Positions 1 to 64,000 of a DNA stretch of 64,000 bases are shown here, piece after piece (positions within the stretch are counted from its first letter, which is position 1; every line of letters begins with the position of its first letter). The translations under genes and the position numbers were made by a program. The notes beneath the pieces are model-generated. The model was not told where the DNA came from and ran no database searches. It worked only from the letters and a program-made list of their open reading frames with translations. Source of the DNA: Caldicellulosiruptor acetigenus (lineage in GTDB: Bacteria; Bacillota; Thermoanaerobacteria; Caldicellulosiruptorales; Caldicellulosiruptoraceae); the NCBI RefSeq assembly GCF_026914305.1, contig NZ_CP113866.1:2360001-2424000 (forward strand). Reading direction: 5' to 3'.

Positions 1-762
1 GCAGTAGTTCTTTTCTACATCCAAGCGAAAGCTTGCTTCTTCTTCTTTATCATCCTGGTAAGTCTTTTGAAGTTCTTGTAAGGCACTTTCAACTATCTCA
101 GAAGACTCTTCTTCTTTTTGTGCTTTTTCGGCTGACCCTTGAGGCATCTCACCTTCTGCTTCTTGTTCTTTTTCTTGCACAATTTCCTTTTCAACATCCT
201 GGCTGCAATTCTCACCTAAGCTTTTGTCATCATCTTTTGAAGAAAAGCTCTCAGTTTTTTCTTCTTTCTCTACTTCTACCTCTTTTTTCTCATCGTGATT
301 ATCCATATCTTTTTTGTCTTGATTTTTCTTATTTTCGCCCTTTTCAGAACCTCTTAGAATATCTCTTTCCATTTCATATAAACTGCTATCATCAAAGCTT
401 CCTATCAGAATGAAATTGGGTTTTCCCTTTTTCTCTTTTGCAATGGCAAACCCGACCAGGTCTGTAAGTTTCCAGCTGCTTTTGAACAAATTAAACCTGC
501 TTGTGGAAAGAAACTGGACAATATTCCCTTTTTGTGGCTTTGAAAGTGCAGTCAAAAATACTGGATAATATTCATTCAATTTTTTCACAACACCCCAAAA
601 AGTTATTTTATCCTCTGTCTCTTCCAATCCCTGGATAACAATTTCAAAGTTAACTGTGTCTACAATTGCCTGAACCTTGACATATCCAAACGGGATTTTT
701 CCTTTCTGTTCAATTCCCTTTAAGATTACAACAAACCTTGTAAACGGCAAATTTTCTATCAA
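1..762 (-). CDS. Unknown protein with long acidic tail (3' end outside window)
   Basis: The open frame runs from a TTG at 762 to the window edge (254 codons, no stop seen), so the C-terminus is missing. The start is chosen because AAGGAGGT (complement of 771-778) lies 8 bases upstream. Residues 1 to about 135 look folded, with alternating hydrophobic strands and a mid-region FVVILKG/FGYVKVQAIV pattern. From about residue 140 the chain becomes highly charged and rich in Glu, Lys, Asp and Ser, as in a disordered linker. I see no signal peptide, membrane segment or known motif, and I do not recognise the family. It lies downstream of pckG, with the hairpin at 768-812 between them. The CDS call is firm because of codon use and the ribosome site; the function is unknown. 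Confidence 0.75.
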   Translation of the reverse strand, partial: MIENLPFTRFVVILKGIEQKGKIPFGYVKVQAIVDTVNFEIVIQGLEETEDKITFWGVVKKLNEYYPVFLTALSKPQKGNIVQFLSTSRFNLFKSSWKLTDLVGFAIAKEKKGKPNFILIGSFDDSSLYEMERDILRGSEKGENKKNQDKKDMDNHDEKKEVEVEKEEKTESFSSKDDDKSLGENCSQDVEKEIVQEKEQEAEGEMPQGSAEKAQKEEESSEIVESALQELQKTYQDDKEEEASFRLDVEKNYC

Positions 763-767
763 AACAA

Positions 768-812
768 AAGACCTCCTTCATAACCTTTATATCAGTATAT
801 GAAGGAGGCCTT
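768..812 (-). promoter_or_regulatory. Hairpin that contains the next gene's ribosome binding site
   Basis: Bases 768-782 and 798-812 are inverted repeats, 14 of 15 pairs, with a 15-base loop. On the minus strand the 3' arm contains the AAGGAGGT ribosome site of the gene starting at 762, and the arm is followed by a T-rich stretch. It could act as a terminator or attenuator for pckG, or hide the ribosome site, or both. The structure is directly visible; the role is inferred. Confidence 0.6.
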
Positions 813-830
813 CTGTTTGGTGATTTATTT

Positions 831-2597
831 CTATTTTGAAAGTCTTTGTTTTAGCTTTTCATTCTCTTCAATGAGCTCTCTCGGGAGCCTGTCTCCAAAC
901 TGGCTTAAAAACTCTCTTGAATCCTCAGCTTCTTTTAACCACAATTCTTTGTCTATCTCAAGAAGCTTTTCTACCGTCTGTTTGTCTATGTCAAGACCAT
1001 CTAAGTAAAGGTCATCGACATATGGCACATAACCAATTGGAGTCTCTTTTGCCGAAACCTTTCCTTCGCATCTTTCAATTATCCACTTCAGAACCCTCAA
1101 ATTTTCGCCAAATCCCGGCCAGATAAACTTGCCATTTTCATCCTGCCTGAACCAGTTTACATGGAAAATCTTGGGCGGATTTGGAATCTTCTTGCCCATC
1201 TCAAGCCAATGTGCAAAATAGTCAGCCATGTTATATCCACAGAACGGAAGCATTGCCATTGGGTCGCGACGAACAACGCCGATCTTGCCCATTGCAGCAG
1301 CAGTTGTTTCAGATGCCATTGTAGCGCCAACATATACACCATGCTGCCAGTCAAATGCTTCGTATACAAGTGGTGCAACCTTTGCTCGTCTGCCGCCAAA
1401 TATTATTGCCGAAATAGGCACGCCCTTTGGATTTTCCCACTCCTTTGAAATTGATGGGCACTGGCTGGCAGGCGCTGTAAATCTTGCGTTCGGGTGCGCA
1501 CCCTTTTCACCGCTGTCTCTTTTCCATGGCCTTCCAAGCCAATCAATGCCTCGCTCTGGCACCTCTCCATCCATGCCTTCCCACCATACTGTTCCATCTT
1601 CTTTTAAAAGCACATTTGTATATATCGTATTTCTCTTTATGGTCTCCATGGCATTTGGATTTGTCTTATAACTTGTGCCAGGTGCAACACCAAAAAACCC
1701 TGCTTCAGGGTTGATAGCCCAAAGTCTGCCATCCTCGCCAATCCTCATCCATGCAATGTCATCTCCTACAGTCCACACCTTGTATCCAAGCTTTTTAAGA
1801 GGCTCTGGTGGAATTAACATCGCAAGGTTTGTCTTACCACATGCACTTGGAAACGCACCTGCAATGTATGTTACCTTGCCGCTTGGGTCCTCAATTCCGA
1901 CAATGAGCATGTGTTCTGCAAGCCAGCCTTCTTTTCTTCCCAGATAGCTTGCAATCCTGAGTGCAAAACACTTCTTTGAGAGAATGACGTTTCCACCATA
2001 ACCTGAGTTGACGCTCATAATTGTATTGTCCTGCGGAAAATGACAAATGTATCTCTTTTCTGGGTCAAGCGTCGCTTTGGAGTGAAGTCCCTTCACAAAA
2101 TCAGGTGAGTTTCCTAAAGCTTTAAGTGCAACATCGCCAATCCTTGCCATAATTCTGAGGTTCAAAACAACATATATGCTATCTGTAAGCTCAATACCCA
2201 CTTTTGAATATGGTGAGCCAACAGGTCCCATCAAATATGGCACAACATACATTGTTCTTCCTTTCATGGACCCGTCAAAAAGTGAGTAAAGCATCTTGTA
2301 AGCTTCGTTCGGGTCCATCCAGTTGTTTGTTGGCCCTGCTTCCTCTTTTGTTGGTGTGCAGATAAACGTTCTGTCCTCAACCCTCGCCACATCGCTTGGA
2401 TGAGTCCTGTGAAGATAACATCCTGGAAGCTTTTCTTGGTTGAGCTCCATAAGTTCTCCTGACTCAAGAGCTTCTTTTATGAGCCTTTGTTTTTCTTCCT
2501 CGGAACCATCTATCCAGACAATCTTGTCTGGTTTTGTGAGTTTTGCCATCTCATCAATCCATTCATATACCGAGGGATGCAAATTCACCTTTACCAC
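831..2597 (-). CDS. pckG: Phosphoenolpyruvate carboxykinase (GTP)
   Basis: This enzyme interconverts oxaloacetate plus GTP with PEP plus CO2 plus GDP, the entry step of gluconeogenesis or an anaplerotic step in fermenters. The nucleotide P-loop GAFPSACGKTN near residue 260, with the Cys typical of the GTP-dependent class, separates it from the ATP-type PckA. The YGGNVILSKKC, FGGRRAKVAPLVYEAFDW and WFRQDENGKF blocks support the family, and about 588 residues is normal. The frame is open to a TTG at 2618, but no ribosome site precedes that TTG. The GTG at 2597 has GGAG about 5 bases upstream, so I prefer it. A TTGACA-18-TATAAT promoter lies at 2651-2680. Confidence 0.96.
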   Translation of the reverse strand: MVKVNLHPSVYEWIDEMAKLTKPDKIVWIDGSEEEKQRLIKEALESGELMELNQEKLPGCYLHRTHPSDVARVEDRTFICTPTKEEAGPTNNWMDPNEAYKMLYSLFDGSMKGRTMYVVPYLMGPVGSPYSKVGIELTDSIYVVLNLRIMARIGDVALKALGNSPDFVKGLHSKATLDPEKRYICHFPQDNTIMSVNSGYGGNVILSKKCFALRIASYLGRKEGWLAEHMLIVGIEDPSGKVTYIAGAFPSACGKTNLAMLIPPEPLKKLGYKVWTVGDDIAWMRIGEDGRLWAINPEAGFFGVAPGTSYKTNPNAMETIKRNTIYTNVLLKEDGTVWWEGMDGEVPERGIDWLGRPWKRDSGEKGAHPNARFTAPASQCPSISKEWENPKGVPISAIIFGGRRAKVAPLVYEAFDWQHGVYVGATMASETTAAAMGKIGVVRRDPMAMLPFCGYNMADYFAHWLEMGKKIPNPPKIFHVNWFRQDENGKFIWPGFGENLRVLKWIIERCEGKVSAKETPIGYVPYVDDLYLDGLDIDKQTVEKLLEIDKELWLKEAEDSREFLSQFGDRLPRELIEENEKLKQRLSK

Positions 2598-2650
2598 CTT
2601 TTCTCCACCACCTTGCAAGTTTTGTTTATGAGAATTGCAATTTGTATTAT

Positions 2651-2680
2651 ATTATACATTATTAAAGTGGAAATTGTCAA
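2651..2680 (-). promoter_or_regulatory. Sigma-A promoter for pckG
   Basis: On the minus strand TTGACA (2675-2680) and TATAAT (2651-2656) are 18 bases apart, giving a start near 2643. A near-palindrome AATTGCAATT lies just downstream, around 2635-2645, and could be an operator, but nothing shows which regulator would use it. Confidence 0.7.
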
Positions 2681-2761
2681 AAACAAAATACTATTTTTAA
2701 GGATAAATGAAATTTATCTGTCTACTGAGTTGCATTTATTATCAGGTATTAAGAGCTCCTT

Positions 2762-3610
2762 TCAACTTTTAAAAAATTCCTCTTCAAAGCATTGGTAAAG
2801 TCTTATATAGTCATCCAATGATAAGTCCTCTGCTCTTAAATTTTCATCAAGTCCAGCTATGTGGATAATCTTTTTTAGCTCATCTTTTGCAATATCAAGC
2901 TGATTTGAAAGAGCATTTAGAATTGTCTTTCGGCGGGTTGAAAAACATGCATGGACTATTTTAAAAAACTTCTTTTCATCAACATTTGGCTTTTCAATTT
3001 TGAACCTTGCTCTCAAGACCGCAGAATCAACCTCTGGTTTGGGGTAAAAAACATTCTTGCTGACATAAAAATAATCCTCTATCTCACAGTAAAAGTTCAT
3101 TGCAACTGTGAGATTTCCATACTCTTTTGTCCCTGGTTTTGCTAAAAGCCTTTGTGCAACCTCTTTTTGAACCATGATTGTAAACTTCTCTATACACTCT
3201 CTTTCTTCAAAAAGTTTAAAGAGTATCTGCGATGTGACATAATATGGCAGATTGCCAACAATATATACCTTGTTGCCATTTGTTAAATCTTTAACATTGA
3301 GTTCAAGAAAGTCACTATTTACTATTTGGACGTTTGAAATAACCTGGCAAACTTCTTTTAAGACATTCAATATCTTTTTGTCAATCTCAACCGCAAATAC
3401 TTTCTGTGCAGTTTTTGCCAAATAAACTGTAAGTGTTCCAGGGCCTGCACCTATCTCAACAACTTCTTTTCCTTCCACCTGGGAAAATAAAATGATTTTT
3501 CTTACTACATTTTCATCAACTAAAAAGTTCTGGCCAAGTTTTTTGTTTGGAGAAAGTCCATACTTTTCAAGAAGACTTAAAAGCTCGGTTTTTGTGATGG
3601 CTGGATTCAC
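2762..3610 (-). CDS. rsmA: 16S rRNA (adenine1518-N6/adenine1519-N6) dimethyltransferase
   Basis: RsmA (KsgA) uses S-adenosylmethionine to dimethylate two adjacent adenines in the 3' hairpin of 16S rRNA, late in 30S assembly. Visible signatures are KKLGQNFLVD near residue 25, the SAM-binding loop EIGAGPGTLT near 55, and the catalytic NLPYYVTSQI near 120. At 282 residues the length is normal. The GTG at 3610 overlaps its own GGAG, which is too close for a good ribosome site, so translation may begin a few codons in. It lies between yajC and pckG on the same strand, but the terminator at 3634-3682 isolates it from yajC. Confidence 0.95.
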   Translation of the reverse strand: MNPAITKTELLSLLEKYGLSPNKKLGQNFLVDENVVRKIILFSQVEGKEVVEIGAGPGTLTVYLAKTAQKVFAVEIDKKILNVLKEVCQVISNVQIVNSDFLELNVKDLTNGNKVYIVGNLPYYVTSQILFKLFEERECIEKFTIMVQKEVAQRLLAKPGTKEYGNLTVAMNFYCEIEDYFYVSKNVFYPKPEVDSAVLRARFKIEKPNVDEKKFFKIVHACFSTRRKTILNALSNQLDIAKDELKKIIHIAGLDENLRAEDLSLDDYIRLYQCFEEEFFKS

Positions 3611-3633
3611 TCCTTTTTTAAAGTTGTTGATAA

Positions 3634-3682
3634 CATTTAAAAATAAATGGCTCTGAAGACCTGAAAGCCCTCAGAACCATTT
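3634..3682 (-). terminator. Rho-independent terminator after yajC
   Basis: Arms 3645-3656 and 3671-3682 form a 12-pair stem with one G-U. On the minus strand the stem is followed by ATTTTTAAAT. It sits directly after the yajC stop. Confidence 0.75.
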
Positions 3683-3688
3683 CTATTT

Positions 3689-4054
3689 TTAATCTTTTGG
3701 TTCAGCCTTTTTCAAAACCTCTTTGACTGCCCACTTGTAAATTTTGAGCTTTACCCTGTCTGCTCCTACTTCAATTGTCAAAATATCATCCTTGATATTC
3801 ACAATCTTGCCGATAATTCCAGCGTTTGTGACTATCTCATCTCCAACAATTAAAGAATTAATCATCTCTCTGAACTGTTTTTCTCTTCTTCTCTGTGGAA
3901 CAATTATGAGAAGGTAGAGAACTACAAACATCAATATAAGAGGTATGAACTGTGCAAGCAAAGCAATTGCTGTTGCTCCTGCTGGTGCCTGCTGCTGAGA
4001 GCTTTGATTGCCTGTTGCATACGCAATTTCAAATAAAAGATTACTCAAGCTCAT
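3689..4054 (-). CDS. yajC: Preprotein translocase subunit YajC
   Basis: YajC is a small single-span membrane partner of SecDF in protein export. The 121-residue product has one hydrophobic span, roughly residues 28-50, followed by IIVPQRRREKQF, the characteristic YajC boundary, and a cytosolic beta-rich domain with GDEIVTNAGIIGKI. The open frame extends further upstream to 4234. I chose ATG 4054 because a GGGGGA ribosome site lies 9 bases before it and the length then matches the family. The genes for SecD, SecF and tgt are not adjacent here; tgt is about 13 kb away. Confidence 0.93.
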   Translation of the reverse strand: MSLSNLLFEIAYATGNQSSQQQAPAGATAIALLAQFIPLILMFVVLYLLIIVPQRRREKQFREMINSLIVGDEIVTNAGIIGKIVNIKDDILTIEVGADRVKLKIYKWAVKEVLKKAEPKD

Positions 4055-4079
4055 AAACTTTTTATCCCCCTGCCACCAT

Positions 4080-4108
4080 TTGATTTTTAAGATTAAAATT
4101 ATGCATAA
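4080..4108 (+). promoter_or_regulatory. Possible promoter for the radical SAM gene
   Basis: TTGATT (4080-4085) and CATAAT (4103-4108) are 17 bases apart on the plus strand. They face the yajC promoter, and the predicted start regions overlap. Confidence 0.4.
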
Positions 4109-4111
4109 TAA

Positions 4112-4139
4112 TATTATAACAGTTATCAAAAAATAGGCA
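4112..4139 (-). promoter_or_regulatory. Likely promoter for yajC
   Basis: On the minus strand TTGCCT (4134-4139) and TATAAT (4112-4117) are 16 bases apart, about 58 bases before the yajC start. The -10 is perfect and the -35 is partial. Confidence 0.5.
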
Positions 4140-4175
4140 AGCACTTTTGAAAGACTAAAAAGGAGGCTGTGAAAA

Positions 4176-5171
4176 TTGGAAAAATCTGTTGGGAAGCTTA
4201 AAATTGAAAGGCTTTTTTCAGGTGGTGTCATCACAAACTACTACTGTTCTTCTGCTTGCAAACACTGCCTTTACAACAGCTCGCCATCCTGGAAAAAAGA
4301 ATATATGCCAGAAGAAATGGCAGACAAAGTATTTAAGACATTAAAAAAATTTGGAGTTTTTTCGGTTCACATAGGCGGTGGAGAGCCTTTTTTGAACTTT
4401 GAAGGATTAAAGAAAGTTATTAATAAAGCAAATGAAAATGGGATTTACATTGAGTACATAGAGACAAACGCTTCGTGGGTTGAAAATGAAGATGAGGTAA
4501 AAAGAAGATTAAAAGAATTGAAAAATCTTGGAATTGAAACAATACTTGTCTCAATCAGCCCTTTTCACAATGAATATATTCCATTCAAAAAGGTTTTAAG
4601 ATTAATCCAGCTTCTGAATGAGGTTGGTATTGGAATTTTCCCTTGGATTGAAGGTTTTGCAAATGAAATTAGAAGGCTGAATATAGACAAAACACATTCT
4701 CTTTCTGAATACAAAGATTTATTCGGAGAAAACTACATAAGACATCTTCCCCAAAGGTATTATCTTACCCTAAACGGCAGGGCAATTAAAACATTTGAAG
4801 AATATTTTCCAACAAAATCTGCTGATGAGATAGTTAAAAATTCACCTGCATGTTTTGAGCTTTATAGCAAAAACCATTTTCATATGGACCTTTTTGGCAA
4901 TTTCATTCCAAATCCATGTGTGGGCTTTAGAATCTCCATAGATGACCTTGGAAAAGAGCTTGACACAGGCAAATACTTTTTTGTAAATCTGCTCTACACC
5001 CAAGGAGTAAGAGGGCTTTTTGAATATGCAAAAGAAAACTATGGCTATACACCCTCAAAGAAATTTTTGAACAAATGCAGCCTGTGTTTTGATATTCGAA
5101 AATTTCTGGTGTTAGACAAAAACATAGAAGCACCTGATTTGGGACCAAGAGAGTTTTACTTAAACTTCTAA
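4176..5171 (+). CDS. Radical SAM domain protein of unknown substrate
   Basis: The cluster-binding motif C24-x3-C28-x2-C31 (YCSSACKHC) and the GGGEPFLNF strand near residue 70 identify a radical SAM enzyme. It would cleave S-adenosylmethionine to a 5'-deoxyadenosyl radical. A late Cys pair (NKCSLC, near residue 306) with earlier Cys residues hints at an auxiliary SPASM/twitch-like cluster. The TTG start at 4176 follows AAGGAGG by 9 bases. It is a single plus-strand gene among minus-strand neighbours, and its 3' end overlaps the glycosyltransferase gene by 4 bases. No peptide or sugar partner gene is visible, so the substrate cannot be assigned. Confidence 0.85.
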   Translation: MEKSVGKLKIERLFSGGVITNYYCSSACKHCLYNSSPSWKKEYMPEEMADKVFKTLKKFGVFSVHIGGGEPFLNFEGLKKVINKANENGIYIEYIETNASWVENEDEVKRRLKELKNLGIETILVSISPFHNEYIPFKKVLRLIQLLNEVGIGIFPWIEGFANEIRRLNIDKTHSLSEYKDLFGENYIRHLPQRYYLTLNGRAIKTFEEYFPTKSADEIVKNSPACFELYSKNHFHMDLFGNFIPNPCVGFRISIDDLGKELDTGKYFFVNLLYTQGVRGLFEYAKENYGYTPSKKFLNKCSLCFDIRKFLVLDKNIEAPDLGPREFYLNF

Positions 5172-6595
5172 ATCTTTTTTAGCTTTTTCTTTAAAGCTTC
5201 TGCACCCATGCCACTTAGCAAAAAGAGGGTAAATATTGCTGGATAGTGATACCGCGGTTGAACCTCTAAAAAGATATGAACAGCAACATATCCAAGAAAT
5301 ATTAGGCTTGTGAGCAAAATAACTTCATCGTTACTATTCTTTTTTCTAAAAACAGATGCAAAGACAATATAAAGCAAAATTGTGTAGTAATAAAGCTGAG
5401 AAAGCATGTAAAAGATTGTTGGATGGCTTTTTACAAATTTTACAAACCATGTATTTTTATAAACTTTAAAAGTGCTCCAAAAATACCCAAAACTATCATC
5501 GCCCCATATTATTGAAATCTTTCTCGGAATGATAGAAAGAAATTTGTCTGGCTGCTTTTTAAGTCTTTGTATTCCTATTTTCATAGCCTCTTGATGCATC
5601 TTTTTAAAGTCATAGCCAAACTTTTCTACAAACAATGAGTGTTTGCGGTTATTCATACCATAGGTAGTGTAGTCTGTGCCAATCATGAGATTTAGTCCCA
5701 TTGATGTCTGCCAAACAGGAACGTTTGTGAGACAGAAAATGAGATAGCCTATTGTATAAAAAGCTGCAATATATGCTCCCAAAGAGGAAAGAGCAAGCTT
5801 TATAGCCGTAAGATTTCTATTTAGCCCACAAACTACTGCCCATACCAAGCAGGCTATAATCACCAATACACCCACAGGCCTTATATGGTTGGAAATTGCA
5901 ATAAAGAACCCTCCTAAAAGCGCAAAATTTATTTTTTCTTCTTTTATGCCTTTTATAATAAAATACAGCCCAAGCATGAAAAATACAATAAAAGGATGCT
6001 CAGATGCCAAAACCGAATTGTACATTATTTGTGAAGGCCAGAAAGCAAATAAAATGATGCTATAAAAAGCTGCATCTTTGCCAAAAAGGTAATTAACTGT
6101 GTAAAAAATGATTATTCCCAGAATAACTGAAAGAAACACATTGAAAAGTTTTGCAACCAAGACGCTGCTACCAAAGATTTTAAATACAGACGCTAAAATC
6201 AAAGAGTAACCAAACCTGAACCTAAAAAGTACAAATGTCTTGTCATAAGCATGAAAAAGTCCTCTTGAGGCCTTGCTCGCGTAAGAGTAAAAACAAAAAT
6301 AATCTGAAACTGGTTTTGTTGGCATCAAAAATACCCACAAAAGTCTTGGCAGGGCTATCAAAAAGAATATCGTAAATAGATTTATTTTCGTGAACAATAA
6401 GTCTTTTAGTTTGTATAACCCTAAAGTTATACTGCAAAAAGCACTTAGGGTCAACAAAATCAAAAGCCATATGCTAAAACTTTTTCCTACCAGAAGCAAA
6501 ATTCTGTAGTAGTATGATAAAAAAATGCTACTTAAAAGCAATATTGCAACCAAGTATTCGAATACTTTTGAATACAATTTTTTAGACACTTTCAT
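5168..6595 (-). CDS. Polytopic membrane glycosyltransferase, GT39/ArnT-like
   Basis: This 475-residue protein has about 11 hydrophobic spans. The first extracytoplasmic loop contains the acidic PVSDYFCFYSYA segment, resembling the catalytic Asp region of lipid-linked-sugar transferases of the PMT/ArnT superfamily. It probably transfers a sugar from a polyprenyl-phosphate carrier to a surface acceptor. Its start overlaps the end of the GtrA gene, and the GT2 enzyme comes first. The three therefore form a plausible GT2 (charging lipid), GtrA (flipping) and GT39-like (transfer) unit. The acceptor is unknown. Superfamily assignment is by topology and loop motif, not by strong sequence identity. 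Confidence 0.75.
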   Translation of the reverse strand: MKVSKKLYSKVFEYLVAILLLSSIFLSYYYRILLLVGKSFSIWLLILLTLSAFCSITLGLYKLKDLLFTKINLFTIFFLIALPRLLWVFLMPTKPVSDYFCFYSYASKASRGLFHAYDKTFVLFRFRFGYSLILASVFKIFGSSVLVAKLFNVFLSVILGIIIFYTVNYLFGKDAAFYSIILFAFWPSQIMYNSVLASEHPFIVFFMLGLYFIIKGIKEEKINFALLGGFFIAISNHIRPVGVLVIIACLVWAVVCGLNRNLTAIKLALSSLGAYIAAFYTIGYLIFCLTNVPVWQTSMGLNLMIGTDYTTYGMNNRKHSLFVEKFGYDFKKMHQEAMKIGIQRLKKQPDKFLSIIPRKISIIWGDDSFGYFWSTFKVYKNTWFVKFVKSHPTIFYMLSQLYYYTILLYIVFASVFRKKNSNDEVILLTSLIFLGYVAVHIFLEVQPRYHYPAIFTLFLLSGMGAEALKKKLKKI

Positions 6596-7049
6596 CTTTT
6601 ACCTCCACTTTTGTAAATACCCAGAACTTGTATAAAATATAGTTTACACCTTGGGCACACAAAGTTGCAAGTATTTTTGCAATCAAAATTGAGTTCGACA
6701 AATATAGCTTTGAAAGTTTTATCACTCCAATTGAAAGTAGCAAGGAGACAACATTTGTAAAGCCAAACTTGACAGCTTTTAGTAATACTTTTCGCCCTTT
6801 TGTCCTGTCTTCAAACGTCCACCTTTTGTTCATTAAAAAACTGTTAAGCATTCCTGCTGTATAGCCAAAAATCTGACTGAAAGAAGAATCAAAATGTAAA
6901 ATAGAATAGCAAACAAAAAAGACTGCAAAATCGATTGCTGTATTTATAATTCCTACAACCGAAAATTTTACAAATTCAAGTAACTTTTCTATTTTTGAGT
7001 GAATTTTTAAAATTAACTTTCCTTTACAGCTGCTACTGCTCTTGTGCAT
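6582..7049 (-). CDS. GtrA-family membrane protein
   Basis: The 155-residue protein has four hydrophobic spans and the GtrA-family signatures FVKFSVVGIINTAIDF near residue 30 and an NSFLMNKRWTF motif near residue 70. GtrA proteins are thought to help move polyprenyl-phosphate-linked glucose or similar sugars across the membrane. It starts inside the end of the GT2 gene and overlaps the start of the GT39-like gene, so all three are translationally linked. ATG 7049 has GAGGAG about 10 bases upstream. Confidence 0.88.
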   Translation of the reverse strand: MHKSSSSCKGKLILKIHSKIEKLLEFVKFSVVGIINTAIDFAVFFVCYSILHFDSSFSQIFGYTAGMLNSFLMNKRWTFEDRTKGRKVLLKAVKFGFTNVVSLLLSIGVIKLSKLYLSNSILIAKILATLCAQGVNYILYKFWVFTKVEVKDESV

Positions 7050-7989
7050 CTTCAGCTATCTCCTCGATAAAATATAACGGTCTTCTCTTTACCTCTTTAT
7101 AAATCTTTCCGATATACTCACCAATCAATCCCAGTGCAACAAGCTGAAGCCCACCTATGAACCAGATTGAAATAGTCAAGGAGGTCCAACCTGCTATGGC
7201 TTGTCCTCTTATCTTTTGGACTATTGCATAAATCAAGATTGCAATGCTGAGTAAAAACATCAAAAATCCCGCAGAGGTAATATACTTTATTGGCTTTACA
7301 GAAAATGAGGTTATTCCTTCAAAGGCAAAAGAAAGCATCTTTTTGAGTGGATACTTTGTCTTACCTGCAATTCTTTCTTGTCTTTCATAATACACAATTG
7401 TAGATTTGAGCCCAATCAGTGGAATTATCCCTCTCAAAAACAAATTTCTCTCTTCAAACTGCATCAAAAACTCCAAGGCTTTTTTACTCAAAAGCCTGTA
7501 ATCAGCGTGGTTATACACAATTTCAACTCCAAATGCTCGCATCAGCCTATAAAAACTCTGTGCTGTAAACCTTTTGAAAAATGTATCAGTTTTTCTGCTG
7601 CTTCGAACGCCATACACAACATCATAGCCTTCTTCAAATTTTTTGATAAACTCGTCAATCACGTTTATATCATCCTGCAAATCAGCATCCAATGTAATTA
7701 CACAGTCACAAAACTTTACACTATATCCCATTCCAGCCATTAAAGCATTCTGGTGTCCGCAGTTTCTTGAAAGTTTTACACCAACAAACCTTTTGTCTTT
7801 GGTTGCCTCTTTTATTAGCTGCCAGGTATTATCCTTGCTTCCATCATCTACAAACACAATCCTGCTCTCGTTTGATATAAGTCCCTTTTTCAAAAGGTCA
7901 TCAAATTTTTGTGCTATCCTTTTAATTGTATAAGGGAGCATTTCTTCCTCGTTATAGCATGGGATTACGAAGTAGACTTTTGGAGACAT
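7033..7989 (-). CDS. Glycosyltransferase family 2, polyprenyl-phosphate sugar synthase type
   Basis: The 318-residue enzyme has an N-terminal GT-A domain with VIPCYNEEEMLP, FVDDGSKDNTW near residue 50 and the DADLQDD metal motif near residue 98. Two C-terminal membrane spans follow, near residues 235-300. This matches the GtrB/DPM1-like class that makes polyprenyl-phosphate glucose or mannose. It is the first gene of the GT2-GtrA-GT39-like set; a GGAGAG site precedes its ATG. The product sugar cannot be read from the sequence. Confidence 0.9.
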   Translation of the reverse strand: MSPKVYFVIPCYNEEEMLPYTIKRIAQKFDDLLKKGLISNESRIVFVDDGSKDNTWQLIKEATKDKRFVGVKLSRNCGHQNALMAGMGYSVKFCDCVITLDADLQDDINVIDEFIKKFEEGYDVVYGVRSSRKTDTFFKRFTAQSFYRLMRAFGVEIVYNHADYRLLSKKALEFLMQFEERNLFLRGIIPLIGLKSTIVYYERQERIAGKTKYPLKKMLSFAFEGITSFSVKPIKYITSAGFLMFLLSIAILIYAIVQKIRGQAIAGWTSLTISIWFIGGLQLVALGLIGEYIGKIYKEVKRRPLYFIEEIAEDAQEQ

Positions 7990-8091
7990 TGTTACTCTCT
8001 CCTAATTGTTTATTCTTTATAACATTTTACATTACTAAGTTTAACAAGGATTGAACGTTTTGTAAACAGTTTTTTTAACATAAAATGTTTT

Positions 8092-8135
8092 TGAGAAAAA
8101 ATAAAAAATGAGGCTACTTTTTGCAAAATAGCCTC
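8092..8135 (-). terminator. Rho-independent terminator of the ABC-transporter operon
   Basis: Arms 8110-8116 (GAGGCTA) and 8129-8135 (TAGCCTC) form the stem. On the minus strand it is followed by ATTTTTTATTTTTT. It begins directly at the stop codon of the 56-residue ORF. Confidence 0.9.
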
Positions 8136-8306
8136 TTATTTGCGTTTTGACATACTCAATATTATTGCTATTCCTATAACGGCAAATGCGATTGATAAAA
8201 CTACCAAGTAAAGTTCTATACCACCTTTTCGGAAACTCAAAAGCCACATCAGAGAAAAAATAATTATAATCAAGAATAAGGTAAAATAGAACCGTCTTAA
8301 CCTCAT
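8136..8306 (-). CDS. Small two-span membrane protein, last gene of the ABC operon
   Basis: This 56-residue ORF is too short for common gene callers. It begins at ATG 8306, seven bases after GGGAG, only 14 bases after the second ATPase gene, and ends right at a strong terminator. The sequence starts MRLRRF, then has hydrophobic spans at about residues 7-25 and 31-51 joined by a short RKGGIE loop, and ends SKRK. The topology is probably a helical hairpin. It is co-directional with the transporter genes and probably co-transcribed. I do not recognise a family; a role at the transporter is only a guess from position. Confidence 0.65.
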   Translation of the reverse strand: MRLRRFYFTLFLIIIIFSLMWLLSFRKGGIELYLVVLSIAFAVIGIAIILSMSKRK

Positions 8307-8320
8307 CTATTTCTCCCTAC

Positions 8321-9304
8321 CTAAATATTTTTAAAAACATGGCATGCAACCCAGTGGCTGTGAGATATCATCTCAAGCTGTGGTGTTTCGTTTAGACACT
8401 CATCAGTAAAATAATTACAAGCATGTACAAAGGGACATCCTTTTGCACCAGGCTTTCTCACAGGAGGATCATACGACCTGAGCTGCTCTACTTTCCTTTT
8501 TTTAGCCAACTCAGGGTCAGCAATCGGGCTGGAATTTAACAACACTTTTGTATAAGGATGCACTGGATTTGTAGTTATCTCTTCGCTTGAGCCTTTTTCA
8601 ACAATCCTTCCACCATACAAAACAGCTATCTCACCTTTTTCATAAGTAAAATACCTTGCTGTGCCTATATCATGCAGAACAAGAATTATTGCAATGTTTT
8701 TCTTCTCATTCAAGTCCTTGAGCAACTTTATTATAGCAGCCCTTAGCGACATATCAATCATGCTTATAGGCTCGTCTGCAACTATTATTTCTGGATTTGC
8801 TGTCAATGCTCTTGCAATTGCAAGTCTTTGTCTGCCTCCACCAGATAAATGATGGGGATATTTGTTAAAAAAATAATCTGGTGGTGTAAGCCCTACCATC
8901 TCAAGAAGGTCATATACGCGTTTTTCTAACCTCTCTCCACTCAGTCCTTCGCACTTTTTTAATGGGTCTGCTATTATTTTGTAAATGGTTTTTGAAGGAT
9001 GCAAAGAAGCATATGGGTCTTGATGAATGTACTGAACCTTTCTTCTTATAACCTTGTAGTCTTTTCTGCACTCATCTAAACTCTTATTAAACCAGTATAT
9101 CTTTCCCTCTGTCGGCACTTCAAGGTTTGTTAATATTCTTGCCAAGGTGGTTTTACCCATTCCACTTTCTCCAATAATAACTAATCTATCACCTTTTTTA
9201 ACTTCCAAATTAATGTCATCTAATGCTAATTTGTACTTCTTTTTAAACAGACCTTGCGAAAACACCTTGCTCACATGTTCAGCTCTTAGGGCAATCTCAT
9301 TCAT
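8321..9304 (-). CDS. Oligopeptide/oligosaccharide ABC transporter ATPase, OppF type
   Basis: One of two ATPases driving the importer encoded upstream. It shows Walker A GESGMGKTT near residue 47, signature LSGGGRQR, and Walker B IIVADEPISMID. The C-terminal oligopeptide-family extension has spaced Cys residues (CPFVHAC, then C residues near the end), a region often proposed to bind a metal or Fe-S cluster. The start is ATG 9304, 8 bases after AGGAGG; an in-frame extension to 9340 lacks support. It overlaps the previous ATPase gene by 8 bases. By neighbourhood the substrate is more likely an oligosaccharide than a peptide. Confidence 0.93.
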   Translation of the reverse strand: MNEIALRAEHVSKVFSQGLFKKKYKLALDDINLEVKKGDRLVIIGESGMGKTTLARILTNLEVPTEGKIYWFNKSLDECRKDYKVIRRKVQYIHQDPYASLHPSKTIYKIIADPLKKCEGLSGERLEKRVYDLLEMVGLTPPDYFFNKYPHHLSGGGRQRLAIARALTANPEIIVADEPISMIDMSLRAAIIKLLKDLNEKKNIAIILVLHDIGTARYFTYEKGEIAVLYGGRIVEKGSSEEITTNPVHPYTKVLLNSSPIADPELAKKRKVEQLRSYDPPVRKPGAKGCPFVHACNYFTDECLNETPQLEMISHSHWVACHVFKNI

Positions 9305-10286
9305 CTTTACGTCCTCCTTCTTTATACAAGTGACATGCAACCTTTACATTGTCCGGCAATTTTATAAGCTGTGGCCTTTCTTTCTTGCAAATCTCCATAG
9401 CATATTCACAGCGAGGATGAAATCTGCAACCAGAAGGAGGATTTAGCAAACTTGGCGGGTCACCCGGAATAGCTTTTACTTTTGACATATCTGCGTTTAT
9501 TGCCATTATCGAATTTATCAACCCTTGCGTATATGGATGCTTAGGTTCTTTAAAAATCTTTTCTGTGGGGCTGCATTCAACTAAACATCCACCGTAGATT
9601 ACAAAAATATTGTCTGCAAGCTCTGCTGCCACTGCAATATCGTGGGTGACAAATATGAGTGTTATGTTCATCTGTGTTTTTAATTCTTTCAGAAGCTGCA
9701 CTATATGTGCCTGGGTCAAAACATCCAGCGCAGAAGTCGGCTCATCCAAAATTAAAATCTCTGGTTCTAAAAGCAGTGCCAAAGCAATTAATACTCTTTG
9801 TTTCATTCCACCAGATAGTTGCATTGGATAAGCATAAAGCACAGTTTCAGGATTAAGCCTTACCATTTTTATCTTCTCTGATGCTTTGTTAATTAACTCA
9901 TCCTTGCTCCAGTTTATCCCATGTGCCTCTATGGTATCTCTAAAATGGTCAATAATCTTCATGGTAGGGTTTAATGACTGTTGAGCTGCCTGTGGAACAA
10001 GAGCTATTCTCTTCCATCTTATCTTCCTCAGTTCATCTTCTCTCAATTCTAATAAATCAAATCCCACAGTCCTGTAAAATACTTTTCCAGAGAGTATTCG
10101 TCCATTCGGCGGTAAGGTCCTTGTAATAGCTTCTATAATTGTACTTTTTCCAGACGCACTCTCTCCCACTATTGCCGTCACTGTATTCTCGTAAACCTCG
10201 AACGAAACATCTTCAGTTGCTTTTATTGTCCCTTCTCTTACTAAGTATACTGCTTTAAGGTTTGACACTTCCAATAAACAATTCAT
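9297..10286 (-). CDS. Oligopeptide/oligosaccharide ABC transporter ATPase, OppD type
   Basis: This 329-residue ATPase has Walker A GESASGKST near residue 40, signature LSGGMKQR near 160, and Walker B LILDEPTSAL. It also has the OppD/DppD C-terminal block FHPRCEYAMEICKKERP ending with another Cys. It pairs with the OppF-type subunit on the cytoplasmic face of the importer. The gene starts 2 bases after the second permease and overlaps the next ATPase, so expression of the set is tightly coupled. Assignment as a sugar rather than peptide importer rests on the flanking GH130 genes. Confidence 0.93.
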   Translation of the reverse strand: MNCLLEVSNLKAVYLVREGTIKATEDVSFEVYENTVTAIVGESASGKSTIIEAITRTLPPNGRILSGKVFYRTVGFDLLELREDELRKIRWKRIALVPQAAQQSLNPTMKIIDHFRDTIEAHGINWSKDELINKASEKIKMVRLNPETVLYAYPMQLSGGMKQRVLIALALLLEPEILILDEPTSALDVLTQAHIVQLLKELKTQMNITLIFVTHDIAVAAELADNIFVIYGGCLVECSPTEKIFKEPKHPYTQGLINSIMAINADMSKVKAIPGDPPSLLNPPSGCRFHPRCEYAMEICKKERPQLIKLPDNVKVACHLYKEGGRKDE

Positions 10287-10288
10287 CT

Positions 10289-11170
10289 TTATTCATGCCC
10301 CCGAAGCTTAGGATTAAACACTTCTTCAATCCCTTGAGCCAATAATATGCCACCATAAATCAACAAAACAATGTTGAGTATTACAAAAAATGGATAATGG
10401 AAACCCTTTGGTGTATATAGTGCTCCTGCTTGATATAAAGCATAGTTTAGCATTACTCCCCAGTGAGTAGGGTCAAATTTAGCAAGACCTAAAAACATCA
10501 GTCCTATGGAAAATTCCATTGCACTTTTCAGCTGTGTTACAAAATTTACAAATATATAAGGTATTAATAATTTTGCAATGTCACTGAACAATATATAACC
10601 AAGCCCCATATTCAGCATCCTGGAAGCCTCAACAAACTCTCTTGATTTTACCGTCAGCACTTGAGCTGCAACCTGTTTTGCTAAGGGCGCCCATAACCAT
10701 ATTGCAACTATCAAGGCAACTTCTACTGTGTTCAATTTTGTATCAGCAAATATTGCAGCTAAAATCAAAAGTGCAGGGAAAGAGGGAATCACCAAAAACA
10801 CTGTGATTATTGCATCTAATAATTTTCCACCAATTCCTTCTAAATATCCTCTTGCTACCCCAACCACTGTCCCTATAATTACTGCAAACAAGCTTGCAAA
10901 AAGTGTAAGAGAAATTACTGACCTTGAACCGTGTACAATCTGCTGAAAAATATCTACTCCAAAATAATCTGTCCCGAATGGATGTTGCAAAGAAGGTCTT
11001 TGATACCTGTTTGCAAAATCAGAATTCATGTTGAGTGGAACTATCATTGGACCAATTGTTGCCATTAAAATAAAAAATAGCAGGATGATAGAACCAACTA
11101 ACGATTTTTTATTAGAAATAAGTGGCTGAACATAGTCATAAAAGAAATTTGAAAACCTTTTTTTCCTCAT
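10289..11170 (-). CDS. ABC transporter permease, OppC/DppC type
   Basis: This 293-residue permease has six hydrophobic spans. A cytoplasmic N-terminal region and the OppC-like NSDFANRYQRPSLQHPFGTD block (near residues 68-87) precede the permease core. The EAA-like loop EASRMLNMGLGYILF near residue 190 contacts the ATPases. It overlaps the upstream permease gene by 4 bases (start and stop share ATGA). It forms the heterodimeric membrane channel with the OppB-type partner. Confidence 0.92.
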   Translation of the reverse strand: MRKKRFSNFFYDYVQPLISNKKSLVGSIILLFFILMATIGPMIVPLNMNSDFANRYQRPSLQHPFGTDYFGVDIFQQIVHGSRSVISLTLFASLFAVIIGTVVGVARGYLEGIGGKLLDAIITVFLVIPSFPALLILAAIFADTKLNTVEVALIVAIWLWAPLAKQVAAQVLTVKSREFVEASRMLNMGLGYILFSDIAKLLIPYIFVNFVTQLKSAMEFSIGLMFLGLAKFDPTHWGVMLNYALYQAGALYTPKGFHYPFFVILNIVLLIYGGILLAQGIEEVFNPKLRGHE

Positions 11171-12153
11171 TTTAACTTCACCCTTGGATCAATTAATGCA
11201 TATACAATCTCAGCGATAAAGGTTGCAACAATTACCCCTATCACTATTAAAGAAAATAATCCTGTCAAAAGACCAAAATCTCTCACCGCAATCGCTTTGC
11301 CAAAATAAAATCCTATCCCAGGATAATTAAATATCGATTCTACCAATGTATGTCCTCCTAACATGTATCCTATTGAAATGGCCAAACTTGCAATTAGCGG
11401 AAGCATAGCATTGTTTTTTATGTATTTGTTTGCAATTATAGAATCTTTTAAACCTCGCGCTTGAGCAAACCTGATATAATCTTCTTCCATAATTTGGGAT
11501 GTATTTCCTCTCATTGCAAGCGTCCATGCAGCCATTTGAGGAATGGCTGTAGCAAACATAGGTCCGAGCGCATGGTGTATAACTTTCAAAATAAAGCTCA
11601 ATGAAAATGAGGGTTCCATATCCACTGGATATGCGCCACCTAATGGAATTACACGTAACCTCACTGCAAAAATGAACAAAATTAAAACAGCTAATACAAA
11701 AGGCGGTATTGCTTGAATTATGCTTGCTATTCCAGAGATTACTAAATCAACTATTGTACCACGCTTTTGAGCAGCAAAAGACCCAAGATAAATCCCAACT
11801 AAAAAGCTTACCAAAGTAGCTAAAGAAATCACAAACAATGTCCATGGAAGCGCTTTGGCAATTATTTCATTTACACTTGTCTGATAAAATGAGGAGTAAC
11901 CAAAATTACCTTTGAGCAGGTTCGAAATAAATCTCCCGTATCGAACAATTAAAGGTTCATGTGGGTCTATTCCCATTAATTTATGCGCTATTTCAAGTGC
12001 CCGTTCCATTTCCATATTTCGCTGTTGTGCTATTGAAACAGCCAGGCCATAAGCGGGGTCGCCTGGCATTTTATTCACCAGGACAAAAACCCCGCTTATA
12101 GCTATAAGAAGTACAACAATCAGATAGACTAGTCTATCAACCACATACTTCAA
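11167..12153 (-). CDS. ABC transporter permease, OppB/DppB type
   Basis: This 328-residue permease has the N-terminal span and the KMPGDPAYGLA extracytoplasmic block typical of OppB, then five more spans. The EAA loop (YIRFAQARGLKDSIIANKY near residues 225-243) is the ATPase-docking helix. It follows the binding-protein gene by 21 bases and overlaps the second permease. Together with the downstream ATPases it makes a complete class of importer used by thermophiles for both oligopeptides and beta-linked oligosaccharides. Confidence 0.92.
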   Translation of the reverse strand: MKYVVDRLVYLIVVLLIAISGVFVLVNKMPGDPAYGLAVSIAQQRNMEMERALEIAHKLMGIDPHEPLIVRYGRFISNLLKGNFGYSSFYQTSVNEIIAKALPWTLFVISLATLVSFLVGIYLGSFAAQKRGTIVDLVISGIASIIQAIPPFVLAVLILFIFAVRLRVIPLGGAYPVDMEPSFSLSFILKVIHHALGPMFATAIPQMAAWTLAMRGNTSQIMEEDYIRFAQARGLKDSIIANKYIKNNAMLPLIASLAISIGYMLGGHTLVESIFNYPGIGFYFGKAIAVRDFGLLTGLFSLIVIGVIVATFIAEIVYALIDPRVKLK

Positions 12154-12174
12154 CTTTTATTTGCCCTCCACATG

Positions 12175-13983
12175 TTATTTTTTAACTGCAAGCTTGCCTG
12201 TTGTAATCAGAAGATTGTAGACTCTTTCTATTCCACCAGGAGCAAGAGACCAAACAGGGTCATCTTTTGCAGGCCAACCTGTGATCTTTTTATCAGAATA
12301 GTAAATTGGCAGAACCTTTTCAAACAAAGGTATAATAGGCAAGTACTCATTTGTAATATATGCTAATTTTTGAACAACATCCATAGATTTTTTCTTGTCT
12401 TGTGCAACATCTCTCAGCTGTTCAGTCAAATCATAAGGTGAGAATTTACCCCATGGTGTTGAATATTTATCTTTTGACGGGAACTTCGTAATATTGTATA
12501 AATCTGCTTCATACAATCTCAGGTATCCGCTATAAGGATGTGGATAACCTTGCCATGTGACTCCAAACTCAATTGCAGCTTCATAATCCCCACTCTTCAT
12601 AACCTGGTCTCGCATTCCATCAGGAATAAGCTTCATTTCTACCTTAAATCCAAAATTATTTAGCTGTTGCACAACCTCACGTGCTGCCAATACCCAGTCG
12701 CTGTGTGGACCATACACGGACAATGTAAATGCTACAGGCTGACCATTTGGCTGTTGCCATGTACTGCCAACTTTTTTGTATCCAGCTTTTTTCAATATTT
12801 CTTCTGCCATTTTGGCGTTTGTAGTATATTTGGTCAATTTACTCAAAGTGTCTTTGGATATCCATTTTGATTCCATGCTTTTTAAAATTCCATGAGCATA
12901 TGGTGAGCATGTAGATGCCTGCCATACAGCTACATCTCTTACTTTGGATTTATCTAATACATAAGCAATAGCTTTTCTTAGGTTTACATCTTTAAACAAT
13001 GGCTTTTGATAGTTGAACACCAAAGCTATTTCAGACAAGTCTGTTGTTGTTTTAACCTTTAAAGATGGATTAAGAATAGTAAGCTGTTCTACAACATCCT
13101 TTGGCATGTTTGGATGAGCTGCATAAATCTCACCTGAAATCAATGATGCCCAGACAAATTCATTAGAAGACCATCTTCTAAATGTGATTCTATTAATTTT
13201 CATCTTTGGATACAACCAGTGATATTTGTTTGCAGTTAAGACCATTTCAGATTGGGTAATCTTTGTTGGTTCAAATGAACCTACAACAGGCATTCTTTTT
13301 AGAGTTTTGAAAGGTGAAAAAGCATTTACCTGTTTTCTCAAATCATCAGCTTTTTTGTCATAGGTGCTTTTCAGTTGAGCATCTGGAGTTTTACCAGAAG
13401 AGCTTATTGCAAATATCTTTTTGCCAAGTGTTGCAACTTCCTTTGCCTGATTAGCCCATTTGCTATAAACGTGATATGGAGCCAAAGCTGGAATTGCAGC
13501 GTCGGTCAATATCGTATGCACAAATGACTGAGGAGCATCTTTTGAAAGTGTGAAAACTACTGTGTAGTCATTTGGAGCGGTCACACTCTCAATCTCATAA
13601 GGCCATTGCCACATAGCTTGAATAAAATTGACAGAATTGATTACATCCTTAGCAGTAAAAGGCTTGCCATCACTGAATTTTGCGTTTTTGCGCAGAGTTA
13701 CTGTAACTTTTCCTTTTTCTATTTTCCAGCTTTCTGCTAATCTTGGAATGTACTCATCACTTTGTGGAATGTAATAAGCAAATGGTTCGTAAACAAACCA
13801 CCATGCTCCTCCTACTGCTCCTGCACCAAAGGGATTGCCGTGGAATGGAAACGGCCAATCAGTAGCTAACCTTAATTCACCTGCAGAAGATGTTGAGGAA
13901 GCACCAAGACTAATCCCCATTAAGCCTATAAAGAAGATTCCTAACACAAGAACTGCAATTAATCTTTTGACACGATTTGACAT
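12175..13983 (-). CDS. Extracellular solute-binding protein, family 5
   Basis: This is the substrate-capturing lipid- or membrane-anchored component of the ABC importer. The 602-residue precursor starts with a basic N-terminus and a hydrophobic signal segment (residues 8-26). No clear lipobox Cys is seen, so release by ordinary signal peptidase is more likely. The mature part shows the family-5 elements: the LAESWKIEKGKVTVTLRKNAKFSDGKPF region near residue 85 (split across positions 83-110) and LRKAIAYVLDKSKVRD near 325. Several relatives in thermophilic bacteria bind cellobiose, mannobiose or longer beta-glycans instead of peptides. It has its own consensus promoter at 14059-14087 and an AAAGGAGG ribosome site. 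Confidence 0.93.
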   Translation of the reverse strand: MSNRVKRLIAVLVLGIFFIGLMGISLGASSTSSAGELRLATDWPFPFHGNPFGAGAVGGAWWFVYEPFAYYIPQSDEYIPRLAESWKIEKGKVTVTLRKNAKFSDGKPFTAKDVINSVNFIQAMWQWPYEIESVTAPNDYTVVFTLSKDAPQSFVHTILTDAAIPALAPYHVYSKWANQAKEVATLGKKIFAISSSGKTPDAQLKSTYDKKADDLRKQVNAFSPFKTLKRMPVVGSFEPTKITQSEMVLTANKYHWLYPKMKINRITFRRWSSNEFVWASLISGEIYAAHPNMPKDVVEQLTILNPSLKVKTTTDLSEIALVFNYQKPLFKDVNLRKAIAYVLDKSKVRDVAVWQASTCSPYAHGILKSMESKWISKDTLSKLTKYTTNAKMAEEILKKAGYKKVGSTWQQPNGQPVAFTLSVYGPHSDWVLAAREVVQQLNNFGFKVEMKLIPDGMRDQVMKSGDYEAAIEFGVTWQGYPHPYSGYLRLYEADLYNITKFPSKDKYSTPWGKFSPYDLTEQLRDVAQDKKKSMDVVQKLAYITNEYLPIIPLFEKVLPIYYSDKKITGWPAKDDPVWSLAPGGIERVYNLLITTGKLAVKK

Positions 13984-14058
13984 TTTGAAACCTCCTTTAC
14001 ATTATTTTTTTATGATTTGATAAAAAACAAAGACTTTTTTAAAACAACTGATGTTTAA

Positions 14059-14087
14059 ATTATATACTCTTTTGTGAAATGTGTCAA
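14059..14087 (-). promoter_or_regulatory. Consensus sigma-A promoter for the transporter genes
   Basis: On the minus strand TTGACA (14082-14087) and TATAAT (14059-14064) are exactly 17 bases apart, giving a start near 14052 and a leader of about 70 bases before the binding-protein ATG. It is the best promoter match in the window and would give the binding protein higher expression than the rest of the locus. Confidence 0.85.
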
Positions 14088-14130
14088 GTTATTTTTACTT
14101 GAATTTTGACTTTATTTAAATTTATTTTAC

Positions 14131-14160
14131 AAAGGAAGCCCAGTCAATTGAGCTTCCTTT
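14131..14160. terminator. Hairpin between LacI gene and binding-protein gene
   Basis: AAAGGAAGC (14131-14139) pairs with GCTTCCTTT (14152-14160). On the minus strand only a short T run follows, so it is a weak terminator or attenuator after lacI. Its loop contains AGTCAATTGA, which is also found at the upstream promoter. Confidence 0.55.
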
Positions 14161-14170
14161 TTAGTAAAAG

Positions 14171-15193
14171 TTAAATACTTTTTATAGATTTGCGAATATT
14201 CAATCTGCAAAATATTCTTATATCTTCTGCAGGCTTCGAAGGAAAGTCTATTCTTTCAAGAAGCTGTTTGACTGCTCTTTTACCATAATAATCTCTGTCG
14301 ATATGAATCATGGAAAGAGAAGGCTTAAAATGCTTGACAAGTTCAGTATCATCAAATCCTACAATAGCTATATCTCTTGGAATTTGCAATCCCATATCTT
14401 TCAGGGTGTTTGCTGTAACCAGTGTAGACAAATCGCTCACGCAGAAAAATGCTTCAGGTATCTTCTTCAAACCTCTCAAAAATTCCTGAATTTCTGGTTC
14501 TGGATTTTTGCTGAAGTCTTTAAAGCCTTCAATCTTGCAAACTTCTTTGTCTATTTCAAGACCAAATTGTTCATGTGCTTCAACAAACCCCTGCCACCTT
14601 TCTTTATAACTAATTGCATGGTTTATATCCCCTATAAAACCAATATGTTTATACCCCTTGGAAATCAAATAAGTTATTGCGGCTTTGGTGGAACGTCGAT
14701 TGTCTGTGTTCACTGTATCTATCCAATCACTTTCTACAAGATTGTCTATTATTACAGTAGGAATTCTCATTTCTTCAATTTTATCAATAACACTTTTGCC
14801 AACAGAAGAAACAATTATTATACCTTTAAAGCTACTATTAGATAAGATCTCATCAAGGCTTGTTTCCTCTTCAGAGGAAATGCAATATAAACTAAACTCA
14901 AATCCTTTTTTTCGAATTTCATTCTCTACAGAGTACACAATTGCACTGAAAAAATACGGGTCCTGTAGTACATTTGCTGTCATAATCAAACCTATTGTAC
15001 CTTTTTCAATTTCTTTCTCTTTGAATTTGTACCCAAGCTCTTTTGCAGTCTGCAAAACAAGCTGCCTTGTTTTTTCGGACACACCTGGCTTGTTAGATAA
15101 AGCAACTGAAACTGCGTTTTTTGATATATTTAATTTCTTAGCTATATCTTCCAATGTTACTTCCTTTCTTTTTTTTCTGATTTCTATATCCAT
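14171..15193 (-). CDS. LacI-family transcriptional regulator
   Basis: This 340-residue repressor has an N-terminal helix-turn-helix (VTLEDIAKKLNISKNAVSVA, about residues 12-31). Then come the hinge and a periplasmic-binding-like effector domain (IGLIMTANVLQDPYF onward, FVGDINHAI-type and IVGFDDTELV blocks). The start is ATG 15193, six bases after AAGGGG; the frame is open to 15226 without support. It lies between the GH130 genes and the transporter genes, so it most likely senses a transported sugar or a phosphorylase product and controls the locus. Candidate operators are described at 17143-17158 and 14142-14151. Confidence 0.92.
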   Translation of the reverse strand: MDIEIRKKRKEVTLEDIAKKLNISKNAVSVALSNKPGVSEKTRQLVLQTAKELGYKFKEKEIEKGTIGLIMTANVLQDPYFFSAIVYSVENEIRKKGFEFSLYCISSEEETSLDEILSNSSFKGIIIVSSVGKSVIDKIEEMRIPTVIIDNLVESDWIDTVNTDNRRSTKAAITYLISKGYKHIGFIGDINHAISYKERWQGFVEAHEQFGLEIDKEVCKIEGFKDFSKNPEPEIQEFLRGLKKIPEAFFCVSDLSTLVTANTLKDMGLQIPRDIAIVGFDDTELVKHFKPSLSMIHIDRDYYGKRAVKQLLERIDFPSKPAEDIRIFCRLNIRKSIKSI

Positions 15194-15218
15194 GTTAAAC
15201 CCCTTTTTTGAAATATTT

Positions 15219-16112
15219 CTACTCAAATTTTATCTCTCTCAAGTTTAATCTTGCAACACCAATAACAGTATCAGCTCCCCCATAATAAACCAATAGATCA
15301 TCTCCCAGCTGAACATGACCACAACTAAAAACAACGTTGGGAATGTAACCATTTATTTCCCAGTCAAGCTCCGGTTCAAGAATGGGTTCATCTTGACGTG
15401 ATAAAATTTTAGTGGGATCTTTTTTATCCAAAAGTAAAATTCCCAAACGATAGACATTCAAATGATCAGCAGCATGATAGATTACAATATAGCCATACCT
15501 ATGTTCAATAGGCGGCCCAGCAACCCCTACGCGACTGCTTTCCCACGTATTCGGTCTTATCTTTACAACTTCTACGTGATCTGTCCAGTTTTTTAAGTCT
15601 TCGGAAAAAGCCAACCACATGTTTGGGTACCTGCGATGAAACATCACATATCGTCCTTCTATCTTGTTTGGAAATAATGCTGCATCTTTGTTAGGTTCAT
15701 CAAGTGCAATACCAATTCTTTCCCATGTAATAAGATTTCTTGATTTGGCTATCATTATGCGATAATCTCCTTCAAATCTGTTACCAAAACCAGTGTAAGT
15801 CATATAAAAAGTGTCGCCTATTCTTACGATTCTTGGGTCCTCAATCCCTCTTCTCTCTTGTTCGCACACAGCTTCCATTACAGGCTTGTCAAATCTGAAA
15901 AAGTTTATTCCATCAGTTGATACGGCATACCCAATTCGGGAAATATATGCTCCATATTTTTCGTGTGGTGGAAGGTCTGTTGCTCTATACAATATATGGA
16001 TTAGCCCTCTGAAATATATTGCAGCAGCATTGAAAACAGCAGAGCGTTGCCAATCGTCCTCTTTTTTGGGTTCCAATACAGGTTTGGTAGAAAGCCTTTC
16101 AAGTTTTATCAT
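15219..16112 (-). CDS. GH130 phosphorylase, second copy (beta-mannoside phosphorylase type)
   Basis: GH130 enzymes split beta-mannosides with phosphate to give alpha-mannose 1-phosphate. The 297-residue product matches the short GH130 group: conserved DWQRSAVFNAA near residue 20, GIEDPRI with the probable acid Asp92, then DEPNKDAALFP, HRRYPNMW, and a VFSCGHV...YYGGAD C-terminal block. It lies 39 bases after a paralogous GH130 gene. Thermoanaerobacter has a comparable neighbouring pair in which one enzyme favours beta-1,2-mannobiose and the other longer beta-1,2-oligomannans. Which one this is cannot be told from sequence. Cytoplasmic: no signal peptide. Confidence 0.88.
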   Translation of the reverse strand: MIKLERLSTKPVLEPKKEDDWQRSAVFNAAAIYFRGLIHILYRATDLPPHEKYGAYISRIGYAVSTDGINFFRFDKPVMEAVCEQERRGIEDPRIVRIGDTFYMTYTGFGNRFEGDYRIMIAKSRNLITWERIGIALDEPNKDAALFPNKIEGRYVMFHRRYPNMWLAFSEDLKNWTDHVEVVKIRPNTWESSRVGVAGPPIEHRYGYIVIYHAADHLNVYRLGILLLDKKDPTKILSRQDEPILEPELDWEINGYIPNVVFSCGHVQLGDDLLVYYGGADTVIGVARLNLREIKFE

Positions 16113-16151
16113 AATATTTATACCCCTTTCTTTTTCAGCTATTTAACTTGA

Positions 16152-17072
16152 CTAAAACTTTATCTTTTCTATTTCAATTCCAGCAACTCCTATGCATGTA
16201 TCACATGCTCCATAATAAACAAGCAGCACTCCATTAACTATGCACTGCCCACAACTAAACACCACATTCGGTACAAGACCCTTTCTCTCCCATTCAAGTT
16301 CAGGTTCCAAAATAGGTTCTTCTTGACGCGCCAAAACTTTAGTAGGATCTTGTCTATCCAAAAGAGCTGCCCCTAACCTATATGTTTTTTTCTCATCAAC
16401 TCCATGATAAATCAATAACCATCCTTCTTTTATTAAAATGGGTGGACCTGCTATGCCTATTTTGTAACTGTCCCATTTGCCCTCTCGAGGTGTCATAATG
16501 ATCTTGTGATCTTGCCAATGTACAAGGTCATCCGAAAAAGCCACCCAGATAGAAGGAGGACGTCTATGATAGAGCATATACCTTCCTTTTACTTTTTCTG
16601 GATGCAAAGCACCATCTTTATTAGGCTCATCAAGAAGAACTTTTCTTTCATTTGTCCAATTTAAAAGATCTGTTGATGAAATTAGAGAAATTCTAATATC
16701 ATCCCAACTCCTTCCACCAAAAGCTGTATAAACCATATAAAATTTGCCATCAAGATAAGTTATACGTGGATCTTCCATCCCCCAAGCTTCTTGTTCGCCC
16801 TGACCCTCAAGTAAAGGCAATGGCATCCTTTCAAAATTAATCCCATCTTTACTTTTTGCATATCCTATTGAAGAGACAAATTTATAATTCTGCTGAGGCT
16901 GAGGAAACGAAAGAGCTTCAAAAGTGTTGTTACACGCTCTGTAAAACAAATGAACATATCCATTATGGTAAATTACACCTGGATTGAAAACGGCCTTTGA
17001 TTCCCAAGCATTTGTCGGAATTGGTTCTAATATTGGCTTTTGCGATAGTCTTTTTAACTTAAACAAATCCAT
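16152..17072 (-). CDS. GH130 phosphorylase, first copy (beta-mannoside phosphorylase type)
   Basis: This 306-residue GH130 enzyme is the first gene of the locus. Its probable general acid is Asp101 in GMEDPRI. Further family blocks are AWESKAVFNPG near residue 22, LDEPNKDGALHPEKV near 150, YHRRPPSIW and VPNVVFSCGQ...YYGACDTCIGVAG near the C-terminus. There is no signal peptide, so it acts inside the cell on imported oligosaccharides and conserves bond energy as a sugar 1-phosphate. A GGAGGATG site precedes the TTG/ATG region, and a consensus-like promoter lies at 17122-17150. Beta-1,2-mannoside specificity is inferred from the tandem arrangement and family knowledge. Confidence 0.88.
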   Translation of the reverse strand: MDLFKLKRLSQKPILEPIPTNAWESKAVFNPGVIYHNGYVHLFYRACNNTFEALSFPQPQQNYKFVSSIGYAKSKDGINFERMPLPLLEGQGEQEAWGMEDPRITYLDGKFYMVYTAFGGRSWDDIRISLISSTDLLNWTNERKVLLDEPNKDGALHPEKVKGRYMLYHRRPPSIWVAFSDDLVHWQDHKIIMTPREGKWDSYKIGIAGPPILIKEGWLLIYHGVDEKKTYRLGAALLDRQDPTKVLARQEEPILEPELEWERKGLVPNVVFSCGQCIVNGVLLVYYGACDTCIGVAGIEIEKIKF

Positions 17073-17121
17073 CCTCCTTTGTATTCAAAAGATTTAAAAC
17101 TGATATTTGCTTTTTACTTTA

Positions 17122-17150
17122 ATTATATAGTTTTGTAACGTCTAAATCAA
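17122..17150 (-). promoter_or_regulatory. Promoter of the GH130/LacI locus
   Basis: On the minus strand TTGATT (17145-17150) and TATAAT (17122-17127) are 17 bases apart, with a predicted start near 17115 and a short leader to the first GH130 gene. Confidence 0.7.
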
Positions 17151-17158
17151 TTGACTTA
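17143..17158. promoter_or_regulatory. Candidate operator over the -35 of the GH130 promoter
   Basis: TAAATCAATTGACTTA is a 16-base palindrome with one mismatched pair and covers the -35 element. Ten of its bases (AGTCAATTGA on the minus strand) recur at 14142-14151 upstream of the binding-protein gene. It is a plausible site for the LacI-type regulator of this locus; no binding evidence exists. Confidence 0.4.
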
Positions 17159-17191
17159 TAGTAAAAAATAAATTTATCTACATGGTAATAA

Positions 17192-17222
17192 TGCACAAAA
17201 AAATAAGGGGAACATTCCCCTT
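17192..17222 (-). terminator. Rho-independent terminator after tgt
   Basis: AAGGGG (17205-17210) and CCCCTT (17217-17222) form the stem. On the minus strand it is followed by ATTTTTTTTG. It ends tgt transcription before the GH130 promoter. Confidence 0.85.
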
Positions 17223-17236
17223 TAAACTAATTCTAC

Positions 17237-18349
<1,113 letters not shown>

Positions 18350-18366
18350 TTACAATAATGAAAAAA

Positions 18367-19146
18367 CTATGGGTTTAAAATGAGCTTTCCACTTCCGATT
18401 TTTGTAGAGTTATATATTAGGTTTGAAATATACTCTTTGGTACTTTTCAAGGCATCATACATATTATATCCCTTTGCAAGGAAAGTGGCAAATGCAGTCG
18501 AAAATGCACAGCCAGTCCCGTGAATGTTATCTGTAAAGCCTTGTTTTTTTGCATATACTCTAAAAATACTACTTTGGGTTATCAAAACATCCTCTGCAAC
18601 CTCGCCAGGAAGATGCCCACCTTTTAGGATGCATGATTTTATGCCCATCTTCTTCATTTTTTCTTGAATACTGCTTAGAACATCTTCATCAAAATCTTTA
18701 ATCTCCACATCAAAAATGACTTCTGCCTCGTTTTTGTTGGGTGTTATTACATCACAGGCTTTGAAAAAGTCATATTTTAAAAATTCTACGAACTCACTTT
18801 TACAAAACTCAAAACCGCTTGTGGACCTCAAAACTGGGTCACATACTACATTTTCAAGGTCATATTTCCCCAAGATTTTTACTACAGCCTTTGCTATTTC
18901 CAAACTTCCCAAAAGACCAATCTTTAGACTATCTGGCTTTATATCTTCAACCACTTTTTGAAGCTGATACTCAAAAAAATGAGGGTCTATGGGTTTTAAG
19001 TCATAGACCCTCTGAGTATCCTGGACTGTCAAAGATGTTACTACAGATGCTGCATAGCTATTTAACGCCCTCACAACTTTTACGTCAAGCAAAACGCCTG
19101 CACCACCTGATGGGTCAAACCCGGCAATTATGAGTACTTTTTTCAT
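18367..19146 (-). CDS. thiD: Hydroxymethylpyrimidine/phosphomethylpyrimidine kinase
   Basis: ThiD phosphorylates HMP and HMP-P to give the pyrimidine diphosphate that ThiE joins to the thiazole. The 259-residue ribokinase-fold protein begins MKKVLIIAGFDPSGGAG, a family hallmark. Further on it has VVCDPVLRSTSG, VITPNKNEAEVIF and the anion-hole motif HGTGCAFSTAFA near residue 215. The frame opens at 19185, but the ATG at 19146 is a better start, with GGAGATG upstream. It is the last gene of the thi operon, 44 bases after thiC. Confidence 0.94.
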   Translation of the reverse strand: MKKVLIIAGFDPSGGAGVLLDVKVVRALNSYAASVVTSLTVQDTQRVYDLKPIDPHFFEYQLQKVVEDIKPDSLKIGLLGSLEIAKAVVKILGKYDLENVVCDPVLRSTSGFEFCKSEFVEFLKYDFFKACDVITPNKNEAEVIFDVEIKDFDEDVLSSIQEKMKKMGIKSCILKGGHLPGEVAEDVLITQSSIFRVYAKKQGFTDNIHGTGCAFSTAFATFLAKGYNMYDALKSTKEYISNLIYNSTKIGSGKLILNP

Positions 19147-19190
19147 CTTTCTACTTTCATCTCCTTCTCTAAAAAAACATGTCACAGTTT

Positions 19191-20453
19191 TTACAAAATA
19201 GCCTCATCCCTTGAATTTTTTACAGCGCAGAGCCTTCCACACATTGAACATGTGTCAGATGTGAAACTGCTTCTGTACTCTCTTGCCTTCTCAGGGTCAA
19301 CCGAAAGGCTTATCATCTTTTCCCAGTCAAGGTCTCTTCTTGCAACTGACATCTCAATATCCTTTTCAAGCGGCTTTTTGAACCCTTTCGCTATATTTGC
19401 ACTGTGCGCTGCAATTTTAAACGCAACAATCCCTTCTTTGACATCCTCTAAAGATGGAAGTCTCAAATGTTCAGCAGGTGTAACATAGCACAGAAAATCT
19501 GCTCCATTCAAAGCTGCAATGAGCGCACCCATCGCACCTGATATATGGTCGTACCCTGCTGCAATGTCTGTTGTAAGAGGTCCCAAAACATAAAACGGTG
19601 CACCGTGGCAAAGCCTCTTTTGAATTACCATGTTTGCTGCAATCTCATTTGCTCTCATGTGCCCTGGCCCTTCTATCATCACCTGCACATCCTCTTTCCA
19701 GGCCATTTTTGTAAGCTCGCCAAGGTTTATAAGTTCTTCTATCTGCAGCGCGTCTGTTGCATCAGCCACCGCACCTGGTCTTAGGCTATCGCCAAGGCTG
19801 ATTGTAACATCATGTTTTTTGCAAATCTTTAAAATCTCATCAAAATACTCATACAGAGGATTTTCTTTGCCGTTTGCCATCATCCATTTATAAAGAAGTG
19901 CTCCGCCTCTTGAGACAATCTTGAGCAGGCGCTCATTTTTTTCAAATCTCTCCAAAGCCTTTCTTGTAATTCCTGCATGGATTGTGAAAAAGTCAACTCC
20001 TTCTTCTGCCTGCCTTTCAATTTCTTCTATAAACTCTTTGCCATCAACCTTTGTAATGTCGTCGTGCCTTGATGCAACCTGGTAAACTGGAACTGTTCCT
20101 ACTATAAAGTCATAGTTTTGAAGAATGAATTTTCTGAAGTTTGAAGCATCAAGCCCGCTGGATAAATCCATCACAGACTCAACATCAAATTTTTTGGCAA
20201 GTTCAAGCTTCTGGATTTCATATTCAAAGTTTGGACATGCCTCTGACACACCAAGGTTAACATTTATCTTGACATATGTTCCATCGCCAATGGCAAAATA
20301 TCTGTCTCTTTTTCTATTCTTATTTGCAAGAATTACAATTTTGCCCTCTGCAACCTTTTGCAAAAACTCTTCTTTATCTATCTCCTCGTTCTTAATAGCA
20401 AGCTCCATCTCTTTTGTAAATATCCCCTGTTTTGCTAAGCTCATTTGAGTCAT
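19191..20453 (-). CDS. thiC: Phosphomethylpyrimidine synthase
   Basis: ThiC rearranges aminoimidazole ribotide into HMP phosphate using a radical SAM cluster bound by an unusual C-terminal motif. Here that motif is CSMCGRLC near residue 403 (C-x2-C-x4-C). The DFFTIHAGITRKALERFE block and LGDSLRPGAVADATD near residue 220 support the assignment. At 420 residues it is the short ThiC form common in anaerobes. The adjacent thiE starts 7 bases downstream. Oxygen sensitivity of the cluster fits an anaerobe. Confidence 0.96.
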   Translation of the reverse strand: MTQMSLAKQGIFTKEMELAIKNEEIDKEEFLQKVAEGKIVILANKNRKRDRYFAIGDGTYVKINVNLGVSEACPNFEYEIQKLELAKKFDVESVMDLSSGLDASNFRKFILQNYDFIVGTVPVYQVASRHDDITKVDGKEFIEEIERQAEEGVDFFTIHAGITRKALERFEKNERLLKIVSRGGALLYKWMMANGKENPLYEYFDEILKICKKHDVTISLGDSLRPGAVADATDALQIEELINLGELTKMAWKEDVQVMIEGPGHMRANEIAANMVIQKRLCHGAPFYVLGPLTTDIAAGYDHISGAMGALIAALNGADFLCYVTPAEHLRLPSLEDVKEGIVAFKIAAHSANIAKGFKKPLEKDIEMSVARRDLDWEKMISLSVDPEKAREYRSSFTSDTCSMCGRLCAVKNSRDEAIL

Positions 20454-20459
20454 TTTTTG

Positions 20460-21125
20460 TCAGCTCCTTTCAAAACTTTTTAAAATCTTAAAAAGGCTTT
20501 CTATTTTTTGTCGAATATTATCTGCACCCACTATCTCTGTAACAGCACAGATACATCTTGCACCATTTGCCAAGACCTCTTTTAAATTGTGCTCTTTAAT
20601 CCCACCTATTGCAACAAAAGGTAAAGGGGAGTTTTCAGCTGCCCATTTTACCATTTCAAGCCCAATCGGTGGATGTGGATTGTCTTTCGTAAAACTTGTA
20701 AAGACCGGTCCCAAACCAACATAGTCAGCACCATCTTCCTTGGCTTTCAAAACCTGTTCTTTGGTGTGTGTAGTAACACCGATTATAAATTCGTCGCCCA
20801 AAAGTTTTCTCACCTCAACTGCTGGTAAGTCGCTTTGCCCCAAATGAACACCGTCTGCACCTACCATCTGGCAAAGGTCTGCATGGTCGTTAACAATTAA
20901 GAGTGCCCCATAATCTTCTGTGAGCTTTCTTATTTCAAGACATTCTTTGTACTTTTCTTTTAAAGATTTGTATTTTTCCCTGTATTGAATGATTTTTATG
21001 CCGCCATCAAGCATGGCTTTTACAACTTCAATATTAGACCTTCCGTTTGAAAACTTTTCGGCTGTCATTCCATAGATGGTATACGTTGAAAATAGCTTTA
21101 ATTTTTCCTCTTTAGTCAAACTCAA
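20460..21125 (-). CDS. thiE: Thiamine-phosphate synthase
   Basis: ThiE joins HMP pyrophosphate with thiazole carboxylate phosphate to give thiamine phosphate. The 221-residue TIM-barrel protein shows IIQYREKYKSLKEKY near residue 45, NDHADLCQMVGADGVHLGQ, and the pyrophosphate-binding loops VGLGPVFTSFTKDN and FVAIGGIKEHN. Its start overlaps the thiF end by 14 bases. Together with thiC and thiD it completes the coupling of both thiamine halves within this operon. Confidence 0.95.
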   Translation of the reverse strand: MSLTKEEKLKLFSTYTIYGMTAEKFSNGRSNIEVVKAMLDGGIKIIQYREKYKSLKEKYKECLEIRKLTEDYGALLIVNDHADLCQMVGADGVHLGQSDLPAVEVRKLLGDEFIIGVTTHTKEQVLKAKEDGADYVGLGPVFTSFTKDNPHPPIGLEMVKWAAENSPLPFVAIGGIKEHNLKEVLANGARCICAVTEIVGADNIRQKIESLFKILKSFERS

Positions 21126-21723
21126 GCTCGCTCACCATCCTCAAAACTTCATCAGCCTGCATTGCAGCAACTGCAACCACTTTTGGAGCAAGAGGTTTTT
21201 TCTCTTTTATTGATGTTACAAAGTCACCTATAATCGAAAAGTTCTTGCCACGCTTGATTTTGATGTTTTCACAGTCGCCAAACCCTGCAATTCCTGATGC
21301 TAAGACAACCTTTTTTCCATGCTCGTGTGCTTTTCTGAAAATCAAAACCTTGGTAAGTTCATTGTCAACAGCTTCAACAATGATGTCATGTTCCAAAATC
21401 AAGTTATCTATGTTCGACTCATCAACCTTCATGTTCACAGCCTTTACACTTACATAAGGATTTATCTTTGAAAGAATGTCTTTAAGCGCAGAGGTTTTAT
21501 CCTCCCCTGTTTGATAAAAGAAATAGTTTTGCCTATTGAGGTTTGAAATGTCCACTTTGTCAAAATCCACTATTGTGAGATTTTTGACACCGCATCTTAC
21601 CAGCAACACTGCAATATTAGATCCAAGACCACCGCAGCCAATGATAAGAATCTTGACCTTTGAGAGTTTTTCAAGCATTTTTTCATCAAAATAGTTTCTT
21701 AGCATAAGGTCAAATAAGCTCAT
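21112..21723 (-). CDS. thiF: ThiF-family sulfur-carrier adenylyltransferase
   Basis: ThiF adenylates the C-terminal glycine of ThiS so that sulfur can be loaded for thiazole formation. The 203-residue protein has the nucleotide loop IIGCGGLGSNIAVLL near residue 30 and the arginine/Asn-rich DISNLNRQNYFF motif. It lacks the zinc-binding Cys pairs and C-terminal region of E. coli ThiF, so it belongs to the short ThiF class of clostridia. It overlaps thiH by 4 bases and thiE by 14 bases. The direct sulfur donor gene (thiI or iscS-like) is not in this window. Confidence 0.9.
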   Translation of the reverse strand: MSLFDLMLRNYFDEKMLEKLSKVKILIIGCGGLGSNIAVLLVRCGVKNLTIVDFDKVDISNLNRQNYFFYQTGEDKTSALKDILSKINPYVSVKAVNMKVDESNIDNLILEHDIIVEAVDNELTKVLIFRKAHEHGKKVVLASGIAGFGDCENIKIKRGKNFSIIGDFVTSIKEKKPLAPKVVAVAAMQADEVLRMVSELEFD

Positions 21724-22832
21724 AAACTTCCAACACCCCTTACCCAGTTAGTAAACTCGGGTCTCAATCCTTTTTTTATTATACTATCTACAACCTCAGC
21801 AACGCTTCTTCTATCCTCAACCTCAAACTGGGCATCTTTTTCTTCTTCCTGCGCTACGTACCCGCCAACAGTTGTTTTAGAGCCTGCTGACATCTTTGTT
21901 ATACACACATCAATGAGCGCATCGCGAAGTCGCGCATCTTCCCGTGTGGATATAACAATTCCAACTCTTGGAAGATAGAGCCTTGCAACAATCAAAAACT
22001 TTATAAATTCCTTGTCAGAAACAGAAAACTTTGGAACAAAATCTGTCCCTGCGGATCTTACGCGCGGGAATGAAACTGAGATTTCTGCTTTAGGAAATCT
22101 GTCAAGAAGATACTCTGCATGAAGTAAAGTACAAAGCACATCTTTTTTGGGATGAGATAGCCCCAAAAGCGGTCCCACGCACGCTTCATGAAACCCGGCA
22201 GATAGTGCTCTTTCAACAGCTTTGAACCTGAACTCAAAATCCTTTTTTGGTCCAAAAGGATGCAGCTTCTTATAATCCTCTTTTTGGTATGTCTCTTGAT
22301 ATATGGTTATCCCCACAACACCAGCGCTTGCAAGACTTCTATATTCTTCTTCTAAAAGAGGGTAGACCTCAATCGAAACCTCCGACATATAATTTGCAGC
22401 TATTTTGCAAGCTTGTTCAATATAATCAACCGGAGAGTGTATTCTATCCTCTCCTGTGAGGATTATAACAGAGTCGATGCCCTCTTCTTTCATGGCTCTG
22501 AGCTCATTTTCAATTTCATTAAACTCTAATTTTTCTCTTTTATAATTTTTTCTGCAAGAAAATCCGCAGTAAACACATCCGTTTTGACAGTAGTTTGAGA
22601 TATACAGCGGCGCATACAAGAGAATGACCTTGCCAAAGTTTTCTCTTGTGAGCTTTTTAGCTTTGCTTGCCATGAGAAGGATTGAGTTTTTGTCTTCCAC
22701 ATTCAAGAGTTTTGCCGCATCTTCAATATTTACAACTTCTTTTTCTAAAATTTCACATACCTCATCATAAGTGGGAACATAATCTTTAAACTCTTCCCAA
22801 ACTTTTTCAGCTTTTCTTATAAACTCTGTCAT
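21720..22832 (-). CDS. thiH: 2-iminoacetate synthase (radical SAM)
   Basis: ThiH cleaves tyrosine to dehydroglycine (2-iminoacetate), the glycine-derived input to the thiazole ring. The 370-residue protein carries C82-x3-C86-x2-C89 (YCQNGCVYCGF), and the ILTGEDRIHSPVDYI region that follows in the core. Presence of ThiH instead of the oxygen-using glycine oxidase ThiO fits an anaerobic host. It sits 40 bases after thiG and overlaps thiF by 4 bases. Confidence 0.95.
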   Translation of the reverse strand: MTEFIRKAEKVWEEFKDYVPTYDEVCEILEKEVVNIEDAAKLLNVEDKNSILLMASKAKKLTRENFGKVILLYAPLYISNYCQNGCVYCGFSCRKNYKREKLEFNEIENELRAMKEEGIDSVIILTGEDRIHSPVDYIEQACKIAANYMSEVSIEVYPLLEEEYRSLASAGVVGITIYQETYQKEDYKKLHPFGPKKDFEFRFKAVERALSAGFHEACVGPLLGLSHPKKDVLCTLLHAEYLLDRFPKAEISVSFPRVRSAGTDFVPKFSVSDKEFIKFLIVARLYLPRVGIVISTREDARLRDALIDVCITKMSAGSKTTVGGYVAQEEEKDAQFEVEDRRSVAEVVDSIIKKGLRPEFTNWVRGVGSL

Positions 22833-22872
22833 TTTTACTTAGCACCTTCTTTTTTTGTTTGAAATATATATT

Positions 22873-23637
22873 TTAGCCTGTTATAAAATCTTCCAAAGGT
22901 GATGATGCCTGAGCATACTCATATTCTTTCAAAAGTCCAACCTCAAAAGCAAGTCTTCCTGCCTCAACAGCTTTAGAAAATGCTAAAGCCATTTTCACTG
23001 GGTCTGAAGATGTTGTAATTGCTGTGTTGATAAGCACAGCATCAGCTCCCATCTCCATAGCCTTTGCTGCATGAGATGGTCTTCCTATCCCTGCATCAAT
23101 TATCACAGGGATTTTTATCTCGTTTATAATCGGTTTTAAAAGCACTTCACAACCTATACCTTTGTTTGTTCCAATTGGTGAGCCAAGCGGCATGACAGCT
23201 TCAACACCAATTTGCTCAAGCTCCTTTGCAAGGTTGAGGTCTGGGTATATATACGGGAAAACCTTGAACCCTTCTTTTACCAGAATCTCGCAGGCTTTCA
23301 AAGTCTCAATGCTGTCCGGGAAAAGATACTTTGTATCCTTTTCAATTTCAACCTTTACCCAGTTGGAATTTGTAAGCTCTCTTCCTATCATTGCAATCTT
23401 TACAGCCTCTTTGTGGTCCTGCGCACCTGAAGTGTTTACCATGATTATTGCATCTTTAGGGATATATTCCAACACGTTTTTGGTATGCTTGGTATTTGGA
23501 CCAATTCGTCTGACAGCTACTGCAAAAACTTCTACTCCTGCCTCATAGTACATCTTTTCAATAAGTGAGTAGTCAGGAAGCTTTCCTGTTCCAACAAAAA
23601 GTCTTGATTTGAGGGTCTTGCCTCCTATCTCGAACAT
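22873..23637 (-). CDS. thiG: Thiazole synthase
   Basis: ThiG condenses deoxyxylulose phosphate, dehydroglycine and ThiS-thiocarboxylate sulfur into the thiazole phosphate. The 254-residue TIM barrel includes SRLFVGTGKLPDY at the N-terminus, a likely imine-forming Lys in WVKVEIEKD near residue 96, and VIIDAGIGRPSHAAKAMEMG with VLINTAIT near the C-terminus. AAGGAGA precedes the ATG. It forms a complex with ThiS encoded just upstream. Confidence 0.96.
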   Translation of the reverse strand: MFEIGGKTLKSRLFVGTGKLPDYSLIEKMYYEAGVEVFAVAVRRIGPNTKHTKNVLEYIPKDAIIMVNTSGAQDHKEAVKIAMIGRELTNSNWVKVEIEKDTKYLFPDSIETLKACEILVKEGFKVFPYIYPDLNLAKELEQIGVEAVMPLGSPIGTNKGIGCEVLLKPIINEIKIPVIIDAGIGRPSHAAKAMEMGADAVLINTAITTSSDPVKMALAFSKAVEAGRLAFEVGLLKEYEYAQASSPLEDFITG

Positions 23638-23690
23638 ATCAATCGTCTCCTTTCTGCGTATAGTTTTTAAACTTGCAAAACTTGAAGCTT

Positions 23691-23882
23691 TTAACCACCG
23701 CCAACAAAGCTGACAATTTCAACATAATCTCCGTCTTTGAGCAAGAAATTTTCCCACATCTCTTTTTTCACAATTTCGCCATTGACTAAAACTGCACAGA
23801 CTTGAGGATTTAAATTAAGACTTAGCAAAAGCTGAAGTATGCTTCCACAAAACTCCATCTCTTTGTCATTTACCCTTATCAA
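23691..23882 (-). CDS. thiS: Sulfur carrier protein ThiS
   Basis: This ubiquitin-like carrier has 63 residues, ending SFVGGG, which provides the C-terminal Gly-Gly that ThiF adenylates and that then carries the thiocarboxylate. Core segments LNLNPQVCAVLVNGEIV and LLKDGDYVEIVSFVGGG are typical. The frame is open further upstream, but the TTG at 23882 lies about 6 bases after GGAGGTG and gives the normal length. Upstream extension would run through a terminator hairpin. It is the first gene of the operon behind the TPP riboswitch. Confidence 0.92.
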   Translation of the reverse strand: MIRVNDKEMEFCGSILQLLLSLNLNPQVCAVLVNGEIVKKEMWENFLLKDGDYVEIVSFVGGG

Positions 23883-23897
23883 AGCTTTCACCTCCAT

Positions 23898-23927
23898 TAA
23901 AACAAAAAGCTGCCTTTGCCGGCAGCT
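23898..23927 (-). terminator. Second terminator in the thi leader
   Basis: AGCTGCC (23908-23914) pairs with GGCAGCT (23921-23927). On the minus strand TTTTTGTTTTA follows. It ends just 15 bases before the thiS start, after the first leader terminator. Its loop contains GCCGGC, also present in the aptamer. Confidence 0.8.
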
Positions 23928-23961
23928 CTTTAAACTTTTTGTGTAAATTTTGGTCCATCTT

Positions 23962-24009
23962 TTATAAAACAAAAAGCCTTTAATGCCGGACTATTTTGCA
24001 TTAAAGGCT
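23962..24009 (-). terminator. First, riboswitch-linked terminator in the thi leader
   Basis: Arms 23975-23986 and 23998-24009 form a perfect 12-pair stem, followed on the minus strand by TTTTTGTTTTA. Bases 23981-23989 (TAATGCCGG) are complementary over 9 positions to 24033-24041 in the aptamer, giving an obvious antiterminator alternative. Confidence 0.88.
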
Positions 24010-24021
24010 TTTAAATCTTTG

Positions 24022-24128
24022 CTTTCCCTTCGCCGGCATTACCCGGATCAGGTTCAAAGGGTCAAGGCACAGGGATTTTTTTAGTGCCTACTCTCAGCCG
24101 AGCTTTACCCCGCTCAGCTCCCCCTTAA
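24022..24128 (-). ncRNA. TPP riboswitch (THI element)
   Basis: On the minus strand the conserved TPP aptamer core is readable: GGGGGAGCTGAG, then CTGAGAGTAGG, then ACCTGATCCGGGTAATGCC and GCGAAGGGAA. It precedes the complete thiSGHFECD operon. Binding of thiamine pyrophosphate should favour the terminator at 23962-24009, lowering transcription. A consensus promoter at 24155-24183 lies just upstream. Confidence 0.97.
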
Positions 24129-24138
24129 AACCAGATAT

Positions 24139-24288
24139 TTAGTTTTTCATTTTTAGTATAGCACTTTGAAGCAGGTTGTGCAAGAGAAGTTGGATACCTT
24201 GTTGAACACCTGCCAAAAATTCTTTCGTTTTTGTCTCATCTAAAAGCCTTGCCACATTTGATACAAACTCACCCATTGTTCTCACCAT
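24139..24288 (-). CDS. Possible 49-residue ORF overlapping the thi promoter
   Basis: The frame from ATG 24288 (alternative ATG 24276) reads MVRTMGEFVSNVARLLDETK, then continues as an amphipathic, Leu- and Gln-rich chain ending KMKN. Composition looks protein-like, but the ribosome site is poor and the consensus thi promoter lies inside it. It follows the membrane-protein gene ending at 24306 by 17 bases. It may be a real small protein, a remnant, or chance. Confidence 0.3.
   Translation of the reverse strand: MVRTMGEFVSNVARLLDETKTKEFLAGVQQGIQLLLHNLLQSAILKMKN
24155..24183 (-). promoter_or_regulatory. Promoter of the thi operon
   Basis: On the minus strand TTGCAC (24178-24183) and TATACT (24155-24160) are 17 bases apart, with a start near 24148, about 20 bases before the aptamer. 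Leader length to thiS is about 265 bases. Confidence 0.8.
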
Positions 24289-24305
24289 ATTATTGAAATT
24301 TTAAT

Positions 24306-24815
24306 TTATTCTTCACTTTCATTAAAAAGTCTTATAATAAAATAGATCATACTTCCGAATATTATGAAAGCAAAGAAAAATACTAATAAAAGAAACATAA
24401 CTTTGTTTAACTTTATCACTTTAAACGTATATAGCAAGATAATACTCAAGAAAATTTGACCCATCCAAGAAAGCAATATAAAAGAGCAGGTCATAATTTT
24501 TCTCATATTATAATTTAATTCGTATGAGTCTCCTTTTAAAGGCACACTAAGTTTCATCTTCCCTCTTATTGTTAGTTCAAAGAAAAGATAAAAAATAACC
24601 AAGATAACTAATTGGACAATGACAAGAGGTAAAGAAATTTTTATAAGCTCACTTTTATTAATAATTGCACTTAACTCAGAATTCAAGTTAAAATTAATTG
24701 AAAGTTTGTGGGGTAAAGTTTTATACTTTAAAAAACATATAAATACAATTACAATAATTAAAACAAGTTGTAAAAGAAAATATAACCTTGATGGATATTT
24801 TTCATTATTATACAC
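24306..24815 (-). CDS. Four-span membrane protein, possibly DUF1648-like
   Basis: This 169-residue protein has hydrophobic spans near residues 13-28, 57-80, 108-130 and 138-162. Between spans one and two, LPHKLSINFNLNSELS resembles the short extracytoplasmic motif of DUF1648/SdpI-family proteins, which often associate with small toxin immunity or membrane stress. The match is weak. Local AT content is high. A terminator at 24953-24989 separates it from upstream genes; no clear promoter was found. Confidence 0.55.
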   Translation of the reverse strand: MYNNEKYPSRLYFLLQLVLIIVIVFICFLKYKTLPHKLSINFNLNSELSAIINKSELIKISLPLVIVQLVILVIFYLFFELTIRGKMKLSVPLKGDSYELNYNMRKIMTCSFILLSWMGQIFLSIILLYTFKVIKLNKVMFLLLVFFFAFIIFGSMIYFIIRLFNESEE

Positions 24816-24952
24816 TGTGAACCATACTCCCTAAATTACAAAATATCTTAACTTTCATAAGATAATTATATAATTTCCCAATATATAATGTCAAACTCCA
24901 ATTTCTTAATAAATCATAACTTTCTGTTAAATCGAAAGATATTAATTCAGTT

Positions 24953-24989
24953 TCAAAAAATAAAAAGAGCAAAGCTTGCAGCCTTGCCC
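24953..24989 (-). terminator. Terminator ending the cda-uvrC-hprK transcription unit
   Basis: Arms 24967-24975 and 24981-24989 form a 9-pair stem including G-U pairs with a 5-base loop. On the minus strand TTTTTATTTTTTG follows. Confidence 0.85.
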
Positions 24990-25007
24990 TTAAAAGTTTA
25001 TTAAAAT

Positions 25008-25480
25008 TCATCTTAAATTACTTATGTGCAGCAGTCCTAAAAGCCATTTGATAAAGCTCTTCTTTTCAGTCTTTTTTGTAGTAGTAGGAATTAATTGAGT
25101 TTTTGCTACATTCTTTTCTGTAACTTTAGCTCTTATTTCATCTGTTTTCAAAACAAATTTAACCTCTCCATCCATATCTTTTGAGATACCTGTAAATGCT
25201 TTGTACTCCTGCGATAAGTCTTTCATGGCTTCTAAAGTATCTTTTATATCTTCAATCTTATCAATAACCTCATTTGCCTTCGAATTCAGTTTTGCAATTC
25301 CTTCTTTCTGGAACTTCTCATAGCTGCTGCTAAAAGTTTTCAGCCCTTCTTGAATCTGTTTCGAACCAGTATATAGCTTTTCAGAAGCATCAGCTACAGT
25401 TTTTACTTCTGGCTTGATTGATACAATGTAGAAAGAGCATCTTTGACATCATCTAAGGAAACAACCTTATTCAGCTCCAT
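25008..25480 (-). pseudogene. Decayed gene: C-terminal part of a coiled-coil protein, frameshifted
   Basis: Two frames together read as one protein. From ATG 25480 comes a 25-codon segment ([20 protein letters not shown] and a few more) ending in TAA near 25405. The next frame continues without a usual start codon as IKPEVKTVADASEKL, a helical, Lys/Glu-rich region of about 100 residues, and ends FIKWLLGLLHISNLR at 25008. A shift of one base near 25415 would join them. An internal ATG at 25226 could give a 72-residue product. It looks like the tail of a larger helical envelope or tape-like protein. It overlaps the end of hprK by 14 bases. Confidence 0.5.
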
Positions 25481-26402
25481 TTCCCCTACTCATCTGTTTT
25501 TGAAGTCTTTCGGTGAGGGCTTTTGCTGCGTTGTAGCCCATCTTCTTTTGTCTGTTGTTCATTGCTGCAACCTCAACAATTATAGCAAGATTTCTACCGG
25601 GTCGTACAGGAATCACAACTGTTGGAACTTTTATCCCCAAAATCTCTATGTACTGGTCATGAAGACCAAGCCGTTCATATTCCTTGCCCTGTTTCCATGT
25701 TTCAAGCTGGATAACAAGGTCAATTCTTTCGGACTCTTTGACGCACCCAACACCAAACAGGTTTTTGACATCCAATATTCCAATCCCTCGAATTTCGATA
25801 AGATGCCTTATAATCTCGGGGGCTTCACCGACAAGTGTCTTTTCAGAAACCTTTCGAATCTCAACTGCATCGTCGGCAACAAGAATGTGCCCTCTTTTCA
25901 CAAGCTCCAAAGCAGTTTCGCTCTTCCCAACCCCACTTTCGCCAAGCATCAAAACACCTTCACCATACACATTTACCAGCGTGCCATGGCGGGTTATCCT
26001 TGGTGCAAGTTCGTGTGTCAAAAAAGTGCTCAAATTTGTCATGAACCTTGTAGTAACCTCTTGAGTGCGAAGAAGAGGAACACCATACTTTTTGGAAAAT
26101 TCTAAAAACTCCTCAAAAGGTTCCTGGTTTGAGGTAATTATCACACACGGGATATTTCGCTGAAAAAGTCTTTCAATTGCATTTCTTCGCTGCGAGGGTG
26201 TCATAGTCTTCAAATACGCCATCTCAGAGATTCCGATTATCTGAACCCTCTGCTCATCAAAATACTCAAAAAACCCCATAAGCTGCAAAGCGGGTCTATT
26301 TAAGTTCATATCCTTTATCTTTCTCTCTTCAATTCCACTGATTTCTGTCAAACACTCTAAATTTAGCTCTTTTATTATTTTGCCAACTGTCGTATAGAAC
26401 AA
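25467..26402 (-). CDS. hprK: HPr kinase/phosphorylase
   Basis: HprK phosphorylates Ser46 of HPr or Crh in response to ATP and fructose 1,6-bisphosphate and removes it when phosphate is high, setting catabolite repression through CcpA. Walker [16 protein letters not shown] lies near residue 150, and the family signature [18 protein letters not shown] near 200. The frame opens to 26450, but TTG 26402 with AAAGGTG upstream gives 311 residues, the usual family length, so I prefer it. uvrC lies just upstream. A possible Ser-only HPr-like partner is encoded at 46959-47297. Confidence 0.94.
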
Positions 26403-26439
26403 TTTGTACCCACACCTTTCTTTCTGCGTCAATTTATTT

Positions 26440-28221
26440 TTATACTCCAATCTTTTCTTTTATTTTCAAAGCTATATCATATGGAATATCAGCCACTTTT
26501 ACAATCTCTTCAATGCTTGCCTTTCGCAAATTGTCAATTGACCCAAAAGTTCTAAAGAGCTTAAGTTTCCTCTTCTCTCCTATTCCCTCTATTTCATCTA
26601 AAATTGACTCATACAGATGCTTCTTTCTAACTTCTCTGTGAAACTTCACCGCAAACCTGTGCGTCTCTTCTTGAATAGCATATATAAGTTTATACACAAG
26701 CGGATACTCTTGAATACCTACTTCTTTACCATTGTAAATCAAGTCCCTTGTTTTGTGCCTATCATCCTTTACCATGCCAGCAACAGGAATAGAAAATCCC
26801 AAAGTGTTCAAAACCTCTAAAGCAGCATTGACCTGATTTTGCCCACCATCAATCAATATCAAATCAGGGATTCTCCCATGTTTTTCTAAGTTTGTCAACC
26901 TCCTTGTCAAAACCTCTTTGACGCTTCTTATATCATCTTGCCCTTCAAATCCTTTTATTTTGAACTTTCTGTAAAATTCTTTGTTGAATTTTCCATCCTC
27001 AAACACAACAAGGGTCCCTACATTATCAGCACCTGCAATGTTGGAAATGTCGTAGCTTTCTATCTTCTCAATTTCATTTTCAAGCCCAAGGATATTTTTA
27101 AGAGTTAAAAGCGCCTCAGCATAAACATCATCTACTCTTTGCCTGTTCGCAAGGGAAATCTCTGCATTCTTTTTTGCCATGTCAAGAAGCTGCTTTTTTT
27201 CACCCTGTTTTGGGGTAATCACCTTCACTTTAAATCCATAAAGTTTTTCAATCATCTTTTCAATATTGTCAGCATTTTCTATTCTGTGAGGAATTATGAT
27301 TTCCTTTGGCAGCGATACAACATCAGAGTAGTACTGTTCTAAAAACCTCTCAAATGTGTCCTCCTCAGCTTTCAAAACAAACTCTTCCTTGTTTATAAGC
27401 TTGCCATTTCTGATAATCAGCACAACAATTGCAATGTGTGCGTCATCTTTTGCAAAGTTTATAACATCTTCGCTTCTGTCATCTGCATAAACGACTTTCT
27501 GTTTTGTAATTATTTGCTCAAGGCTTGAAAGCTTATTTTTTATCTCCTGCGCCTTTTCAAACATTAGATTTCCGGCATATTCAAACATCTTTGCTTTGAG
27601 CTCTTCAACAATCTCATCGCCTTTGCCGCTCAAAACCTTTACAGCTCTGTCAACAAGCTTTTGGTATTCTTCCTCAGATACATCTCCTTTGCACACACCA
27701 AGACACTTTTCTATATGAAAATTAAGGCAGGGCCTGCCCTTGCCAAGCTGGTCAGGAAACTTTTTCTTGCAAGTCCTGAGCATAAAAAGGCTTTTGAGTA
27801 GCTCCACCGTCTGCTTTACAGAATACCCACTGACATACGGACCAAAATAACGGCTGCCGTCCTTTTCAACCTTTCTTGTTGTCACAAGCCGTGGAAACAT
27901 CTCGTTTGTTATCTTTATATATTGGTAGTTTTTGTCATCCCTGAGCAGAACATTGTATTTGGGCCTGTATTCTTTTATAAGGTTGCACTCTAAAATCAAA
28001 GCTTCTACCTCGTTGTCTGTCACAATATAGTCAAGGTCTTTTATTTTTTTTACCATGAGCTTTGTCTTTGGCGGCATGTCTGATGAGTTTTGAAAATACT
28101 GTCTGACCCTATTTCGCAGGTTTACAGCCTTGCCAACATATATAACATTTCCATTTTCATCTTTCATTATATAAACGCCCGGCGATGTTGGAAGATTAGA
28201 AAGCTTTTCCTCAAGCAGCAT
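26440..28221 (-). CDS. uvrC: UvrABC excinuclease subunit C
   Basis: UvrC makes both incisions around DNA lesions marked by UvrA and UvrB. The 593-residue protein has the N-terminal GIY-YIG nuclease ([20 protein letters not shown], residues 13-32) and a Cys cluster [20 protein letters not shown] near 150. It also has the UVR motif near 200-235, an RNase H-like C-terminal nuclease ([20 protein letters not shown] near 390) and a helix-hairpin-helix tail ([20 protein letters not shown]). It lies between cdaR and hprK on one strand. Confidence 0.96.
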
Positions 28222-28259
28222 CGGTCATCTCCTCTTTTTTCTTCGCACCCAGTATTCTT

Positions 28260-29498
28260 TTATTGAGATTGAGGTTGAGACTGACTATTTTCTAAAATTT
28301 CCACTCTTATGTAAGTGGGGAAGACATCAAAATCTTCTATGTTTGAAGGCTTTTCAACCAACACCTGAAGGTCGTAACTTCCTTTGGTCAGATTTGAAAC
28401 GTCCACATACGCCTTCAAAGAATTAAAATCTACAGAATTTTGCGCACTTTGGTAGTATTTGAGCTTCACTGTAGCTTTGTCAGGGCTGAGTTTTGCAACA
28501 AGCCCTGGTGATAGTCCTCTCACTTCAACAGGGATATTGATAGATTTCTCGACAACTGAATCTGTGTATATAGTGATTGTAACCTGTTTTACATTATCTA
28601 AAGACTTTATATTCTTTGGTAGACTGAAGTCAAACTGAAAAGTTGATTTATTTTCAAGCATCTTTGTATCAATAGTCCCCACAACAATCTCATTTATTGA
28701 GTTTATGTCTTCTTCTTTTCCTGCTATATTGATTGTAGAAGGTTTTAAAATTATCTTTGATATCACTTTGCTTGGTGGAAGACTACCTTTGAACTTGACA
28801 CTCAAAGGTACCTGTTTTGTCTTGAGTATCTCCACATACACATCTATGCTCTTTTGGGACAGGTCAAAAAGCGATGTTATGTCTTTTCCCCTTGAATCTA
28901 TTACCTTCACAGGTACAGACGCTTTGAACGACCTGTCGTTAAGACTTAAGTTCAGCTGAGCTACGCATTTCGAAATCTCTTTTATATCACTCTCAGCACC
29001 TTTTATGCTTATCACGTTAGGCTCTTCCTGATAATTATTTATAATGTAACCTTTCTTAGGATTTCCATTTATCTCAACCGAAACATCTTTCTGGATTGTC
29101 ACAAGATTGTCAATAGACACTGTAACGTTTTTAGGATACACACTCTCTATGTTAATCCTGTGGTAAGGGTTCTGGATAGCTATTGGAAGTTTTACATCAC
29201 CTGTCTGTCTTATATCAGAAAAGTCTACCGTTGCCTGGATATTCTTTTCATCTACTTTGCTAAGTTCATCCTGTGTACCGCTTATAACTATTCTCACTTC
29301 TTTGGCATCAGCTTCTGTCATCACAAGACCTTTTGACAAAGTTGCAATGTTGTATCTAATGGGAATAATTATCTCTCTTTTCTTTATAGGATTTATAATG
29401 CTATTTACATAGAACCACAGAACAATTGCAATCAAAATTGAAACAACTTTGAGCCAGAAATTGTCGTCTTTTGGTTTTTTTATTGCAATCTTTTTCAA
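28260..29498 (-). CDS. cdaR: YbbR-domain regulator of diadenylate cyclase
   Basis: CdaR is the membrane-anchored, extracytoplasmic modulator of the CdaA c-di-AMP synthase. The 412-residue protein has one N-terminal span (WLKVVSILIAIVLWFYVNSI) and about four tandem YbbR beta domains, visible as repeated blocks such as VRIVISGTQDELSKV and VISIKGAESDIKEI, with periodic spacing of about 85 residues. The C-terminus ends in a Gln/Ser-rich tail. It starts 3 bases after cdaA. The glmM gene, which often follows, is absent here and uvrC comes next. Confidence 0.92.
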   Translation of the reverse strand: MKKIAIKKPKDDNFWLKVVSILIAIVLWFYVNSIINPIKKREIIIPIRYNIATLSKGLVMTEADAKEVRIVISGTQDELSKVDEKNIQATVDFSDIRQTGDVKLPIAIQNPYHRINIESVYPKNVTVSIDNLVTIQKDVSVEINGNPKKGYIINNYQEEPNVISIKGAESDIKEISKCVAQLNLSLNDRSFKASVPVKVIDSRGKDITSLFDLSQKSIDVYVEILKTKQVPLSVKFKGSLPPSKVISKIILKPSTINIAGKEEDINSINEIVVGTIDTKMLENKSTFQFDFSLPKNIKSLDNVKQVTITIYTDSVVEKSINIPVEVRGLSPGLVAKLSPDKATVKLKYYQSAQNSVDFNSLKAYVDVSNLTKGSYDLQVLVEKPSNIEDFDVFPTYIRVEILENSQSQPQSQ

Positions 29499-29501
29499 AC
29501 T

Positions 29502-30374
29502 CTAACGCCTCCACTTGAAAATACTTAGCCCATTTTTCTCTTTTTCTTGTTTCAAAGGCCTGAGAAGTATTTTTCTTAAAGCCTCAGGTCCTAAGTTTCT
29601 TGTAAGCCCACCATTGTACGCAACAGAAATAATACCTGTCTCTTCTGATACAACAATTGCTGTTGCATCAGAATTTTCGGAAATCCCAAGTGCTGCTCTG
29701 TGCCGTGTTCCAAGCTCTTTACTTATGTACCTGTTCTCAGATAGAGGCAAAAAACATGCAGCTGCTTTTATCTTCCCATCTCTTATAATCACTGCGCCAT
29801 CATGAAGTGGGGTGTTTGGAATAAATATATTTATCAAAAGCTGGGATGAAATCTCTGAATCAATTATAATCCCTGTGTTGATAATATCCCCTATTTTGGT
29901 CTGACCTTCGACAACAATCAATGCACCAATTTTATTCTTGGAAAGATACATCACAGCTTTTATAATCTCTTCAACGCTGTTTTGCCACTTTATTACCATT
30001 TCCTCATCAGGGTCAAGCCACAAAAACTTGCCCCAGATTTTGCTTCTACCAATCTCCTCTAAAGCACGTCTTAGTTCTGGTTGGAAAACTATCAAAAGAG
30101 CCAGCACACCATACGATAGTGTATTTGTCAAAAGCCAGTTTATGACATTAAGACTCAGCCACTTGCTCACCTGTGTAATAACAATCAGCACCGCTATTCC
30201 TTTTATGAGCTGATACGCTCTTGTGTCTTTTATCCACACAATTATTTTGTATATCACAAACGACACAATTGCAATGTCAATAATATCAAACGGCGAAATT
30301 CTTATAAGCGTTACATTTCTCAAAAACTCCTGAAGATAAAAAGAAAAATCTTTCAGCAAACCTTTCTCCCCCAC
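29502..30374 (-). CDS. cdaA: Diadenylate cyclase
   Basis: CdaA makes cyclic di-AMP from two ATP and controls potassium and cell-wall homeostasis. The 290-residue protein has three hydrophobic spans (to about residue 100), then the DAC domain with DGAVIIRDGKI near 190 and GTRHRAALGISENSDA near 220, holding the DGA and RHR motifs. It is followed closely by cdaR and preceded by the AmmeMemoRadiSam genes, from which it is separated by 6 bases. Confidence 0.96.
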   Translation of the reverse strand: MGEKGLLKDFSFYLQEFLRNVTLIRISPFDIIDIAIVSFVIYKIIVWIKDTRAYQLIKGIAVLIVITQVSKWLSLNVINWLLTNTLSYGVLALLIVFQPELRRALEEIGRSKIWGKFLWLDPDEEMVIKWQNSVEEIIKAVMYLSKNKIGALIVVEGQTKIGDIINTGIIIDSEISSQLLINIFIPNTPLHDGAVIIRDGKIKAAACFLPLSENRYISKELGTRHRAALGISENSDATAIVVSEETGIISVAYNGGLTRNLGPEALRKILLRPLKQEKEKNGLSIFKWRR

Positions 30375-30380
30375 TATTTT

Positions 30381-31229
30381 TTAAATATTGCCAAGATACA
30401 CATTCACAAGATACTTCTTAGCAACCTCTCTCAGTCTCATTAACGTTTCTTTTGGAGTTGGTGGAAGGGTCATCTTGTATCTTGGAAAATATCTTGTAAG
30501 GTGTAGCGGAATTCTATCATCAATTGAGGCAATCCACTTTGCAAGACTTTCTATTTCTTCATCCCTATCATTTAACGTTGGTATAATGAGTGTTGTTATT
30601 TCAATATGAATCTTTTTAGCGCAAATCTCAACAAACCTTTTTACCGTCTCTAAATCCCCGCTGCAAACCTTTTTATAAAACTCATCATTAAAAGCTTTCA
30701 CATCAATGTTTGCTGCGTCAATCACTTCAAGAAGGTCATTGAGCGGTTCTTCATTCAAATACCCGTTTGTGACAAGCACAGTCTTTAGCCCTTCCTGTCT
30801 AAAAGCTTTTGCCACATCCATTACATATTCAAACCAGATGGTAGGTTCATTGTAAGTAAAAGCAATACCGATGCACTTGGGGTCTTTCTTGGCAAGAGCA
30901 ATTAGCTTTTCAGTCTCAACCTCGAATACATTTGGAGTTAGCTGGGAAATCTCAAAGTTCTGGCAGTGAAGGCATCTAAACGAACACCCAAATGTCCCTA
31001 TAGAGAGTATGCTTGACCCTGGATAAAAATGATAAAGAGGTTTTTTCTCTATAGGGTCAAATGCAATTGAAGAAATACAGCCATAGTTTAGCGAAAAAAG
31101 CCTGCCATCAACATTTTTTCTTACCCTGCAAAAACCAGTGCTGCCCTGTGGTAGAATGCATCCATGCGGACAGAGCTTGCATTTGACTTTTTTACCTTCA
31201 AGCTTTTCATAATATCTTGCCTCAACCAT
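30381..31229 (-). CDS. AmmeMemoRadiSam-system radical SAM enzyme
   Basis: This 282-residue enzyme carries the radical SAM motif CSFRCLHC (C-x3-C-x2-C) near residue 82, after an N-terminal Cys set KCKLCPHGCILP...GFCRV near residues 18-36. GIAFTYNEPTIWFEY and GYLNEEPLNDLLE are typical of this group. It is the usual companion of Memo and AMMECR1 domains, both supplied by the upstream gene. Its substrate has been a long-standing question. The gene ends 6 bases before cdaA. Confidence 0.93.
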   Translation of the reverse strand: MVEARYYEKLEGKKVKCKLCPHGCILPQGSTGFCRVRKNVDGRLFSLNYGCISSIAFDPIEKKPLYHFYPGSSILSIGTFGCSFRCLHCQNFEISQLTPNVFEVETEKLIALAKKDPKCIGIAFTYNEPTIWFEYVMDVAKAFRQEGLKTVLVTNGYLNEEPLNDLLEVIDAANIDVKAFNDEFYKKVCSGDLETVKRFVEICAKKIHIEITTLIIPTLNDRDEEIESLAKWIASIDDRIPLHLTRYFPRYKMTLPPTPKETLMRLREVAKKYLVNVYLGNI

Positions 31230-31243
31230 TCTACCCTCTTCCC

Positions 31244-32644
31244 TTACTTGTGTCTTTCAACTGTAAACCTTTCTATCTCAAAATCTTCACTTTCATAGTC
31301 AATTCCTGCTTTTCTGCAGGCGATTCTTAGCTGCTCTTCAACTGTGTCAACCCCTTCAAGGTCAGGAAGCAAAAGCCCTTGCCTTGTCCCTTTTCTCACA
31401 ATAACCCCATATTTTTTAGGGTCAAGCTCATCAATTGAGCTTACCTTCTCAGGTGGACTTAGAATATCAACATCATACACTAAACTTTCAAGCTCATCTT
31501 CTCTGACCTCTTCAAACCTCGGGTCGTGAAACCCTGCTGCAACAGCATTTCTGATTATCTCTTTTGCGATATTCTCCTGTGTGGGGAAAATTGTGCCTAT
31601 ACAGCCTCTTAAATTCCCATCTTTTTTGATTGACACAAAAACTCCTGCTCTTTCTTTTAGCATCCTTTCTGTGACATAATCTGGTATGTGGTCTAAGTAC
31701 CTGCGGTGTCTTACATAGTATTCTAAGCTTTCTCTTGCAAGTCTTATATATTCATCTTCATTTTCTCTTATCTTTTTAAGTCTCTCTTCTCTTTTTTTCA
31801 CTATCTCATCAAGCAAAGAAGAATTTGCTTCCCCTTTCTGGTAAAAGGCAGCAACACAGTATCCAACACCAAATGGTCCTTCATAAGAATAAACCTTGGA
31901 TTCTACTTCATACCCCTCAAATGCTCCAAGCAAAACCTTTATGGACCTAAAACCGCATTCTGCCGCCTTTTCTGAAAGCTCAGGGTCTATGCTATAGAGT
32001 GCTCGTACATTGCTACTTTGCAAAAGTTCAACCAAAAGTCTGTCAAACTCAGGTCCTTCTTTTGCAAACCCATAAGGTCCATCGTAAGAGAGTTTGTGCG
32101 AAAGGTCACCTGAAGCTACAATCAAGCCTCTTTTCCCTTGTTTTTCGATTGCTCTTTTGAGTATCATTCCATATTTATAAAGCTTTATATCATCAAGCAT
32201 ACAGTAAGATGTGTGAATAAGCTCAAATTCTTTATACTTTTTGGTGATAAAATAAAGCGGGACTAATGCTCCATGGTCAAGTTCTCGCGAAACTCCATAT
32301 CTTTTTTGAATTTTGTCTGACACAAACCCAACTGTCAAACCTTCCTGGCTACACATCTTTGCTATGTCTTGAACTATCTCAAGGTTATTTTTAAACCTAA
32401 ATTCAATTCCATATACACCCCATCTTGCAAGGCTTCCACTAATTTCTGGCTTGTCGTTCAAGAAAAAAGCATCCGAAAACACAGGTGCATGGGGTGATAT
32501 TATGACTATGACCTCAGGTTTGTATTCAGCTATCTCATCTGCTACTTTTTCCAAAGCATCTAAGGTTGCCTGGCACTTTTTCTCCTCGCCTCTCCCAATC
32601 TCGGGAATCAAGACTGGTGGATGTGGCAGTAAATACCCTACCAT
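31244..32644 (-). CDS. Memo-AMMECR1 fusion protein of the AmmeMemoRadiSam system
   Basis: The 466-residue protein joins two domains. Residues 1 to about 265 are a Memo-like, LigB-related metal domain with LPHPPVLIPEIGRG, IISPHAPVFSDAF and LIVASGDLSHKL, holding His candidates for metal binding. Residues about 290-466 are AMMECR1-like, with FVSIKKDGNLRGCIGTI near 350 and NAVAAGFHDPRFEEV. The short Glu/Lys helix between them may be a linker. It lies 14 bases upstream of the radical SAM gene, so the three named parts are complete here. Confidence 0.93.
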   Translation of the reverse strand: MVGYLLPHPPVLIPEIGRGEEKKCQATLDALEKVADEIAEYKPEVIVIISPHAPVFSDAFFLNDKPEISGSLARWGVYGIEFRFKNNLEIVQDIAKMCSQEGLTVGFVSDKIQKRYGVSRELDHGALVPLYFITKKYKEFELIHTSYCMLDDIKLYKYGMILKRAIEKQGKRGLIVASGDLSHKLSYDGPYGFAKEGPEFDRLLVELLQSSNVRALYSIDPELSEKAAECGFRSIKVLLGAFEGYEVESKVYSYEGPFGVGYCVAAFYQKGEANSSLLDEIVKKREERLKKIRENEDEYIRLARESLEYYVRHRRYLDHIPDYVTERMLKERAGVFVSIKKDGNLRGCIGTIFPTQENIAKEIIRNAVAAGFHDPRFEEVREDELESLVYDVDILSPPEKVSSIDELDPKKYGVIVRKGTRQGLLLPDLEGVDTVEEQLRIACRKAGIDYESEDFEIERFTVERHK

Positions 32645-32744
32645 TTTTGCCTGCCCCTTACTTTGATTTTTTTCAAGTTTTCATATATAATATTTTACCC
32701 TTTTTTTGTGCCTGCTTCTACTACTCAAATATTAAAAAGTTGTT

Positions 32745-32783
32745 ACAAAACAAAAACGGTCGGCAAAATTTTACTCCCGACCG
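32745..32783 (-). terminator. Rho-independent terminator after the isomerase gene
   Basis: CGGTCGG (32757-32763) pairs with CCGACCG (32777-32783). On the minus strand TTTTTGTTTTG follows. Confidence 0.9.
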
Positions 32784-32813
32784 CATAAATAACTTAAATG
32801 AACTATTTTTTTG

Positions 32814-33752
32814 CTAAATTTCATTCAAGATACCTTTTAAATATTCAAACCCAAGCCTTAGTCCCTCTTTTACTTTTTCTTCAGTCCCCTCATACTCTGG
32901 GTCCTCGTGTTCTATGCTCACAACAAAGTTATACCCGTTTTGTTTTAGCTCTTTCAAAAATGCTTTCCAGTCAATCTCGCCACGACCTGGCATTCTGTAC
33001 ACCCAATATCCCATATCCCATTCATTTTTTCTTTGAATTTGGCTACCAAAAATAGAATATTTATTGAGCTTGTCTTTCAAAATCTGAGTATCCTTTGCAT
33101 GGACATGGAATATTTTGTCTTTGAACTCTTTTATGACCGAAACAGGGTCAATCCCAAGCCAAATAAGGTGTGACGGGTCAAGGTTCAAACCAAAGTTGTC
33201 GTAAGGCAGCCTTGAAAACATCTCTTCCCAAAGTTCTGGTGAATATGAGATTGTACCCATCCATCCACCGTTTGGGTTCCAGCCCGGCATAGGGCAGTTT
33301 TCAATTATAATAGAAACTCCTTTTTCCTTTGCATACTCCAAAATCTCTTTAAAGACAATCTCAAACTCATCAAAGTTTTCCTTGATTGTCTTGTTATAGT
33401 TTCTCCCAACAAAGGTCCCAACATACTTGACGCCAAGAAGGTTTGCTGCATCAATCACCTTTTTTAAATGGTCATGGTAAGATTTTCTTATCACAAGGTC
33501 AGGGTGCAGGTTGTTGTCATAGTACGCAAGAGAAGAAATTTGCATATTGTTCTGCTCAAAAAGTTTTTTGATTCTTTCAGCTTGCTCTTCTGTAAGATTT
33601 GCAACATCCAAGTTTGTACCAGAGTAGTCTCTGGTATTTTTTACAGGCCAGCACGCAACCTCCAGCATCTCAAAACCAATGCTTTTTGCCCACACAACAA
33701 GATTTTCAAGGCTTTCTCTTGGAAGACAGGCTGTTAAAAATCCAAGTTTCAT
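32814..33752 (-). CDS. Sugar phosphate isomerase/epimerase-like TIM barrel protein
   Basis: This 312-residue xylose-isomerase-like barrel has metal-ligand candidates in IIIENCPMPGW, GLNLDPSHLIWL, FHVHAKDTQI and VVSIEHEDPEY, in the usual E-D-H-E order. It starts 43 bases after a Gfo/Idh dehydrogenase gene; the pair is common in pathways that oxidise, isomerise and reduce unusual sugars, inositols or glycosides. The substrate cannot be named from sequence. It is the last gene of the unit and ends at a strong terminator. The upstream LacI-type regulator probably controls both. Confidence 0.85.
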   Translation of the reverse strand: MKLGFLTACLPRESLENLVVWAKSIGFEMLEVACWPVKNTRDYSGTNLDVANLTEEQAERIKKLFEQNNMQISSLAYYDNNLHPDLVIRKSYHDHLKKVIDAANLLGVKYVGTFVGRNYNKTIKENFDEFEIVFKEILEYAKEKGVSIIIENCPMPGWNPNGGWMGTISYSPELWEEMFSRLPYDNFGLNLDPSHLIWLGIDPVSVIKEFKDKIFHVHAKDTQILKDKLNKYSIFGSQIQRKNEWDMGYWVYRMPGRGEIDWKAFLKELKQNGYNFVVSIEHEDPEYEGTEEKVKEGLRLGFEYLKGILNEI

Positions 33753-33795
33753 TACCGTCAGCTCCCCTTTCCATCTTTAGAATTTGGACCAATGC

Positions 33796-34839
33796 TTAAT
33801 AATCAATCCTCACAATTCTGCCAGTCTTTGCTGACTCAAAACATGCAAATACAACCTTCATGGTCTTTAAACCTTCTTCCCCAGAAATTTTGGGTGGTGT
33901 GTTTGTCAAGATACAATCAATAAATTCGTCTACCACACCTGATTTTGTTTGTCTTTCGTTTGTCTGCATTGTATCAAGCTCAAAATATGCTTTTTGACCG
34001 TTTGCATATCTTATTATCATCGAAAATTTTGGGTCTGCGTAAAGTGTAATTGAACCCTTCTCACAGTAGATTACAGTGGAGTTATCTTCACTTCCCGGGT
34101 ATGTCCATGAAGCTGTGAGCGTTCCAATCGCGCCGCTCTGTGTCTTTAAAATGCAGACTGCATTGTCGTCAACGTCAATTGGCTTACCATTTGGATACTT
34201 CTTGGAAAGAGTTGTAACAAACGCAGCTGCCTCAACAAACTCCTCACCAAGCAAAAATCTCATAAGGTCAATCTTATGAACTCCAAGGTCGCCCATAGCA
34301 CCAAAACTTGCTGTTTCTTTGTGGAAAAACCATGTATCGGGCTTGTCTGAGCTCCAGCTCTCAGGTCCGCCATGACCAAAGGTAGTTTTAAAACTCAGCA
34401 CTTTCCCAAGCTCACCGCTTTGTATTATCTCTTTTGCCTTTTTGTGGGCGCTATTAAACCTTTGGTTGTGAGCAATCATCAAAAACTTGCCCATCTCTTT
34501 TGCAGTCTCTACCATCATTCTGCATTCATCTTCTGTTGTTGCCATTGGCTTTTCGCAGAGAACATGAGCACCCTCTTTTAAAGCTTTTATGGTAGCATCA
34601 GCATGAAGATAATTTGGCGTTGCAACTATTACCGCATCAGGTTTTATTTCTTTGAGCATCTTTTCGTAATCATCATAGACATTTTCAACTTCAAACTTTT
34701 CTGCAATAGCTTTTGCATGTTCTAAATTCCTGTCACATACAGCAACAAGCTCAACATTGGGATTTTGCTTTGCCTCCGGAGCATGTCTGTGCTTTGTAAT
34801 AGAACCACATCCGATTATTGCAAACCTTAGCTTTTTCAA
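33796..34839 (-). CDS. Gfo/Idh/MocA-family NAD(P)-dependent oxidoreductase
   Basis: The 347-residue protein has the N-terminal Rossmann loop IIGCGSITKHRHAPEA, the catalytic-region CEKPMATTEDECRMMV near residue 95, and FGAMGDLGVHKIDLMRFLLG near 185. The last holds the family DxGxHxxD-like motif. It most likely oxidises a sugar or inositol hydroxyl. The promoter at 34882-34910 is flanked by two identical 14-base operator half-symmetric sites, pointing to control by the LacI gene next door. The downstream TIM-barrel isomerase would act on its product. Confidence 0.9.
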   Translation of the reverse strand: MKKLRFAIIGCGSITKHRHAPEAKQNPNVELVAVCDRNLEHAKAIAEKFEVENVYDDYEKMLKEIKPDAVIVATPNYLHADATIKALKEGAHVLCEKPMATTEDECRMMVETAKEMGKFLMIAHNQRFNSAHKKAKEIIQSGELGKVLSFKTTFGHGGPESWSSDKPDTWFFHKETASFGAMGDLGVHKIDLMRFLLGEEFVEAAAFVTTLSKKYPNGKPIDVDDNAVCILKTQSGAIGTLTASWTYPGSEDNSTVIYCEKGSITLYADPKFSMIIRYANGQKAYFELDTMQTNERQTKSGVVDEFIDCILTNTPPKISGEEGLKTMKVVFACFESAKTGRIVRIDY

Positions 34840-34861
34840 TTTAGCCTTCCCCCTTTATTGG

Positions 34862-34875
34862 TGTAATTGATTACA
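34862..34875. promoter_or_regulatory. Downstream operator, TGTAATTGATTACA
   Basis: This 14-base near-palindrome (arms TGTAAT and ATTACA) covers the predicted transcription start. Its exact reverse complement is at 34896-34909, with centres 34 bases apart. A LacI dimer-of-dimers could bind both. Confidence 0.7.
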
Positions 34876-34881
34876 TAAAAT

Positions 34882-34910
34882 ATTATATCTCATTGTGTAA
34901 TCAATTACAA
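34882..34910 (-). promoter_or_regulatory. Promoter of the dehydrogenase-isomerase operon
   Basis: On the minus strand TTGTAA (34905-34910) and TATAAT (34882-34887) are 17 bases apart. Predicted start near 34875. Confidence 0.75.
34896..34909. promoter_or_regulatory. Upstream operator, TGTAATCAATTACA
   Basis: This 14-base near-palindrome overlaps the -35 element. It is the reverse complement of the site at 34862-34875. Two such sites bracketing a promoter next to a LacI gene strongly suggest repression. Confidence 0.7.
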
Positions 34911-34935
34911 TGGTTTTAAAATAAAAAAATAAACA

Positions 34936-35919
34936 TCAAGCAGACTCTCGTGTTTTGAGCTCATGAGGAAGTATAATCTTTTGTTTTTTAAAAGTATCAG
35001 GACTTTCAAGCGTATCAATCAAAATCTGTGCAGCCTTTTCGCCTATTGAGTACATGGGCTGTGCAACAGTTGTGATTGAAGGCTCATACAACCTTGACAT
35101 CATGATATTGTCAAAACCTGTCACAGAAAACTCATCAGGGATTTTAAGCCCCAGAGCTTTGGCAGCCTTTATCGCTCCAACTGCCATCAAATCTGAAGAG
35201 CAGGCAATTGCATCGTATTTTTTAAGACAACAAAGATTTTTTAGCTTCTCATAAAGCTCTGCCCAACCATAGCTGCATCTTATGACGTTCTCTTCTCTAA
35301 ACTCCAATCCATTTTCTTCAAGAGCTTTTCTGTATCCTTCTTTCCTTTCAAACTCAGAAGGGATGTCTTCGTTTCCAATTGCGCATAGAATATTCTTCTT
35401 GCCTTTTTTTATAAGGTAGTCTACAACGTCATAAAACGCTCTTTTGTGGTCTATTGCTACATATGAAGTGTCCAAAAAAGGATAAAACTCACATGCTTGA
35501 ACAATCCTTCTTGTGTCAAGCCCCTTGCAAAAATCAATCTCAATCTTTGCAGATGCAATTATCGCCCCATCAACCTGTTTTCTTTCTATAAGCTTTAAAT
35601 ACTCAGCTGCAATTTCAGGACTGTTTTGTGTTGTGCAGAGAAGTATACCATAACCATTCTTTCGCGCAGTATCCTCAATACCTTTAACAACACGTGCAAA
35701 GTAGTTATTAGCAATTGTAGGAAGTATAACTAATATCAGATTTGACTTGTCCTTGCGAAAATTTCTTGCAAGAAGGTTTGGTTTAAATCCCAGCTCTTCT
35801 ATCGCCTTTAAAACCTTCTGACGCGTCTGTTCAGAGACCTTCTCTGAGTTATTGAGAACCCTTGAAACTGTTGCAACAGAGACACCAGCTCTTTTCGCAA
35901 CATCTTTTACTGTTGGCAT
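34936..35919 (-). CDS. LacI-family transcriptional regulator
   Basis: The 327-residue repressor begins MPTVKDVAKRAGVSVATVS, the helix-turn-helix, followed by the hinge-helix region SEQTRQKVLKAIEELGFKPN. The effector domain is periplasmic-binding-like, with DGAIIASAKIEID and FSVTGFDNIMMSRLYEPS. ATG 35919 has GGGGGTG upstream; an extension to 35982 is unsupported. It is separated from the operator pair at 34862-34909 only by its own stop, so those sites are its likely targets. Inducer unknown, probably an imported or intermediate sugar. Confidence 0.93.
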   Translation of the reverse strand: MPTVKDVAKRAGVSVATVSRVLNNSEKVSEQTRQKVLKAIEELGFKPNLLARNFRKDKSNLILVILPTIANNYFARVVKGIEDTARKNGYGILLCTTQNSPEIAAEYLKLIERKQVDGAIIASAKIEIDFCKGLDTRRIVQACEFYPFLDTSYVAIDHKRAFYDVVDYLIKKGKKNILCAIGNEDIPSEFERKEGYRKALEENGLEFREENVIRCSYGWAELYEKLKNLCCLKKYDAIACSSDLMAVGAIKAAKALGLKIPDEFSVTGFDNIMMSRLYEPSITTVAQPMYSIGEKAAQILIDTLESPDTFKKQKIILPHELKTRESA

Positions 35920-36025
35920 TTTACACCCCCAGATACTTTTACTTCTGCTTTTTATTTTATACCTTTGGCAAAATCCTTGCAACCTTTGTAATTATTTTGA
36001 ATTATATCCGAACAATAGCGTCAAG

Positions 36026-37291
36026 TTACTGTCTTTCTTGGGCTCTTCTTATTCTTACCTTGAAGAAAATCAAAACTGTGCACAAAAGGGTAAAGATTGT
36101 AGCAAGCACAAAAGGCAAACTTTTCGAAAAGGTATAACACTGCCCGGCTATTGCACCAACCGGCATTGAAAAAAGAGAGATTAAAAACATTGTGATTGAC
36201 AGAACATGCGCTCTTCTTTCATCATCAACAGAATTTGCCAAGATAGCATCAACAAATGAATAATACACTGCAGCTCCTATGCTGCCAAGCACTGTCACAA
36301 CTATCATCAAAATAAAGCCAAATGTGCCAGGCGGTGCAACCAAAATCAGAGCATTCGAAACTGTGATTGAGAGCATTCCCCAAAAAAGGACAGTGTCATG
36401 TTTTTGTTCTTTCAGATTCGGAATTAAAAATATTACAAATATAAGTGCTACTGCACTCCACAGTGTTGGAAACACCGAAATTATGCTATCTGGATAATGC
36501 AAAGCTTCACTTAAATATATGGTTTTGTACGTGTCTCTGAATATCAGAGCAACATTACCAAATATAGTAACAAGCACAATCAGCAGAAGCTCCCTGTTTT
36601 TGACCATATACTTTAGACTGTCAAACCACTCAGAAAAACCATTAGCATTAGCATCACAATTTTCCCGTGCAATCTTTTGCCCCACAGAGCTTTCAGATGT
36701 CACAAGATGTCTTACAACAATTAGTATATTTACTAAAATCCCAAACGCAAGGACTGTCCATTTAGTTGCAGGTATCAAGCCAAACCTTGCAACAAAGACG
36801 CCCATCAGGGGCGCAAAAAGGTTACCCATATTCCACACAAATACAGTTACAGAATAGATTGCCACTCTTTCGTTTTCGGTTGCATCTTCCATTAAAAGAA
36901 GTCGCCATGCAAGCTCAGGAATTCTCATAAGTCCGTTAAAGATGGTAGCAATTAAAAACCATGTAAAATCTTTTGCAAAGAAAAATATATATGCATACAC
37001 GCACCACGACAGAAAATCGCCAATTAGAAGAACCTTCTTGCGTCCAAACCTGTTCACAAGCAGTCCTGCAAATGGTGATGTGATAAGCATCACCAGGTTC
37101 AACACTGTTGACAGCAGTCCTATCTGGTAATCCTTTACTCCCACTCTTGTCATGTAAAGTGAGGAGTAGACGATAAACATGGCATAGGGAATAGTAAAAA
37201 TGGGCTCAAAAAATAGGATCTTTTTAGCGTTTGGATTTATCTCTTTGAATGCTAAAACCATCTGCTGCAGCTGTGCCTTGATTTTTGTCAT
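36026..37291 (-). CDS. Major facilitator superfamily transporter
   Basis: This 421-residue protein has twelve hydrophobic spans. The motif between spans two and three, GLLVNRFGRKKVLL near residue 78, is the MFS loop signature. The ATG at 37291 follows GAGGTGA by about 5 bases, better than the GTG at 37300. It lies on the same strand as the LacI, dehydrogenase and isomerase genes and may carry the related sugar. Substrate is not predictable. Confidence 0.88.
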   Translation of the reverse strand: MTKIKAQLQQMVLAFKEINPNAKKILFFEPIFTIPYAMFIVYSSLYMTRVGVKDYQIGLLSTVLNLVMLITSPFAGLLVNRFGRKKVLLIGDFLSWCVYAYIFFFAKDFTWFLIATIFNGLMRIPELAWRLLLMEDATENERVAIYSVTVFVWNMGNLFAPLMGVFVARFGLIPATKWTVLAFGILVNILIVVRHLVTSESSVGQKIARENCDANANGFSEWFDSLKYMVKNRELLLIVLVTIFGNVALIFRDTYKTIYLSEALHYPDSIISVFPTLWSAVALIFVIFLIPNLKEQKHDTVLFWGMLSITVSNALILVAPPGTFGFILMIVVTVLGSIGAAVYYSFVDAILANSVDDERRAHVLSITMFLISLFSMPVGAIAGQCYTFSKSLPFVLATIFTLLCTVLIFFKVRIRRAQERQ

Positions 37292-37336
37292 AAAAATCAC
37301 CTCGTATGTGCAAAACCGCTATAAATAGCAAAAAAT

Positions 37337-38032
37337 TTAGACTTTGCCACCAATTTTGATATTGTCGATACCTTCCTGTTTTGCACGATTGTAGATCTCC
37401 TGCAAGTATTCCATCTCCAAATCCTTATTTCCGCTTATTTTTTCATCTAAAACTTCAGGTGTGTATTTATAAGGTTTTATGACATAAAGTCTGCTATCTT
37501 TTAAAAGCCTTGCAATATTTAATATATCCTCAACTGTATGAAGGTTCTTGTTCACTGTTGTTCTAAATTCATAATCAATATTTGAATTTTTCAATATCTC
37601 TACTGATTTTTTGATTTTATCAACGTCAGAAAAACCTGTGATCTGGGGGTACTTTTCAAGCGGGGCTTTTACATCCATTGCGACATAGTCAAGAAGACCA
37701 GCATCTAAAAGCCTTTTTAAAACCTCTGATCTTGAGCCATTTGTGTCAAGTTTAACAAGTAATGAACGATTTTTTATTTTCTTTATAAACTCAGTTAAAT
37801 ACTCTTCATTCAAAGTTGGCTCTCCGCCTGTAATGCAGACAGCGTCAACTATGCCTTTTCTTTTGTCTAAATATTCAAAAAAGATGCTATCATCCATGAA
37901 GCTACCCTTGAAGTTTACAAGCTGTGAGTTGTAGCAAAAAGGGCACGAAAAATTGCAGCCACCGAAAAAACAAGTAGCTGCAATTTTTTTTGGATAGTCA
38001 ACGGTTGATATTTTCATAAAATCAACAAGCAT
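37337..38032 (-). CDS. NrdG-like radical SAM activating protein
   Basis: This 231-residue protein has C26-x3-C30-x2-C33 (GCNFSCPFC) and CITGGEPTLNEEYL near residue 70. It matches the anaerobic ribonucleotide reductase activating protein group that is longer than classical NrdG. Such enzymes install a glycyl radical on class III reductase. No nrdD or other glycyl-radical partner is in the window, so the partner is inferred to be elsewhere. It lies between an MFS gene and the AddA-like gene. Confidence 0.85.
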   Translation of the reverse strand: MLVDFMKISTVDYPKKIAATCFFGGCNFSCPFCYNSQLVNFKGSFMDDSIFFEYLDKRKGIVDAVCITGGEPTLNEEYLTEFIKKIKNRSLLVKLDTNGSRSEVLKRLLDAGLLDYVAMDVKAPLEKYPQITGFSDVDKIKKSVEILKNSNIDYEFRTTVNKNLHTVEDILNIARLLKDSRLYVIKPYKYTPEVLDEKISGNKDLEMEYLQEIYNRAKQEGIDNIKIGGKV

Positions 38033-38157
38033 ATTCTATATCTCCTTTTAAATGTTTTTTGATTTATTCTGAGCAAAACCGCGCATATTTTATTTTAACC
38101 TCTTTTTGTCTTTCTTTGCAAACCTCTAATTTTTTTAAAACAAGTAAAAAAGAAAAT

Positions 38158-41010
38158 CTATTCAAGCTTTTTCCTTATCAATTTAATATTTTGCTCATCC
38201 TTACAGTAAAATTCATATTCACAGCCATTGCAATTTCTATCTAAAGAATCTTCAATAAGCTCAAGTACATCCTTTCTGGTTCTGATATTCCTTATTTTCT
38301 TTATCACATCAATTACATCTTCAAGGTGTTCATCTTTTTGCTCATAGTCAAACTTTTTCCCTTCTCTTAACCAGAAGATAGAAGAAAAAATATTTTTCTG
38401 TGGAAATCTTTCTTTCATTGCCATTGTGTAAATGAAAAGCTGGGGGATGTAACTACTAAACTTTGCATCATCAAAATGAAGGTTTGTTTTAAAGTCGATG
38501 AGAAAAATCTTATCTTCAAGATGGTACACCTTGTCAATTATGCCATATATCATTTGACTTCCAAGTTTAAAATAAAACCGAAGCTCACTTTCCTCTTTTA
38601 TCACTTTATCTTTGATTTCCTTTGCAAACTGACTTTCAAAAAAGTTTAAGATAAGCTCTTTCACAATCCTTTCATTCTCAAAGTCATTTTCAAGCACGGC
38701 TAAGGCAATGTTGCTATCTAAGCTTTGAATATCTTTCAAGCTTGTGAGTTCCAAAACTCTGTGAACGGTTGTGCCAAGCACTTTTGCATTTTGCTGTATC
38801 TCCTCTTTTGAGCTTTGTTCATCAAAAACTGGAAGACCCATTACATACTTTAGTGAAAACATGGCAGGGCATCTTTTAAAATCCATTATGTGCGATGGTG
38901 ACAAAAACCTAAACCTGTTTTCAAACTCGTCAGGCAAAATCACAGCAGGCAAAGCAAAAGATAGGTTATTTTCTGATCTTGAGGCAAAATCCTGCGATGT
39001 TTTTTCATCCTCTTTTATCTCCACAACTTCTTTTTCAATTCCAATCTCCTCAGCTTTTGTGAGAATATAACTCAAACCCACCTCTTCACCAAACGACTTT
39101 GCTCCCCCTCTTTTCTTTATAGCTTCTCTTAAGCTTGAGTTTATCAAGAAAAGCCCTGCCATCGGTCTTGTTATGGCAACATAAAAAAGCCTTTTAAGCT
39201 CTTCTTTTTCCTGCTGTTTTGATATATTCTTTATTCTTGTATATTCTTTTTCCATCCAAAAAGGAGCAATTATATATTCTCTTGTGCTTGTGTCATAAGA
39301 ACCTCTCAGCTTTGGGCTTCTGCCATAAAAATAACCCGTGCTTTCACAAAGTCCGACCAAAAACACTATTGGAAAGCTGAGTCCTTTTGCTGAATGTATG
39401 CTGATAAGCACTGCACTGTCATCAAGAGAAGAAAAGCTCGAAAACCTTTCGCCTTGATAATTTACATAACTGTAAAGGTCTTCTATCGAAAAGCTTTTGC
39501 TCTCTTCTGCCAAGTCGTAAAAAAGTCTGACATTTTCGTATGCACCCTTGCCAAAAAACTTATAGACCTTGTAACTATATTCGAACATATCTTCAAACTC
39601 ATACAAAATCTCTGAAATCTTTTTCACAAACAGATTATCACGCTGTTTTGCAATGAACTTTAAAACATCTTCTGGAACATAACATTCTATTTTGCTCATC
39701 TCGCAAAAGAGAAGCGTAAATCTGTCCACTTTAAATATGTCATTTGCAAGAAGTCTTAAGTACCCAGATTTTTTGTCTGGATATTGCAAAATCTCAAGAA
39801 AGCCCAAAAGCGGCACTATCTCTTTTTGCTCCAAAAGCCCTCTTTTGAAATTAATATCAAGCGGAACATCATAATCTTCAAACACCTTTTTGTAAATATG
39901 AGCAATATTTTGAATCTTTCGCGAAAGCACTGCAAAGTCAGAATATTTCACCTTTCTTTTTGGCTTGCCGCCCACACTTATCTCAAAACCACTTTCAACC
40001 ATCTCTTTTATCTTTTTTGCAACATAAATAGCTTCATTTTGAATAATCTCTTCTCTTGCTTTATTTACAATCTCCACAACCTTTAAAAATCCGTCAGCTT
40101 GATGCTTGTAAGAAAGTGGTTTGTAGTTTGGAAAAAGTATTGTGGCAATTTTATCTATCTTTTTGCCAAGTTCTGAGTTTGTTCTAAAGTTTTCACAGAG
40201 CTCTAAAACCTGGCTGCAGTTTTCTATAGCTTCATCAAAAACCTCTGGCTCTGCACCCTGGAAACGGTAAATGGACTGTTTTTTGTCTCCAACATAATAA
40301 ATGTTTTCAGCTATATTTTCAAAGATTGATTTTTGTAAAAAGTTTGAGTCTTGAAACTCGTCAACAATCAAGAATTTAAATCTGCTCTTTACATCTCTAT
40401 TTACCTCTGGAATGCTTAAAAGTTCAAAAGTCCTATGCAAAACCAAATCGTATGTGAGTTCTTTTAAAAACTGGTCATTTAACCTGTCTGATAAGTAATC
40501 GAAAACATGAAACATTTCATCTTCAAGGTGGCAAGCTTTTTCAACATACTTTGCTGAATTAAAATACTCCTGTACAATACTTTCTGCAAAGTGAAAATAC
40601 TCTTCAATGAAAAACCTCTCATGTGACAGTTTCCCCAAAGTTTCAGGATAAACTGAAAGATAATGGTCCACAAGCTTTAGTATTAGTCTATTCTGTTCAG
40701 GGACAATTTTAAAGTTTGTGTCAACCTTCGCCCATGCCCAGTAAAATCTTAAAAGATACATACAAAATGAGTGTATGGTTTTAATATGAGAGTTTTGAAT
40801 CTTTGAAATTGTGACCAAATCAAGCCATCTTTGCTTTGCTTTTGAGATTATTCTGTTTTTAAGCTCTCTTGCTGCTTTTTCAGTGTATGTTATGCAGACA
40901 ATTTCAGCTGGCAGAGCTTTTTGGGAATTTATGAGGTCTATATAAAGGTTTGCTATACTTTCTGTTTTACCACAGCCGGCAGAAGCAGTATAGATGATTA
41001 TATTGCTCAT
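38158..41010 (-). CDS. AddA-like helicase-nuclease (UvrD-fold with PD-(D/E)XK nuclease)
   Basis: The 950-residue protein combines a superfamily 1 helicase with a C-terminal nuclease, as in double-strand-break resection. Seen are Walker A TASAGCGKTES near residue 8, Walker B LIVDEFQDSNFLQKS near 210, motif V SIHSAKGLSFPIVFLVG near 540, motif VI RLFYVAITRP near 600, and nuclease motif YGIIDKVYHLE...FLIDFKTN near 850. Unlike usual AddA it also has four likely Fe-S ligands: Cys in FKRCPAMFSL and CNGCEYEFYC near the end. At 950 residues it is about 280 shorter than Bacillus AddA. It is 30 bases after an AddB-like gene. Confidence 0.85.
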   Translation of the reverse strand: MSNIIIYTASAGCGKTESIANLYIDLINSQKALPAEIVCITYTEKAARELKNRIISKAKQRWLDLVTISKIQNSHIKTIHSFCMYLLRFYWAWAKVDTNFKIVPEQNRLILKLVDHYLSVYPETLGKLSHERFFIEEYFHFAESIVQEYFNSAKYVEKACHLEDEMFHVFDYLSDRLNDQFLKELTYDLVLHRTFELLSIPEVNRDVKSRFKFLIVDEFQDSNFLQKSIFENIAENIYYVGDKKQSIYRFQGAEPEVFDEAIENCSQVLELCENFRTNSELGKKIDKIATILFPNYKPLSYKHQADGFLKVVEIVNKAREEIIQNEAIYVAKKIKEMVESGFEISVGGKPKRKVKYSDFAVLSRKIQNIAHIYKKVFEDYDVPLDINFKRGLLEQKEIVPLLGFLEILQYPDKKSGYLRLLANDIFKVDRFTLLFCEMSKIECYVPEDVLKFIAKQRDNLFVKKISEILYEFEDMFEYSYKVYKFFGKGAYENVRLFYDLAEESKSFSIEDLYSYVNYQGERFSSFSSLDDSAVLISIHSAKGLSFPIVFLVGLCESTGYFYGRSPKLRGSYDTSTREYIIAPFWMEKEYTRIKNISKQQEKEELKRLFYVAITRPMAGLFLINSSLREAIKKRGGAKSFGEEVGLSYILTKAEEIGIEKEVVEIKEDEKTSQDFASRSENNLSFALPAVILPDEFENRFRFLSPSHIMDFKRCPAMFSLKYVMGLPVFDEQSSKEEIQQNAKVLGTTVHRVLELTSLKDIQSLDSNIALAVLENDFENERIVKELILNFFESQFAKEIKDKVIKEESELRFYFKLGSQMIYGIIDKVYHLEDKIFLIDFKTNLHFDDAKFSSYIPQLFIYTMAMKERFPQKNIFSSIFWLREGKKFDYEQKDEHLEDVIDVIKKIRNIRTRKDVLELIEDSLDRNCNGCEYEFYCKDEQNIKLIRKKLE

Positions 41011-41040
41011 CTTTCGACCATCCCTCTGACTTTTTTGTTT

Positions 41041-43671
41041 TTAAAACAGAATACAAACATGGCTGTACTCACATGACATACAGTTTTTAAAAGACTGCAT
41101 CTTCTGGTAAGTTTCAATATTAGAAAGCTTTTGTATTTTTTCTTTTATACCATTTAAAATCTGTTCATTTAACTTGTCCAAAGGAACATGAGTATTCTCA
41201 TAAATAACAAATCGCGGATTTTCGAAAAGATAAATAACCGCAATCTTGTCAAGCTCAAAGATGTAAGTTGCAAGCCAAATTTTATCAATGCCTTCATTTT
41301 TAGATTCACGCCTTGCCTTTACAAACCCTAATATCTCTTCATCACCCACTTTGACAACAAAATTTGGAAATAGCTGAAGTTCAATACCTTCAACCATCTT
41401 TTTTATTACAAGCACTCTTTCTTTCATATTTTGAGGGACAAATTCTTTGACGCCATATTCAATCATTCTCTCTACAATCTCTAAGGATATCTGGATGATG
41501 TCCAAAGCTGCAAGTTTTTTCACAGGTTCATTGTGGGTATATCGAATGTTTGAAATCAGAAACCCAAGCACTTCCTCTGGCTCTTTTGACAAAAGCATCT
41601 TCTGGATACATGAAAACAGAAGCTGCAGGTTTGATAAAAAATGTTTTTCTTCTTTTTCTATCTCATCAATGTTAAACTTTTTAAATGCAAACTTAAGCGG
41701 ACAACTATCAAGTTCGATAAGCTCTCTGTCTCTTATGTAAAAAATCTCAGGAACCTGGAAAGTTCTGCAAGTTTTTTCAGTATCCTTTGTATTTATATTT
41801 TTTACAAACTTATACTCTCTATATGTCAACTTATCATCACTTGGCATGTAGCTTTTTAACACAGGTACTTCTTCAATACCTTCTAACTCTAAAAATGGGC
41901 TCATGTTTGTCTGTGTTTGGTAGTAACGGGGATATGACATATACACATCATGGGAGTTTAAAATACTTCTAAAGTGTACAAGGTCTTTTTGGAATATGTA
42001 GTCAAAATCCTTTATTTCATCAAGCATGAGCTCTTCTTTTAATCTCATGTTTCGCAAAAATCCTTCAGAATTTGAGCGTGGCAAAATATCATCTGAAAAC
42101 CCAATCAGATAAACCTTTTGATAATCAGCGCCCAGAACATCTTGAATGCTAAGAACATCAATGCCACTTAAGATATTAATCGAAACGTCAACCATCTTCT
42201 GAGAAAGAATGGTTTTAAAAATATCCAAAAACTCTTCAAAAGTAAAATCAGAATCAAATTCTTTAAAGTCTTCTTGGCCTTTTTTGAAGATCTCATTCAA
42301 ATGATAAAACGCCTTGACAAATTCAATGTCATTTACAAACTCTGCTTCTTTTGTTATACCAAGTTTTTCAAACACTTTTTTGGTCTTTTCAAGCCAGCTG
42401 ACAAATGGTTTTGGCAACTTATCATATTCATTTTTTATTCTCTTGAGCCTGTTAAAAATCCTTCTAATTTTAGTGAGGTTTTCAATCACATTATCAAACG
42501 CATACAGATTTGCAAAAAACTCCAGCTCTTCAAGCACAAATTCTATCTGTTCAAGCTCTAAAATGTTAATCTCTTTTATTTTTGTAAACAAAACCTCAAA
42601 GTCTGCGTTTTCTTTATTCAAAAACCTGTGTGATATTATTCTCTCAAAATTTTGCTTGTCAAACTCTCCGCCCAAAAACTCCAAAAGATCCAATACAAAC
42701 CTGATAAATCCAAATTCTATAAGGCTCTTCTGACAGCTAAGATTTACAGGCAGCATCTCCTCAGAAAATGTCTGCACCAGAGCATCTTTGTACCTTTCCA
42801 CACTTGGCACAACAACTGCTATCTTGTCAAAATCTATTTTTTTGTCAGAAATATCTTTTTTAATCTCCTTCACAAGAGAATTTATCTCAAGGATTATGTT
42901 TGGATAGGAATAGACTTTAAGCTGACAAGAGGTTGAGTTTAAATTAGCCGATGTATGTTCTTTATTTGTACTAAACACTATGTCAAATCCAAGCGATTCT
43001 AAAAACTTGGCAGTTTCTATGCAGATCTCAATATCATCAAAAAACGGCATGAAAACTTCTATATCAGTTATTTCCTCTGCAATAAGTTTTAGTATTCTCT
43101 TTTGGTCGCATCTGAAATCTGTAAAAAATGCTATCTTGGCAGCACTATATTCTTTAAACTCAAGTTTGTCTTCTTCAAAAAGTTTTATAGCCAAATCCTG
43201 AAGGTAGGAAAAGTTCACAAGGTTGTTTTGGTCAAGGTATTCTTTATACCTTTGAAAGAGTACTTTCAAGAAATTGTAGTTTTCGAATGCCGCTAAGTCT
43301 TTTTGAGAATACTCTTTTGACTCTAAAAACATCAAATTCAAAAGGTATATGACCTGACTCGTAAACTCGTATGTCAAAACATTTTCGAAGCTTTTCTTCC
43401 CTTTGAAAATGCTTTTGAGAAGTTGAAATACAACCAAAACCTCCTGCTCTCGTGTGATTATCTTTCGTGTCTTTAACACCTCATTTTTGGCAGGGTTTAT
43501 CAAATCATCAAATGTAAATATATCGATATCAAAAAGCACTCCGTTTTTCTCAACAAGCCTTTCTTTGAGCTTATTTATAACAAACCGGCGGGGAAGAATT
43601 ACAAGCTCATTTGACTTTGCATCATCAAGAACGCTTAAATTAAGTTTTTGCAAAAGGTATGCTCTTTTCAT
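41041..43671 (-). CDS. AddB-like partner without recognisable Walker A
   Basis: This 876-residue protein resembles AddB in its overall plan: a helicase-like core with a LSIQDVLGADYQKVYLIGF block and SDDILPRSNSE near residue 530. A late Cys set follows (LDSCPLKFAF near 655, then NCMSCEYSHVC at the end) that would bind a 4Fe-4S cluster. The N-terminus (LVILPRRFVINKL) has no GxxGxGKT loop, and the region that should hold the nuclease D-x-K motif is replaced by VGDEEILGFVKARRESK, so neither ATPase nor nuclease is evident. It would act as the structural, DNA-scanning half of a complex with the AddA-like protein. Confidence 0.75.
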   Translation of the reverse strand: MKRAYLLQKLNLSVLDDAKSNELVILPRRFVINKLKERLVEKNGVLFDIDIFTFDDLINPAKNEVLKTRKIITREQEVLVVFQLLKSIFKGKKSFENVLTYEFTSQVIYLLNLMFLESKEYSQKDLAAFENYNFLKVLFQRYKEYLDQNNLVNFSYLQDLAIKLFEEDKLEFKEYSAAKIAFFTDFRCDQKRILKLIAEEITDIEVFMPFFDDIEICIETAKFLESLGFDIVFSTNKEHTSANLNSTSCQLKVYSYPNIILEINSLVKEIKKDISDKKIDFDKIAVVVPSVERYKDALVQTFSEEMLPVNLSCQKSLIEFGFIRFVLDLLEFLGGEFDKQNFERIISHRFLNKENADFEVLFTKIKEINILELEQIEFVLEELEFFANLYAFDNVIENLTKIRRIFNRLKRIKNEYDKLPKPFVSWLEKTKKVFEKLGITKEAEFVNDIEFVKAFYHLNEIFKKGQEDFKEFDSDFTFEEFLDIFKTILSQKMVDVSINILSGIDVLSIQDVLGADYQKVYLIGFSDDILPRSNSEGFLRNMRLKEELMLDEIKDFDYIFQKDLVHFRSILNSHDVYMSYPRYYQTQTNMSPFLELEGIEEVPVLKSYMPSDDKLTYREYKFVKNINTKDTEKTCRTFQVPEIFYIRDRELIELDSCPLKFAFKKFNIDEIEKEEKHFLSNLQLLFSCIQKMLLSKEPEEVLGFLISNIRYTHNEPVKKLAALDIIQISLEIVERMIEYGVKEFVPQNMKERVLVIKKMVEGIELQLFPNFVVKVGDEEILGFVKARRESKNEGIDKIWLATYIFELDKIAVIYLFENPRFVIYENTHVPLDKLNEQILNGIKEKIQKLSNIETYQKMQSFKNCMSCEYSHVCILF

Positions 43672-43749
43672 CTTTGAGGTTTCTCCTCTCAGGAAAGATT
43701 AAATGATGGTGTGTTATATTAAGAAAATTATACTATATTTTTCTATTGA

Positions 43750-43790
43750 AAGTCAAAGAAAAATAAAGAGGCTGCTTTCGCAGCCTCTTT
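43750..43790. terminator. Strong hairpin terminator, usable in both directions
   Basis: AAAGAGGCTGC (43765-43775) pairs with GCAGCCTCTTT (43780-43790) around a TTTC loop. On the minus strand ATTTTTC follows, ending the methyltransferase-MTHFR genes before the AddB-like gene. Confidence 0.88.
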
Positions 43791-43808
43791 GCATTTTTCA
43801 TAATTATT

Positions 43809-45626
43809 TTAATATTTAAAATTCTTAATTATCTCCACAGCCATCTCATATTTTTCGAATGGTGGCATGATGTAGATGCCGCTTACCATGTGTTTTATTT
43901 TCTCAACTATCTCACAGGCAATCTCTACACCCTCTTTTGCAGGTTCTTTGGAACTGCGCATTCTCTCACGAATTTTATCAGGTATTGTGATTCCCGGCAC
44001 TTCATTGTGCAAAAACTCAGCATGTCGGGAGGACCTCAATGGTAAAATCCCACCTAAAATAGGTGGAAGTTTAAAATCCACTTTTTCAAAAAATCTCTCT
44101 AAAGTTTCTGGTTCATAAATTGGCTGTGTTTCGATAAAGTGCGCCCCATTTTCAATCTTGTGTTTGAGCTTTTCTATTTCTTTTCCCAAATCATCTGCAT
44201 TGAGATTTAGCGCAACACCTATTGTAAAGTTTGTTGCCTTGCCAATTGGATTGCCCATGTAATCTGTACCACTATTTAGCCTGCTCAGAATTAAAACAAG
44301 ACCTTCAGAGTTAACATCAAACACTGGTTTTGCCTGGGGATGGTCGCCAATTGATGGCGGGTCGCCTGTGAGCGCCAACACATTTTTAACCCCAAGCGCT
44401 GCTGCACCAAGAAGTTCAGATTGCAGAGAGATAAGGTTTCTATCTCTGCATGTAAAGTGCAGTATTGACTCCATACCCAGCTCTTCTTTGAGTATATGAG
44501 CAAGAGCAATTGGAGAGATTCTGACCCTTGCCATTGGAGAGTCTGCTATGTTTACTGTGTCTGCTCCAGCCTCTTTTAAAAGCTTCACACCCTCTTTTGT
44601 CTTTTCAAGCTCAATCCCTTTTGGTGGACTTATCTCAACTGTAAAGATAAATTTTTTGCCAAGCTTTTGAGAAAGCTCAGATGGAGTGTCTTTTAAAACT
44701 GCCTTCTGTTCTTCTTTTCTCTCAATTACTTCAACCTCTATGCTGGGTAAAAACTCTTTTACTTTTTCCTTTATAGCCTTTATATGTTCAGGAGTTGTTC
44801 CGCAGCATCCACCAACAATTTTTGCACCAAGCTTTATATATTCAGGAACAAATGATGCAAAATACTTAGCTGATGTTGAATAAATAAGCCTTCCCTGCAC
44901 AAGCTGGGGATACCCTGCATTCGGCTGGACAGAAAATGGACCTTTTAAATTCTGTGAGAATATTTTTAAAGCTTCTAAAGTCTTTTGAGGACCATTGCCG
45001 CAGTTAAGTCCCACAACATCTGCATCTGTGGATTTCAAAAATTCTATTACCCTGTAGATATCTTCCCCATATATTGTGCTCAGATCTTTGGTAAAAGAAA
45101 ACTGAATTATATATGGAATTTCATCATTTAGCTCCTTCAAAGCTTCAATTGCGATTTGGACCTCATGTGTTGATGCAGCTGTCTCAAAGATTATTGCATC
45201 AACCCCTTCGTCCAAAAGAAAATAAAGCTGTCTTTTGTACACCTCTTTTGCCCTTCTGTCATCTATCTCAAAACCACTGCCAACCGGTTTCCCAAGCGGT
45301 CCAACACTGCCTATGACATAAACTTTATCGTCTGCTGTCTCTTTTGCAATCCTGACAGCACTTCTGTTTATCCTCTCAACCTCGTTTTCAAACCCAAAAA
45401 CCTTGAGCTTGCACTCATTTGCACCAAACGTGTTAGTTTCAATGCTACTTGCGCCTGCCAAAATATAGTCTGTGTGAATTTGCTTTACAAGCTCAGGTCT
45501 TGTTACATTTGCCCACTCAAGTGGAAAGTCCAGCGAAAATCCTCTGTTCAAAAGCTCTGTGCCCATTGCACCGTCAAAAATTACGGTAGACTGCTCTTTC
45601 AAAAACTCTCTAAAGCTTTTCTTCAA
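43809..45626 (-). CDS. Homocysteine S-methyltransferase fused to methylenetetrahydrofolate reductase
   Basis: The 605-residue protein has two parts. Residues 1 to about 290 form a homocysteine methyltransferase domain (DGAMGTELLNRG, then VGLNCGNGP and IVGGCCGTTPEHI with zinc-ligand Cys residues). Residues about 320-605 form a MetF-like barrel (FTVEISPPKGIELEKT, LALTGDPPSIGDH, GAHFIETQPIYEP). It would regenerate methionine and make methyl-tetrahydrofolate in one polypeptide, as in the YitJ group. It follows a second methyltransferase gene by 23 bases. No S-box or T-box is visible upstream. Confidence 0.93.
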   Translation of the reverse strand: MKKSFREFLKEQSTVIFDGAMGTELLNRGFSLDFPLEWANVTRPELVKQIHTDYILAGASSIETNTFGANECKLKVFGFENEVERINRSAVRIAKETADDKVYVIGSVGPLGKPVGSGFEIDDRRAKEVYKRQLYFLLDEGVDAIIFETAASTHEVQIAIEALKELNDEIPYIIQFSFTKDLSTIYGEDIYRVIEFLKSTDADVVGLNCGNGPQKTLEALKIFSQNLKGPFSVQPNAGYPQLVQGRLIYSTSAKYFASFVPEYIKLGAKIVGGCCGTTPEHIKAIKEKVKEFLPSIEVEVIERKEEQKAVLKDTPSELSQKLGKKFIFTVEISPPKGIELEKTKEGVKLLKEAGADTVNIADSPMARVRISPIALAHILKEELGMESILHFTCRDRNLISLQSELLGAAALGVKNVLALTGDPPSIGDHPQAKPVFDVNSEGLVLILSRLNSGTDYMGNPIGKATNFTIGVALNLNADDLGKEIEKLKHKIENGAHFIETQPIYEPETLERFFEKVDFKLPPILGGILPLRSSRHAEFLHNEVPGITIPDKIRERMRSSKEPAKEGVEIACEIVEKIKHMVSGIYIMPPFEKYEMAVEIIKNFKY

Positions 45627-45649
45627 CTCGCAACCTCCTCATCTTATTC

Positions 45650-46897
45650 TTAAATCTGCACTTTGACTGCGCTTTTGCCGTGTATGCTTCCTACTACCCC
45701 ATACACGCCAAAGTAATACTTTTCAATAACATCTGCATGAGACCTTGTTTCTATATTAAAAATATAAGGTTTTTTTGAAAAATCCTGAGATTCTATTAAA
45801 AATTCTTTTAAAACCTCAGGCTCTACATTCTCATCAATATCAACAAAGATTGCATCCTCTTCAAGCCCTGCAAGTTCAAAGACAGCTTCTGCTGAGAAAT
45901 CATTTGTGAGCTTGAATTCATATACGCTAAATTTTTGAGAAATATCAAGCAAGGAATAAATTGATGTTATAAACCTTTTCTGTGTGCTGCTTTCAAACAA
46001 AGCCTCTTTTCCTTTTAAAACCTTTGATATTGCTCTGATATACTCAGGGTTTGTACCACAGCACCCTCCATAGAGCCTGACTCCATTTTCAACAAACTCA
46101 TCTGCCAAATTTACAAACTCAGGAATGCAGCTTTCATACACAGTTTTGCCATCAACCACCTTGGGCAGTCCTGCATTCGGCTTTACTGAAAGCGGAACAA
46201 ACGAAAAACCTTGCATCTGCTTTATAACCTCTAAAAGCTGCATCGCACCACCAGAGCAGTTAGCACCAACAATGTCACAGCCAATCACACTGAAATAGTA
46301 CGCTGCAACCTCAGGAGGGGTTCCCATCAAAAGCCTCTTGTTTTGTTCAAACGTAAGAGAAACCAAACACGGTATATCTTTATTCATCTCTTCTTTTGCC
46401 TTTTTATATGCAAAAAATGCAGCCTTTGCTTCTTTTATGTCAGACATGGTTTCAATCGAAACAAAATCTGCTCCCGCTTGAATTCCGCTCAGAATTTGTT
46501 CATAAAATATCTCTTCTGCCTCATCAAAGCTAAGATCACCTGAAGGGGTAAAAAGCCTGCCTGTTGGTCCAACAGAAAGTCCAACATACCCGCTATACTC
46601 TTTTGCGACCTCTTTTGCAAGCTTGACCGCACATTTGTTTATATTCTCAACCTCATTTTCAAGTCCATATTTTTTAAGCTTTTCTCTGTTTGCGCCAAAG
46701 GTATTTGTCTCAACACAGTCAGACCCGGCTTCAAAGTACTGCCTGTGAATGGATGCAACTACATCCTGTCGTGTTACCGACCACAAATCTGGACATTCAT
46801 CCTCTTTTAGCCCATTTTGAATAAGCTGGGTACCCATCGCACCATCAAAAATCAAAACTCTTCTGTAAAGCTCATCTTTTAGCAAAGCTAATACCAT
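45650..46897 (-). CDS. Homocysteine methyltransferase-domain protein with short C-terminal domain
   Basis: Residues 1 to about 295 are a homocysteine/cobalamin-methionine-synthase N-terminal domain (DGAMGTQLIQNGLKEDE, IVGANCSGG, RLYGGCCGTNPEYI), with the three zinc Cys candidates in NCSGG and GGCCG. The last 115 residues (from about 300) do not match the pterin, cobalamin or activation domains of MetH and I do not recognise them. Because the remaining MetH domains are missing, this could be a two-component methionine synthase part or a distinct enzyme. Its neighbour supplies the MTHFR activity. Confidence 0.85.
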   Translation of the reverse strand: MVLALLKDELYRRVLIFDGAMGTQLIQNGLKEDECPDLWSVTRQDVVASIHRQYFEAGSDCVETNTFGANREKLKKYGLENEVENINKCAVKLAKEVAKEYSGYVGLSVGPTGRLFTPSGDLSFDEAEEIFYEQILSGIQAGADFVSIETMSDIKEAKAAFFAYKKAKEEMNKDIPCLVSLTFEQNKRLLMGTPPEVAAYYFSVIGCDIVGANCSGGAMQLLEVIKQMQGFSFVPLSVKPNAGLPKVVDGKTVYESCIPEFVNLADEFVENGVRLYGGCCGTNPEYIRAISKVLKGKEALFESSTQKRFITSIYSLLDISQKFSVYEFKLTNDFSAEAVFELAGLEEDAIFVDIDENVEPEVLKEFLIESQDFSKKPYIFNIETRSHADVIEKYYFGVYGVVGSIHGKSAVKVQI

Positions 46898-46909
46898 CCT
46901 CTCTTCTTA

Positions 46910-46945
46910 ATTTTAAAAAAAGCTGCTTAAAAAAAATTAAGCAGC
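46910..46945 (-). terminator. Rho-independent terminator after the Crh-like gene
   Basis: GCTGCTTAA (46922-46930) pairs with TTAAGCAGC (46937-46945). On the minus strand TTTTTTTAAAA follows. It closes the murB-rapZ-yvcK-whiA unit. Confidence 0.88.
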
Positions 46946-46958
46946 CCCTCCAAAATAC

Positions 46959-47297
46959 TTATTCATTGTTATCTTCACCGTTTTCTCTTTCGTTTTCCTT
47001 TTTTGTTTCTTGCTGGGTAATTTCATCAGCAACCTGCTCGCTGAAATCTGACTGAATAAGCTTCAAAACAGCTTCTAAAGCTTCTTTCTCATCCTCACCA
47101 TCTGTAATAATTGTCACTTCATCGCCATAGTCCACCATAAGCGACATCAAACCCATTATACTCTTTGCATTGGCTCTTTTTTCATCTTTTTCTATTAAAA
47201 TTAGGGACTTGAACTTACTTGCAACCTGGACAAGCAGGGCTGCAGCTCTTGAGGAGATCCCCTGAGAATTTTCAATCTTCATGTGAAGGCTTTGCAT
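46959..47297 (-). CDS. Crh-like HPr-domain protein lacking the PTS histidine
   Basis: The 112-residue product has an HPr fold: SSRAAALLVQVASKF aligns with the HPr GLHARPAALLVQ segment, and KRANAKSIMGLMSLMVDYGD contains the Ser46 equivalent. The His15 position is a Ser (ISSRAA), so PTS phosphotransfer is impossible, but Ser46 phosphorylation by HprK remains possible, exactly the Crh pattern. A charged tail (about residue 85 onward, rich in Glu, Asn and Lys) is extra. ATG 47297 follows AAGGAGG by 8 bases; it overlaps the whiA end by 26 bases. The rapZ-yvcK-whiA-crh order mirrors Bacillus. Confidence 0.87.
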   Translation of the reverse strand: MQSLHMKIENSQGISSRAAALLVQVASKFKSLILIEKDEKRANAKSIMGLMSLMVDYGDEVTIITDGEDEKEALEAVLKLIQSDFSEQVADEITQQETKKENERENGEDNNE

Positions 47298-48249
47298 ATA
47301 CTCTTCCTCCTTTTCTAAGTTCCTCGGCAATTTTATCTATTTTCCTCAACCTATGATTGACACCAGACTTGCCAAGAGGTTTTTTAAGCATCTTACCTAG
47401 CTCTTTCAAAGAAGCATCTTTATATTTAATCCTAAGGCGTGCTATCTCTTGTAGATTCTGTGGAAGGCTGTCAATTCCAATTGTTCTTTCGATAAACTCA
47501 ATATTCTCAATATGCCTCATAGAGGCATTTATGGTCTTTTCAAGGTTAGCTGTTTCACAATTGACAAGACGGTTGACATTGTTTCTGAGCTCTTTTACTA
47601 TGCGGATGTTTTCAAGTTCTAAAAGCGAAGAATGTGCTCCAATTATGTTTAAAAAGTCTACTATCTGTTCACCTTCTTTTAAGTATACTACATAATGAGA
47701 CTTTCTTTCAACAATTTTTGCCTCAAACTCAAAACTCTTTAAAACCTTCTGCAAAAACTCCGCATCATCCTTTGTTTTCACATCAAACTCCAAATGATAC
47801 ATCTTTTCAGGGTTTGTGATAGAACCGCACGACAAAAAAGTTGCCTGCAAAAAAGCTTTCCTGCAACATTTTTTCTTCACAAGCTCCTCTTTTAGCGAAA
47901 AACTGAGGTGATACTCTTTCGCACCTTTCCTGACAAAATGAAGGTCTTTTAAAATTCTCAAGTTGTCATTGCTTGGAGGCAGAAATATGGTGTAAACATA
48001 GTTTTTCTGCAACTTACTATTTTTCTTAATGCTAACCTCACAGTGTTTTGAAAACCCGTTTTTCATGAGAAGGAAAAAAGACCTTGCAGTCTGGGCGTTT
48101 TCAAATGAGGTTTTAAACGAAAATGTCCCATCAAGCTCATATATAGAGCCTGCAAACTTTAAAAACGCTGCAGCTGCAGCTTTTACGCAGCAGGAATTTT
48201 GAGAAAGCTTTTTGCTCACCTCTGCTTTTGCAGCCGATGAAAAAGACAT
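47272..48249 (-). CDS. whiA: WhiA, LAGLIDADG-fold DNA-binding protein
   Basis: WhiA is a conserved Gram-positive regulator affecting cell division and nutrient response. The 325-residue protein has a LAGLIDADG-derived domain with CCRKAFLQATFLSCGSITNP near residue 130 and a C-terminal helix-turn-helix tail (ARLRIKYKDASLKELGKML, SGVNHRLRKI). It lies 40 bases after yvcK and overlaps the Crh-like gene. AAAAAAGATG precedes the start region. Confidence 0.94.
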   Translation of the reverse strand: MSFSSAAKAEVSKKLSQNSCCVKAAAAAFLKFAGSIYELDGTFSFKTSFENAQTARSFFLLMKNGFSKHCEVSIKKNSKLQKNYVYTIFLPPSNDNLRILKDLHFVRKGAKEYHLSFSLKEELVKKKCCRKAFLQATFLSCGSITNPEKMYHLEFDVKTKDDAEFLQKVLKSFEFEAKIVERKSHYVVYLKEGEQIVDFLNIIGAHSSLLELENIRIVKELRNNVNRLVNCETANLEKTINASMRHIENIEFIERTIGIDSLPQNLQEIARLRIKYKDASLKELGKMLKKPLGKSGVNHRLRKIDKIAEELRKGGRVYAKPSHED

Positions 48250-48289
48250 CTTTGTTTACCCCCAAAACAGAAAGCTTGTTTGCCGCGCT

Positions 48290-49612
48290 TCAGCTCTTAA
48301 ACGGTTTACTAAAATTTTTCAATCTCAGATATCCTAACCTGTACTCATGAATAACATCCTTGCCAAAGACTATGTTGCTCAGAAGCCTTGCAAGCTTTGC
48401 TGAGTTGTGACGAATAAGCCCGTTAGAAATGCTCAAAAGTCCTTCTTCTACCACTGTATATCCCTTCTCAACTGTTTTCTTGTCACTCCAGACAGGCTGT
48501 GCACCATCTTCTCTGTATCTCTCAAGTACATCTGGAGGAATTGGCTGGTTGTTCACAATAACAATGTCAAAAATCTTTCCACCGCAATGTCTTTCTATTG
48601 CCTCAATATGGTCACACAGTAGATAGCCCTCTGTCTCACCCGGCTGCGTCATGATGTTTGCAATGTAAATCTTCTTTGCTCTGCTTTTCTTTATACTCTC
48701 AACAACCTCCTTAAACACAAGATTTGGCATTATGCTTGTATAAAGGCTCCCAGGTCCAATTATTATCACATCCGCCCTTTCAATCTCATCCAGAACTTCA
48801 GAATATGGTTTTGCATCAGATGGAGTTATAAAAACTCTTTTTATAGGTAGTTTAGAACTTTTCACCTCTTCAGGAATTTTTGATTCGCCAACAACTATTC
48901 TTCCGTCTTCAAGCTCAGCACAAAGATTAATATTGTCAAGAGTCACAGGCAAAACTTTTCCTCGAACCGCTAAAACCTCGCTCATGAGCTTTACCGCTTT
49001 TTCAAAACTCCCTGCAATTCCTGTCATTGCAGCTAAAAACAGATTGCCAAAACTCTGTCCTTTAAGGCTTCCTTCCTTGAACCTGTAATTCAAAAGCTTT
49101 TGCATAATCTCTTCTGTGTTTGCCAAAGCCAGGATGCAGTTTCTGATATCACCTGGCGGAAGCATGCCAAGGTCTTCCCTGAGCTTTCCAGACCCACCAC
49201 CATCGTCTGCAACAGTTACAACTGCTGTGATGTTTGCAGTTAAATTCTTTATACCCCTGAGCATTGTAGAAAGTCCCGTGCCACCACCGATTGCAACAAT
49301 CCTTGGTCCTTTTTCCAAAAACCCTTTTGAATATATAGCATCAAATATGGTCTTCTGACTTATTCTGTACGGCAGGCTCTTGTTTAAAAGCCTTATAAAA
49401 CCTTTTATTAAACCCATCAACGAAATTAAAAAAACTCCAATTCCTAAAATAAATAGTCCTATGCGCAAAGAGGTGCGAAGTACCACTGAGACATTAAAAA
49501 CATCAATGCTTTTTGTTAAAGAAGCAGAGATTAAGATAATACTTACCAACATCAAAACAATCCATCTTTTTATATAAATACCTGGTTTTAGAAAATCAAT
49601 TATCATTGGCAT
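48290..49612 (-). CDS. yvcK: YvcK/GlmR-family gluconeogenesis factor
   Basis: YvcK (GlmR) binds UDP-N-acetylglucosamine and promotes glucosamine supply under gluconeogenic growth. The 440-residue protein has two N-terminal hydrophobic spans (within residues 13-70), longer than the soluble Bacillus form. The CofD-like domain has VAIGGGTGLSTMLRGIKNLT near 108 and DDGGGSGKLREDLGMLPPGD near 138. It starts 1 base after rapZ ends. The membrane anchor sets it apart from the common 315-residue form. Confidence 0.93.
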   Translation of the reverse strand: MPMIIDFLKPGIYIKRWIVLMLVSIILISASLTKSIDVFNVSVVLRTSLRIGLFILGIGVFLISLMGLIKGFIRLLNKSLPYRISQKTIFDAIYSKGFLEKGPRIVAIGGGTGLSTMLRGIKNLTANITAVVTVADDGGGSGKLREDLGMLPPGDIRNCILALANTEEIMQKLLNYRFKEGSLKGQSFGNLFLAAMTGIAGSFEKAVKLMSEVLAVRGKVLPVTLDNINLCAELEDGRIVVGESKIPEEVKSSKLPIKRVFITPSDAKPYSEVLDEIERADVIIIGPGSLYTSIMPNLVFKEVVESIKKSRAKKIYIANIMTQPGETEGYLLCDHIEAIERHCGGKIFDIVIVNNQPIPPDVLERYREDGAQPVWSDKKTVEKGYTVVEEGLLSISNGLIRHNSAKLARLLSNIVFGKDVIHEYRLGYLRLKNFSKPFKS

Positions 49613-49613
49613 G

Positions 49614-50495
49614 TCACCCTTTTATATCTTTCTCTATATCTCTATGAAATATTGAAACTTTATATCCCTGGTTTTCAATAGTCTTTTTAAGCTCTTCAGC
49701 AACTGTGACAGACCTGTGCTTGCCACCAGTACAGCCAATTGCAATAACAAGCTGTCCTTTTCCTTCTTCTGCATAGTTTGGTATTAAAAATAAAATCAGG
49801 TCAAAAAGTTTTTGCAAGAATTCTTTTGTAACATCCCACCTTAAGACATATTCTTTTACCTCAGGGTCTTTACCTGTTCTGTGCTTGAGAGTATCCACAT
49901 AAAATGGATTTGGGATGAACCTCACATCAAAAACAAGGTCAGCGTCAAGCGGAAGCCCATATTTGAACCCAAACGACATAATGGTGATTAGCATTGCCTC
50001 TTTTGACTTTTGCTGGACAAAAATCTCAAAGAGTTTCTCTTTTAAATCACGTGGCAAAAGTGTGGATGTATCAATCACAAAGTCAGCATACCTTTTTATA
50101 TCCTCAAGCTTTTCTCTTTCCTTTTGAATGGCTTCTAAAATGCTGCCGTCACCTTCATGACTCAGAGGATGTTTTCGCCTTGTCTCTTTGTACCGCTTTA
50201 TAAGAACCTCATCATGCGCATCTAAAAAGAGGAGTTTAAAGTTGCGGTCATCTTTTTTCAGCTCCTGAAGAACATCTTTGAAGTCATCAAAAAGCTCGCC
50301 ACCACGAATGTCTACAACCGCAGCAATCCTTGAAATCTTCTCTTTTGTTGCACTTGCAAGCTCAGCAATCTTGGGTAAAAACTGCGGTGGTAGGTTGTCT
50401 ATACAAAAAAATCCCATGTCTTCAAACGCCCTTATTGCTAAGCTCTTACCAGCACCAGACATGCCAGTTATTATTACTATCTCCAACAAAATCAC
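49614..50495 (-). CDS. rapZ: RapZ-family nucleotide-binding protein
   Basis: The 293-residue protein has Walker A TGMSGAGKSLAIRAFED near residue 11, a DNLPPQF strand, and the C-terminal IAIGCTGGKHRSVTVAEELK block near 245. Homologues in E. coli regulate GlmS through small RNAs; in Firmicutes the gene (yvcJ) has a different, less clear role. It sits between murB and yvcK, both linked to UDP-GlcNAc metabolism. Overlap and tight spacing suggest one operon. Confidence 0.94.
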   Translation of the reverse strand: MILLEIVIITGMSGAGKSLAIRAFEDMGFFCIDNLPPQFLPKIAELASATKEKISRIAAVVDIRGGELFDDFKDVLQELKKDDRNFKLLFLDAHDEVLIKRYKETRRKHPLSHEGDGSILEAIQKEREKLEDIKRYADFVIDTSTLLPRDLKEKLFEIFVQQKSKEAMLITIMSFGFKYGLPLDADLVFDVRFIPNPFYVDTLKHRTGKDPEVKEYVLRWDVTKEFLQKLFDLILFLIPNYAEEGKGQLVIAIGCTGGKHRSVTVAEELKKTIENQGYKVSIFHRDIEKDIKG

Positions 50496-50501
50496 CCTTT
50501 T

Positions 50502-51446
50502 TTATCTTCTATTTTGGACATTTTCGGGCACAAAAAGCGGTGTCTCAAACTCGCCTATGAACTGAATCTCAGGTTCAAGCAAAATTCCAAACTTTTCGTA
50601 TACAGTCTTCTGAGCAAGATAAATGAGCTTTCTTACATCCTCAGCTTTAGCATCTTCTACATTTACGATAAACCCTGCATGTTTTTCTGATATACACGCA
50701 CCGCCTATCCTATACCCTTTCAATCCCGCATCCTCAATGAGCTTTCCTGCAAAGTTGTTTGGCGGCCTTTTAAATACAGAACCTGCGCTTGGATAAGAAA
50801 GAGGCTGTTTTTCTCGCCGTCTTTTTGCAAATTCATTTGCTTTTTGCAAAGGGGGAATATCTTCTTTGTCGGCAAACTTGAGGCAAAATGCTGCTCTGAG
50901 AAGCACCATTCTTTCTTCTTTTAGCCGGCTGTGCCTGTAAGAAAATCTCATGTCTGACTTAGAAAGCTTCAATCTATTTAAGTTCTCATCCAAAACCTCT
51001 GCCCATTCAAAAATATCTTTTATTTCTCCATCGTATGCACCTGCGTTCATGTACACAGCACCGCCAACAGTGCCAGGAATTCCCACCGAAAACTCTAAAC
51101 CTTTTAGGCCTGCTTCGCACGCTTTTCTTGCAACCTGAGAGAGCATAGCTCCACACTCTGCTTCAATTAAATTTCCATCTATTTTGAAAGAATCTATCTT
51201 AACTGTGGTGATTATCGCACCATTGTAACCTTTGTCAGAGACAAGAACATTTGAGCAGTTTCCAACAACAATGTAGTTTATCGCTTCATCTTTTGCTAAA
51301 GTCAATATCTCGATAAGCTGCTCGGTACTTTTGGGAAATACTATATATCTTGCTTTTCCGCCTATCTTGAATGTTGTAAACTCTTTTAGCGGATGGTCTT
51401 TTAGAAACTCAATACCTGAATTTTTTAAATACATTTCAAATTCCAT
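50502..51446 (-). CDS. murB: UDP-N-acetylenolpyruvoylglucosamine reductase
   Basis: MurB reduces the enolpyruvyl group to make UDP-MurNAc, using NADPH and FAD. The 314-residue protein is the type IIb form: YIVVGNCSNVLVSDKGYNG near residue 60, FSVGIPGTVGGAVYMNAGAYDGE near 120, SYPSAGSVFKRP (active-site Ser) near 220 and LLEPEIQFIG at the C-terminus with the catalytic Glu. AGGTGATAG lies before the ATG. First gene of the murB-rapZ-yvcK-whiA-crh unit; an A/T-rich promoter region with a TATAAT-like -10 lies just upstream. Confidence 0.96.
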   Translation of the reverse strand: MEFEMYLKNSGIEFLKDHPLKEFTTFKIGGKARYIVFPKSTEQLIEILTLAKDEAINYIVVGNCSNVLVSDKGYNGAIITTVKIDSFKIDGNLIEAECGAMLSQVARKACEAGLKGLEFSVGIPGTVGGAVYMNAGAYDGEIKDIFEWAEVLDENLNRLKLSKSDMRFSYRHSRLKEERMVLLRAAFCLKFADKEDIPPLQKANEFAKRRREKQPLSYPSAGSVFKRPPNNFAGKLIEDAGLKGYRIGGACISEKHAGFIVNVEDAKAEDVRKLIYLAQKTVYEKFGILLEPEIQFIGEFETPLFVPENVQNRR

Positions 51447-51507
51447 TTTTCTATCACCTAAAAAGCTTCTGTTTCAAATTTTATTATATTATATTTAAAC
51501 AAAAAAT

Positions 51508-52140
51508 TTAATTGTTTTTTACCTCAACTGCCTCAATGCCATCTTCCCATGGTCTGAGAATTTGAGAGAACAAACTCTTTAAAGCTTTTGGACTCCCACT
51601 TTCAAAAAGCCACAAATCTTCATGCTCTTTTTTCAGAATAACAGGCATGCGGCTGTGAATATGCTTTATTTCTTCTGCCGGCTCTGTTGTGAGGATGACA
51701 AAACTATCTACAAGTATTCCGCCTTCAAGCTCCACCCTTTTGTAAAGCCCTGCCATGTAAAAGATATTGCAATCTTTTGGTTTTATGAAAAACTTTTGTT
51801 TTTTGCTACCATCTTTCTTCCACTCAAAAAAACCCTGGGCAGGAATCAGACACCTGTTTGAAATTATGCTGGAAAACAAAGGCTTTTCCAAGATAGTCTC
51901 AGCCCTTGCATTTATTATGACCTCTTTTTTGTTTTGAAGAGGCAATCCCCATCTTAAAATCTCAGCTTCTCTTTGAAAGTCTTTCTGAATAATTGAAGCA
52001 GCAAACTCTGTAGGAAATATCTCACCCGACTTTACTTTCTGCAAAATAGGACTTCCTTCATATTTTTGTGAAATCTCATCTAAAATTTTTTTAATCTCCT
52101 CAATGTTCTCATCAAGATTTAAAAAGTATCTTCCGCACAT
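51508..52140 (-). CDS. HMCES/YedK-type abasic-site protein
   Basis: The 210-residue protein belongs to the SRAP family that forms a covalent bond with abasic single-stranded DNA through Cys2 (MCGRYF start). Also present are the INARAETILEKPLF motif near residue 75, RCLIPAQGFFEWK with Glu, and the IHSRMPVIL block near 170 with the His. It protects replication forks or bridges DNA repair and SOS. Its neighbour is a HAD phosphatase gene, separated by 5 bases. Confidence 0.94.
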   Translation of the reverse strand: MCGRYFLNLDENIEEIKKILDEISQKYEGSPILQKVKSGEIFPTEFAASIIQKDFQREAEILRWGLPLQNKKEVIINARAETILEKPLFSSIISNRCLIPAQGFFEWKKDGSKKQKFFIKPKDCNIFYMAGLYKRVELEGGILVDSFVILTTEPAEEIKHIHSRMPVILKKEHEDLWLFESGSPKALKSLFSQILRPWEDGIEAVEVKNN

Positions 52141-52145
52141 ATAAA

Positions 52146-52979
52146 TCAGCCTCCAAAGACCAGCTTTAGCTCCTCATACATATCCTTTATTGAACCATAT
52201 ATCAAATCTGGCTTCAAAGATGAAGCCTCAACATCTTCCAGCTTTGTCTCACCAGACAGCACCAGAACAGCAACCATACCACTATCCTTTGCCATTTTTA
52301 TGTCTGTGTAAAGCCTGTCTCCTATCATTGCAATCCTGCTTCTGTCAACCTTTTTAAAATTTGAGATTATATCAACCATTATGGAAGAAGGTTTCCCAAC
52401 AAATACAGGTTTTTTCTTTGTTGCATTCTCAAGCATGATGCAGATAGACCCGCAATCTGGAATATATCTTCCGCCATCTAAAGGACAAACAAGGTCTGGG
52501 TTTGTTGCAAAAAAAGGAACTCCTCTTCTCATAAGCTCACATGCATCTAAAAGTTTCTTGTAGGTAAGCTGAGTGTCAAACCCCACAACAAGATAGTCTA
52601 TATTGTAATTTGGACTGTCAACAACAAAGATGCCCATCGACTTTAGCTCTCTTTTTAAAGATGTTGTGCCAACAACATATACTCTCGGTGGTTTTTCTTT
52701 TTTGTGGATTGTCTTTATATAAATTCCCATTGCCTGACCTGAAGTAAACACGTTTTCTTTTGTAATCTCAAAGCCCATGTTCAAAAGCTTTGAATAGTAC
52801 TCTTCTGAGCTTTTTGATGAATTGTTTGTCAAAAACAGAAAGTCTTTTTGATTTTCTTTCAATAGCTTTATAAACTCTCTTGCACCTTCAAATACTCTTT
52901 CACCCAGATATACCGTGCCGTCCAAGTCAAGCAGGAAAAGGTCTATGTTTTTTAGAATACTGCTATTCTTCATTTGCAA
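52146..52979 (-). CDS. HAD-superfamily phosphatase, NagD/YutF type
   Basis: The 277-residue protein has the nucleophile loop DLDGTVYLG near residue 18, FLTNNSSKSSEEY near 50, the cap with DYLVVGFDTQLTYKKL near 130 and the MIGDRLYTDIKMAKDSGM motif near 220. This is the class IIA NagD-like arrangement, often phosphoglycolate or p-nitrophenylphosphatase-like. Physiological substrate unknown. It lies between the GT4 gene and the HMCES gene, all on one strand. Confidence 0.92.
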   Translation of the reverse strand: MQMKNSSILKNIDLFLLDLDGTVYLGERVFEGAREFIKLLKENQKDFLFLTNNSSKSSEEYYSKLLNMGFEITKENVFTSGQAMGIYIKTIHKKEKPPRVYVVGTTSLKRELKSMGIFVVDSPNYNIDYLVVGFDTQLTYKKLLDACELMRRGVPFFATNPDLVCPLDGGRYIPDCGSICIMLENATKKKPVFVGKPSSIMVDIISNFKKVDRSRIAMIGDRLYTDIKMAKDSGMVAVLVLSGETKLEDVEASSLKPDLIYGSIKDMYEELKLVFGG

Positions 52980-52992
52980 GCTTCCCCTTTTT

Positions 52993-54246
52993 TCATTTTT
53001 TTGATGCTGCCAGAGCTAAAAGCCTTTTTGCAAAATCTTCATAGCACTTTTGAGCATTGAAATTCTCTTCCCATGTCTTTCTTGCAGCAAGACAAAACTT
53101 TTTATAGTCTTCTTCGCTCATGGTAGCAAATCTTTCTATAAGGCTTGCAAGGTCAAAGTCTGAAAAGTCTTTGTCAAGCAAAAAGCCGTTTATTCCATTT
53201 TTCACAATCTCTTTAGTTCCACCAACATCTGTTGCCACAACAGGTATTCCATACGACATTGCTTCCATGATAGAAACCGGAAGACCTTCTGACTTGCTTG
53301 TGTTTACAAACAGATTGAAGTTACTACTTGCATACAGGTTCAAAATATCTTCATTTTTCATAAAACCTAAAAATATAAATTGAATATTGCTTTTTTTGCC
53401 CAGCTTTTCTTGAGCATATGATTTTATTTTTTCAAAAAGCTCCCCATCACCAATGTGGGTCCACGAAATTTTAACGCTTTCAACTTTCTCAAGGCTATCA
53501 ACAATCCTGTCAATCCTCTTCACAGGGGCAAGCCTCGCGCAGCTGACAATTTTGAAAACTTCTTCTCTTTTCTTATCAACGACTGCACTGTACTTATTAA
53601 AAGTCCCTAAGTACGACACTTCTGCTTTGTCTGTTTGATACCTCTTGTTTATATACTCAGCACCCATCTTTGAACAGGCAAAAACCTTATCAATGTTTTC
53701 AATAATAAACTTTTTGCATGGCTGAGGATAGCTCTTTTCATAAAGGTCCGAACCATGCGCTCTTGAGACCTTCAGGGCAAAAGGCTGGTTGCAAAGTGCG
53801 GTTGACAGCGCCAAAAAATGAAACCAGTACGAATAGAGTATTGTATCCTGAACAGGAATATTGTACTTTTTTATAAGTTTTCTCAAGTTTGCAACTGTGA
53901 TGTTTGTAAGGAAAGTCCATCTAAAAATCATCCATAGATTTAATATTCTGTATGAAAAAGGCTTTGGAGAAAATAAAGCCTTAAGTATCTCTTTTATCAT
54001 AAGACCTACAAGTTTTGGATTAAAAAGTAGAATCTCTTTTAATCCAAAGCTTATATCAGCCACTTCAACCTTTGGATTTTGAATATACTGTTTTAAATTC
54101 TTTAGCTTTTTAGGTAGCACCTTTCCCGGCCAAATCGGCACGATATAGATTTTATCAAAAAACCTTGAGAGAATATCTATTTCATTTCCCACAAATACAT
54201 CTCTTTTGGGATGTGGATAGCCTATTGTAAGAAGAATTAAGTTCAA
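52993..54246 (-). CDS. Glycosyltransferase family 4
   Basis: This 417-residue GT-B enzyme has SRAHGSDLYE, IVSCARLAPVKRIDRIVD near residue 240 and the sugar-nucleotide motif SEGLPVSIMEAMSYGIPVVA near 330. The start is TTG 54246, 8 bases after AAGGGGG; an upstream frame to 54300 has no support. GT4 enzymes transfer glucose, mannose, galactose or GlcNAc to lipid or polysaccharide acceptors. No other polysaccharide genes lie next to it, so its product is unclear. Confidence 0.92.
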   Translation of the reverse strand: MNLILLTIGYPHPKRDVFVGNEIDILSRFFDKIYIVPIWPGKVLPKKLKNLKQYIQNPKVEVADISFGLKEILLFNPKLVGLMIKEILKALFSPKPFSYRILNLWMIFRWTFLTNITVANLRKLIKKYNIPVQDTILYSYWFHFLALSTALCNQPFALKVSRAHGSDLYEKSYPQPCKKFIIENIDKVFACSKMGAEYINKRYQTDKAEVSYLGTFNKYSAVVDKKREEVFKIVSCARLAPVKRIDRIVDSLEKVESVKISWTHIGDGELFEKIKSYAQEKLGKKSNIQFIFLGFMKNEDILNLYASSNFNLFVNTSKSEGLPVSIMEAMSYGIPVVATDVGGTKEIVKNGINGFLLDKDFSDFDLASLIERFATMSEEDYKKFCLAARKTWEENFNAQKCYEDFAKRLLALAASKK

Positions 54247-54354
54247 ATTTAGCTTTCCCCCTTGATAAAAATTGTTTTTATTCTTTTTTGAGTTTATCAC
54301 TCAAAAGTCAAAAACGTCAACACAACATTTTAAACCTTAAAATTAAAGGCACCC

Positions 54355-54383
54355 TTGACCTTTTGAAAAAGTCCTTTTATAAT
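54355..54383 (+). promoter_or_regulatory. Promoter of the arsR/cadA unit
   Basis: TTGACC (54355-54360) and TATAAT (54378-54383) are 17 bases apart. Start expected near 54391, within the operator. Confidence 0.75.
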
Positions 54384-54390
54384 GAATATA

Positions 54391-54404
54391 TGAACAATTA
54401 TTCA
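54391..54404. promoter_or_regulatory. ArsR/SmtB-type operator
   Basis: TGAACAATTATTCA matches the TGAA-N6-TTCA core bound by CzrA/SmtB-type repressors and sits just downstream of the -10. A second half-site TGTTCA follows at 54407-54412. Confidence 0.7.
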
Positions 54405-54437
54405 AATGTTCAATCTTGAAACTGAGGTGAAAAGAAC

Positions 54438-54815
54438 TTGAAAAACCAAGATGGTTCTAAAAAAGTTGATTTATGCAGCTGCAGTATAATCCACAATGAC
54501 ATTGTTCAAAAAGTAAAAGAAAGTCTTCCAAATGAAGAGACCATGTTTGACCTTTCTGAGTTTTTCAAGGTTTTTTCAGACTCAACACGCATAAAAATCT
54601 TAAGCAGTCTCTTGCTTTCTGAGATGTGTGTATGCGACTTGGCAGCGGTCTTGAACACATCTCAGTCGGCGATATCTCACCAGCTAAGGCTACTAAAAGC
54701 TTTCAGGTTAGTTAAGAGCAGAAAGGCTGGCAAAGTTGTGTATTATTCTCTTTCGGATGACCATGTAAAAAGCATAATTGAACTTGGTCTTGCGCATCTT
54801 AGCGAAAACCAGTAG
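54438..54815 (+). CDS. ArsR/SmtB-family metal-responsive repressor, CadC-like
   Basis: This 125-residue winged-helix repressor has metal-ligand candidates in three places: N-terminal DLCSCSIIH (Cys12, Cys14), the recognition helix region EMCVCDLA (near 62-64), and the C-terminal helix DDHVKSIIELGLAH. The first two match the CadC Cd/Pb/Bi site; the last resembles the zinc site of SmtB/CzrA. Together they suggest Cd, Pb or Zn sensing. The TTG start follows GAGGTGA. It precedes a cation P-type ATPase by 19 bases; release from the operator at 54391-54404 would turn both on. Confidence 0.9.
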   Translation: MKNQDGSKKVDLCSCSIIHNDIVQKVKESLPNEETMFDLSEFFKVFSDSTRIKILSSLLLSEMCVCDLAAVLNTSQSAISHQLRLLKAFRLVKSRKAGKVVYYSLSDDHVKSIIELGLAHLSENQ

Positions 54816-54834
54816 ATGAGAGGATGAGGCAGAC

Positions 54835-56922
54835 TTGGCAAAAGTAAATGTAGAATTAATTTTAGAAAATCTTTCATGTGCCCATTGTGCTCAAAAGATT
54901 GAAGAAAAGGTGGCAAAGCTCCCTTTTGCAGAAAGCGTCTCTTTGAATTTTGTAACAAAGAAGCTCTCAGCAAAGGTTGAACAAAAGTCCTACAGTGCAT
55001 TTGTTGAAGCGGTAAAGAGGATTGCAGATGAAATTGACCCTGGGGTAAGTGTATTAGAGGCGCCAAAAGAAAAGCCAATGCTAAACAGAGGTGAAATCTT
55101 ACTTGTAGTAATCTCTGCTGCGTTTTTTGGAGCAGGACTTTTAACAAGAAAAGAAGGTTTTGCTTTAATCTTTTTCCTTGTCTCATACCTTCTTTCGGGA
55201 AAAAATGTTATCTTAAGCTTTTTTAAAAACCTCAGAAAACTTCAAGTATTTGATGAAAATTTTCTGATGACAGTTGCAACATTATCAGCTATTTTCTTAA
55301 AAGAGTACCCCGAAGCAGCGTCTGTTATGCTTCTTTACAAAATTGGTCAAATACTTGAGGATGTTGCACTAAACAAGTCAAGAAAAACCATACAAGCTCT
55401 CAAGCACCTTGAAATAGACTATGCAAACTTGAAAATTGGCAATAGCATCAGGAAAGTAAATCCAAAAGATGTTGTGCCTGGTGATATAGTGGTGGTAAAA
55501 CCGGGTGAAAGAGTGCCGGTTGATGGAACTGTAGTATCTGGAAAATCATTTTTGGATACATCTGCTATTACAGGTGAGTCAAAGCTTTTTGCTGCAGGCC
55601 CAAATGACAAGGTTTTAGCCGGCACTGTGGTAGTTGACGGGTTCTTGGAAATCAGAGCTCAAAGTTTTTACAAAGATTCTTCTTTGCACAGAATAATAGA
55701 GATTGTTGAAAATGCATCTGCCAACAAATCAAAAATGGAAAGGTTTATAACAAGGTTTGCAAAGGTATACACACCGGCAGTAGTTGCATTAGCAACAGCA
55801 TTTGCCATTTTGCCACCACTGTTATTTGACCAGCCTTTTAAACTGTGGATTTACAGGGCAGCTATTTTTTTAATTATCTCCTGCCCTTGCAGCCTTGTTA
55901 TATCTGTGCCGCTTTCATATTTTGCGTCAATTTCAAAGCTTTCTTCAAAGGGAATACTGGTAAAAGGTTCTCAATTTATTGATATTCTTGCATCAAAAAT
56001 AGGTAGTTTCCTTTTTGACAAAACTGGAACAATCACAAATGGGGTTCTTTCTGTTGAAAAGATTGTACCTGTGGGAATTTCGCAGCAAGAGTTTTTGAAA
56101 ATTCTTATAAGCATTGAAAGCCTTTCAAACCACCCGATAGCAAAGTCTATATTAAAAGGAATTGGAGAAAATAGTCTTTCTCTTTCCTCTGTACAAGAGC
56201 TCAAAGAACATCCCGGAAGAGGAATAGAAGGGATTGTTGATGGCAAAAAGGTTTTGATAGGAACAAAAGAGTTTTTGCAAGAAAATGGAGTTGAAATAGA
56301 CCACAGCTCTGAAGTATCTCCTGAACTTTCGTACATCTTTGTCTCATCTGACGGGAAATTCTGCGGGTATGTAGCCTTGAGAGATTCTTTAAAAGATGAT
56401 GTAAAAAAGGTTTTAAATGACCTCAAAAGCTTTGGCGCAAAGATATATCTCTTGACAGGTGACAAAAAAGAGGCGGCAGAAAAAATTGCCAAACGTCTTA
56501 CGATAGATGGGGTCTTCTCAGAACTTCTACCAGAAGAGAAGGTAAGAGTGGCTGAAAAAATAAAACTTGAAAATAAAGAGCAGGGATACGTTGTATTTGT
56601 GGGAGACGGAACAAATGATTCGCCCGCCCTCTCTGTGTGTGATGTTGGAATTTCATTTGCAGGCAGTGCAAGTTATCTTGCAACAGTGGCAGCAGACATT
56701 GTTCTTCTTGATGAAAAGCTATCTAAGATTGTAGATTTAATAAAAGATTCAAGGTTCACAAGAAAGATTGTCATTCAAAATATTGTTCTTTCTCTCGGGA
56801 TAAAATTTGCGGTGATGTTTTTAGGAGTCTTGGGAGTTGCAAATCTGTGGGAAGCAGTTGTGGCTGACACCGGTGCAATGCTTTTAGCAGTTTTGAATTC
56901 TTTGAGAGTGCTCAAAAAGTAA
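54835..56922 (+). CDS. cadA: Heavy-metal P1B-type ATPase (Cd/Zn/Pb efflux)
   Basis: The 695-residue pump has an N-terminal HMA domain with LSCAHCAQK (CxxC, residues 14-17), about eight membrane spans and TGES (actuator) near residue 248. The CPC motif in SCPCSLVISVPLSYF, near residue 350, marks soft-metal pumps. DKTGTITNG (phosphorylated Asp) lies near 400 and GDGTNDSPAL near 600. Together with the CadC-like repressor it forms a metal-efflux operon. Cd, Zn or Pb specificity is inferred from the partner; CPC with SPLSYF-type flanks fits the Zn/Cd class better than copper. Confidence 0.93.
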   Translation: MAKVNVELILENLSCAHCAQKIEEKVAKLPFAESVSLNFVTKKLSAKVEQKSYSAFVEAVKRIADEIDPGVSVLEAPKEKPMLNRGEILLVVISAAFFGAGLLTRKEGFALIFFLVSYLLSGKNVILSFFKNLRKLQVFDENFLMTVATLSAIFLKEYPEAASVMLLYKIGQILEDVALNKSRKTIQALKHLEIDYANLKIGNSIRKVNPKDVVPGDIVVVKPGERVPVDGTVVSGKSFLDTSAITGESKLFAAGPNDKVLAGTVVVDGFLEIRAQSFYKDSSLHRIIEIVENASANKSKMERFITRFAKVYTPAVVALATAFAILPPLLFDQPFKLWIYRAAIFLIISCPCSLVISVPLSYFASISKLSSKGILVKGSQFIDILASKIGSFLFDKTGTITNGVLSVEKIVPVGISQQEFLKILISIESLSNHPIAKSILKGIGENSLSLSSVQELKEHPGRGIEGIVDGKKVLIGTKEFLQENGVEIDHSSEVSPELSYIFVSSDGKFCGYVALRDSLKDDVKKVLNDLKSFGAKIYLLTGDKKEAAEKIAKRLTIDGVFSELLPEEKVRVAEKIKLENKEQGYVVFVGDGTNDSPALSVCDVGISFAGSASYLATVAADIVLLDEKLSKIVDLIKDSRFTRKIVIQNIVLSLGIKFAVMFLGVLGVANLWEAVVADTGAMLLAVLNSLRVLKK

Positions 56923-56994
56923 AAAAAGAGGTATAATATTTAAGAGGGGGATTTGCGCTTTCTATTTTAGTTTGCCAAAAAGAGGTGTTTTGGG

Positions 56995-57411
56995 ATGATA
57001 GAGATGTATGTTAAAAACGTAGCATTTTTTGAAGAAGGGGGAGGATTTGCGGTTCTTCTTTGCGACAAGAACAACAAAATGGTACTCCCTATCTTCATAG
57101 GCCCGCTTGAGGCTCAGTCAATTGCACTTGCGCTTGAAAAACAAAAGTTTCCACGCCCTCTGACGCACGACCTTATGGTTGAGATTATGCAAAAGTTTTC
57201 AATTTCCATCCAGAAAGCTGTAATTACAGATATAAGGGACGGAACATACTATGCAGAGATTTATTTAAAAGACTACAACAATGTAATTTCTGTCATAGAT
57301 TCAAGACCGAGCGATGCAATTGCGCTTGCTCTTAGGGTAAACTGCCCAATTTATATGACACCAAAACTCATAGAGTTTACCTATAAGTACGAAGAGCTAA
57401 TTCCTCAGTAA
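56995..57411 (+). CDS. Bifunctional-nuclease (DUF151) family protein
   Basis: The 138-residue protein shows the DUF151 signature: VLPIFIGPLEAQSIALALE near residue 32, RPLTHDLMVEIMQKF near 53, and SRPSDAIALALRVNCPIY near 100. A plant relative has reported DNase/RNase activity; the bacterial function is uncertain. AAGAGGTG precedes the ATG. It follows the P-type ATPase by 72 bases and has a TATAAT-like -10 at 56932-56937, so it may be a separate unit. It ends 6 bases from the convergent PIG-L gene. Confidence 0.88.
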   Translation: MIEMYVKNVAFFEEGGGFAVLLCDKNNKMVLPIFIGPLEAQSIALALEKQKFPRPLTHDLMVEIMQKFSISIQKAVITDIRDGTYYAEIYLKDYNNVISVIDSRPSDAIALALRVNCPIYMTPKLIEFTYKYEELIPQ

Positions 57412-57417
57412 AAAGAC

Positions 57418-58881
57418 CTATTTGAGCTCAATTACCTTCCATGCGCTTCTGTCAAGCTGACGACCCAGAAATTCTGTGCGCACGCTCAAATAAAGCATGT
57501 TTGGATTTTGTAAATCTTTTTTGGGAAATATTATTTCAATCTGATTCTTTTTTCTGCGCATCTTGGCATTTTGAGCTGAAAAAGCAGGGCTTGTCATGGT
57601 CTTTATTACATTCATTTTGCTGCCAGAAACTAAAACATACATCCTGCCAAGATACTTGTAATTTTCAAATGCTCTTATGTGAAGATAATACGAAATAAGT
57701 TTTTTAGCAGAACCAACCATTTTGATACCTATATAGATGTTCTTGCTGTCGTGCGCTGCAAATATCGATTCAATGTCAGCACCTTTTTCAAAAATGAGGG
57801 ACCATATGTCGTGTGTCGGCTCCTTGCTAACTAAATACTTGTCTGAAAACAGGTTATCACCCTCATATTTTTTTGCATTTTTACTATCAATCTTTGCAAA
57901 CAGTTCGTTTTGACGGACAAATGCCTCCAAAAATCCTCTCATGACCTTCATCTGAGAGTGGTAGTCTGAGATTGAATTTGATTTTCTTTCTATCATATAG
58001 TCATCCAGTGGTACCTGATACCACTTTGTATCTGTAAACGCAAGCTTGAAAGGCGGGACAAGATACATCTGAGGGTGCTTGCCAAAAGGTGTCGGCCAGT
58101 CGCCCCTGTGCACAAGATACTGCCATTCCTCACACTTATAGTTTAGCGTCAGGATGGAAAACTTGACAAATGCCGATGTTGCCCAGTGGTCAGGATGCTG
58201 GTCGCGTGAGTATGGATAGATTATTAAATCAGGTTCAAATGATTTTATTATGCTCTGAATATTTTTCACAACGTTTATTCCTTTGTACTCTACTCCTCTC
58301 TGATAGGAGTTTGAATACGGACTTTTGAATGTACGTGTTAAAGGACTAAAATAGCTTACCTTTGAATCAAAATACTTTTCCCATAAAAACCTCAAACCCC
58401 TATCAGGATATCCTAAGAAAATTATATCTTCTCTCCTCAAGCCCAAGTCCTCAAGCGCATGGATTGTTTCATTCTGGCGAAGATAGCCAAACCTTATGTA
58501 GTCATCAGGGCTTAGTCTAATCTTGCCAAAGTTCTGACCCGCAGCACGGGTAAACCCGTCACCGTTTGTCATGACAACAACTTTGACTTTACTTCCACCC
58601 AAAAGCGCTTTTTGTATCACACCTGCAGAAGATAGTGTTTCATCGTCGCAGTGTGGTGCAAAGATTAGTATCCTTTTGTAATTTTCAACCTGAAGTTGTG
58701 GAAGCTGAGCTGAAAAAAAGTAGTTTGAAATATACTCTCTTGCCAAAAACACTAAAACATTCGCAACAATCCAGATAACAAACGCGTATAGAATATACTT
58801 GCGCTTAAATCTTATTCTTTTTTCTTTCTGGGGTTTTCTGTATACTTCACCTTCAGAAGTAGCAGCTTTGAACCTTGGCAT
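57418..58881 (-). CDS. Membrane-anchored PIG-L-family deacetylase with extra C-terminal domain
   Basis: The 487-residue protein has a basic cytosolic N-terminus, one span (residues about 30-48), then a PIG-L domain. Zinc-site motifs APHCDDETLSSAG near 75 (HxDD) and YPYSRDQHPDHWATSAF near 220 (HPDH) are visible. Residues about 350-487 form a beta-rich extra domain (IFAAHDSKNIYIGIK and KKNQIEIIFPKK) resembling a carbohydrate-binding or sandwich fold. Outside-facing orientation would let it remove N-acetyl groups from cell-surface glycans. Product and partners are unknown. It is transcribed alone. Confidence 0.85.
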   Translation of the reverse strand: MPRFKAATSEGEVYRKPQKEKRIRFKRKYILYAFVIWIVANVLVFLAREYISNYFFSAQLPQLQVENYKRILIFAPHCDDETLSSAGVIQKALLGGSKVKVVVMTNGDGFTRAAGQNFGKIRLSPDDYIRFGYLRQNETIHALEDLGLRREDIIFLGYPDRGLRFLWEKYFDSKVSYFSPLTRTFKSPYSNSYQRGVEYKGINVVKNIQSIIKSFEPDLIIYPYSRDQHPDHWATSAFVKFSILTLNYKCEEWQYLVHRGDWPTPFGKHPQMYLVPPFKLAFTDTKWYQVPLDDYMIERKSNSISDYHSQMKVMRGFLEAFVRQNELFAKIDSKNAKKYEGDNLFSDKYLVSKEPTHDIWSLIFEKGADIESIFAAHDSKNIYIGIKMVGSAKKLISYYLHIRAFENYKYLGRMYVLVSGSKMNVIKTMTSPAFSAQNAKMRRKKNQIEIIFPKKDLQNPNMLYLSVRTEFLGRQLDRSAWKVIELK

Positions 58882-58978
58882 ATACCTTTTGACCTGCTCC
58901 TTTTTTATAGCAAAGATGCTCTTTTTATTTTACACTATCTTTGATGTATTTTCCATTAAAATTTCCCTCTAAAATCGC

Positions 58979-59021
58979 AAGCGGGCAGAAGCTCTTTTAT
59001 TCTGTGAGCTCCTGCCCGCTT
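58979..59021. repeat. Long inverted repeat upstream of the PIG-L gene
   Basis: AAGCGGGCAG (58979-58988) pairs with CTGCCCGCTT (59012-59021), and AGCTC/GAGCT extends the stem inward to about 15 pairs with one mismatch. On neither strand is it followed by a convincing T run, so a terminator is possible but not certain; a leader structure for the PIG-L transcript is the alternative. Confidence 0.65.
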
Positions 59022-59055
59022 TCTATATAAAAGGAGGAAATGAACGGGGGGGATT

Positions 59056-59178
59056 TTGAGCTTATGTAAGTTTTCAAATACAGCAGTTACAAGGGGGTTG
59101 TCCGCATTTTTCTTGCCGCTTGCTGTTTACAGTTATAATTATATGTTTTTTGTATACACCAATCAATACCAAAAATAA
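59056..59178 (+). CDS. Possible 40-residue hydrophobic ORF next to a G7 tract
   Basis: A TTG at 59056 opens 40 codons starting MSLCKFSNTAVTRG, followed by a hydrophobic stretch LSAFFLPLAVYSYNYMFFVY and ending NQYQK. The G-rich run just upstream could serve as a ribosome site. Losing one G from the seven would instead join it in frame to ATG 59040, beside AAGGAGG. It overlaps the leftward promoter on the other strand. Protein-like composition but no other support. Confidence 0.25.
   Translation: MSLCKFSNTAVTRGLSAFFLPLAVYSYNYMFFVYTNQYQK
59138..59166 (-). promoter_or_regulatory. Promoter reading toward the PIG-L gene
   Basis: On the minus strand TTGATT (59161-59166) and TATAAT (59138-59143) are 17 bases apart, with a start near 59131. 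The leader to the PIG-L ATG would be about 250 bases and include the long hairpin at 58979-59021. Confidence 0.65.
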
Positions 59179-59332
59179 ATGAACTTTTTCAAGTTTCTTT
59201 CCGCTTTTTTAGCTATGTGGCTATGTGAATATTTGACCGATTTTAATAAAAATCTGTGCTTATTTTGTATACTTTAGCTATGCACAAAAACACTCTTGTC
59301 ATCCCTTATAACACTTCCCCGTTTTTTCAGTT

Positions 59333-59926
59333 TTACTCTTCATAAGCTCTCAGCTTAAAATTAACCCCCAGTTTCTGCGCAATTTTTCTGCACTCTTCTA
59401 TCTCCTCTTTTGAAATTATATCGACACACGAAACCCAGACTTCTTTTATATATTTTTTGCTCTCTTTTATAAACTCAATCACATGGTCATATATATCTTC
59501 AGCAAACGGTCTGCAAATTTCATTGTACCTTTCTTTGTTTGGGGCATTGAGACTTATTGATATCCTGTCAATAATGCCAGAGAGAAGCTGTGGTACGTTC
59601 TTTTTGTGAATATAAGATGCATGACCGTTTGTGTTGACCCTCAGCGGCACTGATGTTATCTCTTTTAACTTTTTTGCAACCTCAATTACAACATCAACCC
59701 TGATAAGTGGCTCACCATAGCCACAAAACACAATCTCATCATACTTTTGCGGGTCTTTTATCTCAAGAAGTATTTCCTCTGCTGTTGGGTCTTTTTCAAG
59801 CCAAAGGTCATATCCTTCGCCAAGCCCTCTTTCACTGTTTCTTATACAGAATATGCATGAGTTTGTGCATTTGTTTGTCACGTTTATATATAGCCTGTTG
59901 TCAATTGTATATGTTATCATTCCCAT
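59333..59926 (-). CDS. TatD-linked radical SAM protein
   Basis: This 197-residue enzyme has C20-x3-C24-x2-C27 (CTNSCIFC) and the FCGYGEPLIRVD strand near residue 70. It belongs to the group of small radical SAM proteins found next to tatD genes. The chain is short for a full radical SAM barrel, so a partner protein may complete the site. Its gene starts 27 bases after tatD, in one unit with metG. Reaction and substrate are unknown. Confidence 0.88.
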   Translation of the reverse strand: MGMITYTIDNRLYINVTNKCTNSCIFCIRNSERGLGEGYDLWLEKDPTAEEILLEIKDPQKYDEIVFCGYGEPLIRVDVVIEVAKKLKEITSVPLRVNTNGHASYIHKKNVPQLLSGIIDRISISLNAPNKERYNEICRPFAEDIYDHVIEFIKESKKYIKEVWVSCVDIISKEEIEECRKIAQKLGVNFKLRAYEE

Positions 59927-59953
59927 TTTATCTTCATTCCATCTCCATTCTTT

Positions 59954-60718
59954 TTATTTTATACCAAAAAAGTTTTTGGCATTTTGAGTTGTCTTTTCAA
60001 TTACTACATCTTCAGAAACCTCTTTTATTTGTGCAATCTTTTGTATCACATACTTCAAATAGGTAGAATCATTTCTTTTGCCCCTGTGGGGGTGTGGTGT
60101 GAGGTAGGGACTATCTGTTTCCAGCATCAAAAGTTCAATGGGGTATTCTTTTACAACCTCAATGAGCTTTTTAGCATTCTGAAAAGTGACAACACCGCCA
60201 ACTGAAATATAAATGCCATGTTTTCTCAAAATCCTGCTCATCTCAACGCTTCCCGAATAGCAGTGTATCAAAACTGGAATCTTTCCAACTGCCTTTTCAA
60301 GAAGAATATCTAAAGTGTCCTTATGTGCCTCTCTTGAATGAACAACAATTGGAAGATTTAATGCTTTTGCAACCTCAATCTGTCTTACAAAAACATCTCT
60401 TTGAACATCCCTTGGAGAAAAATCGTAGTGGTAGTCAAGTCCAATCTCGCCAATTGCAACGTTCTTTTCAAACCTTGCAAGCTCAAAAAGTGCATCTTCA
60501 AAATCATTTGGTGCATCCTTTGCCTCGTGAGGATGAATCCCAATGGTTATATAAATGTTATCATATTTTTTTGCAATTTCAATGTTTTCTTTTGAAGACT
60601 CAACAGAAGAAGAGGATGAGATGGCAATTATATTTTCTTCTTTCAGCCTTGCCATCACATCCTCTAAATCGTTCAAAAACGCTTCATCATCATAGTGAGC
60701 ATGAACATCTATTATCAT
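59954..60718 (-). CDS. tatD: TatD-family metal-dependent DNase
   Basis: This 254-residue amidohydrolase-fold protein has the metal motif DVHAHYDD at the start (HxH), GEIGLDYHYDF near 90, VVHSREAHKDTLDIL near 125, LIHCYSGS near 152 and LLMLETDSPYLTPHP near 200. TatD proteins act as 3'-5' exonucleases or DNA-repair nucleases. It overlaps metG by 4 bases (ATGA) and is followed by the linked radical SAM gene. Confidence 0.94.
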   Translation of the reverse strand: MIIDVHAHYDDEAFLNDLEDVMARLKEENIIAISSSSSVESSKENIEIAKKYDNIYITIGIHPHEAKDAPNDFEDALFELARFEKNVAIGEIGLDYHYDFSPRDVQRDVFVRQIEVAKALNLPIVVHSREAHKDTLDILLEKAVGKIPVLIHCYSGSVEMSRILRKHGIYISVGGVVTFQNAKKLIEVVKEYPIELLMLETDSPYLTPHPHRGKRNDSTYLKYVIQKIAQIKEVSEDVVIEKTTQNAKNFFGIK

Positions 60719-62676
60719 TTAACTTTTGCACCCTCTTTGATATCTTTTTCAGGTGTAATGAGGCACAGCTCATCGCCAATTGACGCTGCTAAAAGCATCC
60801 CCTGCGACTCAACACCTCTTAGCTTTGCAGGCTTTAAGTTTGCAACAACCACAATCTTCTTGCCAACAAGCTCATCAGGCGTGTAGTGTTTTGCAATGCC
60901 CGCAACAATCTGTCTCTTTTCATCTCCCAAATCAACTATAAGCTTTAATAGCTTATCTGCACCTTCAATTTTGTGCGCCTCTAAAACCTTTGCGACTTTC
61001 AGCTCAATCTTTGCAAAATCATCTATTGTAATGTATTCTTTCTGCTCTTCATTTTTGTCATCTGCGGGCACAGCTCCCTCAGGTCTTTTAACTTCTTGCT
61101 TGTTTGTATCTTCCACAGCATTTTCCTCCTTTTCAACTATTCTTGGGAAAATAGGCTCCCCTCTTTTAACCTTTGTTCCCTCTGGAATCAAGCCAAATTG
61201 CCCAGCAGTCTCCCAAGCGGTTATCTCAGGGTTTTTATCTTTTGAAATTCCAAGCTGCTCTAAAATCTTTGGTGTTGTTTGCGGCATGAACGGCTCTATC
61301 AAAATCGCCACAATCCTCAAAACCTCTGCAAGGTTGTACAGCACTGTCTTTAGCCTTGGATACTTTGACTTGTCCTTGCCAAGCACCCATGGCATTGTCT
61401 GGTCAATATACTTGTTTGCTCTTGAGATAAGCTTCCATATTTCAATCAGGGCATTTGAAAACTGAAACTCATCAAGTAGTTTGCAGACATTTTCGTATAC
61501 CTCTTTTGCAAGGTCTCTCAGCTCGTTGTCAATTTCTTCTTTTTCCTCAGGAAGGTAAATCACACCGTCAAAATACTTTTCGATCATGGCAACTGTTCTT
61601 GATAAAAGATTTCCAAGGTCGTTTGCAAGGTCGCTGTTGTGCCTGTTCTTCAGAGCTTCTTCAGAAAAATATCCATCGGCACCAAACGGAATCTCGCGCA
61701 GCAAAAAGTAACGAAGACTGTCCACACCATACTTTTGAGCAAGTACAACAGGATCAACAACATTTCCCTTGGACTTTGACATCTTGCCGCCTTCCAAAAG
61801 CAGCCAGCCATGGCCAAAAACTGTTTTGGGAAGCGGAAGACCAAGTGCCATCAGCATTGCCGGCCAGATAATTGTGTGGAACCTGACAATCTCTTTTCCA
61901 ACAAGGTGAACATCTGCCGGCCAGTATTTTTTGAACCTGCTGTCATCTTCTGACATGTAACCAAGGGCTGTTATATAGTTTGAAAGAGCGTCTATCCACA
62001 CATATATCACATGTTTTGGGTCAAACGGCACAGGAATTCCCCACTTGATGGTTGTTCTTGACACACAGACATCTTCAAGTCCAGGTTTTATAAAGTTATT
62101 TATCATCTCATTTGCGCGCGACTGGGGAACTATGAACTCTGGGTGTTCCTCTATATACCTCATCAGAGCATCCTGGTACTTTGATAGCCTGAAAAAGTAG
62201 CTCTCTTCCCTTGCCCTTTCAACAGGTCTGCCACAGTCCGGACACTTGCCGTCAATGAGCTGTCTGTCAAGCCAGAAAGACTCGCACGGTGTACAGTACC
62301 AGCCCTCATACTCACTCTTATAAATATCGCCTTGCTCATACAGCTTTGTGAATATCTTTTGAACAACCTTCTTGTGCCTCTCTTCAGTTGTTCTTATGAA
62401 ATCATCGTATGAGATGTTCATAAGCTTCCACAACTCTTTTATCGAAGCCACTATCTCATCAACGTACTGCTGGGGAGTTTTTCCAGCTTCCTGCGCCTTT
62501 CTTTCAATTTTCTGGCCATGCTCATCTGTTCCTGTCAGGAAAAACACGTCATACCCTCTTAGCCTTTTGTATCTTGCAATTGTGTCTGCTGCAACTGTGC
62601 AGTAGGTGTGACCAACATGGAGTTTGTCAGAAGGATAGTATATTGGTGTTGTTATATAAAACTTTGGTTTTTCCAT
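60715..62676 (-). CDS. metG: Methionyl-tRNA synthetase
   Basis: MetRS charges initiator and elongator tRNAs with methionine. The 653-residue protein has the HVGH (HIGH-like) motif at about residue 21, zinc-site CTPCESFW...KCPDCGRP near residues 126-148, and KMSKSKGN near 300. A C-terminal oligomerisation/tRNA-binding domain (DDFAKIELKVAKVLEAHKIE near 550) is also present. No T-box is seen before it. It leads the metG-tatD-radical SAM run and follows DUF6512 by 28 bases. Confidence 0.96.
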   Translation of the reverse strand: MEKPKFYITTPIYYPSDKLHVGHTYCTVAADTIARYKRLRGYDVFFLTGTDEHGQKIERKAQEAGKTPQQYVDEIVASIKELWKLMNISYDDFIRTTEERHKKVVQKIFTKLYEQGDIYKSEYEGWYCTPCESFWLDRQLIDGKCPDCGRPVERAREESYFFRLSKYQDALMRYIEEHPEFIVPQSRANEMINNFIKPGLEDVCVSRTTIKWGIPVPFDPKHVIYVWIDALSNYITALGYMSEDDSRFKKYWPADVHLVGKEIVRFHTIIWPAMLMALGLPLPKTVFGHGWLLLEGGKMSKSKGNVVDPVVLAQKYGVDSLRYFLLREIPFGADGYFSEEALKNRHNSDLANDLGNLLSRTVAMIEKYFDGVIYLPEEKEEIDNELRDLAKEVYENVCKLLDEFQFSNALIEIWKLISRANKYIDQTMPWVLGKDKSKYPRLKTVLYNLAEVLRIVAILIEPFMPQTTPKILEQLGISKDKNPEITAWETAGQFGLIPEGTKVKRGEPIFPRIVEKEENAVEDTNKQEVKRPEGAVPADDKNEEQKEYITIDDFAKIELKVAKVLEAHKIEGADKLLKLIVDLGDEKRQIVAGIAKHYTPDELVGKKIVVVANLKPAKLRGVESQGMLLAASIGDELCLITPEKDIKEGAKVK

Positions 62677-62704
62677 TCTGCCTTATTCCTCCTTTTAAAA
62701 ATTT

Positions 62705-63265
62705 TTATATTCCATACCTATTATGAGCAAAATCATAAAAAAGGTGAGGAATTTTGGGTGGAAAGTATGTAAGCAGCGGAAAAAGGATTAAAAGCAAAAT
62801 TATCAATATTACAAAAGGTGCTTTTTTTATCTTCTTTTTCGAAAGTGTAATTCCAAGACTAACAAGCTGAGCAATTATAATCGCCAAAAAAAGTGTCATG
62901 ATGTCAAAAAACAGGTTTTCAGTGAAAAACGCTGTGTATAAAAAGTAGAAGACAGCTGTCAAAAACGGTATCAAAAAAAGTGCCACTGACTTTCCCACAA
63001 CAAAATTTTCAAACCTTCTTCCATAGATTATATATTCAATTATGTAGAAAATAAAGCCGCCAAAAAAGCCTATCTTTAGATGTTCCCATATACTTTCATT
63101 TACTGCAAACAAAGCCCCTGTCCATTTTATCCTCCCGAAAAACTCAAATCCAAAGTGCAAAAGAGAAGATATCAAAAGAATACAAAGCATTCCTACAAAG
63201 GTTGTAATCTTGGCTCTCTTGCGATAAATTCTTTTTGAGTACGAGGATAGATAAATTTCAAACAT
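62705..63265 (-). CDS. DUF6512-like polytopic membrane protein
   Basis: The 186-residue protein has about six hydrophobic spans and a VNESIWEHLKIGFFGGFIFY segment near residue 55, a pattern of the DUF6512 group. The start is ATG 63265 with AAGGTG upstream; an extension to 63304 would overlap comB more deeply. It lies between comB and metG on the same strand. No function is known and the sequence suggests none. Confidence 0.7.
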   Translation of the reverse strand: MFEIYLSSYSKRIYRKRAKITTFVGMLCILLISSLLHFGFEFFGRIKWTGALFAVNESIWEHLKIGFFGGFIFYIIEYIIYGRRFENFVVGKSVALFLIPFLTAVFYFLYTAFFTENLFFDIMTLFLAIIIAQLVSLGITLSKKKIKKAPFVILIILLLILFPLLTYFPPKIPHLFYDFAHNRYGI

Positions 63266-63998
63266 CAACAAGCACCTTCTCCACAACAAGGTTTTTGAAC
63301 TCACAAATAGTATCTACAAAGTCTTTCTTGAGACAAAACTCAAGGTCTTTTTCAAACCCAAGCTGTTTTAGACGATTATAGTGATATGAATATTTTAATA
63401 TTTCATGGGGGTCATTTTCAAATTTTTTATAAAGCTCATATGAAGCCAAAGACAAATCATCAACCTTAAAACTCTCAAGGTAGGTTTTAAATATATCCAC
63501 AAAATATCCCGCACAAAGGACATCTTCAAGTGTGAATTTTTCTTCAGTCCCTGCACATACAATTGCTATTTTCTGGATATCGTCTTTTAAAACCTCTTTG
63601 AATATATACTCTGCAGTTTTTCTGGCATTTATAAACGAACCAAGAAAGATTCTTTTTGCCATGGCCGCTTTTTTGAGCGCTCTTGTTCCGTTTGTTGTTG
63701 TCATGACAATTGTTCTGCCAAAGATAATCTCTTTTTTGTAAGAAAGCGGTGAGTTGTCAAGGTCAAACCCTTGTATTAAAACTCCTCCTCTTTCTCCGCC
63801 AAGTAATACATCTTCATTTAAACTTTTTAAAAGTTTTGCCTCTTCAATAGACTCAACAGGCACAATCTTTTTTGCCCCGTTTGATATTGCCCATATCATC
63901 ACAGATGTTGCCCTCAAAAGGTCTATCACAATGGCAAGAGAATCTTTTATTCTTCCTTCATCAACATCTTTGTAATGCGAAAATGTGAGTATTTTCAA
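63258..63998 (-). CDS. comB: 2-phosphosulfolactate phosphatase family (ComB)
   Basis: The 246-residue protein matches ComB: AIVIDLLRATSVMIWAISNGAKKI near residue 25, LLGGERGGVLIQGFDLDNSP near 65, and VMTTTNGTRALKKAAMAKRI near 95. ComB removes phosphate from 2-phosphosulfolactate in the coenzyme M pathway of methanogens; bacterial members often occur without the rest of that pathway, and no comA or comC is visible here, so the real substrate may differ. It overlaps the DUF6512 gene by 8 bases. The start lies 3 bases from the window edge, so any upstream gene is unseen. Confidence 0.88.
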   Translation of the reverse strand: MKILTFSHYKDVDEGRIKDSLAIVIDLLRATSVMIWAISNGAKKIVPVESIEEAKLLKSLNEDVLLGGERGGVLIQGFDLDNSPLSYKKEIIFGRTIVMTTTNGTRALKKAAMAKRIFLGSFINARKTAEYIFKEVLKDDIQKIAIVCAGTEEKFTLEDVLCAGYFVDIFKTYLESFKVDDLSLASYELYKKFENDPHEILKYSYHYNRLKQLGFEKDLEFCLKKDFVDTICEFKNLVVEKVLVDV

Positions 63999-64000
63999 TG

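Follow-up and report, generated by a model that had tools for sequence, protein, structure and literature searches.

The addB-addA locus of Caldicellulosiruptor

The window (the whole 64,000-nucleotide stretch of DNA analysed) comes from a complete genome of 2.74 Mb and contains two adjacent genes on the minus strand. The addB-like gene (41041..43671) encodes a protein of 876 aa with a helicase-like N-terminal part lacking Walker A and a C-terminal domain with four cysteines, from which the nuclease catalytic residues are gone. The addA-like gene (38158..41010) encodes a protein of 950 aa that combines an SF1A (UvrD-like) motor with a C-terminal PD-(D/E)XK nuclease. Both proteins had been called short in the first-pass annotation, and the pair (950/876 aa) is indeed shorter than the canonical AddAB of a sister genus (1250/1176 aa).

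A promoter-like site, TTGACT-18-TATAAT, which is a consensus match only (11/12), is located upstream of the addB-like gene on the minus strand (43727..43756). A bidirectional terminator-like hairpin (43764..43791), found in the sequence, lies at the boundary between the upstream metabolic genes and addB-addA. The addB stop and the addA start are separated by 30 bases (41011..41040, minus strand), purine-rich ahead of the addA ATG. The promoter-like site and the hairpin preceding the addB-like gene, together with this gap, suggest that the two genes probably form one operon.

The pair is present in all 12 Caldicellulosiruptor species examined. It is surrounded by methionine/MTHFR and sugar genes together with genes for an NrdG2-type radical SAM protein and an MFS transporter, and the gene order on the radical-SAM/MFS side is identical in 5/5 loci inspected, in metabolic surroundings. 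In the locus of genome G007 (L063, 13127-16432), two unrelated genes of the opposite strand separate addB from the MTHFR-type gene; the N-terminus of the first product resembles an ATP-binding SMC/AAA-type protein.

Motor, nuclease and cysteine residues of the two proteins

The AddA-like protein matches the Pfam families UvrD-helicase (4e-44), UvrD_C (4.7e-21) and PDDEXK_1 (5.8e-18). All motor motifs are present (Walker A ASAGCGKT, DEFQDS, GDKKQSIYRF, SIHSAKGLSF and YVAITR), as are the nuclease residues H750, D826, D839-x-K841 and Q857, and both sets are intact in 12/12 species of the genus. A 3'-5' SF1A motor joined to a PD-(D/E)XK nuclease in AddA is a feature of AddAB. The AddA profile A1 matches B. 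subtilis-type AddA at 8e-130, and the best NCBIfam match of the AddA-like protein is AddA, with a score of 174.8 bits that stays below the cut-off of 707.65. The N-terminus lies almost at Walker A (window 40960-41010), and the usual Q motif was not seen ahead of it. The N-terminus of E. coli RecB is similar.

Six of the 13 cysteines of the AddA-like protein are invariant in the 12 species: C13, which sits within Walker A, C83, C714, C927, C930 and C936. The last four are predicted ligands of an Fe-S cluster, and the C-terminal part of about 250 aa (38161..38910, minus strand) is a predicted iron-staple nuclease with intact active-site residues. The spacing C...CX2CX5C, the canonical AddB pattern, is found in both proteins. 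In the AddB-like protein, 5 of 10 cysteines are invariant in all 12 species, including C657, C864, C867 and C873, so that the four-cysteine iron-staple pattern characteristic of AddB in AddAB is retained.

The catalytic features of the AddB-like protein are absent across the genus. No Walker A was found in any of the 12 species, a conserved [DE]xK is missing, and the catalytic H, D and Q are likewise absent; the active AddB nuclease of a two-nuclease AddAB is thus lacking in the sequences of all 12. The protein matches UvrD_C in Pfam, with an additional sub-threshold Cas4-like match at residues 781-874; no PDDEXK_1 match was obtained, whereas AddB-like proteins of relatives match this family at 1e-23 to 1e-30. 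Judged by motifs, the AddA-like protein holds the sole motor and the sole nuclease catalytic site of the complex. The helicase motifs, nuclease motifs and cysteine set of the first protein and the loss of Walker A and the nuclease D-x-K from the cysteine-keeping second protein were already recorded in the first-pass annotation, and both hold genus-wide; the layout of one motor, one nuclease and two predicted Fe-S domains is also borne out by sequence.

The AddB assignment is best seen with relatives included. Profile A2, built from Caldicellulosiruptor and relatives, matches almost the whole AddB chain of the AddAB crystal structures (6e-54), whereas a profile from the genus alone reaches the solved AddB at E = 0.02 only; the score against NCBIfam AddB is 30.5 bits, under the cut-off of 903.7. 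The C-terminal 239 aa (about residues 641-876; 41044..41760, minus strand) are predicted to form an inactive domain of the iron-staple type. Its fold is inferred from the cysteine pattern, the position and the weak Cas4 match, since the genus-only profile is that faint and a profile alignment with 63 outside AddB C-terminal domains matched only the CP motif. The single-sequence fold of the domain was poor (mean pLDDT 44).

Both proteins are under purifying selection, and the AddB-like frames are intact in 12/12 species. Median dN/dS values are 0.161 and 0.147 for the two halves of the AddB-like protein, the lower value being that of its C-terminal domain. As the live AddA-like nuclease gives 0.149, the sequence comparison indicates that the C-terminal domain of the AddB-like protein is maintained, not decaying, despite its lost catalytic residues.

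Distribution of the two cysteine sets and descent of the pair

The AddA profile was searched against 398 genomes sampled evenly across the same phylum; 60 high-ranking loci from other genera were then read, in addition to 11 picked earlier. The sample was chosen by AddA similarity, and the following counts are not prevalence estimates. Outside the genus, 51 AddA proteins in the loci read carry the cysteine set, and an AddB partner could be identified for 48 of them. Walker A occurs in none of these 48 partners, while the nuclease motif is kept in 46 and the cysteine cluster in 45. In the two AddB without a nuclease motif, the reading frame is broken (L106) or the sequence is interrupted by a stretch of N (L146); in L135, the third AddB lacking the cluster, a stretch of N likewise lies at the site. 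Among the two-cysteine-set loci, L103 and L107 are closely similar, and the AddA frame of L107 stops early, before the cysteines, possibly at a frame break.

Canonical B. subtilis-type AddAB, in which AddB has Walker A and AddA lacks the cysteines, also occurs in the phylum. Walker A and the cysteine cluster are each reportedly limited to subsets of AddB. Two cysteine sets and an AddB devoid of Walker A are, on the loci compared, traits of many lineages, and the AddA set is unusual only relative to the B. subtilis type. Among the AddABs examined, the lost AddB nuclease appears as a peculiarity of this genus only. Neither the Fe-S cysteines in both subunits nor the missing Walker A of AddB, which had been taken as distinctive, sets the pair apart. 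The pair would be an ordinary one if the usual AddA of related lineages had the same cysteines or if the AddB motifs were present in diverged form; the former is often the case in the phylum, but the AddB motifs are absent, not diverged, in 12/12 species. The novelty is narrower than first proposed with respect to the cysteine sets, and firmer with respect to AddB, whose nuclease residues are gone genus-wide in a protein under selection.

The AddA of nine loci (L058, L116, L118, L122, L124, L127, L152, L154 and L155) has D[RP] in place of the CP of the cysteine set and has lost the C-terminal cysteines. On the AddA trees these proteins are spread over two or more groups, so that loss, or gain, of the AddA set may have happened repeatedly.

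The trees place the AddA of the genus on a very long branch. In the AU test, its grouping with non-canonical AddA gave p 0.446 and is neither rejected nor established. L055 (G012), the only other genus examined of the same family, has the canonical AddAB of 1250/1176 aa mentioned above, whose AddB carries Walker A and whose AddA lacks the cysteine set; the canonical and two-cysteine-set types were therefore probably exchanged within the family. An MFS gene accompanies both the Caldicellulosiruptor pair (window 36026-37300) and the AddAB of L056, a relative in the same class (418-1659). It is located two genes beyond addA in the window and beside addB in L056, and the products are 33% identical, which hints at a common locus. 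A search of genome contigs gave two distant matches, the matches on viral contigs cover mostly the helicase part only, and no match to AddB was obtained among plasmids.

Proposed role in end resection and relation to known systems

The genome encodes RecJ (569 bits) and a stand-alone RecD2 distant from the pair. No second AddB was found in it, and its remaining PDDEXK_1 matches fall within open frames that encode 339 and 172 aa. By this search, the pair is the only candidate of the RecBCD/AddAB class found in this genome. It quite probably represents an AddAB-type end-resection helicase-nuclease in which AddB has turned into a RecC-like inactive partner. The best reading of the layout is a shift towards RecB-RecC, with a single motor and a single nuclease, but with two predicted iron-staple domains and without a RecD subunit. 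The clusters are predictions from cysteine patterns, and the biochemistry outlined below is likewise deduced from sequence.

AddAB is described as an enzyme with one motor and one nuclease per strand. RecBCD is the precedent for an enzyme with one nuclease, which can serve both strands. In B. subtilis AddAB, the 3' strand is cut by the AddA nuclease and the 5' strand by the AddB nuclease, and Chi is read by the dead helicase domain of AddB (PMC4824097). The AddB cluster is needed for binding DNA ends, according to a statement in PMC4176176 that cites Yeeles 2009. If the B. subtilis layout holds, the nuclease lost in the genus would be exactly the 5'-strand trimmer.

The 3'-5' motor of AddA would unwind DNA from the broken end, and the 3' strand would pass through the dead helicase domain of AddB to the AddA nuclease. 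The dead C-terminal domain of AddB, held by its cluster, would help to keep the DNA end in place and to steer the 5' strand. Cutting would be carried out by the single AddA nuclease, as by RecB alone in RecBCD, and RecJ would perhaps trim the 5' strand. In the most likely version of this scheme, the enzyme would be RecBC-like and both strands would be handled by the AddA nuclease; the main competing version is 5' trimming assisted by RecJ. More tentatively, the pair may be a natural single-nuclease AddAB, in which the iron-staple domain of AddB now acts purely as a DNA-end clamp, and the 5' strand is removed by AddA alone or by a separate exonuclease. Such an enzyme would stand midway between AddAB and RecBC, as a member of a widespread two-cluster class of AddAB of which no description was found in the literature searched.

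In E. coli recD mutants, RecJ serves RecBC. A comparable division of labour, in which the Caldicellulosiruptor complex unwinds DNA and nicks the 3' strand only while RecJ removes the 5' strand, is a serious though not the favoured possibility. With the AddA nuclease attending to the 3' strand (PMC4824097), loss of the AddB site would leave exactly such nicking, and the genus has kept the former and lost the latter, while RecJ is encoded in this genome. However, RecJ is widespread anyway (13/14 control genomes), and the RecBCD nuclease is able to serve both strands.

It is improbable that AddB still has a nuclease too diverged to be recognised, which would make the pair an ordinary two-nuclease AddAB. 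The C-terminal domain is conserved and resembles the Cas4 profile weakly; however, in the 12 species it has neither a conserved [DE]xK nor a catalytic D or H in register, and the motif is recognisable in 46 of 48 AddB partners of cysteine-bearing AddA, the exceptions being due to a broken frame in one case and a stretch of N in the other.

A role in defence, considered in the first-pass annotation, is scarcely to be expected. A helicase-nuclease of the UvrD-Cas4 fusion kind would share the domain pair of the AddA-like protein, a UvrD motor with a cysteine-bearing Cas4-like nuclease, and such fusions adjoin type III restriction-modification genes (PMC5704561). On viral contig L199, a UvrD-Cas4-like fusion adjoins a gene resembling a type III restriction-modification methylase. 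The Caldicellulosiruptor genes, however, occur in every species of the genus examined, at a locus that keeps its order on the radical-SAM/MFS side in the five loci inspected, with metabolic neighbours and no restriction or defence gene found beside the pair; an AddB partner is present, and PADLOC matches are to generic helicase or Cas4. These features speak against a defence role. Finally, a functionless decaying AddB remnant, suggested by the lost catalytic residues and an identity below that of the AddA-like protein, is most improbable in view of dN/dS of about 0.15-0.16 in both halves, 12/12 intact frames and invariant cluster cysteines.

For the favoured reading, an end-resection AddAB with an inactive AddB, a lost 5'-strand nuclease in an Fe-S domain under strong selection would mean that the structural role of the cluster is separable from cutting. 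An enzyme of this kind throughout a genus lets the formation of 3' overhangs with one nuclease be tested directly, and the thermophile origin of the proteins should suit structural work. The survey points to a large clostridial class of AddAB with cysteine sets in both subunits, of which no description was found in the literature searched.

The known systems resemble the pair to different degrees. Like the UvrD-Cas4 fusions, it joins a UvrD-like motor to a Cas4-like nuclease with cysteines, but the fusions stand alone or adjoin type III restriction-modification genes (PMC5704561), whereas the Caldicellulosiruptor protein is paired with AddB and has no such genes nearby. AdnAB of mycobacteria is also a heterodimer of motor-nuclease proteins, but each of its subunits has a motor domain and a nuclease, and its cluster is in AdnA; from the Caldicellulosiruptor AddB both Walker A and the nuclease are missing. 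With RecBCD the pair shares the single nuclease in the RecB/AddA-type subunit and a RecC-like partner in which helicase and nuclease are both dead. It differs in that no gene for a RecD subunit lies beside it, only the distant RecD2 being present, and in the cysteine sets of both subunits, which RecB and RecC, to our knowledge, do not have.

The B. subtilis-type AddAB (3u44/3u4q; TIGR02785, TIGR02773) has the same addB-addA order, the SF1A motor and nuclease in AddA, and an AddB with a dead helicase and a C...CX2CX5C domain. In contrast to it, the Caldicellulosiruptor AddA also carries a cysteine set, AddB is without Walker A and nuclease catalytic residues, and both proteins are shorter. The two-cysteine-set AddAB of other Clostridia-type lineages (for example L056, L057, L059, L061 and L065) agrees with the pair in having the set in both subunits and an AddB without Walker A; unlike that of Caldicellulosiruptor, their AddB retains a full nuclease site, often with altered cysteine spacing.
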